Positions 1-64,000 of a stretch of 64,000 nt of DNA are shown here, in pieces. The DNA comes from Neopestalotiopsis rosae (taxonomy: Eukaryota; Ascomycota; Sordariomycetes; Amphisphaeriales; Sporocadaceae), in contig JALGAS010000003.1 in NCBI GenBank assembly GCA_023078685.1, positions 5,456,001 through 5,520,000 of the forward strand, in the 5' to 3' direction. The translations under genes were made by a program, and so were the position numbers. Positions within the stretch are counted from its first letter, which is position 1. Every line of letters starts with the position of its first letter. The notes beneath the pieces are model-generated. The model ran no database searches, was not told the DNA's origin, and was given only the letters and a program-made list of their open reading frames with translations.

Positions 1-1955
1 CTGGCAATCGTGCCAGTCAACCGGCGGCCTTGAGCCTGGACCATTCAACCGCGGTCGAGCCGCCACCCAAGTCGTGGGCCAGTCAACGTTCTGATGAGGG
101 GCTGCTTGGTGCTCGCGGTGCAATGGCATCACCACCGCCTGTTCCTCGGCATGCAGAAAGCCCCGTCTTGCGGAGGAAGACGCCAGAAGAAGACGAAGAT
201 GCCAAGCTCTTGAAGGATTCTCGTATGGCAACCAAATTTTTGGCCCATGAAGACGAATTCAATGGAAACGACGACACCATTTCCAACCTCAAAGAGACGT
301 ATGCGAGACCACCAAGGTTTGAGTTGCAGACCGATGAGGACAACATGTTCGACAATTCTTATTCGCGCTCTAGAAATACTGGGCGTCCCACGAACAGAGG
401 AAACGGCCCGGCTCAGAACAAGGTCATGACCCCTGCAGAGTTTGAAAAGTATCGCCAGGACAAGGTCCGACAAAGCCGAAGCAGCATCGACAAAGACTCG
501 GAGAATGAGGACGAGGAAGATTACGAAGACGATGAGGATGACCGACAGAAGAATCTTGAATTGGCGAAGCAGAGACGCAAGCAGGAAGCCCACATGACTG
601 TTTATCGACAGACAATGATGAAAGTGACGGGCGAGCAAGGTGGCATGGCACCTAGGCCTGGTCTGGCAACGTCCATGAGCGCACCGAACCTCTTGGTTGA
701 TGAAAGTCAGGCACACGGGGGCTCTCAGTCGCCGCCATCCGATGGCTCTTCGGACGAGGAAGTGCCACTCGCAATCCTTGCTGCACACGGCTTTCCCAAC
801 AAGGGCCGACCTCCGACCAGGCTCAGCAACATGGCCTCAATCCCAGACTTGCGCGGTCTCAACCAGCCATCATACATACCCGGCCCAGGATCTGTCAGTG
901 GCGGTGGAGCGAAGAACCTAGGTGGACAAGTCCCAGCTTTTGCGAGAAAGCTTCCTCAGGATCCATTCCTTGGTGCTGGCTTGATCAACCAACCCCCACG
1001 CGAGTCATTCGCTCTTGCGGGAGGCGCTCCGGCACAGGGACGCACGCCGATGCCCACCGGTGGTCTCGTGGGAGTCATTGCCAACGAAGAAAGGGCAAAG
1101 GCTCTGCGTCGTGGCAGCCCAGCAATTGACCACAACAAGAACGGCTTGCCGCCTCAGTTGCAGATGCCGATGAATGGTTTCGATCCTATGGCTCAGATCC
1201 CACCGCAAATGATGTACCCACAGCAACCAATGTTGACGCCTGGTGACCAAGCGCAGATCCAGATGACCCAGCAAATGCAGCAGTTCATGCAGATGCAGAT
1301 GCAGTTCATGCAGATGATGGCTGGTCAACAGAACAACCAAGCACCTCAGATGCAGATGCAAATGCCCATGGGAATGCAAATGCCTGGCGGGGCCAGTCGT
1401 CCCGTCAGCCACATGCCTACTCAGTCCATGAGCTCCATGCCTGATGCTCGCCAGTCGTATCTTGGCTCCATGACAGACGTACGGCAGTCGTTCATGGGTG
1501 ACTCGATGATGGGAATGGGCACGGGAATGAATCTTGAGCCTCCCAGACCGGCTGGCCAGACGCGGACTATGAGCATGGTACAGCCAAGTTCCTCGTCGTG
1601 GGTTCAACCTCTGCAAGGCAGCTTTGGTGCACCGTCCCTCCGTGTCCAGGGCGGCGGCTACGCGCCATCCATCGCACCCTCTGAGCGCAGCAACATTGGT
1701 CTGCCAGGACGTTACCGACCAGTATCAAGTCTCAACCCATTGGACGTTACCGGCTCAAGATCGAATACCATGTCTGGCGCGCTACCTACGCTCTCAAAAC
1801 TGCAGGCCGAAGTGAAGACGTCGCCCCTTGCTAACGCAGATGATGACGATGATGAGGAGGGATGGGCGGCCATGAAGGCGAAGCGTGAGCAGAAGAAGAG
1901 CAGCTGGCGCAACAAGAAGACTTTCGGATCCGATATTGGAGCTCTCATTACCTAA
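1..1955 (+). CDS. Conserved low-complexity fungal protein, C-terminal part (5' end outside window)
   Basis: The frame is already open at the left edge (readable from base 3), and the first candidate start, at base 30, is TTG, so the true start lies upstream. About 650 residues are visible. They are hydrophilic: an acidic stretch near 505-545, a conserved-looking block around bases 745-1110 (PLAILAAHGFPNKGRPPTR, then FARKLPQDPF and GGLVGVIANEERAKALRRGS), a Met/Gln-rich segment at 1160-1400 built on QM dipeptides, and a basic Lys/Arg end. There is no membrane segment or enzymatic motif. The middle block resembles a family of uncharacterised ascomycete proteins I have seen, but I cannot give it a function. 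TAA stop at 1953-1955. Confidence 0.8.
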   Translation, partial: GNRASQPAALSLDHSTAVEPPPKSWASQRSDEGLLGARGAMASPPPVPRHAESPVLRRKTPEEDEDAKLLKDSRMATKFLAHEDEFNGNDDTISNLKETYARPPRFELQTDEDNMFDNSYSRSRNTGRPTNRGNGPAQNKVMTPAEFEKYRQDKVRQSRSSIDKDSENEDEEDYEDDEDDRQKNLELAKQRRKQEAHMTVYRQTMMKVTGEQGGMAPRPGLATSMSAPNLLVDESQAHGGSQSPPSDGSSDEEVPLAILAAHGFPNKGRPPTRLSNMASIPDLRGLNQPSYIPGPGSVSGGGAKNLGGQVPAFARKLPQDPFLGAGLINQPPRESFALAGGAPAQGRTPMPTGGLVGVIANEERAKALRRGSPAIDHNKNGLPPQLQMPMNGFDPMAQIPPQMMYPQQPMLTPGDQAQIQMTQQMQQFMQMQMQFMQMMAGQQNNQAPQMQMQMPMGMQMPGGASRPVSHMPTQSMSSMPDARQSYLGSMTDVRQSFMGDSMMGMGTGMNLEPPRPAGQTRTMSMVQPSSSSWVQPLQGSFGAPSLRVQGGGYAPSIAPSERSNIGLPGRYRPVSSLNPLDVTGSRSNTMSGALPTLSKLQAEVKTSPLANADDDDDEEGWAAMKAKREQKKSSWRNKKTFGSDIGALIT

Positions 1956-2903
1956 AAGACAAAATGACGTTTTTTTCGACATTTGCTCATCACGAGTACT
2001 GGAACACAGCATTTCGATAGAAAAGGATCTTGGACATCAGCATCACTCGATTGAGCAATGACTCGAGAACTTTCCTTGGAGAGCATAATAATTCTTTGGA
2101 CCTTTGGATTTCCATGGACGATTCCCTACTTGCGGAGCAAAAGACATTCGTCGGTAGCTGATGAAACTCGTCTCGACACACTGGACGAGACATTTTATTT
2201 TTGTATATCCCCGGAAAAAAACACGATCAAATACTCATCTCCTTGGAAACTTGGAGCGGCATTGTGGGCGCTTTGGATAAGACGGTTTCTTTTTATTTTT
2301 TGAATGTAATGTGGTTTTGAAAGAATCGATTCGACGAAGGACGAGCAGGCGAGGCAGAAGGGAAGAATGCTTGAAATTTAGAACTTGCTGGAGGAAATAT
2401 CCGAAGTGGTGGAATTTTTGCATGAAGTGGATTAATCTTTTGATAGACCAAGCACACTCCATCTATCTCATCCTCTCTCACACGAACACACAAGCTTGCA
2501 TACCACGTTAATATAATAGTTGGATTGGTTCTTGCGCACGATCTGTTTACAAGTGTCCTGGCCCGTGACTAAATCGTAGTTGGTAGCCAGGTCAGGCGAA
2601 TTGAGTCGTTGATGTTTTCTGTGCCATAGCGATCATCGTCACTTGGTCTTGAATATCTTCACTTGGTCTTGAATGGGTTTGAGCTGCCAATAGAGGTACA
2701 ATCCCGTTTTGAAGTTTTACTGTTTTAATTCATTTTGGCCCGATCAAGTCTAGATACGAACGAGCCCATTTTCTTTTTAGTCCAAGCATACCCAGAAATT
2801 CCAGACATCTTGTCAAGCTTTCTCTTTTCCATGTCTCCGTTTCCGGAGTTCAGACATGGTGCAGTATATTGCGGTCTTTCTAGATTTCCCTCTCTTCAGC
2901 GAC
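1956..2903. other. Convergent intergenic region with a 20-bp tandem duplication
   Basis: This is the shared 3' flank of two converging genes. No coding frame is convincing. A 16-base word, TCACTTGGTCTTGAAT, occurs at 2639-2654 and again at 2659-2674, a period of 20 bases. Confidence 0.6.
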
Positions 2904-3755
2904 TTACTCGATCTTGCCCTTGGCCCAGGCACCCCTCTTGACGCCGAGCTCAACGGCAGCAAGACCCCAGTCCTCGCCGTGGTTGTGGGAGTTGCTCAGG
3001 AGGCCGGCACGGGCCTTAGCCTGCTCGTCGTTGAGGACGGTCAGGACGCCAAAGATGACGGGAATCGACAGGTCGAGCTGCGCACGCATGAGGCCGTGCG
3101 AGACGGCGTCGGCAATGTACTCAAAGTGCATGGTCTCGCCCTTGATTAGTACGCCGATGGCGATGATCGCATCAAAGGGAGCCGCAGAGGCGGCACTGCC
3201 GCTCAGGGCCGTCAGGTCGGTCGTCGAGGATCCGAGGAGGTCGCCGGCGCTGGCGCTCGACGAGGAGGTTGCCTGGACTTGGGAAGCTGTGTAGAGTCTG
3301 TGAAGGATGCTAATTAGTTCATGTTTCCTATATTCTTGGTCTCGCATTGATCCTAGGGATGAGGTCTGTGAAGCTGGACAAGAGACACGAGTACTCTCTC
3401 CATATTCTCCCAAGGCCCCCGGATCTGTGTCTTGCTGAGAATGGACTCGTCTCTCCCGCTTCCGACAAGGCGGACCGGAGCCGGATCTCCCCCAAATCCC
3501 CAACAGCGACAGCATCACCAACCATGAGTAGAGGAAAACATACGACTTGACGGCAATGGGCAGCTCCCAAGAGCCCGGGACGGACTGGACGACAATGTTG
3601 CTCTCCTTGACGCCGCAGGCCAGCAGCTTGTCCTTGGTGCCTTTGAGCAGGGGCTCAATGATGGTGGTGTTCCAGCGGGCGTGGACGATGCCGATGCGCA
3701 GGGCGCTGCCGTCGTGCTCCTGCGGGGTCGGGCCTTTGAGGGAAGAGGAAGCCAT
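2904..3755 (-). CDS. RIB4: 6,7-dimethyl-8-ribityllumazine synthase
   Basis: This enzyme condenses 5-amino-6-ribitylaminouracil with 3,4-dihydroxy-2-butanone 4-phosphate, the penultimate step of riboflavin synthesis. Exons are 3755-3544 and 3297-2904, with a 246-nt intron 3543-3298 (donor GTATGT, branch ACTAAT, acceptor CACAG). The spliced product is 201 residues. The family signature is clear: RIGIVHARWN near the N-terminus, VPGSWELPIAVK, and the catalytic-region motif GVLIKGETMHFEYIAD with its His. A Ser/Ala-rich insert of about 30 residues follows the splice junction; such inserts are usual in filamentous fungi. The intron is a multiple of three and has no stop in the reading frame, so an unspliced message would still encode a 283-residue frame. 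It is transcribed divergently from the MutL homologue. Confidence 0.93.
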   Translation of the reverse strand: MASSSLKGPTPQEHDGSALRIGIVHARWNTTIIEPLLKGTKDKLLACGVKESNIVVQSVPGSWELPIAVKSYVFLYSWLVMLSLLGIWGRSGSGPPCRKRERRVHSQQDTDPGALGEYGESTRVSCPASQTSSLGSMRDQEYRKHELISILHRLYTASQVQATSSSSASAGDLLGSSTTDLTALSGSAASAAPFDAIIAIGVLIKGETMHFEYIADAVSHGLMRAQLDLSIPVIFGVLTVLNDEQAKARAGLLSNSHNHGEDWGLAAVELGVKRGAWAKGKIE

Positions 3756-4651
3756 TGCTGCTGTCGTGTCTGTTGAAGGTACAAAATAAAAAAGAGTGTT
3801 CTGCTTTGCGAGTATGAGAAAAACAAGTCACGATCCGAGGATTGCTAGGTATGTGTATTGCCAAAGTATAATAATGGTTAGGTAGGTTAGGAATTGAATA
3901 GGTCAGCAAGCTGCTCTCGCTCTCTAAGCTGTTTGTCAGTCACCAGGTGCGGGACAGAGGGGCAGTTCCTAAGCTCGGAGTGGGGCAAGTCAGGCACCTG
4001 GCACCTCTCGCTGGGGGGGCGGCTCTCGGCCACTGAGCATCGCGGATTGGATCGAAGATGACGAAAGTCTAAGCACAGAGTAAGGTAAGTACCTAACCTA
4101 GATTGGCTCACGACATATGTCAGGGGTCTAGAACATCGGCATGCACACGTACGAAGTACCAGACGTACGTACCTCCTTGAGTGCTGCTATCATACAACCT
4201 TCCCCAACCTGACTCGAGTCTAGTAAAAGTTCAATGCATATTATATACTTTGTATTTTTGAAATGCCACAAGATTTTCAAGGCTCGCAATGTAATTTTTG
4301 GACAAGTGAAGAAAGCTTGCAACTCGAGACACTTTTTCAGTTGTAAAGAGTCATACTGAAGGTACCGAATCAAGGCTCTTGGGTGTCATCTGATGATGCC
4401 TCTATTCCGGAAGGCACGATGAACCCTCTCAAGGAAGCAAGTGCGACCAAGATGTTCTTTCGTAGGTAGGTCACAGGTGTTCAAATTCTCCGTCTTTGCT
4501 GGTACTCAAGATGAGAACCTCAACTTTCTCCACATCCACCATTGAAAGCTTCTGGCATTTATGCCGAATGGACTTGTAGAGAGTATTCTATCGCATTCTC
4601 TCATTTCGTTAAGTTGCACGAACCTGTCCCTTCGTGGCATATATCGCCAGT
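3756..4651. promoter_or_regulatory. Divergent intergenic promoter region (RIB4 / MutL homologue)
   Basis: About 0.9 kb lies between two divergent start codons and must hold both promoters and leaders. There are several TAGGT/TACCT words around 3880-4160. I could not assign a TATA box or a factor site with confidence. Confidence 0.45.
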
Positions 4652-7219
4652 ATGCCCATCGCTGCCCTTCCTGATGAAACGAGGCGGCTGCTGGGGTCTA
4701 CCTCTACCATCACTACACCGGTTTCGCTGATCAAGGAATTACTGGACAATGCGATTGACGCCAATGCCACCGCCATAGAGGTACTCGTATCACCCAATAC
4801 ACTGGACAAGATTGAGGTCAGAGACAACGGTTCTGGCATTCATTCTGATGACTACGACTGTCTTGGACGGCGCGGATATACAAGCAAGCTCAGGACTTTC
4901 CACGACCTCCAGAATTTGGCCGGAACTACTCTGGGATTCCGTGGCGAAGCTCTTGCAAGCGCAAACACTCTCGGCAAAGTCTGCATAATCACCAAGACGT
5001 CATCGGACCCTGTTGCCGCAGTCCTCCACCTCGATCCAAAAGATGGAGGCATTCTCGAGCAAGAAGCAGTTGCAGCACCCATTGGCACTACAGTACGCGT
5101 TTCCCAGCTCTATCATAAAATTCCCGTCCGTCATCAAGCGGTTATAAAAGAGGCCAAGAATACCATTGAGAAGATCAAGCACTTGCTGTTCTCTTACGTT
5201 ATGGCAAAACCACACATCAAGATGGCATTCAAAGTCTACAAGCAGTCCAATTCGGGTTGGAACTATTCACCGAGACGACCTGCAACTCTCAAGGAAGCCA
5301 CAATTCAGATCCTGGGTAAAGAAGGAGCATCACACTGCATCGAGAAGAACCTCGATGGCAATTCTCCCGAGAGCCTCAAAATGACTGCCATGGTCTGTCG
5401 CCCGGACGCTGAAATTCTACGTCTTCCCAAGCACCGCTACTTTTCGGTTGATGGAAGACCAGTCAGTGGCTCCGCGGGCACGATGCGGAAGCTGTTTTCA
5501 ATCTATCAAAAGCATCTTGAGAGTAATTTGCCAGATCTGGATGGGAAGGCACTCAATATTGGTGATGCATTCCTCTGTGTGAACTTTATGAATCCAGGAA
5601 GATACGACGTCAACATTGCAACTGCTAAAGATGAGGTCTTATTTGAAGATGAGGAAGTCATCCTGCGGCACTTTGAGAAATTCTGCGAACAAATGTACGG
5701 CCCATTGAGTACCGGTGGCAAACACGAAATACCTCTTCACCGAGCTCAGGCCTTGGGTGACGTGAAGAGGGCAGAAACAGGCGCAAATGGTCCGCGTTCT
5801 TCCGTTCCTTCATCAGGCTGGACTGCAATCAATACTTCCGTTACCCAGATGGAGCCTATGCATGGTGCAGTGATTAGTGGTGGCCTCGCCTCAAGAAGCT
5901 TCGCAGCAGACCCGGCCGTATTCTCTACCAGTATGTCTGACGATATTAGCGACCAATTTGCCGGGCCAGATGTTAGTACCAATAACTGCTCGCCCGTCAT
6001 GAAAAACAGATCAAAGCCTCTGGGTGACTCTAAACATGAAGGTATTGCAACAGTACAGGAAGAGGTCGAAGTGGGACGCCAAGGGAACTCGGATTGTAAA
6101 GTAATCATGATTCACCCGGATGACGCCAATAATCAGGGAAAACGTACGGCACCTCTCCCTGGGATCATGTCAGCCCTTCAATTGTCAAACATGGAGATGA
6201 GAGCCTTGTCGATGACGACACCAGAGCCTGAAATCTTGCGACATAGAGGAGCGCCGCCTGGTGACCTCGATATGCCACCCAGCATGCGCCTGCTTTCCAA
6301 TTGCAACTATGAGAGAGATTTGACAAACGACGACTTGGAGACCACAACACCACGCTCTGATCCAAATGAGCTTGTGAGCAAGAAACGCAATAACTCGAAA
6401 CGTCGTCAAGCCCAACCCCCATGGACTCCACCCTCTTCGGTCCAAAGAAATCCAGATCAGTGGCAAGGCCGGTACACAAGCACCAATCGTACCAAGCGGG
6501 ATGATATGAAGCAAAGTACCATTTCTTTTGGTGGAAACATGGACCAAGTACAGTCGCGTGGGAAACAAAAATGTGGTAGAACCAATTCAAACAAAATCGT
6601 TTCCACGGAAAAAGAAGATGGGTATTCGTTCAGTGATATGAGCCAGAATATTCGATCTACTGTTTCGTATGGACTTCATCATACAGGCAAAGAAGACCTC
6701 GCACCGCCGCACCAGCCTCAAAGTGCTACTCAGCTGCCTCGTCGAAACGACTTCACCCAGTTGCGCTTCACGGAACTTGAAACTAACGACCCGATGATCA
6801 ACAAGTCACCGATCACGACGTCTCTTCAGTCGGGTGATCCAAGGGCATATTTGCTTCGACGCCAAAAGTCAATAGAAGCTGAAGAAGCAAGTGGTCGGCC
6901 AAGGAAGCTCAGAAGAACGAAGAGTCTACTCATGCCTCTCGAAAACGTTGCGGAGATTGACCAGACGCGGCATCTGATGCTGGTAGTTCAACTATCCATT
7001 TCCCAGATTTCGACGTTTACGGAAAAGCTTCGGCAATTCGACCGATATATTGTCGAGGGTGACATTGAGGAAGCTCTCGATATGAGTTTGAGTGAAGCTC
7101 GACGGATTGAAAAGAGCTGTGATACTATCTTGGCGAGCTGGAGTGATGCTAACGGTGATGGGGTCCAGTCAAAATTGAGTTCGGTGCTGAAGGGGAAGTC
7201 GGTGGGTGTTTGTGAGTGA
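4652..7219 (+). CDS. MutL-family mismatch repair protein, MLH2/PMS1 type, no endonuclease motif
   Basis: This is a GHKL ATPase of the MutL family, 855 residues from ATG 4652 (the frame extends to a GTG at 4634, which is not used). The ATPase motifs are intact: ELLDNAIDAN with Glu29 and Asn33, RDNGSGI at 57-63, and TTLGFRGEAL at 92-101, followed by a transducer domain to about residue 350. The rest is a long disordered linker and a short C-terminal domain. The metal-binding DQHA..E motif of PMS2/MLH3-type endonucleases is absent. This fits yeast MLH2 (human PMS1), the non-nuclease MLH1 partner. A perfect donor GTGAGT at 7212, GCTAAT and acceptor ATAG at 7266 suggest a possible last 55-nt intron; using it moves the stop to 7308-7310. 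Family assignment is firm, the exact orthologue less so. Confidence 0.85.
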   Translation: MPIAALPDETRRLLGSTSTITTPVSLIKELLDNAIDANATAIEVLVSPNTLDKIEVRDNGSGIHSDDYDCLGRRGYTSKLRTFHDLQNLAGTTLGFRGEALASANTLGKVCIITKTSSDPVAAVLHLDPKDGGILEQEAVAAPIGTTVRVSQLYHKIPVRHQAVIKEAKNTIEKIKHLLFSYVMAKPHIKMAFKVYKQSNSGWNYSPRRPATLKEATIQILGKEGASHCIEKNLDGNSPESLKMTAMVCRPDAEILRLPKHRYFSVDGRPVSGSAGTMRKLFSIYQKHLESNLPDLDGKALNIGDAFLCVNFMNPGRYDVNIATAKDEVLFEDEEVILRHFEKFCEQMYGPLSTGGKHEIPLHRAQALGDVKRAETGANGPRSSVPSSGWTAINTSVTQMEPMHGAVISGGLASRSFAADPAVFSTSMSDDISDQFAGPDVSTNNCSPVMKNRSKPLGDSKHEGIATVQEEVEVGRQGNSDCKVIMIHPDDANNQGKRTAPLPGIMSALQLSNMEMRALSMTTPEPEILRHRGAPPGDLDMPPSMRLLSNCNYERDLTNDDLETTTPRSDPNELVSKKRNNSKRRQAQPPWTPPSSVQRNPDQWQGRYTSTNRTKRDDMKQSTISFGGNMDQVQSRGKQKCGRTNSNKIVSTEKEDGYSFSDMSQNIRSTVSYGLHHTGKEDLAPPHQPQSATQLPRRNDFTQLRFTELETNDPMINKSPITTSLQSGDPRAYLLRRQKSIEAEEASGRPRKLRRTKSLLMPLENVAEIDQTRHLMLVVQLSISQISTFTEKLRQFDRYIVEGDIEEALDMSLSEARRIEKSCDTILASWSDANGDGVQSKLSSVLKGKSVGVCE

Positions 7220-7634
7220 GTGGGTGGCGTGCGATTTTCACGGGCTAATATTGTGCTTATGCATAGGCCAATTTTACAAAAATGAGTGTCTTACTCTATC
7301 ATTGATCTAGCCTCGCCTTTTCCGTGATCACTTGTTTTGGACCATGCATCCCACGATTTTGGATGAAGACCTAACAGAAAGCAATCTGTAACACTAGACA
7401 GTTCATCCCACAATTTTAGATAACGACCTAACAGAAAGTAACTGCTGGTGCCACGTACAAGCCGAGCCTTTCGTTGACAATTGAGCTGTTCCCAAAACAT
7501 GATACCACATAAAGTCAATAACCCCCGTTCTACCAATGATGAACCCTACAGAACACTACGAGCCAAGAGGTAGGGGAGACTCAACACTCGGAAGTGAGTC
7601 AGTTCTCCGCCGACCAAGAAGCTTAGACTTCCGT
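7220..7634. other. Convergent intergenic region with a 38-bp direct repeat
   Basis: This is the shared 3' flank of the MutL gene and the repeat-protein gene. It may include the last MutL exon (7267-7310). It carries two 38-bp copies described separately. Confidence 0.6.
7347..7441. repeat. Pair of 38-bp direct repeats, period 57
   Basis: Copies lie at 7347-7384 and 7404-7441 and share 33 of 38 positions; both end in GACCTAACAGAAAG plus three bases. Of the five differences, four are G-to-A or C-to-T going from copy 1 to copy 2, and three of those are in the TpG-to-TpA or CpA-to-TpA context. Confidence 0.75.
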
Positions 7635-8777
7635 CTAAATCATCTTAAACATCTTGCTCGCGTTGGTCTGCTTGCCCGCCTGGCCATGGCCATGGCCCTC
7701 ATCCTCATCCTCGTCCTCGTCGCAGTCCTCACTGGTCTTTGCTGGGTGATGGCTGGTAGTCTTTGTTGGGCGACTCTCGAAAGTGGAAGAGGATGTCTCG
7801 CCGGTCTTCTTGGGGGCATGCTCGTGGGTCTCGGTGGGAACAGTAATCTCGCTGGAGCAAGACGAAGAAGATGAAGAAGGCTTCTCACTAGTCGTCTCGG
7901 GGCCGTGCTTGTGGGTCTTGGTTGGAGTAGTCGTCTCGGTGTAGCAAGGAGAACAAGAAGAGGGCTTCTCAGCAGTCTTCTTGGGGCCGTGCTCGTGAGT
8001 CTTGGTTGGGGTAGTCGTCTCGCTGGAGCAAGAAGAAGAGGGCTTCTCACCAGTCTTCGCGGGGCCGTGCTCGTGGGTCTCGGTGGGAACAGTAATCTCA
8101 CTGGAGCAAGACGAAGAAGATGAAGAAGGCTTCTCACCAGTCTTCGCGGGGCCGCGCTCGTGGGTTTTGGTTGGAGCAGGCTCAGTCGGCTGTGTTCTGA
8201 CCGGGGTGCCGTGGGTGCCGTTGTGGCCGCCATGGGGCTTGCCGCCGTGGCCGTGGTGGGCCCAAGGGGGAGGACCAGGGCTGCGAAAAGGGTCACATGT
8301 CAGGTGTGTTCTGAGCTATGGGATGGGGTCATCGGGAGACAAGGCTTGTGATGTCAAGGGATAGTCAGAATTTGCTTACAAGGGCCACTTGGGACGATTG
8401 TCATCGTCATCCTCGTCATCATCGTCATCATCGTCATCATCGTCATCATCGTCATCATTGTCCTCGTCGTCATCGTCCTCGTCGTCATCATCCTCATCGT
8501 CGTCTTCGTCGTCCTCGTCGTCGCAATTTTTATCATCGTGGTGAAGCTGGTGAAGCTTTTCAGTAACATAGGATTTCCCGCGGGAGCCAGGAGGTAAGGG
8601 ATAATAGCGGGCGAGACCTCTGTCAGACTTGGAGGCCAAGTCTGAGCGGTTGCTGTGCGGGTTGGCCACTGCGAGGGAAGAGTTGAGTCTGCTGTCTCCG
8701 TCCTCCTGGACCATGGGGGCGGAAAGGGCTGGTTTGACAGCAAGGAGGGCGAGGCCCAGAATAGAGTTGAACTTCAT
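7635..8777 (-). CDS. Predicted secreted acidic/histidine-rich tandem-repeat protein
   Basis: Exons are 8777-8380 and 8280-7635, joined across a 99-nt intron (donor GTAAGC, acceptor CGCAG); together they keep frame for 347 residues. The chosen ATG at 8777 begins a signal peptide (MKFNSILGLALLAVKPALSA). It is followed by a 60-residue polar region, a run of about 45 Asp/Glu residues just before the intron, a His/Gly-rich segment at the start of exon 2, then about five tandem units of 26-29 residues (THEHGP..KT.EKP, a serine run, one or two Cys, TPT). The C-terminus is again acidic (DEDEDEDEGHGHGQ). I do not recognise a family. Asp runs beside His-rich segments suggest metal or charged-polymer binding at the cell surface or outside the cell; that is inference only. 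Confidence 0.75.
7740..8165 (-). repeat. Coding tandem repeat array, units of 78-87 bp
   Basis: Unit starts (minus strand, at the codon for the Thr of THEHGP) fall at 8165, 8078, 8000, 7916 and 7829, so the periods are 87, 78, 84 and 87 bases, all multiples of three. Length differences come from the serine run. Units 1 and 4 are almost identical at DNA level through the serine run and ITVPTE segment. The last unit is degenerate. Confidence 0.85.
8398..8524 (-). repeat. GAC/GAT/GAG trinucleotide tract encoding poly-Asp
   Basis: The plus strand reads as a run of CATCAT/CGTCGT triplets, which translates on the minus strand to nearly pure Asp with some Glu. It is a trinucleotide microsatellite inside exon 1 of the secreted repeat protein, so copy-number slippage would change length without breaking frame. 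Confidence 0.85.
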
Positions 8778-11443
8778 CTTGAGGAGAAACAAAGCAGAGG
8801 TGACTTGAGGTCCGAAAGAGTATATGAAGCGAGTGAAAAGTGTTTGTGATCAAAGAAAGGTAGAGATGAGAGACTTCCAACTCCAGGACCTGGGCATCTA
8901 TTTGTATTCAAAAGTTTCCTACAAGTGCAATAGACTTTGTATCATTACTATGCATGCGCACGTAATTTTTAACAACCGTGGCTCAACAAAGTAATCTCGC
9001 CATTTTTGCAGCTTTCATGACGTATAAGGCTTTTGAAGAATCCGTTCAAGCCATCGTGACTTGCAAGCAGTTCGCAACCCTTGGGGCCCTCGAAATACTT
9101 GGCACTCGCCATCATATCACGTAGTATGCAAATGAACTTGGCTGTAAATCATGAGACTTTGGGCCGTGGCTGATGCGGAAAATTCCCAGCTGGGTAGCCT
9201 TGCATAAATGAACTTCAATTTGATGGGGTTTTCTTATTCTCAGTCGGGATTCTCAAACTTACAACTCCTCTTTTCAGGCAGGGTTGTTTTGTGTGGTTGT
9301 GTTTCAAGAATTACACCTCTCTTTCGGTACTGCGCATCTTAATCTCCCTACACCTAGGCAGTTTGCATGCTTAATTTCGAATATTAAAGGACTGGTGTCC
9401 CCAAACCGAGTGTACATGGGTTACAAATTCACTAACGCTGGCAAGTCGTCTGCAACCTTCGTTACCTTGATAGAGCTGCTATTAGTCCAAATCATCTTGC
9501 AATGGGCTTGAAGAAGACACAAGTCCGATACAATTTAACCGCCATCCTTCTTAATACGCGTCACCCGACAAATCATCACAAGCTGAAAGCCCCGGAGCGT
9601 GCAGGACTGGAGAAATTTCAACCCACTCAACATGACATTATTAGGCTTTCTCTAATAAGGGACCGAGGAATGAAAACTCACGTAACCCACGGTACCTTGA
9701 GTGGCTGTGGCCGTTAAACTTAGACGAAGCTTGGAATGCTGTCCAGCCTTTCCCGCAAGCGTTTTATGTACCAACTAGGAAGTACTCTTTCACGTTCAGT
9801 TCTAGCATTCAATGTGATCTGCAATGCAGGGACGTTGCAGCTCCGCAAAGAACGAAAGACGACAACAATTGACCACATATTCTTGTATTTGAGATAACGA
9901 CATGTAGACTTTAAGGCCTACATTTGGCGCCTCTCGGACCTCTAATCTGCCGGCGTCAATGGGTATCAACCTCCAAGGGTGGAAACCAAGACGGGCCGTC
10001 ATGATCTCGCATCCATGATTCCGAGGGAGGGTCTATACTAGGAGAATTGGTAGGCTTCATGTATTGTGCCTGGTCACAAGACGAAGACGCAATGAGCGCC
10101 TGGAGAGGATTCCAGAACAGTAGTGCGTTAGCAGAGACTTGAACCCGCTCGTCCTTTTGCATCATGTGATGGTAGTTCCAGAGGACGTTGATGATTCGCC
10201 ATGTTGCCTTCCTTGGAGTCCATTGGATCTGCCGGGGAACAAACTCGTATGACAGGTCCGTATCAGGTATCCGATGCAGAACTGACATCAAAGTATAAAC
10301 TATCAAGGTTTTTCAGGGTCTGCATATTGCACCCCGAATTCTCGGTCGGACTTGTTGTTTCGTTTTTGATTGGGGAGGGAGAGTGGTGCAAAGTTGCCAA
10401 CAGCAGACACTCCGAAGACCGTTGGCGAGCAAGAAAGGGACGCTCCGAAGGACATCCCCTCGGATATTTTGCATCCAATTTCACCCCTTCACTTGCATGC
10501 CGCATAATTTGGGGCCCCTACCTTGTTGAAATCGTTGGGAACCTTGACACTCATTGTACTCCAACTCCAAACGGGCAGACCTTTGCCAAAAGAAGTATTA
10601 AGTATGACCTCGAAAACTTACTAATATCTTCCTGCTCTTCAAGTCTGAGTGCCTTTCTTCTGTTGTTTGATTGTTGGTGTTTTCAATTACGTTTTGTGAT
10701 ACAGAAAGACCAACCGTTCTGGTAACGAGTGTTGGAATTACAATTTCAAGGGGCTGCCTTCAAATAGTCTTTTGACCTACGGGCCAGTCAGTGTCGAAAT
10801 CGTACAAATTGTCTACGGCTAGAGAAAGACGCAAATTCATAGACGACACATTCCCCAAACTCTTGTTGTATGTAATCATCCATAACATCTCACTGTTACT
10901 CGGTAGACTCGTTTATCATGTTACCTTTAACTGGGAGCAATATTCCCAAACTACCGGTACTCGGTTCGACAAGGATAGGTACGTACCGGGATCAAGTGCT
11001 CTTTAGGGCTTCACCGCCTGCCCAGAAAAGGAAGTAATGCCGGCAATTGGAGCATTAGTGACCCCTCCAAATAACTTTTTTCTCTTGGCGTATGATGCAA
11101 CTTGGACCGAAGAATTGAGCGTTTTACTCGCCGTTAGGTGTGTTGTTTGATTCAACTTTTTGAATTTGAATAAATTCAGTCATTAGAATATACCGCGAAA
11201 TTCTAGAAAAGGTAGGCAAATACAAGAAAAATGCCACCAGTTTTCTTTGCTTCTGACGTCGTTTGCTCAGTCGCCGATTACGGATAGCCGATCTAACACC
11301 AAAACTAGCACCACTCAACTCAAACCCACCTGCTATTGCCGACCACTAGCTGGTCACGAGTTCTTCCTGACAGGGCAGGCACCAGAGTCATATCTCACCA
11401 ATTGTCTTCTCGTCTCCCAATCTGAAGCAATTTCAAAGTCATC
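8778..11443. other. 2.7 kb intergenic interval
   Basis: This lies between the divergent starts of the secreted repeat protein and ADE2, so both promoters are inside it. Apart from a possible gene remnant at 9956-10288 I see no supportable gene. A plus-strand frame at 10201-10725 overlaps that remnant and has no domain character. Confidence 0.55.
9956..10288 (-). pseudogene. Possible coding fragment or gene remnant (110 codons)
   Basis: A frame from ATG 10288 to a stop at 9956 reads like protein rather than noise: aromatic, balanced and with blocks such as ATWRIINVLWNYHHMM and VSANALLFWNPLQALI. No complete domain or neighbouring exon could be joined to it. It may be a relic exon of a decayed gene or a chance frame. 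Confidence 0.25.
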
Positions 11444-13514
11444 ATGACTAAACCCGTCATTGGTCTCCTCGGTGGAGGGCAGCTGGGCCAGATGCTCTGC
11501 CAACAGGCTGGGCCTCTCGGCGTCCAGATTGCCGTGCTCGACGCTGAAGGCTGCCCCGCCAAGCAGGCCAACCACAATGACCTGCACGTCACGGGCTCCT
11601 TCAAGGACCCGGCCAAGATCCGTGAGCTGGCCTCGCGCTGCGACATGCTCACCATTGAGGTCGAGCACGTCGAGACAAACATTCTCGAGGAGATCGCCAC
11701 CCAGGGTATCGAGGTGCGCGGTGCCGACGGCAAGACGTACCGGAAAAAGGTCCCCGTCCACCCTTCCTGGAAGACAATTCGCCTCATCCAGGACAAGTAC
11801 GAGCAAAAGGAGTACTTTATCAAGAAGGGTATTCCCGTGGCCCAGCAAATGGCCATTGCCTCGGACTCGGATGACGCCCGCAAGGCCGCGCTGCAGGAGG
11901 CTGCCACCAAATTTGGCCTGCCCTTTATGTTGAAGGGTGCCAAGGGTTCATACGATGGGCGTGGAAACTACAAAGTTCGCAATGTCGCGGATTTTGATAT
12001 TGCCGCCAAGGAGATGGGAAACCAACCCTTGTATGCCGAGAAGTGGGTTCCATTCGAGGTGAGTCGAATTAGCCGCGAGTGAAGAAGTTGCTATACATGA
12101 GAAAGACAAGAGACGCTAATCGGTTCTCTAGATGGAACTGGCTGTTATGGTCATGAGGCTTGAGGACGACGATGGCAACTTGATCAAGGTCGTCCCCTAC
12201 CCCGTGGTGGAGACCATCCACGAGGACTCTATCTGCTCAACAGTATACTACCCTCCCAGGAAAGCGCCAGAAGACGTGAAGATTAGGGCGCAAAAGGTAG
12301 CATGCGACGTAATTGCAAACCTTTGGGGAAGAGGTGTCTTTGCTGTGGAGATGTTCCTGCTCAAGGACGGTCAGATCATGGTGAACGAGTAAGTGACCTC
12401 GGCCTAGTGTCATTGAGACAAATAGCTGATATCATCCAAAAGGGTAGCGCCCCGGCCTCACAACTCCGGTCATTACACCATTGAGGCGGTGCCTCAATTG
12501 TCACAATACAAGGCACAAATATGTGCTCTGTTGAACACAGTACCAAAAGAGCTGACCTTGGCGCCGCGAGTGCCCTCGGCTCTCATGGTCAACATACTGG
12601 GCGGAGCCAAGCCCGATTCCCATGACAAGTTGGTAGAATTGACGCAGAGCATGGGCAACTCTTCCATGGATGTCTACCTGCACCAGTACGGAAAAGAATC
12701 CAAGCCGGGCAGGAAAATTGGCCACATCACAGCTACCGGATTCTCATCGATCCACAAGCTAGCAGAGCAAGCCAAGCCTCTGATTGACGCTGCCTCCGAA
12801 ATGCGTGCGGAGCGTGTGGGTGAGCAGTTTTCGGCCGAATCTACAAAGGCAAAGGGTGTTCCGTTGGTGGCAGTGACCATGGTAAGCAATTCCTCTCTAG
12901 CATCATGCGCAATGCTTCTTGTTGGATTAGACTAAATGGAATTATATAGGGCTCCGACTCGGACTTGAACGTCATGCAGGCCGGTCTCAAGATTCTGGAC
13001 AAGTTCAATGTTCCGTACGAGGTCCGCATTACTTCAGCCCACCGGACGCCACAGCTCATGTCCGAGTTCGCTGAGGAGGTCTCCAAAGGTGGAGTGCAAG
13101 TTATCATTGCTGGTGCTGGCGGCGCCGCTCACCGTAAGTACTATCTTATAACCACTTCTCGAATGTACGAATGGCTAATAGTCTGGACGCGCGATAGTCC
13201 CGGGCATGCTTGCTTCTGAGACTCACCTCCCCGTCATTGGTGTCCCAGTCAAGGCGTCGGTCCTCGATGGTGTCGACTCGCTCTACTCGATCGTGCAAAT
13301 GCCGCGAGGCGTGCCCTGCTTGACGGTGGGTATCAACAACTCGACCAACGCGGCTCTTGCTGCCATTCGTATCCTTGGCACGAACCTGCCTGAATATGCC
13401 GAAGAGATGAAGGCATACCAGGCAAGCCTCAAGGACGAAGTGTACGCAAAAGACGCTAGATTGTCCGAGATTGGCCACGAAGCATATGTTAAGGAGATGC
13501 TAGCGAAGAAATAG
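11444..13514 (+). CDS. ADE2: Phosphoribosylaminoimidazole carboxylase (PurK-PurE fusion)
   Basis: The enzyme converts AIR to CAIR in de novo purine synthesis. Five exons keep frame throughout: 11444-12058, 12132-12388, 12443-12881, 12950-13133 and 13198-13514, giving 603 residues (yeast Ade2 is 571). All introns (73, 54, 68 and 64 nt) are GT-AG; donors are GTGAGT, GTAAGT, GTAAGC and GTAAGT. The N-terminal PurK-like half has the nucleotide-binding start [13 protein letters not shown] and an ATP-grasp domain reaching [16 protein letters not shown], which is formed exactly across intron 2. The PurE-like half has [12 protein letters not shown] and RITSAHRTP at the active site. The start ATG follows TCAAAGTCATC. 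It stands alone, with no linked purine gene. Confidence 0.96.
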
Positions 13515-13566
13515 TAGATGTCAATTTGTTCATTTCTTTTATTCTAGAAAAAAGAAGGCATAGGTC

Positions 13567-13572
13567 AATAAA
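13567..13572 (+). terminator. AATAAA polyadenylation-type signal after ADE2
   Basis: An AATAAA hexamer sits 53 bases after the ADE2 stop codon, a plausible position for a poly(A) positioning element. Confidence 0.4.
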
Positions 13573-14701
13573 GATTAGACAAGAGTAATTTTGGGCCAGC
13601 AAACTGTTAAAAGACACAGTCCTTAATTGAGTTCAAGTACGCAATATGATGCCCCTACTCAAAGATTTAGACCCGTTGAGGGGGATATGAAGCTGAAGAA
13701 GAGCTAGGACCTTGCATCGTGCATCATTCGGGGTAGCTCCAGTTAAAGGTCCCTGAAGAATTCTGAGACCTGCAGCGCACTAAATCGCCTACATAAATGT
13801 ACTACCGTTATGTACTCGTACATTACTTGGGACACCAGACACGCATTACACACGGAAAATCAACAGCCACCATCATCAGCCATGGGCAATCAACCAGCTG
13901 CCAGTCGTGATGGGAGATGAGGATCGGACCGGAATATGCGGATAAAAGAGGATCTACATGGCTGATGCCTTGAACGAGTTAAAAATCCTCTTCTCGTTCG
14001 ATCTGTCGTCCAACACGATGAAGAAAAAAGCTGGACAAAAGCCACCCACAAATGCCCACAAGCTTGCTGCGGATCTCCGTGTGCGTGTGCGTGCGTTCCC
14101 ACCGCAATGTTCTGTACACAGTAGTATTCGTTACTTGGTGGTCGTGGCAGTGTAGCGATTGTACGAAGCTGGAAGTACACCATGAACACCGAGTGGTACC
14201 AGCCAGCCATGCCAGCCAGGCAGCTTTGGGACCAGACGGATCGACGGGTTAAGAAGACAAAGATCCGGATCCTTGGCGGTAAGCATGCATTGGCATTACC
14301 TCCCTGGAAGCTATGGGCGGGGGGCCTGGGCTCCACTGCCTGTTATTTTTTCTTTGTCTCCCCTCGAACTACAGAGTACCCTGCGACAATCACTTGAGTT
14401 TGGCAGCTCGTCAATCTTACCTGGAGAGTAGGCGATTGATTACCTTGGATCATGGCTAGAATATAGTTGCACGAATTTCATATAAGAGATGACATAGCGC
14501 TGCAACAAGTGATAAGGTGAGGCAAGTTGAGCCAATGGGTTTTAATCAATGTGCGGGCGACCGCCAAATCGCATCACCGACAACTCACCCGGCCAATCGA
14601 AACATGATGGCATTTGTTCCTGCCAATCTCTGTACATACAAAATACATGTCTGCTTGGCCCTATCCACCAGTACCGTAACTATTGTGACCACCAATGGAT
14701 A

Positions 14702-14725
14702 CAGCACAGCACAGCACAGCACAGC
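14702..14725. repeat. CAGCA pentanucleotide microsatellite
   Basis: About four and a half head-to-tail copies of a CAGCA unit. Confidence 0.8.
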
Positions 14726-16506
14726 TTCAAGAGGATCGACCGATCCTGTCTCGAGACTTGACTTGACACCAACGAGATTCCCAGCTGGGTGGCTACCCTA
14801 TATTAGATGCTTGAACTTATGTAGGTCTGTACATAGTAATCAGCTGAATTGTCCAGACACGTAGAGTCATCAAGGTGATGATTATTATTAGCATCAGCAC
14901 GATCTTGGGCCGTTTAACTAAAAAGCAGGTGCTGTTTTAACCGCCACAACCACCAGGCATAGCACAAATGCGAGGTACAAGCAAGACATTTGACGAGACA
15001 CGACACGAACATGATGGCTGATTTGGCTAAGGCGTCTTCTCCGCTCTCCTCCTTCTCTCCATACGAGCAAAGTGCTCACCCTCCATCTCAGCGAAACGGC
15101 GCCGTTCTGCACCCTCTTTTTTTCGAGCTCCTCCCTTGGTCGCACTGGTCTCAGATCTTCAATGCATCCCACGCGAGCCAGCAACTTTCTCCAACTTTTT
15201 TTTTTCCTGCTGTTTATGTCTGCCCCTCGACCCTCCAACCCTGTCGTGGTTGCCCATCGTTATCGTGAGTGATTATCGAGAGTCGAAACCGTCGTCATTT
15301 CCACTCGGAATCTTTTGCATCATTCGCCGGGGTAAACATTCGTCTCAGCCGCCGTCAATTGGCTGTTGTCGTAAATATCATCCATCTGTCGATACTTTCA
15401 CATCGCTTGGAATACTGCAGCCATTCGCTCACTTCCCCCTCCTCAATGCAGAACTGTTGACACACTTACCTTATTTTAACCGTTGCCTAGCTGGGCTGGC
15501 TGTCAACGTTACCACTGTGCCTCACCTATGCGTCATTGGAGGTCTACTGTGCATCCATAGAACACAGCACATTGGTGTATGTACCAAGCTTCACTTTCCG
15601 TCTGGCGGTTGTGGGCAATTCCCCATCCGCTCCCTCATAGACTGCCGAAAATACTGTACGCACTTGTCCCGGCATATTATTACAACCGGTTTCTCTTCGC
15701 TCCCGGGTATTCAGAGGAGCAAAGGAAGAAAAAAAAAATCAACACAATACGCGAAACAGGACCCACGGCCAGAAACAAGGACAATATCGTTAGGTAGCGG
15801 CCGTCCCGCCTCGTACCGCTACGCTACCATCAAGCACGCTACCAACTCACTGATACGCTAGAACCTGCCGAGGAGTACCACACTACGGGACCCGGGTTAC
15901 CGTACGGAGTACACTACAGCCAAAGCCAGCCAGACGACCAGACAACCAGAGACAGAAAGAGTGATGGACGCCAGCACAGCCCACTCCTAGTCAGACCATC
16001 CAGGGCCCCCATTGACTGGAGCCCATTGAGCTGCCCCCCCAGTCCATCCACTTCTTCCCGCACGCGCAGGCCCCCTTTCCCTTCCACTGGGGACTGGACC
16101 GGACGGACCTTGACCATTTCTTATTACTTTTACTGCCCACTTTGCTTTCGTTACCCATTATTACGCCAACACCTGGCTCACGTTCGCTGCCAAAATCCAA
16201 ACTGTCGTGTATGTGTGTGCGCCTCCGCCCGTGAGACCCTCGTTGCTTTTTCATTGTAACATAATTCCATCGCTTCGAACCTTTTTTTTGTTGTAGCTTC
16301 TGTCGTCTGCTGTCTGGTCTTCGCTCTTCCACTGTATGCTCAGATCGCCAGGGGGTCGTTTTCCAACATGATGCGGGTCTAAGCCACCCTCGCCGAATCG
16401 CGTCCTACCTCTCCCTCCCTCCTCCAAAGGAAGAAAAAAAAAGTTGTGTGATAGAGAGATAGAGAGCGAGAGAGACTGAGAGAGCTACGCCCATTCGACG
16501 ACAACC

Positions 16507-19500
16507 ATGCGACCCTTTGCGGCGCCAGTCCATCGTGACAACCCGACATTGGCCATTGTGACCGAATCGCCCTGCTGCAGAAATGGAGGATTGCCATCAT
16601 CGATAGGTCGGCGAAAGTCCAGCGCGGCTACGGTTCAAGAACGCGCCAGGAGGAAACAACTACCCCAATGCGAGCCATCGCATCATGTTGAAGATGACGA
16701 ATACAATGATGCGCCGCAATCCATCCGTTCACATCGGACTCGAGTATATCGCCGTTCTCGCGCGCCAACCAAGTCCAGCTATATCCTAGCTTCTATGCTA
16801 TGCCTCCAGGCTGTATCAGCGGTGCAGGTTTCGTTCGACAACTGCCTATCAGACGACTATATATGGACGTCCCACCTGGACAACCCAAACAGCACGCAAC
16901 TGCAATGGGTTCCCGAGTTCGTAGGCGCCACTTATGACCAGGACGGCGACATACACACTCTCGTCGTAACAGTTTGGGGGAACGTTACTGGAAGGGTAGG
17001 GAGCTCGGATATACCAGCGTGGAACAGCGCGGATTGGAACGACTCGACTCTTGCACTGGCCGGCAAGATCCAGAATAAGCCAAATGCTGCCAACTTGACG
17101 ACGCTACATAACAAGGTCGACGTAGCCACTTTTACTCCGTATCTGTCCAACGAGAACTTTTGCGACAACCTCAATAATGGATCTTGCCCTCTGGGGCCCG
17201 TTTTCCAGGAGCTTGCGTGAGTATACTTGCTCTTTGTCATGAAAAATGGCATGTTCATATGTTTCTGGTCTAACATGATTTTCGTGTTGTAGCGATCCTG
17301 GGCTTCCTTACGGTCTTCCTTATTTTAATCTCACCAAGGCCTTCGATTCATCATATGCCTTTTCGTCATTTGCACCCACGCTTATTATATATTACGAGGA
17401 TGGCCAAACCATTGGATGCATCTCGACCGTCGTAACTCCTAGTCTTGGGGGAGTGGCTTGGTTTCTGAGATTCTTACCAATGTTTGCTCTCTTGTTGGTC
17501 GGCGCTGCCACCGTCTTTGCCGCCATCTTCAGTCCGTGGGGCGCCAACGATATTTTCCACTGGACATCCAACTATGGCCGCGATCTGGACCTCCTTCGCC
17601 TGGTAACTCCTGGATTCGGCGATTGTCTGCAGTACATCCAATTCATCGCGTTGACGGGTGGCCTCTCGCTAAGTTACCCCGGGTTTTATCAACCCGCTGT
17701 CAGTAATGGGGCTTGGGCGGCACTCATGTTTAACGAGAGTTTCGTAGCCCACGCCGAGCCCTGGGAGAACCTGGTGGATGGAGTCTACAACACGAACGCT
17801 ACCTATGGACTCGAGGTCATATCACAGCTCGTGGGCATGGCCGATGTCGAGGATATTTGGGCAGGCATGATAATATGGCTGTTGGTGATTATTGCTGCCT
17901 CCCTGTTCGCTGTCCAGCTCGGGTTCTTCGCACGCTGGGTTTGGAGGTCCGTTCACAAGACTTCTGAAGAGGACCACCGCAAGAAGAACATGCCCTTCTC
18001 CATCGGAATCATGGTACGCCTGGTCTTCAACTACTTTTTACTCCCCATTGTTGCACTATCAACCTTTCAGCTGGTCGTCGCAAACGAGTCCCATGCCTAC
18101 CTAGTGGCATTGGCTGCCGCTACGGTTGTTCTGATTGTCATTTTTGCATCCTACCTGATGTACCTGATTGCTACAACCAAACCGCGATCCCTTCTGTTCG
18201 ACGACCTTCCTACTGTGCTCCTTTACGGCCCATTATACAACACTTATTCGGATGAGGCAGCTCCTTTCGCCATGATTCCCATCATCCTTACTTTCATGCG
18301 TGGAATAGCCATCGGCGCTGTCCAGAATTCCGGTGTTGCGCAGATTGTCATCTTGGCCGTCTGCGAGATTATTCAGATGCTCACGATCTGGGCGTTCCGG
18401 CCATTCAATGCATCAACCAACATGAATGCCTATCATACAGGATTCTCACTTTTCAGGTTTCTCACCGTGCTACCAATGGTTGCGTTTGTTTCGTCGATGG
18501 GCTTGACAGAATCAGCCAAGGACTGGGTCGGATATGTCATACTATTACTCCATGGCTTTGTCCTTATTTTTGGTTTCTTTCTCAACTCCCTTCAGACCAT
18601 TGTGGAAGTCATTGCGCGCATGCTGGGAGCAGGCGGTGATGATGTCCGTGGCCAAACACGGGGTGGACTGTCGAAAATTTTTGGGGCTCGTCAATTAAGG
18701 AGGCGCGTATCCAGACGTGGCGCAGCATCACGACAGAGTCAACTCAGCACTTCTGGCATGTTGGATACCTATCATAACCAGAACAGAGGCTATGGCCGGG
18801 TCAGGAGCGAGTCGGCCGGTAGTATGGGCATCCTGCTGAATCAAAGAAGCTCAAGTGTCTTGGACGGGAGAAGCATGGATGGATTATCAGGACCATTGGG
18901 AGGCAGCACGTTTGCACCAACGACTCCAGGGGCAGATGCTAGCACTTTCTCCTTTGTATCGCCTGGGCAAGCTACACGTCCTCAACCTGCGGCCGATCCA
19001 TATTACCGCCCTCCACGCGCCAGGCGGCATACCGGCGATGAAATGGGCTCCTCTCCCCCGAGATTAGGGCGCGCGTCCATTGGCAGCGTTGACCTGGCGG
19101 ACAAGCGACTTAGTCAGCTGGAAGCTCAGGATTTTGATCGGATAGGCTCTTCGAAGGCGGGCCCGGTCCCTGTAGCCGGCCCTGCCCCAGCACCAGCTTC
19201 GTATATGCCCGTCTTTGCGCCTCGCGCCGATTATTCCACACGAGAAGTGGATTTCTATTATGGCGTTCGTGGCCCAGCACTCAACTCTGACGCTCCAAAC
19301 CGCCGGCTCGGTACCGGACCAGCAGACCCTACCAGCCCTGTCTCGACTGCTACTTCATGGTTCAAGAGCTTGTTCGGAGGAAAGACGAAAGAAAAGGGTA
19401 AAGGCTTCGAGGTTGTAAGAAGCGCTAGAATGCCTCCAGCAATGAAGGCGAGAGGGGGGGATCTCGAGGAAGAAGCACCCCCTGAGGGCATTCCAGTTGC

Positions 19501-20221
19501 CATGGGCGTACTTCGCAACGGTCCAATCGAGAGTGATGACGAGGACTCACCTCAACCGCAGCCCAAACCCAAGTCAGAGCCCGAAGGACAAGGGAGCAGC
19601 GAGAATGGGGAAAGAGAAATTGATGAGGCTGCGAGAGCATCTCAGGACTCTGAAACTGAGTCTGAGGAGGGTGAGATCACCAGAGTCGCACCTGAACCGC
19701 CTTTGCTACCCGACCTTGATGCTGGCGAAAGCTTCAACTTCCCAAGCCGAGTACAGTCCACCAAGACGGTACGACAACCGTCTCAAAAGACAGTTCGAGA
19801 AGTCGAGCTAGAACGCATTCCCACTGTGCCAAGGAAGAGTTCAAAGCGCAACAGTAGCGTGGAAAAGTTGAAGCCCGTCTTGAGCCTCCTCCCTCCCTTG
19901 GAAGTATCAGGAGGCTTGCACCCGGATACCGCAGCGGGGGCTAGTTTCCCGTTTGATCGGTCCAATTCGCAAAAGCGGCTATCTGGCTCCTCCATGGGCG
20001 ACCTCCCGTCCGCTGCTACGAGCGGAGACAGGAGCGACGATCGAAGGAGCGATGAGCGGCCTACGAGCTTTGGTGTTGTACATCAGCATAACATCAGCCG
20101 GATCGACCCATCTTCTGATCAGGATCTCGATCTTCTCGGCAGTACTGCGGAAGTTGTCGACAATTCACGGCGGGTGAGCCCAATGTCCTCAGTGTCTGGT
20201 CGCTCAACTCGGCATGAGTAA
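16507..20221 (+). CDS. TRP-like family membrane protein with ML-like domain (Flc/Pkd2 type)
   Basis: Exons are 16507-17216 and 17293-20221, with a 76-nt intron (GTGAGT...GTAG); the product has 1212 residues. Order: a 90-residue basic Ser/Arg-rich N-terminus, a hydrophobic segment near residues 90-106 that could be a signal anchor, an N-glycosylatable ML-like domain to about residue 290, then roughly eight membrane segments (from FLRFLPMFALLLVGAATVF to GYVILLLHGFVLIFGFFLN), and a cytoplasmic tail of about 530 disordered Ser/Pro-rich residues. This is the architecture of fungal TRP-like channels/FAD-carrier-type proteins in the ER, Golgi or plasma membrane, linked to calcium, cell wall and membrane tension. 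Odd: relatives usually begin with the signal peptide. A downstream in-frame ATG at 16795 is an alternative start but would cut the hydrophobic segment. Confidence 0.85.
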
Positions 20222-20902
20222 CATGAAGACGATTTGAAAATGAGTTGACGAATCTCCTTGTTCTTCTAATGTACACGATCCTATAGATTTGCTTTTGTTT
20301 TATGGCTCCCGCCATGTAAGGGGACTTTACTGGTGGGTAGGAACAGGTATGGATGGCTGTGTGAATCTGCCAGTGGAGGATAATAGGAAGGTATCCCCTG
20401 GATCAAGGGGGTTCTCATTCCACTTTATAGTAATCATTGGGATCTTATCTGCTTTAGCGGCGGCGTTCAAAAACTGTACTGGGCGCATTTCCAGCAACAG
20501 CGCATATTTGCAACCGGGGATTTCTGGGATATGTAACGGCCGCATTAGCGATTTGGAATTGAATCATTGGGGATCTCTTCCGGCTTGAAGTCAAACACAG
20601 GAGCAGCCAACTTACATGACAACATGTTGCAGCTCACAGGGAACAAGCCTATAACTAAGATAGTAATGAAAGACCACAGAAATGCACACTAAATATCAGG
20701 AATCACTGCTGCTTTTTGACCTTTGTGAGAGAAATGTTCTTTCATCTTCATTTTAAGGCATATTCTTATCTTTATTTCTTTTTAAAATTTTATCTGTTCT
20801 CTATCATATTGCCCGTGCATGGGCACACTTAAACCATAAAAAACCATAAACAAAAGCAAACCACAAAACAAACCACAAAATGCAGACCAGGCCATTCCTC
20901 CC
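20222..20902. other. Convergent intergenic region
   Basis: This is the 3' flank shared by the TRP-like gene and the disordered-protein gene. AT-rich runs at 20740-20800 and a purine/A-rich word repeated as AAACCA around 20830-20880. No gene seen. Confidence 0.55.
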
Positions 20903-21991
20903 CTACCGGTGGGATGGCGAGTCCCACGGCGACATGCCGCCGGCCACCATGGGCTCGCCGCCCGACTTGCTGCTGGCCGGGGAGGAGGAGGAACCCGGCG
21001 AGGGCTGGCGGCGGCGGGCTTCCATTGACTCCGCATTGCGGAGCTTTGAGCCCGGGGACTTGGGCTCCGCAATGGCGATGGGAGCCGAGCGGGGGACGGG
21101 CGAGCGGGCCGGGGCAGGAGCGGCGGCGGCAGGAACGGCAAGAGCGGCGGCGAAGGCAGGCACGGCAGGAGCGGCGGCCGAGGTCTTGTCGTTGAGCAGC
21201 TGCTGCTGCAGGGACAGTCGGCGCATCGACGACATGGCGTTGCGGCGGCGATGCTGGCGGTACGGCGACGACGAGGTCATCACCGGGATGGTGCTGTTGC
21301 GGGGGCGGCCGGCGGTGGTGGTGTGCATCATCGTCATGGTGCGCTGAGGGGAGCCCGTGTCGCTGGTGGTGGTGCGGCGCTGCTGGGAATGCATGACGGG
21401 GTGAGCTCTGGTCATATTGGCGTTGCTGCTGCTCGTGATGGTGGCATCGTTGTTCTTGTCGTCATGCTTGTCGTCGTTGTGGACTGACATGGCGAAGGGA
21501 GGAGCGGTGGTAGCAGCAGCAGTAGCAGTAGCGGCGGCGACTGTAGTACGATGAGAAGAAGAAGGAATTGTGGTAATGGTGCCGTACTGCTGCTGGTTCT
21601 TCTTGTTCTGGTTCATCATGTTGTTGCCCTTGGCCGTGGTCTTGGTGGTAAAGGGGTCGTCATCGTTGTCGTTCTCATCGTCCTCGTCAATCTTGAGGTT
21701 CTCGAGCTTGGCTGCAAGGAGTCCACGATGGTAGCTGCTATTGCTAGTGGTACGGGCGCCGTGATGCTGCTGCTGGGTCATGGGAACATCGTTGATACGG
21801 GCAGCGGAAGAGGAAGAAGCAGAAGCAGCGGTGCCGTCGGGACGGGAACGGTTGATGTAGGATTCGGCCACGACGAAAGGGTCCTTGTCATCACCGGCAA
21901 TTTCGCGGGTGCGGTAGCTGTACTTGGACTCGGGGTTGCCCCAGAACTCCTTGGGATGGCCTCGGCCGGGTGAGTTCTGATTATCAGACAT
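20903..21991 (-). CDS. Low-complexity hypothetical protein with conserved-looking N-terminus
   Basis: A single exon of 362 residues from ATG 21991; the frame extends upstream to 22156 but this ATG begins the structured-looking part. The first 50 residues (HPKEFWGNPESKYSYRTREI and then DPFVVAESYINRSRP) look like a real conserved motif. The rest is runs of Thr, Ser, Gln, Asn, Asp and Ala, with basic patches and an AAP-rich stretch. There is no membrane segment or catalytic motif. It is probably a disordered cytoplasmic or nuclear protein; I do not know its function. Confidence 0.65.
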   Translation of the reverse strand: MSDNQNSPGRGHPKEFWGNPESKYSYRTREIAGDDKDPFVVAESYINRSRPDGTAASASSSSAARINDVPMTQQQHHGARTTSNSSYHRGLLAAKLENLKIDEDDENDNDDDPFTTKTTAKGNNMMNQNKKNQQQYGTITTIPSSSHRTTVAAATATAAATTAPPFAMSVHNDDKHDDKNNDATITSSSNANMTRAHPVMHSQQRRTTTSDTGSPQRTMTMMHTTTAGRPRNSTIPVMTSSSPYRQHRRRNAMSSMRRLSLQQQLLNDKTSAAAPAVPAFAAALAVPAAAAPAPARSPVPRSAPIAIAEPKSPGSKLRNAESMEARRRQPSPGSSSSPASSKSGGEPMVAGGMSPWDSPSHR

Positions 21992-24900
21992 CGTTGTGTA
22001 TTCTTGGGCGGAGGGGAGGAGAGTTTCTGTTGATGGAATTGAAAAGTCTCGTGGAAGCAGTGGGAAAGAAGAGCAGTTGAAGGTATCGTGACTTTCTGGA
22101 GACTTGGTCAAGCAGAAAAGATGGTTCAGTAGCAGGTGCTGCAGAAGACTGGTCAAGACTTCAAGAGAAAAGCTGGGAGAGTCTTAAATAGTTTCCGCAA
22201 CAATCCATCAAGGCTGATTCAATCAAAAAGATCGTGAGATTGTTGCTGGGGGCTTTCGACAGCTGACTCACGCAGGGCTCTTTTGGTGGTTGCCGCGGGC
22301 GATTTGGGAGCTTCTGGTGAACAATCAAGCAGAAGAGGAAGCCACACAACACGGTCAGTGCTTTGTTTACTCACGATGCCCTCGTCGATGAGATGGAAAA
22401 CGGATTCGTCTGGACCCGGATTCGGACGATGATCGCCCATTTACATGGTATCTCCCGTTTCCCTTTGCAACTATTACGGGAACTCGCATCATTATTTGGC
22501 TGTGATTATAAATACCACAACCTTTAAATAGCTTGGGACGATGTATGCTGTGATTAACTTCATTTGTTATCAACTTCCGTGAGACGAAATAGTCATGATT
22601 CACTCTATAGCCTTTTGACTATCATGGGACGAACGATGTGATTCACTCCGTGGCTCCTCGGCTTTCTTGGAACGGATCAGTGATAACGGACTGTATAGCT
22701 CTTTAGGACGGGACGAAACAATGACAATTCACTAATGAGGATCAGTAGACTACTTGCACGATGACACGACCGTAGGCCCCTATTTCTCACACCAGCGTCG
22801 ACGATTAGAGTGTGATACTCAGTAAAGACCTCACAAATCAGGCCAGTTCGGACATGGTAAGTGAATAGTGTAGTAGTATGTCTAATATTTTCACGATCTT
22901 GACATCAATTATGTGATTTCTGGTTCAGGTCTTCACTCGAAGTCGAATGAAGCAAAGCTTTCTGACTTTAGCACTGGAATCTACGACTCAGGGCTGCTTT
23001 CCCATCTTCTCTGTTTGGCTTTCTAGCAGCCAAGAACAGATACGCTGCTGACTGCTGATATTGACCTCATGGTCGAGACGGCAAAGTTCCTCTTGATTTT
23101 TTTTTTCTTGGTATCGTATTAGTCTTGCTAGCTTGAATCCCGATACATACTGAAGTTGTTATAAAGAGATCAAGAATTTCGTCACAGCCTAACACGGTAC
23201 AGTTGACTGACAAGGGAGAAAGGGTGAGAGACGGTAGAACACGAGCCAGAGCCCAGGAGCTTCAGGAATGTATTTGAGTTCTCTGCTCGAAGATGGCTGT
23301 AGCCTGGCTCGCTTTGTCAGAGTATCCAAGCAATGAGAGGGATCTTGTGAAGCCCCGCAGCTTTGCACATATCATGTTGATATTCTCTCGATTTCCTCAA
23401 CTTGGTGCCACAACAACCCGCATACGAGCTTTCGTCAGGAGCATCCGTCAGGTTAATCGCTCAATGAACCCTCATAAAGTGTTTCTGAATGAAGCACAGC
23501 AGGTCATGTGTAAATTGCAAAAGCTTAAGTTAAACTGTCTTTGCTTCCGAAGTCAGTGTTGTCACCCCCCTTCTTAATGTCTCCTCTTCCTGCATGCGAG
23601 AATTAGTTCCTGGAGTGGTATTTTGATCTTCGTATCTTCTACGGGCTCTGTGCTGTGGAAACATTCGTTTAGCCGTTCGCGGCGCATGATATTTTCCCTT
23701 ATAAACATTCCGATTTCCATTTTTGCCTCGAAATCAAAAATATGAAGTTGCCAAAAACATACAACACCGGGGATTCCCCAGCCGTCACCGATCTGAGTAC
23801 TAATCCAGCGGTTACTAGTTTATCTAGGGCAGAGCGGACGGGATGCCGAGTTCTCTAGTACCTATGGTCGTATGTGATGACATGTACAAATATCACAAAC
23901 TATACGTCGTGTCTGTAGTGAGGATATGATATCACACGAGTTTTCAATTGTCCTTCCCGAGCCCCCCATGCAAGGATAACTTATAATAATCACTTAGCTG
24001 ATGGCTTTCTAGGGGCTTTTGCTTGCTTATCTTATCTTTATAGCTAGGAGCATCGATATCATAGACCTCCTAGAAGTTCCCAGCCTGCACAACACAACTT
24101 GAACAGACGCGATTTGCTATTCGCATATAAAATAGAACACACCGTGACCACCGCCTTGAAGCTTTTGCCCTGCGCGTTCTGCGACTTTTGATAGTATTCT
24201 TCCAATGGGGCCTCTGCGTGACGCAACCCATCGACTGGGACTTTGGCGTACGGGGAGCGAGCTTCGAGCAGACTCTTTCATACATTTTCACACGGCAAAA
24301 AGACATGGAAATGCGAATCAAGAAAAATCAAGCATAACACATCGCAAAAGTCCAGCAACCTCGTATGTAATAAAAAGCAACAGTTATATCGCTAAATATG
24401 TCTTGCAAACACCAGAAGAGTTAAATCACCTGTGGCACCAACCATGTGAGCTCAGACTGCTGTTCGGCCAATGTCACAAGATAAAATTGGCAGTCATCTT
24501 CTTACAAGTCTCTTGTCACATCACCATGGCTGCACCCATATCAAATTTCAATAGCAAGTTATTTTTTATCAAAAAAGGTCTTCATTATTATACGTCTACA
24601 TGTAGCATCATGATGTATGTATGCTTTTATCCCAGAAGCCGAGGCCCCTCCATCTCTTCTGCAAAGGAAGGAGGAGTAGCGGGTTCGATCCAAGTCTTTT
24701 GGTATTTCTACCTCTGTCTCCTTGAGGATCGCGTGATGATCTGCCCTCCCTCCAAAATATGGGGTACATGCCATTTTCATCTCATTTCCCAAACAAAAAG
24801 TACAGTACGTTGGAGCATCTCCTCACGTTTTCTTTTCTTGATAGGAGATCTCACGCCCATCATCATGCTATATTTAACTTTCTCTTTCATGCTCTCGTAA

Positions 24901-25254
24901 AACGCCCAAAAATATGTGCAATGTAGCAGCAAGTCTCGTTGAAGATCTAACGAATTCGTAGAATTATACGCGCGAGTCATTAGAATGGTTGTAAAGGCAG
25001 ATTTGGTGGACCAGCGCCCGTGAGCTTGGATCAAATTACTTGTTTTTGCCTTGTCGATTGATGGATTGTATGGCGCTGTCCATGTTCCCCATGGATTCGG
25101 GAAATGAGAACAAGAGTCCACATTTCGCCCAGGTGGATTGCCCAATTCACGACTACTGTGGCAATGACCTCTTCTCTTTGCTGCTGCGTTCCAGGTCCCT
25201 CGAGAGCCGTCTTTTATGCACGGCAAAAGTCCGCAGGCAAGTTCTCAGCACCCC
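21992..25254. other. 3.3 kb intergenic interval without a supportable gene
   Basis: The left part is the promoter and leader of the disordered-protein gene. The middle holds the degenerate repeat at 22535-22756. Frames at 23293-23577 and 24205-24900 show no domain, codon or splice support. The right end is the 3' flank of the proline-rich protein gene. Confidence 0.5.
22535..22756. repeat. Degenerate tandem repeat, about 45-bp period
   Basis: Five units start with a GGGACGA-like word at about 22535, 22581, 22626, 22670 and 22710, each followed 8-15 bases later by a TGATTCACT-like word. Similarity between units is partial, so this is an old minisatellite or a cluster of repeated sites. Confidence 0.5.
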
Positions 25255-28200
25255 CTAAGATGCTGGTGACTCTTTTGGCCTCCGGAAGTTGACCATGCGG
25301 CTCAATCTCTTGGCGATGCTGACCTTTGTCTTCTTCTCGGGCTCGTCGAGGGGAACTTCCATGCTCAACTTGCTTCGCTCGCCATGAGATGTACTGATTA
25401 GACGGCTGAGGCTGGCCAAGCTGGATCTTCGACGGCCAAAGGCGCTTGCCGTGAATGATGCGGGCCGTTGTTCGTGGAATGGCCGGTTGCGTGGTCTCAC
25501 CCCAGGAAAATTGCTTTGCGGTCCAGGAAGTACTCCGGGAAAGTTGCTCTCGCGAGTCATCGTTGAGGTGCTATCTGTCAACGAAGGAACATCGACAGAA
25601 ATCCGCACCACCTCTGGGCCTGGTTCACCCATAAGCAGAGACTGAAAATTGGTTTCCTCAGTTACAGATGATGGTGCAGTCGAGACCCGATGAGCATCGC
25701 ACGACATGGGCGAGCGTGGCGAGGGAAATGAAGAAGAATGGCTCATGGAGTATGGGCTCATGCCAGCCATGGGTCCGGGCAGGCTGATTGGGTGGATTTC
25801 GACTGGTGCCAGGTCCTTGCCTGGGAATACCCTACGCGGTGATGGCGCAACAGAGTCTGATTCGTGATATGGTTCGTAAATTCGTTCTTGGTCGACTGCA
25901 GTATGCTGCACGGGTACTTCCTCGGCAATGACCTCGTCGTGTAGGGAGCTGATTGATGTCTCGGTGCGGACTCTTGATCCCGCAGGCAGTTCTAGACTTG
26001 ATCCGCTGCCCTTTCGCTTGATTGACGGTGCTGGCGGAATGGAGCCTGTCGAACCCTTTCTGGCGTAATCCACCTCCTGAGTTGGTGTGGTGGTGAATCC
26101 ATCACTGGTTGATTGTGCCTCGAATTGAGCTCCGGACATTGTGCTGGCGCCGGGCGTAGATGCTTGTGAGGGAGTATCCGAGCCAGAATCCTCAGACTCA
26201 TCCTCTTCCTCTTCCTCGAAAACATCAGCCATGGTGGAGGAACTGCCAAATCTGTGAATGCCGAACTTTCCCTCAAATGGAGGCATTTCTGGGGCGCTCT
26301 CAGCTCGGCGATGGTAATGCATACCAGGACCGGAGAAACCTCGCATGCCTGCTGCACTGTGCAATTGACGTTTCGGTGGAGCACCTTTTCTCTGAGCAGC
26401 ATCCCATGCCGGATCGCGGGCCGAGGGTGTATTAAACGGGCCAAGGGCAGCATCCAGATCAATCATAGGATATGACGCATCATCCTCGGACTTTCGTCGA
26501 GGCTTATCTGGTGAGGGTGCTCGTAGCGAAGAATTGGCAGGTTGAGTGACCATGACCATGGGCGCTGTGAATGGCCCTGTAATGTCCAACCCGTCCTCAT
26601 ACATGGCAGCGTTCAACTGCTCGCTCGATGGAGGCGGGGTTGGTGCACGTGGAGAGTCGGATTTCGACTTGCCAGACCGAGATTTGGTTTTACGTGGCAG
26701 AAGAGAGCCAGCCCAAGACTTGACCTTCTTCTGCTTCTTCTTCTTACCAGAAGGTTTCTTGGTAGGAGAAATTGCCTCACTTTCCTCCTCAAAACTCAGC
26801 TCGCTCTCTGCGCCGCTGCGATCAATCGTCTTTGGCCCCATCTCAAACGAACTCGAACTGAGAGGTCGCTGTTTTCCTGGTGAGCTGGATGCAAAAGGAT
26901 CAAGTCCAAAGAAAGACCAGCGTTTCGGTATCTTTGTGGGGCTGGAAGGAGCTGGCGACGAGGGCTCGTCCATGGTGATGATGGGCAAAAGCGGAATCGA
27001 GTTTCGTCTGCGAGGAGATGACTGAGTATCATCGAATGGGAACGAAGTAAGCAGGCTAGGAGTGCGTTCGAGCACAGGACCTGCAGTGCTTGGCCGGTGT
27101 TCCCCTTGTTTGACTGGTAACGAAGGGGACAGAACACTTGGGCGTTCCCGATCTGCTATGGTTGAGTTTCCAAGGGAGATGATGGAAGAAATGCTGTTAG
27201 ATACAGAATGGCCAGGATGACCAGTAATCGTACTAGAGGTGTCTGTCGAAACCATGGAAAGTGGCCTGGGGATGTATTCGAGAGTATCCGAAAATCCAAC
27301 CTTTGCCCGTGCAGGTTTCGAACTCGGGCTAGATTCTGCGCTATGGTTGGCCTCAACAGGTGTCTCGGGAGCCTCCTCTGACGGCTCCGCAATGGCCTCT
27401 GGAAGTGGTGATTCTTTTGGCAAAGGTTCTTCCGGACCTGCGAATGGAGACTTCATTTTGTTGTCAAAGTCGGCAGGGCTGTTCGGTGCGCTATTACCTC
27501 GCGACGGAAGCGGACTGGTTGGCGGCTTGAGAATCATTGAAAGATCGTGACTCGAGATAGCAGCAGACCGGCGGTGCGCATGCCTTCCCCTTCGTGCAGA
27601 GGAGTCAACAGGCTGAAGGGCAGGGGATGCGAATCCATTCTCCGACCTGGTAGGGCTGGTGTTGTTCATTACTGTAATGGTGTCACCTTCTCTCAGTTTT
27701 CCACCAACAAACTCGCTACCACCTCGCCTGTGGCTGCCACGATTCGGAGCCAGGTGTGGAGAGGCAGGTGAACGCGGTGGGCTCATCAGAGCAAAGGATG
27801 AGTCGATAGAAGCACCGGGATTAAAGCTGAACTCTGGTAGTGGAAGCGGTTTTTGTGCAGAGTCGTTATCGGCATCATCGCCTGGTAAGCTAGCACCTGG
27901 GTTGAAACTGAAAGCTGGAAGCGCAGGAGAGCGTCGGGGTCGGGCGCTCGATGCACCAAGGCTGCCAGTGCTCATCTGCTCACTCGACAGACCCACGACA
28001 GACTTTGGCCGTTGACCACTTGCTCGAGAAAGTGACGATGGTGCCGAGGATACCGAATGCCGGGCTGGAAAGACGAAGGGAGGATTCGGAGGCGGAAGCC
28101 TCGAGCGAGGCGAAGGCGTCGAGATAGAGTAGGGACTTTGGTCGTCGGCAGCTGGTGCCTCGATCCTTATGGGCTCAGGTATCGAGAGATGCCGTCTTCG

Positions 28201-28290
28201 AGATCCATTTCTATCCATGCCCACACCACCCATCGTTGTCATGGTGGATTCCCCTCCAGGACCGCCAGTTGTTGCAAAAGCGGTTGCCAT
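25255..28290 (-). CDS. Large Ser/Pro-rich protein of the fungal 'cell wall proline rich protein' type
   Basis: A single exon of 1011 residues from ATG 28290 (the frame runs on to a GTG at 28308). It is almost wholly disordered, with many SP/TP and RRxS sites that look like kinase targets. Short blocks stand out: two copies of FSFNPGAS (near residues 130 and 160), GFSDTLEYIPRPLSMVS, IPKRWSFFGLDPFAS, a Lys-rich KKKKQKKVKSWAGSLLPRK, HYHRRAESAPEMPPFEGKFG, and a basic tail VSIAKRLSRMVNFRRP. There is no signal peptide or membrane span, so despite the name used for such proteins I would not place it in the wall. It is likely a phosphorylated scaffold or signalling protein; function unknown. Confidence 0.75.
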   Translation of the reverse strand: MATAFATTGGPGGESTMTTMGGVGMDRNGSRRRHLSIPEPIRIEAPAADDQSPYSISTPSPRSRLPPPNPPFVFPARHSVSSAPSSLSRASGQRPKSVVGLSSEQMSTGSLGASSARPRRSPALPAFSFNPGASLPGDDADNDSAQKPLPLPEFSFNPGASIDSSFALMSPPRSPASPHLAPNRGSHRRGGSEFVGGKLREGDTITVMNNTSPTRSENGFASPALQPVDSSARRGRHAHRRSAAISSHDLSMILKPPTSPLPSRGNSAPNSPADFDNKMKSPFAGPEEPLPKESPLPEAIAEPSEEAPETPVEANHSAESSPSSKPARAKVGFSDTLEYIPRPLSMVSTDTSSTITGHPGHSVSNSISSIISLGNSTIADRERPSVLSPSLPVKQGEHRPSTAGPVLERTPSLLTSFPFDDTQSSPRRRNSIPLLPIITMDEPSSPAPSSPTKIPKRWSFFGLDPFASSSPGKQRPLSSSSFEMGPKTIDRSGAESELSFEEESEAISPTKKPSGKKKKQKKVKSWAGSLLPRKTKSRSGKSKSDSPRAPTPPPSSEQLNAAMYEDGLDITGPFTAPMVMVTQPANSSLRAPSPDKPRRKSEDDASYPMIDLDAALGPFNTPSARDPAWDAAQRKGAPPKRQLHSAAGMRGFSGPGMHYHRRAESAPEMPPFEGKFGIHRFGSSSTMADVFEEEEEDESEDSGSDTPSQASTPGASTMSGAQFEAQSTSDGFTTTPTQEVDYARKGSTGSIPPAPSIKRKGSGSSLELPAGSRVRTETSISSLHDEVIAEEVPVQHTAVDQERIYEPYHESDSVAPSPRRVFPGKDLAPVEIHPISLPGPMAGMSPYSMSHSSSFPSPRSPMSCDAHRVSTAPSSVTEETNFQSLLMGEPGPEVVRISVDVPSLTDSTSTMTRESNFPGVLPGPQSNFPGVRPRNRPFHEQRPASFTASAFGRRRSSLASLSRLISTSHGERSKLSMEVPLDEPEKKTKVSIAKRLSRMVNFRRPKESPAS

Positions 28291-28686
28291 ATTCCTACGT
28301 GGCCGCACTGCGGCACAAATTGGACAAGCGCCTAGAAGCGGTGGGATATCATAGATGAGTCCTGGTCGTCTATGAAAGAAGTCGGAATGTTTGCTATTCG
28401 CTTCCTATGGTATTGTTAGGTTGTCTCTCAAGGCTGCGGCTGGCGAAGAATGGTGGCAGAATTTTGAATGGCACAAAATGAGAGTGAGACTGCGGCTTGC
28501 TGCTGGGTTGAAAGTGTCGCAGACGAAAGGGTGCAGATGGCTGAATGACGACCAAGCGAATGACTGGTATTACCTCGTGAGCGAATGGCTGAGTCGACTA
28601 TAACTTTTGTATGTTGGGACTCGGAAAAAATGGCTGCGTAAAAATGGTGTATTGGTGGTTTTCTATTTGTCGCCCGTGACAAAATA

Positions 28687-28711
28687 TCGTTGCGTTGCGT
28701 TGCGTTGCTGT
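28687..28711. repeat. TTGCG pentanucleotide microsatellite
   Basis: About four head-to-tail GTTGC units in the leader/promoter of the proline-rich protein gene. Confidence 0.75.
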
Positions 28712-29050
28712 TTCCCGTCTACCGAATGTCGAGAAATACGGGCGCAATCGAGTAAATGCAGGCCAAAAATAAATAACGGGCTCAAAATGCTAGTAAAGTG
28801 AATTCGGATCGAAAAAGGGAAAAAAAAGAAGATGATGATTCCGACCGAAAAGAGGAAAAAGGAGCGGACGGCCAAGACCAGGGCAAATCTCTACTGCGAG
28901 AAGACTTGCGACCGGAATTGAAGCCAAGGGTGAGGTTGAGGGTTGAAGCCTTCGAAGATGGAGAGGTGGAGGAAGGTGAGTTTGAGATGGAGGAGGGAGC
29001 AGAGGCAGAGCAGAGGGCCGGCCAGAGTCGAGAGGAGGAGAGAGCACCAA

Positions 29051-29065
29051 CACACACACACACAC
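29051..29065. repeat. CA dinucleotide microsatellite
   Basis: A run of about seven CA units next to a purine-rich GA tract. Confidence 0.8.
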
Positions 29066-32000
29066 GCTGGTACCGGATGGGCGCGCGTGCGCTGGGGGAA
29101 CTGGGTGAACTGGGACTGGAGCGAGTGGGAAGCAAGTGGGAGCGCTGGAGCATTCGGGTTTCTGGGCTTTTCCCGCTAACTAGTCCCAGTCTTAGTACAG
29201 TGGGGCCCCTGTTCGTCTATCCATGGAAGTGGACAAGGTACCGCAGACAGGCCTGGGAACGAGAAAGAGGGTGAGGTATCAAGAAAGCAGGCAGGTTCAC
29301 GACGATTCACACAACCACCCGGCAGTGTGTCTCTTGTGTTGTTTTCAGCTCGGAGAAAAGAAAGATAAAAAGATCTAGGTCTCGATTCTTCTCAATTGAC
29401 TTGCCCACGCTCTAGCTGAACCAGCACACAAGGCAAACGGCCTAGTAAGCATCATCAGAACTTGCAAACTCTAGTTTGCCCTTCCTCGGCACAGAGTTCT
29501 GCTCCGTCGCTTCTTGATAGATGCAGCGTAACTGCATTTGACCCATTTCGACCTGCCTTGGCACTCAAGTGCTCTCCTCTCCAAAAGACTTTGGCCCCAG
29601 CGCAGGAGACTTTTGCCTGCTTTGCGCGCCGCGCAGGCATATTCTTCTCACTATGTGCTGTGCCTACCTTAGTTATCTGCAAAGACATGACCGAAAAGGA
29701 AACGCAATACACACACGCAACGCACAAACCCAGCCACCTACCCGGGGAAGACGCCAGGCGCCTAACGTCGTAGTAGCAGCAGTTAGCAGTTAGTAGGCCA
29801 GCAGTATCTAGTCCCGCACGTAGCAGTAATAAGTATCCAGCAGCACTAGCCCGAGAATAAAATGCCCACTTGAGGCCCTCATCTCGGCTTCTTGTCGTGC
29901 ACAATTTCCCAGTGCCAAATCAGACATGCGACTATCGACGAATCAACAGGCCCCAATATTCCGTCCAGGTCGCTTTTGTTAGTGTTTGATTATGATGTGT
30001 GCACTCACTTTGGTCCTGGGTAACGTCCGTGTCCCAAGGGAAAATGCGCCGTCGCAAACCCCCATCATCCCCATCCCATTGCCCAGTTTGCCAGTGTACC
30101 CCCTGCTTCTACCCCCCTGACCATCAATCTCCAGGTAATAATCTTAACAAGCTGTACCTGACCAATATTGCTACGTGCGGAAATGTCTATAACCACTATC
30201 GACGGTCGTGTTTAAATATGGAAACATAACAACTTGGTTTCTCGGTTGTGACCAAGTAATACGAGAGATTGTGACCTCATGACTTTGTGCAGGACCGGCT
30301 GTACCTGAAGGAAGGGCCACGAAGGGCTTATGTAGTTTACCAAGGTAGCAGTCGTATCTGTCGGAAGATTGCAAGGACACTTGATCGACAAGATCTTTCG
30401 GACGAAATCGCGGGATCGCTTAGACCACGGGTTGGACGGGGCGACACTTGGTCGGTTCCCCCCTCCCCTCGCATATACATAGCGCAGTGGACGAATAGAT
30501 AAAGACAGATGCAGTAATCTGTATGTAGGGACATGACTCTGGTCACTGGTGACCAGCGAAGAAACCCCACGATTCAGTTCTGTTTGGACGTGGGATTATT
30601 GCAACACGACATCCCCATCACCGGGGTGATTGCAGCAAGTCATATCTCAATGTTGATGCCCTTTCTTGAGTCTATTGAGTTTGGTTATACATGATGCACA
30701 GAGCTGAGAAGAGGATAAGTATGTTACATCTGCTACAAGCCGTTGAAAGTGGCACTGTACTTTCACTTTGCAGTAGCTAGATATGCAGCATATCATAATC
30801 CTGCGTAACAACGACTCAGGAGCTGCTGCACAGTTCCTTACAGTAGGTCCAGTCCAGTCCAGTATGCTCACTCTCCAGGCTACACAAACTTGTACTATGT
30901 AAGTTTGGACTGGTGGCAGGACACGCGTAACCACCTGGCTTCGTGACAGAGAACAGACAATTGACCAGCATCCGGGCGGCAATTCTGCGATGGGCAGTTG
31001 GCCAGTTACTTGAAACCCCGGTATCAATGTGCGTCTCACATAAGTACCGCTTAACCGTGAAATGCACTCAATTTCAGCCCGCAAATCTGTACCTCCACTT
31101 CAGTGCCGGCCAGCCTGAGTGTGTGTGAGAGAGCGTGGAGAGCCTGTCGAGCCTGTGCTTGAAGAGTGTGCCTGGTTTGGCGGGCCTTGTGCCCTGTGCT
31201 TCTACCTGCTAGCAGCCAAGTGCAGCGTTGTGCCTGATGTTCCTTGCTTGGCCTCTGGCAGGGTAATATCCATCCAATTGCTGGGCCCAGCGCTTCTCGG
31301 TTCCTGGCGTCGTCCCACCCACACCCCTGACCCAGCAAACCCGGTTCAAACCTGTCAGTCTCAAATTATGCCGATTTCCTCATCTGGGCATGGAGATGGA
31401 TCATGGAGGGGAGGAAAAGAGGACCACCACGCCCATTTTCGCACTCACCAAGGGCTCCTTGCGGCTTCGCGGCGCCCAAAAGATAGGCAAGCAGACGGAT
31501 CAAGACTTGTTTCACGGCCGCTTGCGAGGATGGTCCATGTCCCCGGAAGAGACAGGCAAAATGAGATCCATATCTCTCTCGCTTCTTTCCTTTTTCTTTT
31601 CACCTTGCATTGCTTCTCCTGCCTCGAACCGTCCAGTGGCATTGTTTCAAGGGTGTTTCCCTTCGCTGGGCCGACGGGGCCCCGGGCAACGAGACAACAA
31701 CACCACATTGTCCTGCAGCTCTTCTGCAGGTCGAGCGCTGGAAGCCCAAAAATGATAAGACCTTTGTCTGTTTGTTCACCTGCTGCTTGGCTCGACTGAA
31801 TGGGCACACCACCCTGAAGCCTGCAGCTCTCAGGCAAGGGCCTAGCCGGCGCCACTTTGGAGGAAGCAGATCCTAAGAGCGCCCATCAGATTGGTCTTGC
31901 AATGGGCTGTAGCCAACCAAGAGGTGTGACCATCTTGACCAACCATCAGCGCACAGACGCCGATGCATAAGCTGTGGGTATCCGGACAGGCTAATTCACA

Positions 32001-33849
32001 ACGGACTGCGATCTTGCATTGCTTGGGGTTGTACGGGCTGCGGGTCTGATAGGCATTTGGCGATAGGCGGTCATCATTCACGACTCGCGAAGGAATACGC
32101 CAGTCAATCACGACCCGGCCCCTCGCCCACCATGGACGGGTTGCTATAGTATAATGTCACCTAAGACTGTGACCGCAACTGTGACCAAGGACGAGATGGT
32201 ATACCGATTGGGCTATAAGATTGTCAACACATCTAGGTTAGTATGGGGGTCTCGACATGCTCTTGCTAGGTGCGGAGGATTTTCCGAAAGAACAACTCCC
32301 GAGAAACCGTGTCTCATAAGCGAGCGCCCACATTTCATAAGTGTACATAATTGAGACCAGAGTTGCGACAATGAAGAAGCTTCTCCCCCACAGAGCTGTC
32401 AATGTCCGATATTCAACTCAGAGTTCCGCCGACGTCGAGAGCAATCTCGCCTGGCTGTAAGCAGCAAAGAAACATAATCAGCAAGATGGGCATTGGTCTC
32501 GAAACAAAATGAGCGGAACGCTGCAAATTCCATGCTGTCGTATTTGTTGGATGAGCTAGCGAGCTGCTCAGCCTCGCAGTTGTCCATCCCCACAACCCAG
32601 GCTCGTCAGCCAGCTCGCCAGGCCTTCAGCTTTGTTGGTTCATCTGATGAGCATCCACACGCGGTCAAGTGATGAATTGCGGAGTGTCCGCTGGGATATT
32701 TTCCCGTGCCAAGGTCATATTGTCCACAATGTGAACGCTAGCCAGATCCTGCCCAGTTTATGACGAAAGCATCTCCCTCAAACAACGAACCGAGTGTTGA
32801 TCGCGGGGTTTATCGCAGTTCGGTGGATGCCAAGGGGCAGACGGCCTGGGGGAAGAGTGCAGTAGGGTCGACAATCACCGTTAAAAGCAAACTGCACCTG
32901 CAGATGGCGAGGTTGCCCTGGCATTTTGCGGTGAAGAGCATTCCACAACATACGGATGGATATACTCAAACTAGGCATCCGGTTTTATGAGTTCCTGAGC
33001 GAGCCGAGTTCTAACACGACCGGATCTCCCGTGGTGTCGAGAACTATTTCACCCGCTCGTTGACGGCTCGATACTGATCGGCAGTCAACCCCAGGCCATG
33101 TGTTTTGTGCCCCGTCTCGAGAATATTCAACCAGCAACGCCCCCAGCTTGACCCAATACGTCCATAACAACGGCAACTGGCCGAGTTGTGTTTCATGAGA
33201 TGGCCCATGAAATCTGGCCGTAACTCCCGCCGTTGTGGCATTGAAAGCTGGAGCCAAGGTCTGTTCGATGCGGGCATTTAGAATAGCAACAAAAGTAAAT
33301 TTAGAGGTAACATCGCGCCTCAAGATCCCCTGAAGATTGTTTGATGATACCGAGGATATCGTTGTCAGACGACGTTTGACATGAAGAACCAGGCCGAGAG
33401 GAAAGAAAGAAAAAAAAATTAATTAATCAATTGAGTGTTAAAGAGCCGGGGCCCAATCAATCGGCGTCGTCCCTTGTGGAGAGAGGACCCTGATCTTTTG
33501 AAGAATTGCAAATGAAGCGTTCCGGGCGGCGGAAAAGAATGGCGCACGGGCCAGATAAGAATCGAGGGACCCGCCTCAACCTACACTAGCCTACCATTGG
33601 ATCGGACCCGCCATCTAAGAATTTTTAGAAAGATTCATGCTGCAAAGAAAATTGCATGCCAAAGTCGTAGAAGCAACAGAATCGCATTTCCCAGCTGTCG
33701 CAAAACGAGGCAACCACCAGGACGTGAGAAAACCGAGACGAGGAGACGCGAGCGCGTGTTGTAATTAAAGTTCCACAGCCGGACCACGGATACACGGTGA
33801 ACGGAGAGGGAAAAGTTTCCACTTGTCATTCAATTCAGAATACACAGCC

Positions 33850-34333
33850 ATGTCGACAGCGACTGAACAAGCGACAGCGGTCCCAGCCCCGGCACCAAAG
33901 CCGCTGGGCATGCGCAAGAACGGTATGTCTGCTCATATTGTATCAGGAAATATAGCGAGTTGCTGATAGGTTCTCAGGAAAACAATGGCTTCCTCCCAAG
34001 AAGGCCTTCCGGCCCAGCGCTGGTCTCAAGTCTTTCGAGAAGCGGCAACAAGAGCGGACAGCCACGGCGGCGATGAAGGCCAAGGAGAAGGAGATGAAGG
34101 ATGAGAAGGAGGAAGAGCGCCAGGTTAGTATTGCGCCTTTCGAGTGCCAAGCCGCAGATATTACAAACAAATACTTATCCCATCGATTACAGAGACGCGT
34201 GCAGGCTATCAAGGACAAGCGAGCTGCCAAGGAAGAGCGCGAGCGATACGAGAAGATGGCCGAGAAGATGCACAAGAAGCGAGTAGAGAGGCTCAAGAGG
34301 AAAGAAAAGCGCAACAAGCTCATCAACTCTTGA
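33850..34333 (+). CDS. CGR1: rRNA-processing protein Cgr1
   Basis: A small nucleolar protein needed for 60S subunit pre-rRNA processing. Exons are 33850-33922, 33978-34123 and 34193-34333; introns of 55 and 69 nt have donors GTATGT and GTTAGT and CAG acceptors; the product is 119 residues (yeast Cgr1 is 120). The core [12 protein letters not shown] is formed across intron 1, followed by [18 protein letters not shown] and a long Lys/Arg/Glu-rich coiled-coil ending in [14 protein letters not shown], the family's hallmark tail. The short length would make the gene easy to miss without splicing. Confidence 0.93.
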
Positions 34334-35143
34334 GGAGTTTGCATGACATCTGTTTGCTTTTGCGCAAAGTGAAAAGCGCCGTTGAAGGACTCAATCTCGC
34401 CCTACCGAAGGCCATTCCGCTTCATATGATTGCAATATGGCTCGCCTGAGCCTGCAATCACGCCCGACACCAGAAGATACAGTGCACATTGTCACCCACG
34501 GATGCTCAAAATCCTAGATCAACCAGCATTCCTCGGCTAAGGAGGAGTTTTCGAGGTTGAGGATGAGGTCTTATTTACTACAGGAGTATATTCGTACCGG
34601 TATGAGGCTGGGCGTACATTCAAGGTCAGCGACGTGTAGACAAATATGGCAATCAAACTGTGTCAGGCTTTTCCACAGTTGACAAACATCGCTGGAAACC
34701 ATGCACAGGTTTCACTAAATAATGATAGCAAGGCTGGTCGTCTTGCATCAGCATAGCTTATATGAGGTCGTCTAAATTACAGACCAAGGGTAAATTTCGT
34801 AGCCCGATAGGAAAAAAAAAATACGAAAACTCATGACATTCTGGAAGCTTTTTCTTGTCTTTGATGTCCAGATTTCATGTATCAGATCCGCCTCGATATG
34901 ACATTGGCATGTGACGCTTGGGGTAACTCGAATGCGCTAACTGCATTGAAGCAATTTACGCATAACGGCCAATGCAGTGGGGAGCTTTCAGTACACCCCT
35001 TGACAAGGAACCACTACCTATTGTTATTACTACTTTACCACAATACATACGGGTCTGGAAGCCACCAAGAGTGCCAGCCCACAGCCCGTACAAATCCATC
35101 GGAGACTATCTAGAGACCGTCGACGGTCGCGGCCGGGCGCAAC
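34334..35143. other. Intergenic region
   Basis: About 0.8 kb holding the CGR1 3' flank and the promoter of the next gene on the same strand. No gene seen. Confidence 0.5.
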
Positions 35144-36251
35144 ATGTCTGATCATGGCCTTGACACGAGTAAGGCGGCTTACCCACAGCGGCCGCGGCAC
35201 CGCATGAGCCGCTCAATTACCGAGACGAACGCTTCCAGACTCCATCGCCATCACGGCCACCAACTCTTGCACCGGCGACACCACCAGGACCGTCATTCCG
35301 AGTATCGATTCCCACAGTCTGCCATACCTACTCTGCAGATGCCGCCGCGAGGTTCTCTCGACCTTCCTCGTTCCGAGGGCGTGACCCCGTATATGTTGAG
35401 CAGCGCCGAGCAAAGCCGCCGAACTAGCATGCTGCCTCCTGGCGCTGAGGACATTGGCGCTATGGCGCTGCAGGAGATACCGCCCAGTAAAGACAAACAC
35501 CAGCAGGCACAGAATGATGAGGCCGGACGGCGTACTACGTGTGTCATACTACTATATCGACAGTCAGATCTCTGCTAACTACCTTTCCTCTTGCGCGTCT
35601 TGCAGTGGCCTTCAAAAGTCACTCTCTGAGTTGACCACGTTTTCAATAGCCACTACACGGCGACTGGACGATGCTTATTATGCCGTCTTGGAGAAGCTGA
35701 GTACGTTGCATAGCACGGTCACGAGTATCAAAGAGCTCGCAACCCTGTCGAGGGAAACCGTTGGCACCTTCGAAACCGAATCCAAAGCTCTCATCGGTGA
35801 GACAGGCACGCAGCTGGACAACTTTGGCCAGTTCAACGAGCAGCAAAAACATATTGAAGAGTTGCAGGCTCGCATACAAACAGGCCGGGAGAAGGTGCAG
35901 AAGCTCAGCGAACGTGTAGACATTGTTCGAGAACGAGTCGAGGGCTGGGAGAGAGCCGATCGCGAATGGCAAGAAAGGACACGAAAACGTCTCAAGACTA
36001 TCTGGATCATCACATCTGTGCTGGCCTTGGTCTTTATCCTCCTCATTGTCGGTGCGCAGTATGCTTCCCTCGAAGCACTCACAGATATGATGTCGAGCAA
36101 CGGTTCTGGAGGAATTCCCGGAAATGAGCTTCACAACACCAGCAGAGTATCTGATCACTTGGTTGAAGACGTTAGAGCTGCATTGAACCAATCTCGAGGA
36201 GCTGTTGCCGCAGTCGATGCTGACGTCTTCCGCGCGTTGGACGAGTTGTGA
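35144..36251 (+). CDS. Coiled-coil single-pass membrane protein, unknown function
   Basis: Exons are 35144-35538 and 35606-36251, with a 67-nt intron (donor GTGTGT, branch GCTAAC, acceptor TTGCAG), giving 346 residues. Residues 1-130 are disordered and rich in His/Arg/Pro. Residues 135-260 form long heptad-like helices (for example ELQARIQTGREKVQKLSERV). Residues 263-282 (TIWIITSVLALVFILLIVGA) are one membrane span. The remaining 64 residues carry three N-glycosylation sequons (NGS, NTS, NQS), which suggests the C-terminus faces the ER lumen or cell exterior and the coiled coil faces the cytosol. I do not recognise the family; SNARE-like or nuclear-envelope roles are possible but unsupported. 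Confidence 0.8.
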
Positions 36252-37765
36252 TCATTGTATCCTTTCTTTTTTCCTCCTCCCCTTTTCCTTACCTAGATTT
36301 CATATCTGGTTGCATGACATCACAAGATCGCTCAGTCGACTTGTACTTGGCGATTGGAGCATTATACCCAGGCGTTGGATCATGATCATTATTGTAGACT
36401 TTTTTTTTTTTTTTCCCCTCCATCATAGAATCGACGGCAATCGGCAATCGGCATTCGTGGCTATGGTTCCTTCTGAATTTTGTTGGCTTCCTACGCAAGC
36501 AGTTTCTGGGGCGTCGACGTTGAACCGGCCCGGATTACCCACTCCCTTGCAGTCAGTTTGGTGTGGTACTTTTCATCAGCAGGTGGTGCTGACTGTCAGC
36601 CGTAATTTCCCCAGAGGTTTTGGCTCATATGGAGCCTCCTTTCTGTTGACTCGCAAAAAGACAATGCCTCAAAGCGTCCGCATCAGAGGAAACATAGAAT
36701 TATAATTCAGAACAAATTGACTATAGATGGTGATATGTGTGTAACTTGACAACGCCGCTGACTGACTGTTGGGCTCATAATGGCTTGGCGTGGCTTGTTG
36801 ATATGTAACCCAACCCAGTTGACACAAGTCCCGAATTGCCGGTCTCAAGTCGACGTCATGCCTTCACTCAGCTGCCCCTCCGAAAAGATGACCAGGGCCT
36901 CTTGCGCAACTCTCTTTTCATCAATGGTGAGCATGCGAGCGTCACCTTCATCGTCGCTGAGTCTAGAGACTTTGATAGTCAGCAGGACTAGAAAAGCATG
37001 ATTTTGACCAAGAATTTCCCAACAGATACATATGCTAAGCGCCCAGCACGAAATGCCAAGGGCTGGGAAAATGCGCCGCAACGGCATCGCGGCACTCACA
37101 TTTCATCGCTCAGTCTGGACCTCTGGAGCTACCTAAGATACACTACGAGATAGGCGCTAGCACCAGTGTGTGCATCGCAGGCAAGTCATCCTGGCCTTTG
37201 CGCGCGCAGGCGTAATCTGTAGGCGCAGCACAGAGCTCTCACGGCTTAACGGCATACCCAATGTTTAATCACCAGACGAGAAACAGATTGATTTGATGCC
37301 CACGCCTAGCACTTCCAGGGCTGACTCAAACAAACAAACCCCCCTCAAAGGAACCATTCCGTTCTTGATGTAACTGACCGAGCTGGGCTTTGAGTAGATT
37401 CCTGTTTTTTTCTCTTCTCCTTCCCAGGAATTCACTTTTTACAAAAACATCGATTTTTTCTCTTTGCCCTGCGTTTGGGACTCGAGGTGCATTCTTGTGT
37501 TCCTTGTCGTTTGTTTTGAGCCTCCGCCCCAAGGTACCGTACTTGCTGCGCCCTGGGAGGAGCGACTGACCTATCGAGTACCCCGCCAGATTCATTTCCA
37601 GTACTAATAGCAGTTCGTGGGCGACGTCACCCCCATATTGGGAATTGCGCCGACCAGGTCGTTTTTCTTTCTACCTACATAACATTTTCCTGTCTTGGAA
37701 GGTTGTCTGGGACGCCTTCATATCCCACGCGGTATTTGTTTGCAGAGAAATAACCAACACAAACC
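36252..37765. other. Intergenic region with a poly-T run
   Basis: About 1.5 kb. A 15-base T run lies at 36400-36414, in the 3' flank of the upstream gene. The right side is the promoter of the PX-domain gene. No supportable gene. Confidence 0.5.
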
Positions 37766-40700
37766 ATGGCTTCGACAGACGCCAATCCTGCGCCGCCCAT
37801 TGCGCAGGATGCCCCCGTTCCAGGCGATGTTGCGCGGACAAAGAGCACTCAGTCTATACCACCCCCTGGTCAGACGCTGACAGGAAAACAAGAACATTGT
37901 CAGTCGAGAATAGAGAGCATTTGGTCGCTCTCGTGGTCCCCGTCTTCTTCTTTTCTGCGGCAAAACAGCTAACTCTTCGTTCTCCCATCATATAGACCTC
38001 AAACGAGAGCTTATTTCCGAACAAGTCAACTGGGAGATCTCAGAGCTCAACTCTCCCACCGCACTACGCAGATTCGGCGCCCCTTTCAAGTCAGAATTTG
38101 GCGAAGTCTCTCCACTCGATTCGGAGCTCCCTATACTACGGTACCTATTCGTACATCATGTTCGCGAATTCCCATTCTTGGACAAAGCAAAGGAGAAGGA
38201 GTTTTGGCAGGACAAGCTGCAAGTGGTAGGTCCAGAGCTGCCCGCCAAGCTAGCTAGCTAGCAGAGCTGTTGAACCGTGATTAATAATACGATTCTGTGC
38301 AGTTCCTCGAGTCTTTTGCTAGCAAGAGCATATCGTCTTCGGAAGATCGATTGGAAGAAACCAAGCGCCGGAAGCTGGCTATAAAATGTCGCAAGATGGT
38401 CGAGCTTATGATGGTGTCGGGCATCAGAACAGCCTCTGGATTCGAAGAGCGCATAAGATTTGCCGAGTTGGAGATTGTGGATGCCAATGCGATTGACACG
38501 GGCGTGCTCAACACTCTGCCCGAGGGTAATTATGTGAACGGATGGGATGTGAATGTTGCCGGTGTCAGACTTACAACCGTAAAGAAGCGCCTCCGTTCGC
38601 ACAAGCATGCGGTTAGTTCTTGACAAGCGATCTTGCCAACCTTCTCTTGCTAACATTTCCCAGGAGTTCATCTTGCGTGTAAAGAGAAAAGGCGAACTCG
38701 AACACTTCCTGGGACGGCGATACGGCGACTTTGCGCGGTTGCACAAACAGCTTAGGACCGAACTCCCCGGAAAGGTCCTACCGCCGTTGCCTAAGAAGAA
38801 CAAGTCTAGCACCACTGCTACCGGTCTCTTTTCACGGGGTGGAGGTGATGGAGATGATTCTGAAGCCTCTTCTGTCAGCAGCATGTCAACTATGCCTCCT
38901 GCTTCGGAAGGGGGTGGTTTGAGAGAGTCTATGAAGAACCTCACAGTTCGCGGTCACCGCCGGGAACTGTCCACGACATCCTCTAGGAACGCTTCACCAC
39001 GCCCTAGCATGGATGGTCCGAAGAGCCCCAACCTGAACAGTCCAAAACCAGATGTGAGTGAACATGTTCTGGACAGTGTAGTAGCGTATACTAATATCCA
39101 AATGTAGACTACTCTTTTGTGGCGTGAAAGTCAACGAATTTCCCTGAGGGCATTCTTGAGATATCTTCTTCAGAACCCACAGATTGCCCAGACAAAGGCG
39201 ATTCAGGAATTTCTGACTGCTGACCCCATTACTCCTACAGACAATGATGTGGAAGACATAATGCGTCGCAAGGCTGTTGATGAGAAGCGCATCGACGAGC
39301 AGAAACAGTTTTATGAAATTGCACGGAAGCGAGCCGCAGAACTCGACGTATACATGGAGCAGTTCCGACAAGATATCGTGGAAAGCAATGGCCTCACCAA
39401 GTTATTTCAAGAGATCAAGGACAAGGAGACCATTCAAGACTTGAGCGTACAGTACCAAAAGTTTGCAGAGTGGTTACGCATCGAGGTCGCCGCGACGGTC
39501 TACCATCTTTTCCTGGCTGAAGACAATTCACCCGAGTTGTTTGCGCAAGCAAAGAGGATTCATTCGCTCATTCCTTACACGGTCCTGAAGAATGTCATTC
39601 GACTGGCAAATCCAGCCGCCGTCATGGCTGGAGTACTCGACCTGTTCTTGGCTCAGCCGTTCGGCTCTCGCTCCTTGATGCAGCGAGTCTTTTCTGCTGC
39701 TCTGAACGATGGCATCCGTTCTTCGCAAAAGAATATTGATGCAGTGGCTGCAAAAATTGGAGATGATGTGTTTGTGGAGAAGCTGAAGAAATTTGTCAAC
39801 TCGGATGAGCCTGTCAAGGTGGCTATCCGAGAGGAAGCAGTCTCGGACGATATTGACATCATCGTGTCCATCCAACGATCCGACCTGATTGAGCCACCTC
39901 TTGTCTCTTCGCAGGTCCAGAGGCTATACAACGCCTATGTCGCCTTCAACAACGCCGTCGAGAATGTTGATGAAGAGTTCAAGCAAGGCGCAGAGCTCTT
40001 CTCCTATCTGAAGCAACTGTTGAAGCTGCTGATTAGGCAGCGTGATAAGCAGATGATGCTGCAAATGATCGAGGAGCCTGTCACACTGCAACTGCTCAGA
40101 GATCTTTTCACCATCTTCTATGAGCCACTTGTCCGGGTTTACAAGTCTGCCAACGTCTACAACAGTATTACTGACTTTTCCGTCTTTATTGATGACATGA
40201 TTCAAGTGAGTACATTTGCCAAGCTGAGATGAAAGCAGAGATGCTAACACGAATATCTAGGTTGTCGAAAAGTGCCGAGAGGAAGATGCTTCGGCAGACC
40301 CCAACCAGACGGTGCAGGCCTTTATTGACCTTTGCGCCCGTCACGAGCACAATTTCTACAAGTTTGTGCATGAGGTCCACACTCACGACAATGGTCTGTT
40401 TACGCAGCTCATGGGCTGGATAGAAGGTATTCTGGAGTTCCTGCGACAAGGCCCATCGGGCGGCCCTCTGGACATTAATGCATTGTTCGAAGGCGGTGTT
40501 GGCGCTGGGGCTTTGGACAAGGACAAGGCCATCAACGAGATCAATCAGCTAATCTCTTGGCAAGAGGCTCGCAAGAAGTGGCACCAAGACAAGACGAGAC
40601 AAAAGATGGCGGCCGAGGGCAACGCCACCATGGACGCACCACTCCCAGGAGTGCACGGGTTCAAGAGCAGCGACTTTGGTTTCAACGATATGGACTTTCA

Positions 40701-40911
40701 AGATATGGCCTACGACGATGAATCGGAGGAAGAGGAAGAGGAAGAAATCGAAGACGAGCTAGACCCCATAGAGGCGGAGAGGCGGCGAAGAGCCAAGACG
40801 CAAGACCGGCTGCGACGTAGCGCGGGTGAGCCAGTCAAGCCCGAGGTGGCTGAGGTGCACCACTTGAAGGAGAACTTCTTGTCCATGCTGAGACAGGTAT
40901 TGGCAAACTAG
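37766..40911 (+). CDS. PX/PXB/DUF3818-domain protein, YPR097W/Lec1 type
   Basis: Six exons keep frame: 37766-37898, 37996-38225, 38303-38611, 38664-39053, 39108-40205 and 40261-40911, giving 936 residues. Intron 1 has the unusual donor GTCAGT with a good GCTAAC branch; the others are GTAGGT, GTTAGT, GTGAGT and GTGAGT. Order: an N-terminal PX-associated region (starting LKRELISEQVNWEISELNSP, residues 45-150), a PX domain around 200-300 split by intron 3 (FLGRRYGDFARLHKQL, LPPLPKKN) with a Ser-rich insert, then the helical DUF3818 region (about 370-730) and an acidic/basic tail. PX domains bind phosphoinositides; yeast Ypr097w (Lec1) acts in ergosterol/lipid distribution. Family assignment rests on domain order and motifs recognised by eye. 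Confidence 0.87.
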
Positions 40912-41708
40912 GTAGACAAATGGGCAGGCAGCATCGGAGTGTGAGAGAAAGGAAATATTAGGGGGACACCCTCTGAATATGAGGGTACATGGACAGCATT
41001 AATTGCATTGGTACAAAAGAGGCATTGATTAGACTTAATCAGTCGGTCAAGATATAATAATAGAAACGGAAAGCATTCAGGTCTGTTGATGAATATGGCT
41101 TTACGTTGAGAGTGATATTACAGTGTCGCAAGTGGCAAAAGGGATTATGCTTCTCTATTGAATATGATTATCCATGATTTATAAATGAGATCGAATGTGA
41201 ATATCAATGTGTAGAATGAACACTTATTATAGTATGTACAGTTTTGTGGCAAGATGTGATAATAGAAGTAGACTGTTGTTCAGGTCACTCATCAATCAGG
41301 TTGTTCGATTATCCGGCAGAGATCTGACGGCAGTGATCGAGAGGACTACTAGGGACTTGGCCGATCCACGTGATGTGGAGAATTGGGCAAGTCCCCAGCT
41401 TTCCTTCTCCAATTTCTCGGCAACTTGAACTGGCTTCGCGAGAGATCCCGAAGAGCAGAGGCAGCGGATCCGCACACTGGCCAATCAGAAGCGCGGTGAA
41501 CCAAAGCACCAGCTCGGTCCAATTCTTTCGACGGATCATTGATACAAGTCGGAAGGCCAATTCCCATTCCAAGAGCGGAACTTGCAGGACAAGAGCCTCA
41601 AAACACCAAAAAATTACCTGCCCCATCACATCTCCGCTCACTGTATTTCTTCTTCTTTCTTCTTTGTCTTGGGCTCCTGCTCTTCGGTAACCCTAATTGA
41701 ATTAAAAG
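40912..41708. promoter_or_regulatory. Intergenic region and SDH1 promoter
   Basis: About 0.8 kb between two genes on the same strand. A CCAAT word lies near 41480 (GGCCAATCAG) and another CCAAT in a CGGTCCAATTC context near 41517; both suit a respiratory gene promoter. The leader just before the ATG is T/C-rich. Confidence 0.4.
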
Positions 41709-44056
41709 ATGGCATCCTCAATGGCTATGAGGAGACTGGCCACCGCGCCGGCCGTAAGTTTCTCTCTCTCTGTCTCCCTCTTTTTTATCTCTCCGGGACC
41801 CCTTGAGGTCTTTCAAAGAGAGCCTCGGCTATGCTATAGGCCACCCACCACCATCACGACCGCAATGGCTAACACACATTTCAATGCAGTTCTCTCGCGC
41901 TGCCAGATGTCAGGCGAGGACATTCTCTTCCACGCGATCAGTTTGTACGTCTTCCGTCGATGCACCCTCACGCCTGCCGTTCCCTTCCGGCTAACCGCAC
42001 GTGTTAATAGCTCGCATCTTTGCCAACCAGCCTCTGCGGGCAAAGGAGGCTTCCGCACACGTTAGCAGCAAATACCCGGTCATTGTACGTCTTCCCACTA
42101 CTGCCATCTCGACAATGGCATTCGCATCCGAACATTCCATTAACATCCACTTCTCACCATTAGGACCACGAATACGATGCCATCGTCGTCGGTGCCGGCG
42201 GTTCGGGTCTGCGAGCCGCCTTTGGTCTCGCCGAGGCCGGTTTCAACACAGCCTGTATTTCAAAACTGTTCCCGACCAGAAGTCACACTGTCGCCGCTCA
42301 GGGTGGTATCAACGCTGCGCTAGGAAACATGCACGAGGATGACTGGAGATGGCACATGTACGATACCGTCAAGGGTTCGGATTGGCTTGGTGACCAGGAC
42401 GCTATCCACTACATGACCCGCGAGGCCCCCGCTTCCATTATCGAATTGGAGAACTACGGATGTCCCTTCTCGAGAACCGAGGATGGCAAGATGTAAGTTC
42501 CCGCTCGCCCGTCTCCTTCGAGGCGCAATGGCTGCTGACAGTCTTTGGATAGTTACCAGCGTGCCTTTGGTGGTCAATCGCAAAAGTTCGGAAAGGGAGG
42601 CCAGGCATACCGATGCTGCGCTGCCGCCGACCGAACTGGTCACGCTCTGCTGCACACTCTCTACGGTCAATCTCTGCGACACAGCACCAACTACTTCATC
42701 GAGTTCTTCGCCCTCGACCTGATCATGGAGGACGGTGAGTGCCGTGGTGTCCTGGCCTACAACCAGGAGGACGGTACCCTCCACAGATTCCTTGCTCAGA
42801 ACACTGTTCTCGCCACCGGTGGTTACGGACGTGCCTACTTCAGCTGCACGTCTGCTCACACATGTACTGGTGACGGTATGGCTATGGTTGCTCGTGCTGG
42901 TCTTCCCAACCAGGATCTGGAGTTCGTCCAGTTCCACCCTACTGGTATCTACGGAGCTGGTTGCTTGATCACTGAGGGATCTCGTGGTGAGGGTGGTTAC
43001 CTCCTCAACTCCGAGGGTGAGCGTTTCATGGAGCGTTATGCCCCGACCGCCAAGGATCTCGCCTCCCGTGACGTTGTCTCCCGATCCATGACCATGGAAA
43101 TCCGTGAGGGACGTGGTGTTGGTCCCGAGAAGGACCACGTCTACCTGCAGCTCAGCCACTTGCCCGCCGAGATTCTCGCTGAGCGTCTGCCCGGTATCTC
43201 TGAGACCGCCGCCATTTTCGCTGGTGTCGATGTTCGCAAGCAGCCCATTCCCGTCCTGCCCACCGTCCACTACAACATGGGTGGTATCCCCACCAGGTAC
43301 ACTGGTGAGGTTCTGACCGTTGATGAGGCTGGTCAGGACAAGGTCGTCCCCGGTCTGTTCGCCTGCGGTGAGGCTGCCTGTGTCTCCGTCCACGGTGCCA
43401 ACCGTCTCGGTGCCAACTCTCTCCTGGATCTCGTCGTTTTCGGTCGTGCCGTGTCCCACACCATCCGTGACAACTTCACTCCTGGCGCCAAGGCCAAGCC
43501 CATCTCGGCTGACGCTGGTGCTGAGTCCATCGAGGTCCTCGACCAGATCCGCAACTCGGAGGGTCCCAAGAGCACCGCCGAGATCAGACTTGCCATGCAG
43601 AAGACTATGCAGACTGATGTCTCCGTCTTCCGTACCCAGGAGTCCCTGGACGAGGGTGTCAAGAAGATCCACGAGGTCGACCAGATGTTCCCCCAGGTTG
43701 GCATCAAGGACCGCAGCATGATCTGGAACTCGGATCTCGTCGAGACTCTTGAGTTGAGAAACTTGTTGACTTGCGCGTAAGTATATCTCGTGAGAACTAT
43801 GTTTTATGGTCCTGTGTGCTAACAAGAATTGAACAGTACCCAAACTACCGTGGCTGCTGCCAACCGTAAGGAGTCTCGTGGTGCTCACGCCCGTGAGGAC
43901 TACCCCGACAGAGACGACGAGAACTGGATGAAGCACACCCTGACCTTCCAGAAGAAGCCCCAGGGTGAGATCGAGCTCGGCTACAGACGTGTCATTGGCA
44001 CGACGCTGGACGAGAACGAGTGCGCAGCTGTCCCGCCTTTCAAGCGTACTTACTAA
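41709..44056 (+). CDS. SDH1: Succinate dehydrogenase flavoprotein subunit, mitochondrial
   Basis: Complex II subunit oxidising succinate to fumarate in the TCA cycle and passing electrons to FAD. Six exons keep frame: 41709-41753, 41890-41944, 42011-42084, 42164-42492, 42553-43776 and 43837-44056, giving 648 residues. The first three tiny exons encode a basic mitochondrial presequence ([15 protein letters not shown]...). The FAD fold is [20 protein letters not shown] and the covalent-FAD histidine is His99 in [31 protein letters not shown] and [11 protein letters not shown] line the active site. Exon 5 has strongly biased codons (GTC, CTC, GGT, CGT), in keeping with high expression. Nothing is missing from the family's usual length. 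Confidence 0.96.
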
Positions 44057-44865
44057 GCGGACTCCGGGGATGATGGTGTGCGAGAAAAGGTGTGTTTCTG
44101 ACTACGCAAGAATTCACGAAAAAATGTGAACGATACCAGCTTCGTGGTATGGAAAGCAAAGTTACAACGGAATATGTGGCAACTAGATTTCAATCAAAGC
44201 AGAGAGAGACAGAAGAGGATAACCTGAAAGAAGAGGCATAAGGGGGCGGCATGACATCATTATATCTGGCCCGGCGTGAGCTGTCGGAGTTTGGATCTGT
44301 ATCTTAGGCGCTCTTATGTTGCTATGTGTATACAGAAATGCATTTTTACGTTGACAAGCTAGATATAGAGACTTTCGTGTGTGATGTGGTTCATCCTGAT
44401 CATGGTAAGTGCTACTGGGTGATAGATATGGAAGTATAGCTCAAGACACGCAGCGTCTTCATCGAGAGGTTGATGGAAAAGTAAACAGTATAATTGAAAT
44501 TGTCTAATAGAGATAAACACTTGAAACCTTTTAAGTGTCCGCCTAGTGAAAAAAACAGGGTATGAAACAAAATATTGACGCAGGTATAACTCTTTTCCAT
44601 CCCCAATTGAATCCTGGTTGCCTAGAAACTCCTTGATTGCTCCGGCCCCAATATGCAAAATGTTCCGATATAGTTTCTTTCGAGGGAATAATGACAAAAG
44701 AAAGAAAGAAACAGATTCCATTCTTCTGAACGACACAGAGAATTTGAAATATTGCGACTCAATCACGGAAGAGGGAGAAACGGGAGAATAGATCTAAAGA
44801 GATCTCCTTTGTCTCTTCGTCCCTCCCTCCTCCTTCCCATCGTCTCCCCATTTTCACTACTCGTC
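44057..44865. other. Convergent intergenic region
   Basis: About 0.8 kb of 3' flanks of SDH1 and the small minus-strand gene. AT-rich, with no gene seen. Confidence 0.5.
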
Positions 44866-45120
44866 TTAGATCTTGGACACGGGCATGACGGGCGCGTAGA
44901 GAGGCTTGGGCTCGAGGCCGTGTTTCCGGTCGTACCGCGCCGTGGGGTGCTCGCCCATGCTGGTCAGGACGCTCTTGAATTTCTGGCCGAGGGAGCGCTG
45001 CTGCTTTCTGCTTGGTGATGTGGAAGAGGAAGAGGAAGAGGAAGATGCCTTGAGGGCGTCTACTGTGTAGGTGGTCGAGGTGGAGTAGGTTGACGAGGCG
45101 TAAGATGATGGACTCGGCAT
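44866..45120 (-). CDS. Small basic Ser-rich protein (84 residues), unknown function
   Basis: A single exon from ATG 45120 to TAA at 44866-44868. The first 50 residues are Ser/Thr-rich with an eight-Ser run; the last 35 (SLGQKFKSVLTSMGEHPTAR, then a tail ending LYAPVMPVSKI) look structured and like a conserved tail. There is no signal peptide or cysteine pair. The upstream in-frame extension to 45216 uses a non-ATG start. Support is moderate: composition and an intact ORF in good context, with no recognised domain. Confidence 0.5.
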   Translation of the reverse strand: MPSPSSYASSTYSTSTTYTVDALKASSSSSSSSTSPSRKQQRSLGQKFKSVLTSMGEHPTARYDRKHGLEPKPLYAPVMPVSKI

Positions 45121-47127
45121 CTTGACTTTGTTTGTGTGGTTGTTCTGAAGTGTTGTGTTTGTTATTTTGGTGGTGGAGTGGGTGTGTTTGTGTAGGTAAA
45201 TGTGAGCTCGAAACAATTTGTATCTTATGTGTGGGTTATTTAATTGATCCTCTGGGAATTGATCCTGTAAGAATGGATTGTGCTAGTATTTTTAGCCTTG
45301 TGGTGATGGCTGATGTAAGATGTTTATCTGAGAAAGATGGTTATAAGTAGAGAAAATGTCTTGGAACCAGATTGAATAGACTTGGCACGTGAATATATAT
45401 ACTCATTAGACCTTCAAGTCTTCGGCATACAAGAGCTCGCTTAATAATTGTTTAGGACGTTCCGGTTTCAGGGTGTGTGGTAGGCATCAATTATTGTTGC
45501 CTGCCTTGAATTAGTTCGCGGTGACGACGCCTCTAGCATTCATGATGTGTTATGCGTTGTTGCCCATACGAGCGAGTTCCCCATCCATCCTACATGCAAG
45601 TTTTCTCAGTCTCAGTCACATAGCCCAATCGGGTTGCTTGGTACTTTTGGAATGGGGGTCTGTATGGGGAGTTCAAAGCCTCCAAAAGCTGTAAGGTTGA
45701 CTCAGTTGCGTTGTTCCCTGGGTCCTAATATCTGACCAAGTATCTTTACCCAGACTATAAGCGTGCTAGTGGGGGCCGTGATAGCCATAGTAGGCATGGT
45801 CAACATGGAGCTCCAAATAAGCTCGGCCTGATTTTTCTTTATTCTGGCTGCCTGACGCCTCAAAACGTGACCACAAGTCCTATAATCCGAATTCCGGCTG
45901 CAAAGATGAAGAACTTTTGCTTAAGAGAAGAAGAGAATTTCACCATTACTACCTTGTTTTTGCTTTCTCCATTATTGTTCGGAATTGCCTACCCGAACGG
46001 ATTGGTTAAGCAATGTTTTGGCTAGGTCACAGTCCGTGCTGGATCAATTGACCAATCATGTCCAAAGTTCCTTGTCGCAAATGAGACGGGGTTCTATAAT
46101 GTTTTTTTTTTTCGTCGTCATAGGACAAGGCTCTCTTGTTGCTGTCGAGGACTTTTGTAAGGTGCATTTGCTTATTGTCATGTATATCTCTCCGGGCTTA
46201 TCTGTCAACCATTTCTGCAAGGCATGAAGGCGGAATAGAAAGACCACGTGGGAAACAATTATCATATCATGTCAATTCAATGTTTTTAGTGTCGTTGCCG
46301 AGTTGTAAAAGTCTCGGCATTTAGTTCCTCATAATTGTGGCTAGCTGCATGCATCCGTCCAAGCCACAAAATCCTACTCAGGATGAATCATACAAAATCA
46401 ATCCAAGATTGTACGTACATACGTAGTTTGTTTTCTCACACTAGCAGTGACTCATGCCGGGGTTATCAGCATGGATGGCTGTGGAGTTTGAACAAGTGCA
46501 CAAGTTGCAGTGAGCCAGTGAGCAAATGGAAAACCCTGCACTCAAAAGTACTTGTATGATATTCTTGATAAGTATTCGACATTGTTGCTTTTTGTGGTCA
46601 ACTGTTTGATCATACAGTAAATGTGCCTTGCGGTGCCTCCGACTGCTGATTATTACTTGCAGCGCCTTTCACCGGAATCCAGACTCATCGAAAATGTTGA
46701 TTTGAAATGTTTTCGGGGGTTAAACTCGTGGGTTTCGGCATACTTACGCTCTTATCGGAGTTCGGACTTTAGAACTCGAGTGTGCTTACGGGGGCGCTCC
46801 GGACCGACTACGGCATTGTACAACATCGGCTTCCTATCTAATTCATTGCCGCAAACGGAGTCATGGGTTCAAGGAAAGCCGCGTGATGAATTCAATCTTG
46901 TAGAGTACCCATTTCGCGCTGCCAACTGGTGTGTGGTTTGTTGATTAAGAAAAAAGAAAGAAAAGAAAAAAGAACTCCCACGCTGCATCAATGCCTCCGA
47001 ACAATTATTTCCCACCCCCTTTAAACTCACTCTACTTATCTATGGTTTCATTGGGATTCGATAACACAGGCAGAAACGGCTGCCACGCAACATACTCTCT
47101 TTGCCTCGTCTAAATCATTGCCACAGG
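45121..47127. other. 2 kb intergenic interval
   Basis: The promoter of the small minus-strand gene lies at the left end and the 3' flank of the BTB gene at the right. A 107-codon plus-strand frame at 46621-46944 starts with ATG but has no recognisable domain; I do not call it. Confidence 0.5.
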
Positions 47128-48173
47128 TCACCGCTCCATGATCCCTCCCTCTGAGCCCCAATCGGAGTCGTGGGTCAAGTCGATAATCTCATCGCCTGCA
47201 TCCTCTGCCCAATTTGAATTGACATCAGCAATATCAATACAGGCATTCAATCGTAATAGATCCAATAGATGGGTGAACTCGTTCATAGTGATATCGTGTT
47301 TGTCGCACACCTCGCTATGCTCATTTCTGCAAGTGTCTTCGTAGGATGCGTAACGCATATCTTCCATGATCTGGCATATGGGTACCTTATCCAACCTGTA
47401 TGGGTTGCACCTGTGATTGAGGAGAAGTTGGAACTTGTCCTGGCGTCTGAAGCCCCAGGGGCAGGTGGCCACGGTGCCTGCTTCCTGGTACATGAGCTTC
47501 AGAAGCTCGTGCCGCAGTTCGCTTCTCTCCGCTTTCATCATGCCTAAAATTTTGACTTAGTCAGTCATACGCTTAGCAATTCCGCTGAATGGATTCATTA
47601 TTGAATCTGAAGAAATGGCTCACTGAAGATTTTTGGTGTCAGGACTTGGCAGATGGCATTGTGGTTCTCCAACTCGGAGAACGGTTCGGTATAGTCCGCG
47701 ATTAATTTTGCACTGAGGTTCTTGAAGGTATCATCGGCGCCGAACGCCGCCGCAGCCGCAAGAAGGTATCCTGCGTCGACAAAGCTAGGTCTTTGAGCAG
47801 CATTAAGCCAGTGCGCCTGAGCGAATAGTAGTGCCTTGGACATCTCGTACTTTCTTGCCAGCAAGGCGACTTGTAGTATTTGTTCTGGCGGGAGAAGCGA
47901 GGGCAGCATGTCGGGCTGATGGTGCAGCACGCAGGAGATTATGTCCAATGCTGCAGCATTGTCATCCTCTAACCGAACTGTTTGTATTGACGATGTGCCT
48001 TCGGAAGTAGGAGAAACAGATTCTGGCCGTCTTATGCTGTTCCTAATTTTGTGGGCGAGTATTTTCGAGCTGTAACTGATGACGTGGGATTGCACTCGCA
48101 GCCGCAATTTCTCAGGTCCAACCTCCAAGACGATGTCCCCTAGGGGGCGCATTTCTGTTGACCAATTTTGCAT
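47128..48173 (-). CDS. BTB/POZ-domain protein
   Basis: Exons are 48173-47624 and 47543-47128; the 80-nt intron has donor GTGAGC and acceptor TTTTAG and is in phase, giving 321 residues. Residues 10-110 form a BTB fold as found in the large fungal BTB group: GDIVLEVGPEKLRLRVQSHV, YSSKILAHKI, then DIISCVLHHQPDMLP and the LALLARKYEM-like helix (QVALLARKYEMSKALLF). The second half is helical, with several Cys, and ends acidic (EIIDLTHDSDWGSEGG). BTB domains mediate dimerisation or Cullin-3 binding; the target here is unknown. Such genes are multi-copy and variable among ascomycetes. Confidence 0.8.
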
Positions 48174-49370
48174 GGCTAGTCGCAGAAGGGAAAAGGGAGA
48201 CAGAACTTATGGGAAAGGAAAAAGGAACTGGAACCACACGGCACAAACGAGAATACTTTGATATCTGGCAAAGTGAGCACGTCGATTGCCGAAATGAATT
48301 TTCTCGTGGTCAATAAGGGCAAAAGTCTGATTTTGGAACCCCTTTGCCAAAGGCTAGATGCTTTATACAGAAGTATGCCAAATTGTTATGCTCGAAGTTC
48401 AAAAAATAAAGGAAAAAGTCTAGAGTGGTCTCTTGAGACAAATAACAACAAACCTTACAGCCTACCTCTGGTAGCGGGCAGAGGAAGGGCCTGGTTCAAG
48501 GAAAGTCCATTGGGAGAACCGATTGTTGAAACGTACGTCAGGCATATATTTGGCACATTGTCAACTTACGAAGGGCAGGCTCTTCTCAGGTTCGCTCGAG
48601 AGCCATGAAAGTTGACTAATGATTATCTCCGGGCCCGAGTAAAGGAAGTGCCATGCTCAAATACGGAGTTCATTAGGGAACATTGCTGGATGCAAAATCA
48701 AAACTGCAAAGCCATCAAGTTACTTAAACAGCCACGTATCTGCAATTGCTTTGGGTTTGACGGAAAATTAGAATCAAAGAGAAGATAGTCACCAAATTAG
48801 GACGGGAAGCTGCCATACAGGTCACTTCCATATACCAGTGCATCAGAATCGAGTTGCACAGCTCGCTCATTGCTGCATTGTACCTTTGCTGCAATGGTCC
48901 ATATGATCCAGTTTGCCCCCAGAGCTCAAGGTCCTTGAAGCTCAGAATAAAGTTGATGTATATTATTACACAATAAGACTTCCCAATAGATAAATGAACA
49001 CTTCTATCTAAAATAATCATAAAACCTCATTGAAATCCTTCGGGTCGAGTATGCGCTGCATCTTTCCAATCACTGGAAATGGAGCTTGGGCGGGCAGTTG
49101 CGCTTAGCAAGGATGGGTCATGTACAATTAGGTAAGCAAGTTCCTAGCATTTCTGAGAGCTCCATGTTTAGAAGTGGCAGGCAGCTCCCTCATGACGCAG
49201 GCGCCAAAAGGCAACCAAAAAAAGGACAAAGCTGATTGCACAAACAGATTTCGTGAAACCGCAAAAGCAATCAAAAACTTACATTCTTCTCATCCTCAAC
49301 ACCTTTCGAGACGTCGGACGATCTTCAAACCAATTCAAGCTCCCACTAATAATACAGATATCCGCTCGCC
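48174..49370. other. Divergent intergenic region
   Basis: About 1.2 kb between the BTB gene and the ADC17-like gene. A 98-codon minus-strand frame at 48724-49020 has no domain support and is not called. Confidence 0.5.
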
Positions 49371-49955
49371 ATGTCGTCGGAAGCTGCGCCCATAGACCCC
49401 GCGCGCTTCGCCGAAGCCCTCAAGGACCTCCCCGCCAGCAGCCTGGCACTCAAGGTCCTGGAGCTGCGCAACTCAATCGCCCACCTCGATTACTCCAACG
49501 AGGAGCTCAAGCCCTTTGCCGAAGGCACTGCATCCGCCCTGGACTCGAATGCCGCCCCGAATGAGCCCGACCAAGACTGCATAGACGCCATCAAGGAGAA
49601 CGAGGCCGTCATTGAGCGCATGCAGCACCGGATAGAGCTCATTCGCGCCGAGGTCGAGGATCGTGGCTTGAGCTGGAACGAGTTCAAGGGCAAGACTGAC
49701 GATGAGAAGAAGGAAGAAGGCTCCGATACACAGGCAAGCAGTGAGGCACAGGCACATGCCCCAGTAAACGGTACAAACGGCGTCAATGGCCAGGCAGCTT
49801 CCACGAACGAGAATGGGCAGCACTCTGCCTGGACCGACGGCACTTTCACAACTGGCACGATACGGGGGCTCGGTGACGAGGAGCTACTGCGCCGACTACA
49901 AGAACGATTGCCCGAAATGCAAGACGATGACGAGGAAGGTGGCATGCACCTTTGA
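49371..49955 (+). CDS. TMA17/ADC17-like proteasome-assembly chaperone
   Basis: A single exon, 194 residues. Two helical blocks match yeast Tma17/Adc17 in spacing and residues: FAEALKDLPASSLALKVLEL followed by RNSIAHLDYSNEELK, and DAIKENEAVIERMQHRIELI. Adc17 is a stress-induced chaperone that helps assemble the Rpt3-Rpt6 pair of the proteasome base. The C-terminal half is a variable Ser/Ala/Asn linker ending in RGLGDEELLRRLQERLPEM and an acidic tail, not present in yeast. ATG at 49371 follows CTCGCC. The match is by motif pattern only, so moderate confidence. Confidence 0.65.
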   Translation: MSSEAAPIDPARFAEALKDLPASSLALKVLELRNSIAHLDYSNEELKPFAEGTASALDSNAAPNEPDQDCIDAIKENEAVIERMQHRIELIRAEVEDRGLSWNEFKGKTDDEKKEEGSDTQASSEAQAHAPVNGTNGVNGQAASTNENGQHSAWTDGTFTTGTIRGLGDEELLRRLQERLPEMQDDDEEGGMHL

Positions 49956-51219
49956 GCCAGCATGTCCTAGCCACCCATGAAGATGACCTTGGGAGCAGCG
50001 AGTTCTCGATTTACTTGCCGCTCAGATGAGTTGGGTCCTCGGCGCCAGGAAAGGACCAAGGGAAACGACTAGTACGAGAGTGCTTGAGGATACGAGCGCC
50101 CTCGGAGACACAATGGGGCAACCGACAATCACCCCATTCGGCCGAACCATCTTGTCATCTTTCGCGATACAGACTTTTGCAAGAGGCATGAATGACACAA
50201 AACTCGGTCATCTCAAACTCAGATCCTGGCCATTAGCCCAAGCTCAGGCGACGATTTGCCGTTACCGCCACGACACTGTTCGAGGGTTTTCGGGCATATT
50301 GGTAGTCACCTACTCTTATGGCCTTTGCATATATGACTTTGCAGCACCACCAGCACATACCACTGGAACCAAGACCTGATACTTCGACTGTTTCTCTGGC
50401 TTGCAATACTTGCAAATTACGCGCCAAAGTGCGGAAATCTGCTCTTCTGCATGTGTAACGAACGAGATATGAACACTTTCCCCATGGCCCTCGTGATAGC
50501 CACAGCGCATGTGGCCTCAACAGACCATAGGACATACCCTAAAGAAATGCATCTTCGAGCAAATATGGCAAATGCTGCATTCTATTAGTCATTTAGACTT
50601 GGTTGGAACTCCAAAGGTTCGTGGATTTAGGTGATCGTTGCCACCGGCCAAAACTTTGAGGCTTAGCGAACCATCATCACCCATCGATCTTGTGAGCTTG
50701 TCGTGTCACTGATCGTGCGACGACCATTATTCAAAAGACAAATGTCTCGTGAGAAGACAATGGCTACTCTCTTTGTTTCTTGTCAATGTTTCTCGCCCCG
50801 CAGTCCCACTGTGGATTACCCCGCCAAAAGAGCTCTATAATACCTGTACGTGAATGAACTCGATGCTATACTTTGACACTCAGACTCACATCTATATATA
50901 AGGTGCCAAAATCAGTGCTGGCAGTGGCGACGAAGTGTCTGTTGCAAGCACAACTGAATGAATAAGGTGCGACTTCGTCCGATGTGTATGCAAACAAAGG
51001 AAAGAACGGCTTCGCTTGCGTCACTGGCCCGTCTACCATTCAGTCCACCTTGATGGCCGCGATTCTTACCCAAAGCCAAGTCCGGCCCATCAAGGTTCAC
51101 AGTCACTGTTTCTACAAAGGCATCTATCTCTACCTTGGATTTATAAATTCTCGACGATTCTCATTCCTCTTGCAGTCATTTGCCGTTTATCGTTCATTGC
51201 ACATACGTTATCGCCAAGT
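49956..51219. other. Intergenic region
   Basis: About 1.3 kb with no supportable gene. The frame of the next gene is open upstream to 51016 but has no ATG before 51220. AT-rich with TATATATA near 50892. Confidence 0.5.
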
Positions 51220-52251
51220 ATGGATCTCTCCGTGTTCCCGTCTGAGCTGGTTCTCCAGGTTGTCAAGCACATGGACATGGCGACCTTGCCCATGTTTATG
51301 ATCACAAATAAGACCAACTACTCCCTTGTTCGTTCCTATGAGCGTTCAATCTGCAAGGCAAAACTGGCTGGCAGCACGGCGCTTGCTACCGACCGCAACA
51401 TTCTCTCTTCCAGCGAGGTGTACCGCGATGTGTGCTCTCCCGAAACTTTCCCCTGGGTGTGCGAACTGGAACTGCGCGAGCGTCGCATCACCGATATCAT
51501 TCACAGTGGTTACATTGACGTGACCTCGCCGCCAGGCCTTCAACCCCTGACAACTGTACAACAAAGGCGTTTTATTGCTTTAGTCGAGCGATCCATGCGA
51601 CACTGCGATGCCATTGCCGACGTAGCTGCCAATACACCAGATGCCCTACCAGAGTACGACTACACCTTGGTCAGTGCCGGATTTTGGGGTCAAGCGGCGC
51701 GACTACCGACATCGATGCGTACCCGTAATCCTTTTACCAACACACCCGCGCGCAGCGCCCAGATTGAATACCTTAAATCGCTCTCGGTCGAAGATTTAGC
51801 AGCACTATATGTGACCATTACGGCTGGCTCTAATGGCCACGTGCAAGACCGGCCCGACATTCAAGCAGACCCCAGCCTTGCCGAACGGATCACAGTGTTT
51901 GAGGAGTGCATTCTCCGTCACGGCACCTGGTTCTTGTGGGCTCAGGTATCCGCCCAGGCAAAGAAAAAGAAGTGGATGAATACATTTAGCGAGGCCGACG
52001 ACGATGACACACAGACGGAGCGAAAGCTCGCGTGTAGAAACTTGACGCTAAGAGAGATGACGGGCTATATGTTGATCGCCGGAATGTCGGAGCTGGTTGA
52101 GTGGGAGACTGGTGCTGCTGACATACCGCCAGGTCTGCGTATGAGCCTCCTTGAGGTTGCAGAGAGCCGGTTTGAAGACGACGAGGGACGACCGCCCGTA
52201 TATCACTTATACAAGTTGATTAGAAAGTTGGTTTTCGAAGGCAAGGAATGA
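51220..52251 (+). CDS. F-box-like protein, unknown target
   Basis: A single exon of 343 residues from ATG 51220, the first ATG in the frame. Residues 3-42 resemble a degenerate F-box (LSVFPSELVLQVVKHMDMAT, then a Leu/Tyr helix), which would bind Skp1 in an SCF ubiquitin ligase. The rest is helical with no LRR, WD or kelch repeats; blocks such as ERSMRHCDAIADVAAN and FEECILRHGTWFLWAQ are reminiscent of a fungal-specific family of F-box-like proteins. Function is unknown. Confidence 0.7.
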   Translation: MDLSVFPSELVLQVVKHMDMATLPMFMITNKTNYSLVRSYERSICKAKLAGSTALATDRNILSSSEVYRDVCSPETFPWVCELELRERRITDIIHSGYIDVTSPPGLQPLTTVQQRRFIALVERSMRHCDAIADVAANTPDALPEYDYTLVSAGFWGQAARLPTSMRTRNPFTNTPARSAQIEYLKSLSVEDLAALYVTITAGSNGHVQDRPDIQADPSLAERITVFEECILRHGTWFLWAQVSAQAKKKKWMNTFSEADDDDTQTERKLACRNLTLREMTGYMLIAGMSELVEWETGAADIPPGLRMSLLEVAESRFEDDEGRPPVYHLYKLIRKLVFEGKE

Positions 52252-52734
52252 TTGAAAATAGTACGGACACTTTGAATTACATTAATCAAGTATTAGACAG
52301 CGCTGCGATGATGCAGAGTACCCTCTTCAGGTACGAATATACCCCAATGTAAATAGCTGCAGAGCAATTTGACCACAATACATGACTCTTACAAGGACCC
52401 TGTTCTCGGTGAATGAGCAGTGACGTGGCGTCCACGTTCTCTTACTTGGCCTGTTCTTGAGCTGCCAGAGCAGTTCAATGGGTAATAGAGTACATGTGCG
52501 GATTCAGTTTGGACTCTGGACCCGATTTTGCCGCCCGTCTGTGACACTGCATTCAGCTCTAGTGTCGCCGGAAGGTTTCCCTTTAATCGGGGCAAATCGG
52601 GGCTCCGGCACCAGCTCCAAGACATTGGGCGGAGCAACAAAAGCAATTGAGAAATCACTTCTTGACTTAGATCTCGTTGCTGCTAAATTTGGCCACCCCT
52701 CAAATCGTCGCAACCATCTCTGGAATGATACAAA
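52252..52734. promoter_or_regulatory. Promoter region of the amidohydrolase
   Basis: About 0.5 kb between two genes on the same strand. No specific site identified. Confidence 0.4.
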
Positions 52735-53715
52735 ATGACGCCCCCTCTAATCACCCTGGAGGAGCATTTCCTGTCCGAGAGCGCCGATGATGCTCTGAGG
52801 GCCCTCTACTCGGAGCAAGTGGGGAACATCCCCGAGCTCGCGGCCAAGCTCTCGGATCTCGGACCTATACGCCTACGGTCCATGGACGAGAACAACGTCT
52901 CGATACAAGTCGTATCCCACGGTCCCGGACCAATGCAGCCGGCGCAGTGCCGCGGCGCCAATGACCAGCTCGCGGCCGCGGTCAAGGCCCACCCGGACCG
53001 CTTCGCCGGCTTTGCGGTCCTGCCCGTCTCGGACCCGGACGCGGCCGCCAGTGAGCTCACCCGCTGCGTCCGGGAATTGGGGTTCGTCGGCGCCCTGATT
53101 GATAACCGCTGCGGCAACACGTATTATGACGGCGCGGCGTACGAGCCCCTGTGGGCCGCGGCGCAGGAGCTCGACGTGCCCATCTACCTGCACCCGACGT
53201 GGCCGTCGGGAGAGCAGCTGGACCTGCTGTACACGGGCAATTTCGCGCGGTCCGCCACGCTGTCACTCTCGGCGTCGGGATGGGGCTGGCACTCGGACGT
53301 GGCGCTACACATACTGCGTCTCTTTGCCGCGGGCGTGTTTGATCGGTTCCCCCGCCTCAAGATCATCGCTGGCCACATGGGCGAGATGCTGCCGTTTATG
53401 CTGGACCGCATCGTGCAGCTGAGCCCGCGCTGGGGTGCTCGGGAGCGCGGGTTTGGCGAGGTGTACCGGGCTAATCTTTGGATTACTACTAGTGGTGTCT
53501 GGAGCGTTGATCCCATGGCTACTATACTGCGTAATACGCCGATGGATCATATCCTGTATAGTGTTGATTACCCGTTTGCTCGGAATGAGAATGGGCTCAA
53601 GTTCATGCGGGACCTTGAGGCTAGTGGGTTGGTGAGCGCTGAGCAGTTGGATATGATTGCTTATAAGAATGCTGAGAGGTTGCTTGGACTTAATGTTACC
53701 AAGAAGACGTTTTGA
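52735..53715 (+). CDS. Amidohydrolase-2 family enzyme, dihydroxybenzoate/resorcylate decarboxylase type
   Basis: A single exon, 326 residues, in the ACMSD-like branch of the amidohydrolase superfamily. Metal and catalytic positions are visible: Glu9 and His11 in LEEHF, His153 in YLHPTW, His214 in IAGHMGEMLPF and Asp278 in YSVDYPF. The closest functional group is the cofactor-free aromatic decarboxylases (2,3-dihydroxybenzoate, gamma-resorcylate, salicylate), which reversibly decarboxylate phenolic acids from lignin or plant defence compounds. The substrate cannot be read from the sequence. There is no transporter or regulator next to it. Composition changes within the gene: up to about base 53460 codons are GC-rich, after that GT/AT-richer. 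Confidence 0.87.
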   Translation: MTPPLITLEEHFLSESADDALRALYSEQVGNIPELAAKLSDLGPIRLRSMDENNVSIQVVSHGPGPMQPAQCRGANDQLAAAVKAHPDRFAGFAVLPVSDPDAAASELTRCVRELGFVGALIDNRCGNTYYDGAAYEPLWAAAQELDVPIYLHPTWPSGEQLDLLYTGNFARSATLSLSASGWGWHSDVALHILRLFAAGVFDRFPRLKIIAGHMGEMLPFMLDRIVQLSPRWGARERGFGEVYRANLWITTSGVWSVDPMATILRNTPMDHILYSVDYPFARNENGLKFMRDLEASGLVSAEQLDMIAYKNAERLLGLNVTKKTF

Positions 53716-54457
53716 TGAAAGGAAAGAACGAAGCCACGGTGCTGTTTAGAGGACTGGCTACCGACAATGGTTGCTGCTGCTAAAGAAGGCAAGGAAGATG
53801 GACCCCTCCCCCAACCCAATCAGTGCCTTTGTACTTCCGTCCATACTATTCGGTGATGCATTATATTCAAAATGCCAAAATGTGTTACTTTGTCTGTATG
53901 AAATATAACCAACGTCATTTTGTCTTGTCTTCTCTTTCTCCACAAACCAAGGAAATAACAGTAATGGAAGACGCTGCTGCGAATTCGATCGTAGAGCGCT
54001 CTCGGTTTTGGTTGAAACATTCGGATATCGTCATATGGACAAGGGCAAATTGAGCGCTCGAGAGGGGCGAACACAAGAATCGTCGGCCAAGGGTCGTAGT
54101 TGGACTTCTTTTTCTTAATATCAACATCAGTACATCCACGCCAAACTATCGTCAACACTATTCCACCACCATATCTCACAGCACTATCTAATCAACCCAT
54201 TTCAAAACGGCGGATTATAGTATAACTCTTTTTGCATCCAATCATCATTCTCACCGGGTGGTAGAACTTGAACACCTTTTTCGTATCGGAATAGGTTGAG
54301 ATGTGATTATCTCTATCCTTCAAACCAAGTGATCCCCGCGAAGACAAGTTTTTGTGAAGTCATCATGATATATATTGTGCTGACAAATACTGTGATCGGC
54401 AACTCACTACAGGAAACTAACCGATATCACCGACCCCCTCGCTCGCTCGAGACAGGT
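53716..54457. other. Convergent intergenic region
   Basis: About 0.74 kb, AT-rich, the 3' flanks of the amidohydrolase and HET-ankyrin genes. No gene seen. Confidence 0.55.
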
Positions 54458-57400
54458 TTATTTTAGCTGGGCCTTGGAAGCGTTCCCTGGGCGTTGAATT
54501 TGATTCAACTGCTCGGCAACTAGCCATACCACCTCCCTGTTGCCACTTTGGACGGCTAGTTGTAGCAGAGTCCGGCCATTCCCATCGACGGCCTCGACAT
54601 CTGCCCCAGTGTGCTTCAGTAGGGCCGCTACGATGGATTTGTCGCTGTTGGCGACAGCGAGCGACAGTGGTGTACGCATGTCGCGACTAGCTAAGTCCTG
54701 TCTTGCGTTCTTCTTTAAAAGCAAGTCAACGACTTCTCCGTGTCCATTTTCGACAGCCAGAGATAGGGCGGTGCGTTTCAAACCGTCTAGACAGTCTAGA
54801 TAGTTCTCATCATCATTGCATTCAAGCAACATACCTGCCAACTTGCCGTTTCCCCGCTCCGCGACAACATGAAGAACTGTTCGCTTGTGGCAATCAGGAA
54901 TCCGTAGGGCGTTATCCCGTGTTTTTAGCAGAATTTCAACAGCCGTCTCTCGGTTGCAATCGGCTGCCAAGAATAGCGGTGTGCGATTCAGCGTGTCTTG
55001 GACAGTCCGCACCGCTTCCTTACTCAGAAGGAGGCGAAGTATGTCATCACTTCCTGTCTCTGCCGCATAGTGTAGGGCCGTTTTCCCCGTTGTATCACGG
55101 AGGTCGAGGTCGATCGTATCCTTCAAGTCTTCAGCCAGGAAGAGTTTCGCAACCTCATCATGTTTGTTCCTCACAGCAATTAGAAGTGCAGTCCGTCCTT
55201 TCGAGTCGGTTTGATTGATCATTACACTTTTGTCAGCTTCTGCGTTCTTGCGAGTGATATTTTCGAGAAGGATTTTCACAATGCTTTGATTTCCAGTCTT
55301 CGCTGCCCAGAGTAGGGGTGTCTGCAGGTTTGAGTCTGGAATACAAGGATCTGCACCAACGCTGAGCAGGAGGTTGACAACGTCATCCTTTTTCTCCTTG
55401 GCCGCTATAAGAATAGCTGAACTGCCACGTCGGTCTGTTACATCTTTATTGACGCTCCGCTCCAAGAGTAGTGTGACCATCGGTACGAAGCCCCACGCAG
55501 CCATTTTCAGGAACAAATCCTCGATATTCTGACTTCGTGGGTTGAAATCGACCTCCCGCGCTAATAGTAACCGGGCGATGTGGTGGTGACCAGCTTTGGC
55601 AGCAAGAAGCCAAGCCTTCTGCTTCAAATTGTCCCGAACATGAGGATCTGCTTTGTTGTTGACCAAGATCTCCACAATCTCGATATTATTGTTTTTTGTT
55701 GCGATATGTAATACGGTTTGCCCTTCCTGGACAATGATATTAGGGTCCGCCCCGTTGCTGAGTAGGACCCGTGTCACTGCTGCCCAGCCTTCCTGGACTG
55801 CCAGACATAGAGGTGTCTGCTGATGGTTATCCATGGCGTCTAGCATCATGTTCGGGCCCCCTCTCTTCATGTAAAGCTTCGCCATAAAGTGGTCACCTCG
55901 TTTTGCAGCCCAATGTAATGGGGTAAGACCGTCCTCGTCCGTAGCCCACAACTCTGCGCCCTTGTTTAGCAAGGCTTCTGCAACGACTGCATAGCCTTGC
56001 TGGGTTGCAAATATAAGGGCTTTCCGTTGGGATATCAACGCATCTCGTACGTTCACCTCCTCTTCCAGAAGTGTTTCGACGACGGACTCAAAGCCTTTCT
56101 CCGCGGCTACCTGCCACGGTTTGTTGTTAGAAGAATCTTGAAGGTCGGAAACAGCGTTGCTCTCGCGGAGCAGCTTGACGATGTCGCGTGATCCACCCAA
56201 GGCTGCTCGATGAAGCGGAGTTTGGCCATTTTTTGATCTGGCATTGGGATTCGCCCTTTCAGCGAGTAACAACCGAACAACGCTTGTCGATGCCCGCTCT
56301 GCTGCGAGATGGAGAGCCTCATCTAAAGCATGGATCTCAGCTTTCCACACAAGTAGACTCCTCACCACGCCGTCGTGACCTCCCCAGGCAGCGTGGTGAA
56401 GCGCGGTCATGTTCTGGCTGTCTTTAGAATTTGGATTCGCATTTCCCTTCAACAGCTTGTCGACAACTTCCTGGTTTCCATTAACCGTAGCCAACGTAAG
56501 AGCAGTTCTTCCTGTTGAATCGCGGCCATTGGGATTTATGTTGGCCGCCAAAAGATGGTGTACTATGCTTCTGTTATCCCTTTCAGCGGCACGTCGTAAT
56601 GCCTCAGGCCCCATCCAATCGTTGATGCTGCCCCTGACTTCCTGATTGGATAGCAACAGTTTGACTATGGATTCGAAGCCGTGCTCGGTGGCCAGCATCA
56701 GAGCTGTACGCTTTTTCTTATCATACGCCACATTTCCGATGCCTCTCCGAAGCAGTTTTTCCACCACTTGAACGTGTCCTCCCATCGTAGCCACATGCAA
56801 GGCAGTACCCTCTTGTTGTTGAAACGTCACATCGGCTTGGTGTTTGAGGAGGACCCCTACAAGTTCAGTCCAACCTCTCCGAGATGCCACGAGCAATGCT
56901 TCATTTACTGCCGTCATGTCTTGGTTGGTCGCGTCGGACGTGGAAAGTAGACTGTCAACAATATCTGCGTGACCTTTGTCCATTGCTCTCTGCCACGCCT
57001 TCTTCCTTTCGTAGTCGAGGAGACTCGAGTCGGAGTCTTTTTCCTGAAGATACTTCACAATCTGACTGTGTCCGCTTTCAGCTGCCAGCATCAGCGCCGT
57101 GCGGCCCGTGTCGTCGCGAGCGTCTAGATACACATCTTCGCTTCTGTGACGTTTGGACTGTTCTTTTTCCTTGTCTGTAAGAAGACGGACGATGGAATCA
57201 TGGCCATTTTGCGCGGCTCTCATCAAAGCTGTGCGGGATTTGTTGTCCGGAAGATTAGGATTTGCTTTCTCCTGAAGAAGGGCCATAACAGAGCTCTCGT
57301 GGCCTCCTTCGGCTGCTAGCAGGAGCGATGTTCGGCCTCTTTTATCCTGCTTGTCAGGATCAATGGACTGGTCTGTCAAAAGAAGCTCATGAACTATTTC

Positions 57401-58163
57401 ATTGCTTCCCATTCCAGCGGCGAGAAGCAGTGGAGTTCGTCCTCCCGCATCTGGGATATCCAGGCTGTTTGCATCGTCATTGAAACGCAGAAGAAGTTTG
57501 ACGACATCGAGCTGATTTAGGCGGACCGCCCAGTGCAATGGAGTCTGATTCTCTTCGTCTTGTATGTCTAGCCGTGCGCGAGATCTGAGCAACGGATACA
57601 ACGCTTCCCACAAAAGGTCCGAAGAAAAGGAGCTCATTTGGTCGTAGGAACGAGTCGCACACGATTCCAAAGCGATATGAATTGCAGTTCTCCCACGGAT
57701 ATCTCGTAAATCGGGATTTGTTGCCAGCTTCGACTGTTCAATCATCCTCCCAATGATGTCGAAATGACCATGTTCGGCAGCATAGTGCAGTGCTGTGTAA
57801 TTCCTATTATCTTGCATATTTATATCGGCACCGGAGCGTAGGAGTTCATCAATGCCTCTGCGATCATTCTTCTGGACAGCCATAATCAAAGGAGTACGTT
57901 TCTCACCGTCCGATTTATCAGGGTCGGCTTTTAATACAAGCAGGAGATGTTGAATCAGAAGCCGCTTCCCATTCTGTATTGCAAACATAAGTGCTGTCTG
58001 GCCGCTCCCATCCTGATGGTTGGGGTCTCGAATCAACTTCATCAGTTCCTTTGTGACCGATGAGGTACATGTAGCAGCCGCAGGAGAAAATAAGAGTAGA
58101 GTGGCCAGACTCTCTCGAAGCTCTGCTTTCTTAATCTTGTCGTAAAGCATTAGCGAGATTTCC

Positions 58164-58171
58164 AAAAAAAA
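58164..58171 (-). other. Eight-base homopolymer frameshift between ankyrin repeats
   Basis: The plus strand has A8 here. The repeat reads ALKLATQAGF in one frame before it and LEISLML in another frame after it. Six bases would keep the ankyrin spacing; nine would also keep frame with one extra residue. Eight do not. Confidence 0.75.
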
Positions 58172-61100
58172 CCTGCTTGAGTTGCGAGCTTGAGTGCCTT
58201 TTCTGTTGCCTTATCTTTCAGTGTCGTTTCGGGGTGCGTGAGTATGACGTGGACAACTTCGTGGAATCCTCTCATTGCTGCCCAACCAAGGGCACTTTTC
58301 TCGGACTCATCGTCTCGCATGGGGTCGCTTCTTTCTCCAAGTAGTACTCGAACCACCTCCGTTCGCCCGAATTGTGCTGCTAAGATCAAGGCGCATCGGC
58401 CGTCCTTATCAGGCTGAGAGGCAATGGCGCCTTCTTCAAGGAGGGCCTCTGTGATTTCACAATTTCCCTTTTGTGCAGCTAGCTGTAGAGCTGTGTGGTC
58501 ATGTGCATCTTTGTAATGTAATATGGCCTTGTTGCCTCTGCCAGCCAGTTCCTTGGCTATATCCACCTGCAGTCTCAAAGCTGCCCAGTGAAGCGCAGTT
58601 CTGTCCCTTAAGTCTTTGCTTGTGATGTCTGCCCCCTTTTCCAATAACGCCGCGACAATATCCTTGCGTCCGTAGTACGCCGCCATCACAAGGGCGGACT
58701 GTTGCTCATTCTTGCTCTTCTTTTCCAGATGTTCATCATGCTGCTTCATGAAGCCAATAAGACTTTCGGCGATAAATTCACCGTTTCCTCTGATTTTGAT
58801 GGCCCAATGTAGGGCCGTCATTCCGTCGACATCCGCGGGACCCGACCTGGCTCCAACTGAGACAAGTTTTGAGATGACTTTCTTGAAATTTTCCATTGGG
58901 CCGCCCGATACATTCATAATAGCCGAAAGCAACGCGGCGTCAAGCCCATCTTGGTCCCACAAGATGAGTCGATCTTTGTCCGTTTGATCCTGATCGGGCT
59001 GATCTTTCCCGGGTTGATACTGGAACAGTATCTCCACCGCCTCGACGTTTCCGTACTTGGCGGCCAGTGTTAAAGCAGTTTCATCTGATGGGTCAGACAC
59101 AGAAGTTCCTGCCCCATGAGCCAACAAAAGTTCCAAGACATTGGATTTGCCCTCCCGTGATGCCAACTGCAATGCCGTCCTCTTATCACTGTTGACAGCA
59201 TTAATATTGGCCTCCTGCGTAAATTGAGGATGCATCTGCTCGATAACACTCCTGCCTAACGGCTTGCAGCCAGCACCATCACCTTCAGATCCCTTATCTC
59301 TGGCTCTGGAAGACGCTGGAGGCATCGATTCTTTCTGACACCGGGCCTTAGCATGGTTGAGCAGAGCTTGAACACAACTCACATCGCCATTAACAGCAGC
59401 GTGGTGCAGAGGGAAGTTCTGACCTTTGTCAGGCACGTCCGTAGCAGCACCTGCCCCGATAAGCAGTCGCACCATACCGAGATGGCCCTTCTGGACTGCC
59501 ACGTTCAAGGCGGTGCACCCATCTCGATCTTGTTCATTCAAATCGCCCGGCTCCATGTGTTTGAAAATCTCTCTGGCTATTGCGGTCAAGCCTTTCTTGG
59601 CCGCCAGATGGATTCCGCTAAACGTCTGATTCTGATCTTTGTCTGGCTTGACTAGGTAGATGGAACTTGTTAGCAGCAGTTTTAAAGACAACAATTTCTT
59701 CTGTTCCGAGCGGCAGAATATATTGGCGACTGACCTTTGCGTTTTGGATCATCTAATGCTCCATTTCCCAGCAAGAACTTGACAAGAGACGCTGCCAAGC
59801 TTTGCTCTCCATTCTCTACATTCTCCCCATTGTCTTCCGTCTCCTCATTCTCCATGACTAATCGGAGAGCTTCTCCTTCAAGGTGCGAACCTTTTGCGGA
59901 AAGCTCGCTAGCATCGACCTGTATCATCCGATTCTCAGCCGAAGACAAGTGCATCATTCTGCGAGTCTTCACAGTCCCTTCAGTCTTCGCTATATCTCCT
60001 GTCTCCATAAGTGACTTCTCCAACCAATCTTTGACTTTTTGAACCAAATCTTCGTGGCCGTAGAAGAATGCCTCTATGGACATTGATTTGGTGTTGTTCT
60101 CATGCGTGCAGTACATTACCATACCATCGGGCAATTTGGGTCGAGGTAAGGGCAGCTTAAGAATCCTCGATGACTCAAGGAACAGCTGTTCTCGTATCTC
60201 CTCCGTGCTGGAACTTAGGAACAAGAGTGCCTTCATATCCTGTCGACCGTAGTCATCGTCGTCAAGCACTGTTGGCGTGGGCCAAGCCATTTCTGCCCGA
60301 TTTGGTATGAGTTCCATAGATGTCTTGTGTTTCCCGAATGTCTTGCGAAGAAAGTACCACTTGCTTGATCCGATACTCTGCATCTTGTCATTTTTTGTTA
60401 TCCTAATCTTGAGGAGTTGACCCTTGGAGCCATCTTTCCTACTGCCAAGTGCCGGGTGGAAGTAGACTGGCCCCACAAAACGACAGGAGATGACATCCGT
60501 TAATTTGCCCTCCCAGTGCGTGGGTTGAACAAGTAGTGCTCTTGTGCAGTTTCCTGGTGTGTTTTCGGCCAGAAGAAGGTGCTGGAGTTTTCTTCCTTTT
60601 GCGCCTAACGCCGACTTCAAAGAGGCTCGTGTAAGATCATGCGTGCCCTGCCAGACAAAATCGCTGTGTTCGACGTTGTCGGTCAAGTACACCTTCCACG
60701 TTCCTACGAGGTCGCCATTCTCTTGCAGATCAAGCCATACTGACTGGTCATTCATTTCCGTCCTAGGAATATCTAGGATGTTTGTTGGACACCAGCTGAA
60801 ACCGGGCGCGGCCATGGTTGCTGCTGAATTGTGGAAGAGATGGCCTTGCGCAACTTTGCCTAGCTTGCGTAGTATTCGTTGGTAAATTTCTTGCTGCGAT
60901 GAACCTCCAGAAACGTCCACTCCTGCCAATAAACCCGAGATTATGGGTATGTCCCGGAGTTTTGACGTGTCACGAGGACTTAAAATAGACGACAAGTCGT
61001 CCAAGGTTCTTATCTTAGCCCTCCTGAGCGTGCGGATAGCCTCCGCTGTGGGATGATGTCGAGAAACCTTGTCGAGTATATCAACGTCAAGGTCTTTGAT

Positions 61101-61355
61101 CGAGGAACCACCATTACTCGATTTGAAAAGGATATGGACTTTGCGAGACTTCGCCAGTTCTAAAGCTGTCCAACCTCTACTATACCACGGCGACATAACG
61201 ATTGCGAAGCAGGCTGTCTCAGCATCGACCCATTGCCATTCACGAAGGTATAGATCATGAACCAGTGTCACTCTGGCTTGAGCATAGTTGTCGTGCATGG
61301 TATTGAGAGCCTCATTGCGCAACTTGTCGGTTCGTGGAATGCTAATAGTGTCCCA

Positions 61356-61358
61356 CTA
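61356..61358 (-). other. In-frame TAG inside the HET domain
   Basis: Codon 197 of the HET-ankyrin gene. Codons on both sides belong to one continuous HET motif, and in relatives the motif reads with two Trp in a row where this gene has stop-Trp; a single TGG-to-TAG change explains it. On the plus strand that is CpA-to-TpA. Confidence 0.7.
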
Positions 61359-61946
61359 GCAACCTTCGCACTGGAACGAGCGAGCTAGGTCACAAAAGAA
61401 CCTGTAAAGACATGCGTTCACTTTTCCCGGACCCCAGATTCCAGCACCTGTACCGTCGGCCCAGACATGCGATACAGCCATATACGGCTGCTCCGAGTCA
61501 ATCAAAGATGGTGCATCACCCGACTCGCCCAAAACTAACCTCCAAGCTGTTGCGCTTTCCGTTTCGACCCTGTGATCCAGCAGCTGCAAGGGAAAGTGGA
61601 ATTTCCTGCAATTTCCCTCTTTTTCACAATCTTCGTGAAGCTGTTCCACCAATGTGAAGTCGAGTTGGGAATGTTCGCAGAAGTCAAATGTGCATTGCTC
61701 ATGCTCATGGTGCTGTCGTTTCTGACTGGGGGCTGAGTACATGTCGGCGGCAGGTATGAGGCTTGGGAGGCTGCGTGCTCCACCAGGGAGACCGGACGAG
61801 ACAGCCCAGATGCGTCGAGGACAGACCTTCAAGCCTTTCGCCCGTTCGACAGCTTCCAAGATGTCACTATCGTCATCGCCACCACTCCATCCCGAGGCAA
61901 TGTTGGATCGGATGCTATCTCTCCGTGGTCGATACCCCCAGGACAT

Positions 61947-64000
61947 TTTTTTTTCTTTTTCTTTTTCCCCCCTTTCTTTTCCTTTTATCCGAGAATTAAG
62001 TAGCCAAAAATGTACGGTAAGGGTGATGAATGTACAAATGTGGTAGTCGCAGTACTCTTTCGGCGTATGGTGAATGCTGCAGGCACTAGGAACAGGACAT
62101 GATCTTGAGGAGTAATACAGGACATTGATAAACTGCTTTACCAACCGCTCACCAGAAGCGACAGCGCGAGTTACGTGACAGAATGCGGCGATTCATTGCT
62201 TTTGCATTGTCGATCTCATTTAGGCCTCTATTTTGGAACCACTTTAAGAGGAGCACATTGCCCGCAACGGGATTTTCAGCTGCCGAGGCATGAGAATATG
62301 TTTTTCAGCTTGGGATAATCATTCTCCGATATGGGACAATGGTCGCAGCTGGTAGAACTTTGCGATTGGCGGTAGCCTCTATCCGATATTTCTTGCATTC
62401 TCAGTAGAGATGCGAACTGACGAACAAGGCATTGATCTCGGATATTCGGATGAGATCTAAGAGAGTATGCCTGGTGCAGGGCGCTTCACGGCTGACGGCT
62501 CTCTTTTGTGACGTTATCATCAGCGACGCAAGGAAAAGCGAAGAGCAATGAGAATTATCCGCCTACTGTGTAGAGCAATGCCTCGTAGATACTTGCCTTT
62601 CTCAGCGTGGATTGATCGGCTGAATATTGCTTTCCTCAACGTAATGGAAACCGATGATCACTGCAACTCACCACCTAAGAAATTAAAGCAAGTTTGAATA
62701 CTCAAGCAACCGGAGTGCTTCGACAAAGAACGAATGCGCCGGGCCTCAGGAGGTTTCAGTCTTTGGATTACCATGTACACTTGATCAATTGGGGCAATTT
62801 GTAAAATATATTGGTGCTATGGTATCTAGGCGGATGTAAATATAAAATAGATGTTTCAGTTATACGGCGACTGCCCATGAATTGCACATGAATTGACATG
62901 ATTTTATCGCAACGAACCAAATTAGTGCTGGATTTTAGCGGCGGATACAGCCGCATGTCAGCATCCGAGTGCTTGATGCGCTGCATGTACGGTGTGTGCA
63001 CTACGACGTGCACGGAGGATCTCAGGGTTCCAAGGATGCTAGATCTTAGTCTTAGCGCTGCAGTGAAACGTTGCTGTATATGGTATTGCTCAATCGCTGC
63101 GCAGCTTTATATCTGTTTATAACTTTCCTCACAGGTCATTGTCATTTGTAGCAATAGGGGACCGATTTGACTAGTTGATATCGGGGTTACCTGCATGTGC
63201 AATACTTCTCCGCTGCATAGCAGCATTGCGCGCACTCTGATTTTTTCCTTCGTACGGAATACGGACCTGACTCACGACTCTCGGGAACAGAGGTATTGCG
63301 AATGATCGACCGCGCAGGAAATGCAGTGTGTCACTGAGGCGACAGTCAAAATTGAAGAATCCAAGACCATCAGAATTTGCCTCACAACGAGGGGCTTCCA
63401 CCAAACCCACCAGGCTGCATATTATCAGCCACATTAATCGGCACCCTGCCTTGAGAGACCTTGCAGCCGACTGGTGGCGGCCCACGCGATGAAGAAAGTG
63501 GAATATGCTTCACTTTTTTCGCCCCCTCCATAGTCTGTAGCACAGTATAAGTCATAAGAGGGATGGCTGTTCTTTGCAGGATGGCAATGCGATGTTCTCG
63601 GCGCTGACGTGTTTTCACCCCACGGTATGATCCACGACCAACTTGACATATTGCAGAAGGCTTGTGCGATTTTCCCTCAACACCACCGATTTGAGTTGAG
63701 CCAGAGACTCGTGGTGAATGTTCCAATGGTCTTCAGAGCTGTGTACCGTTCTCGGCAATGTTCAACTTATGTAGTTCATGACCGGCTGCCGAACGGTGTT
63801 CACCGCGTATTTCCCCGATGTTTGAACTTCTCTGCCGCCTAAATAATCATGAGCAGGGGACATGGGGCGAGAGGTGGAACTGAGAGGCAAAAGACAGACA
63901 GGGGCTATGCGCTGTCAAATTTTTCTTACATTTCATTAAGTATTCCAACTGAAGATCATATGCTTAGAGCACCTGGAACGTATCATGAGAATACAAGCTG
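61947..64000. other. 2 kb right-end region without a supportable gene
   Basis: A purine/A-rich run on the minus strand sits directly before the HET-ankyrin ATG (61946-61980). Beyond that, short overlapping frames on both strands (for example 63382-63726 and 63609-63842) have no domain character. The flank may hold the HET-ankyrin promoter and part of a gene beyond the window. Confidence 0.5.

What the first reader, a model, noticed from the sequence alone, without database searches (positions are those of the whole stretch)
61356..61358. Amber stop inside an otherwise intact HET domain, in a RIP-type sequence context
The stop splits one HET motif and the frame stays open for more than 530 codons after it. 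A single TGG-to-TAG change accounts for it; on the other strand this is CpA-to-TpA, the signature of repeat-induced point mutation. Inactive HET alleles are a known way for a strain to escape incompatibility, so this may be a natural null allele. A single change is also what random mutation or a base-call error would look like.
Basis: partly seen in the sequence, partly recalled or inferred. Interest (0 to 1): 0.75.

Follow-up and report, generated by a model that had tools for sequence, protein, structure and literature searches.

The report
Broken self-recognition gene in a fungus
A very large fungal gene of the kind that can trigger cell death when unlike strains fuse carries a premature stop at a highly conserved position and at least one more frame break, so it is most likely an ordinary dead or silenced copy, without the marks of the mutation process first suspected.

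Summary
The amber codon at 61356-61358 (minus strand) is real in this sequence. It falls inside a divergent HET domain, and 557 open codons follow it. Of 120 listed homologues, 107 span the site and 107 of 107 have tryptophan there, so a lost Trp codon is well supported.

(1) The gene is not otherwise intact. The ankyrin part changes frame at an 8-base T run (about 58.17 kb), where the paralogue's residues run on. It changes again near 59.7 kb, where an intron or a second frameshift fits. (2) RIP is not supported. Indices are ordinary, 0 of 255 windows look RIPped, the only DNA relative found is 67% identical, and transitions against it are balanced, 78 to 81. Trp-to-amber is CpA-to-TpA by construction.

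The genome is Neopestalotiopsis or very close. Of 150 HET matches scored, 9 carry in-frame stops, no higher rate than in two small control families.

Best reading: an ordinary recent HET-ankyrin null or pseudogene. Boldest open reading: A-to-I correction of UAG in fruiting bodies, but the adenosine sits in a predicted stem.

The parts
61356..61358 (-). in-frame TAG inside the HET domain, at the first W of the WWD(T/S) motif
   Evidence: W in 107 of 107 spanning homologues of 120 listed
61359..61946 (-). N-terminal piece: first Met of the open frame and first part of the HET domain, 196 codons before the stop
   Evidence: 72% identity to P0006 over residues 99-278 of P0005, reaching the last residue before the stop
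59685..61355 (-). rest of the HET domain, then linker, to the start of the ankyrin region; 557 open codons
   Evidence: residues 2-32 match PF06985 positions 53-84 only weakly on their own (E 0.074)
59646..59734 (-). first frame break: ankyrin repeat read in two frames; also holds a well-formed 83-nt intron candidate (59734-59652, GTCAGT...GCTAAC...CCTAG) that would keep the frame. Unresolved.
   Evidence: P0009, P0010, P0011 code straight through; intron motif; a 92-nt variant shares the donor; coding score inconclusive
58153..59748 (-). ankyrin block 1, in a second frame
58164..58171 (-). second frame break at a run of eight T (sense strand); only a loose intron candidate here
   Evidence: in the paralogue one residue lies between the two aligned pieces; the stretch after the break scores +5.29 over 16 codons against 3.65 +/- 2.95 over 17 in control coding sequence
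54458..58210 (-). ankyrin block 2, in a third frame, to the end of the gene

Best explanation
This is a very large HET-ankyrin gene (61946 down to 54458, about 7.5 kb) that has recently lost function by ordinary mutation. The amber codon ends translation after 196 codons, about a third of the way into the HET domain and before the ankyrin repeats. A separate shift at a T8 run breaks the ankyrin part, and a third break near 59.7 kb is either a shift or an intron. Shown: the stop, the conserved Trp, the frame changes, an uninterrupted HET domain in the paralogue, and no RIP signature. Inferred: that the gene makes no working protein, that the loss is recent (two or three lesions in about 2,500 codons), and that it may free the strain from one incompatibility reaction. 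Whether the allele is fixed or varies among strains cannot be told from one genome.
For: W in 107 of 107 spanning homologues. Frame change at T8 with paralogue residues running on (one residue between the aligned pieces) and a coding score beyond the run. The C6 paralogue has a Trp codon at this site and an open frame of 1681 aa. Stops in HET domains recur in the genome: 9 of the 150 scored matches have them; of these 9, 8 have a single stop, one of them (L039) TGA at the equivalent Trp of the same motif. No RIP signature.
Against: One assembly, no reads: a T8 run is where long-read assemblies can err (recalled), and without that shift, and with an intron at 59.7 kb, the stop would be the only lesion. 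Apart from these sites the 7.5-kb gene stays open, which an old pseudogene would not. Stops inside matches are not rarer in the control families (3 of 19 scored adh_short loci; 4 of 12 Sugar_tr match rows from 9 scored loci; introns not separated), so HET genes are not shown to decay faster.
Confidence: 0.8

Rival explanations
1. Premature-stop-correction editing: during sexual development the UAG is edited to UGG by the Tad2-Tad3-Ame1 or an OLD-type deaminase, so the cell-death domain is made only then.
For: The genome is a Sordariomycete. UAG-to-UGG correction is known there, with U at -1 and A or G at +1 and +3 preferred (PMC11156358); the site TAGTGG fits. Six OTT_1508 (OLD-like) deaminase loci were found in the genome. 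Editing that holds back costly genes is described (PMC12754623).
Against: The preferred place is a hairpin loop, but this A is unpaired with probability only 0.003-0.024 at 8 of 8 flank sizes. At flank 30 only 3 of 100 TAG triplets of the gene and its paralogue, the site included, are as paired; at flank 50 it is an unremarkable 21 of 98. The fit of the letters follows from TAG before a conserved TGG. None of the 107 spanning homologues carries the stop, but these are predicted proteins, which could not show one. At least one frame break follows downstream. Stops in the 8 other single-stop HET domains are not mainly TAG (2 TAG, 3 TGA, 3 TAA). None of the six OTT_1508 loci lies on the window's contig C11.
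Confidence: 0.04
2. The stop, the shifts, or both are assembly or base-call errors and the gene is whole.
For: One break lies in a T8 homopolymer, and both breaks shift the frame in the same direction.
Against: Two near-identical 5.5-kb copies on C1 and C17 differ by 9 substitutions and 0 indels, though 11 kb is a small sample. Three other long reading frames in the window are open over 868, 980 and 1049 codons. A substitution is the rarer error in long-read assemblies (recalled; how this genome was sequenced is not known).
Confidence: 0.1
3. RIP made the stop, for example on a duplicate since lost.
For: Trp-to-amber is a RIP-compatible change. RID-like (L025) and DIM-2-like (L024) methyltransferase genes exist.
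Against: Ordinary RIP indices and 0 of 255 RIP-like windows; balanced transitions, 78 to 81; only relative found 67% identical, where RIP needs about 80% (recalled); the C1/C17 duplicate is not RIPped. RIP does not make frameshifts (recalled).
Confidence: 0.04
4. An unrecognised intron removes the stop.
For: A 66-nt in-phase GT...TAG segment ends exactly at the stop (read by eye).
Against: No GT...RCTRAY...YAG candidate of 45-120 nt was found within the 230 bases around the stop, even with a free donor. The segment would delete 22 codons, stop included, of a stretch that aligns well in the homologues.
Confidence: 0.02

Closest known systems
HET-ankyrin proteins of Pezizomycotina (for example P0009 of Xylaria curta, P0008 of Cytospora schulzeri, and the C6 paralogue)
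   Same: same block with the WWD motif, linker, then ankyrin repeats
   Different: the window copy carries a stop inside the HET domain and one or two frame breaks in the ankyrin part
Inactive het alleles of Podospora anserina (het-r and het-e; passages of PMC2873952)
   Same: HET genes inactivated by small changes; the passages report one-base indels leading to premature stops in escape mutants, and name a natural inactive het-r allele
   Different: HET-NACHT-WD genes with a known reaction; here the partner domain is ankyrin and no reaction is known
Premature-stop-correction genes of Fusarium graminearum and Neurospora (PUK1, AMD1, zao; PMC11156358 parts 1-2, PMC12754623 part 1)
   Same: in-frame UAG in a Sordariomycete gene; PUK1 has TAGTAG converted to TGGTGG
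   Different: no expression data here, predicted stem instead of loop, and a downstream frame break

Membership tests
HET domain (PF06985) | match to the HET profile above the curated cut-off | tested here: inconclusive
   Pieces taken apart fall below cut-off (P0005 none, P0002 13.8 bits, E 0.074); five of five relatives tested pass (P0006, P0009, P0012, P0063, P0099), the C6 paralogue just misses (22.1 against 22.5 bits)
HET domain (PF06985) | alignable to proteins that carry the domain | tested here: met
   both pieces align to P0006, P0012, P0063 and others, meeting at the stop
ankyrin repeat protein | tandem ankyrin repeats above Pfam cut-off | tested here: met
   Ank_2 E 6.6e-66 (P0003) and 2.3e-201 (P0004)
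pseudogene / null allele | reading frame disrupted relative to homologues | tested here: met
pseudogene / null allele | no full-length product | not testable with these tools
   no RNA or protein data
RIP-mutated sequence | raised TpA/ApT and lowered (CpA+TpG)/(ApC+GpT) | tested here: not met
   0.576 and 1.351 over the gene; 0 of 255 windows of the 64 kb RIP-like
RIP-mutated sequence | duplicated partner of high identity | tested here: not met
   one further DNA match found in the genome, 67% (the search skips very common words); a lost partner cannot be excluded
premature-stop-correction editing site | U at -1, A or G at +1 and +3 | tested here: met
   TAGTGG, preference from PMC11156358; forced by UAG before a conserved Trp codon
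premature-stop-correction editing site | edited A in a hairpin loop | tested here: not met
   P(unpaired) 0.003-0.024; a preference, not an absolute rule
premature-stop-correction editing site | G in RNA where DNA has A | not testable with these tools
   no RNA-seq

The most novel reading that the evidence does not exclude
A cell-death (HET) gene is kept shut in hyphae by an amber codon in its own domain and opened only during sexual development by A-to-I correction of UAG to UGG. Editing would then act as a safety catch on an incompatibility protein whose ankyrin part is cut back by the frame break.
Probability: 0.04. Interest if true: 0.75.

Novelty: new member of a known kind. Interest (0 to 1): 0.22.

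Why it matters
HET genes limit fusion between unlike strains, and natural nulls tell how that barrier is lost. This is one clear example, with a conserved Trp hit and a paralogue whose HET domain is open, in a genome with many HET genes. It also shows that a 'RIP context' call on a single Trp-to-amber change is empty, because the context follows from the codon. The editing alternative is testable with one RNA-seq experiment.

Tried and rejected
Considered and set aside. RIP: indices, duplicate search, transition balance and an un-RIPped duplicate all speak against it. An intron over the stop: none found in the 230 bases scanned. A 50-nt intron at the T8 break: donor GTTTTT, only a loose match (loose matches occur about 2.2 per kb in control coding sequence), and the segment scores as coding. 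The 83-nt intron near 59.7 kb is left open: the strict motif occurs 3 times in 29.6 kb of control coding sequence, one of the three in this gene's own ankyrin block 2, so it is a good candidate; but three homologues code through the segment, and coding scores were inconclusive (-0.26 over 10 codons and -0.28 over 17 in the two frames, between coding and off-frame means, with a third frame at +6.1). An OLD-ZAO-like neighbour: none of six OTT_1508 loci is on C11. Faster decay of HET genes than of other families: not shown. A search with ankyrin piece P0003 listed ankyrin proteins of at most 38% identity and did not show a neighbour of P0006 (best 120 of 3446). Paper searches for HET with RNA editing and for Neopestalotiopsis with heterokaryon incompatibility found 0 papers in that library. 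A fold of 101 nt around the stop was no more stable than shuffles (z -0.84).

Papers: PMC11156358, parts 1 and 2 of 3; PMC12754623, part 1 of 3; PMC13412767, PMC2873952, PMC13215550 and PMC11882029, passages only (the last two gave nothing on RIP in Neopestalotiopsis); the rest, listings only.

Full report
Observation. The minus strand has TAG at 61358-61356, between a piece that ends SFQCEGC and a piece that begins WDTISIPRTDK. The first Met of the open frame is at 61946, and the frame stays open for 557 codons after the stop.

Conservation of the site. A protein search with the downstream piece gave 147 homologues among 7997 scored candidates, of which 120 were listed. I compared both pieces with these 120. 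In 107 the match to the downstream piece begins at its first residue with a residue before it; that residue is W in 107 of 107. In the other 13 the match begins further downstream. Pfam HET spans the position in P0006, P0009, P0012, P0063 and P0099, five of five relatives tested, while the broken pieces alone do not reach the cut-off and the C6 paralogue just misses it. That paralogue (59% over residues 1-349 of the downstream piece) has an uninterrupted frame of 1681 aa and a Trp codon here.

Rest of the gene. The ankyrin part lies in two further frames. At about 58.17 kb the frame changes at eight T. In the paralogue the pieces on the two sides align to neighbouring residues with one residue between them, and the stretch after the break scores as coding, +5.29 over 16 codons against 3.65 +/- 2.95 over 17 for control coding sequence. 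This is a frameshift in the sequence as given, real or an assembly error. Near 59.7 kb the frame changes inside an ankyrin repeat that P0009, P0010 and P0011 code through. An 83-nt intron candidate with GTCAGT, GCTAAC and CCTAG would also keep the frame; a 92-nt variant shares its donor. Such a strict motif was found 3 times in 29.6 kb of control coding sequence. P0006, the closest homologue, also ends at this place. Coding scores there were inconclusive. I leave this break open.

RIP. Over the gene TpA/ApT is 0.576 and (CpA+TpG)/(ApC+GpT) is 1.351; the window as a whole has 0.628 and 1.311, and the 500 bases around the stop 0.700 and 1.246; 0 of 255 500-bp windows pass RIP-like cut-offs (1.1 and 0.75, recalled). 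The only other DNA match found in the genome is 67% identical. Over 1062 aligned bases of that match, transition sites with A/T in the gene number 78 and with G/C in the gene 81. Two 5.5-kb copies on C1 and C17 are 99.84% identical with 9 substitutions and 0 indels, so recent duplicates need not be RIPped here, although RID-like and DIM-2-like genes are present. Any Trp codon that becomes amber by one transition is CpA-to-TpA on the other strand, so that context cannot count as evidence.

Organism. The RID-like protein is 99% identical over 98% to a Neopestalotiopsis clavispora protein and 77% over 90% to one of Pestalotiopsis fici. N. clavispora belongs to the Sordariomycetes, order Amphisphaeriales. 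Species identity is inferred from this one protein.

Base rate. A HET profile search of the genome had 350 candidates and scored 150, all of which matched; 9 of 150 had in-frame stops. The window's own locus is not among the 150 listed. I fetched the 9: one (L038) has an intron-like segment with four stops, 8 have a single stop (2 TAG, 3 TGA, 3 TAA), and L039 has TGA at the same Trp of the motif as the window. Several of the 8 stops lie in the variable middle part of the domain, where a short intron cannot be excluded. Control families had stops in 3 of 19 scored loci (adh_short) and in 4 of 12 match rows from 9 scored loci (Sugar_tr); introns were not separated, so no excess in HET genes is claimed.

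Editing. Fungal A-to-I editing corrects premature UAG to UGG in Sordariomycetes, with preference for U at -1, A or G at +1 and +3, and hairpin loops (PMC11156358). OLD-type deaminases correct UAG in antiviral genes (PMC12754623). The site fits the letters but not the structure: the A is unpaired with probability 0.003-0.024 for 8 of 8 flank sizes. Among TAG triplets of the gene and its paralogue, the site included, 3 of 100 are as paired at flank 30, but 21 of 98 at flank 50. With a downstream frame break and no conserved stop in sight, I give this 0.04.

Verdict. A recent null or pseudogene of a HET-ankyrin gene, interest low to moderate.

Noticed in passing
whole genome G000: 150 of 150 scored HET candidates matched (350 in the first look), a large repertoire.
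   Followed up: partly
L039 (G000:C4:947761-948189, minus strand): Another HET domain with a stop (TGA) at the same Trp of the motif.
   Followed up: partly
L030 (C1:6075500-6081000) and L031 (C17:3109400-3114900): 5.5 kb that are 99.84% identical on two contigs, holding a HET match, without RIP marks; the ends of the duplication were not found.
   Followed up: partly
G000, loci L018-L023: Six OTT_1508-type deaminase (OLD-like) loci; neighbours not examined for zao-like genes.
   Followed up: no
L025 952-3243, minus strand: The RID-like methyltransferase frame is open over 763 codons, whereas FgRID of Fusarium graminearum is listed among genes that need premature-stop correction (PMC11156358).
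   Followed up: no
L015 6290-6416: In the C6 paralogue the ankyrin frame changes once more across a stretch with intron-like ends (GTATGT...TTGCAG), by eye.
   Followed up: partly
window 7635-8849, minus strand: Open frames of low complexity: Thr/Ser/Pro-rich repeats and a long run of Asp/Glu.
   Followed up: no
window 52729-53715, plus strand: Amidohydrolase (PF04909) open frame, beyond the 3' end of the HET-ankyrin gene.
   Followed up: no
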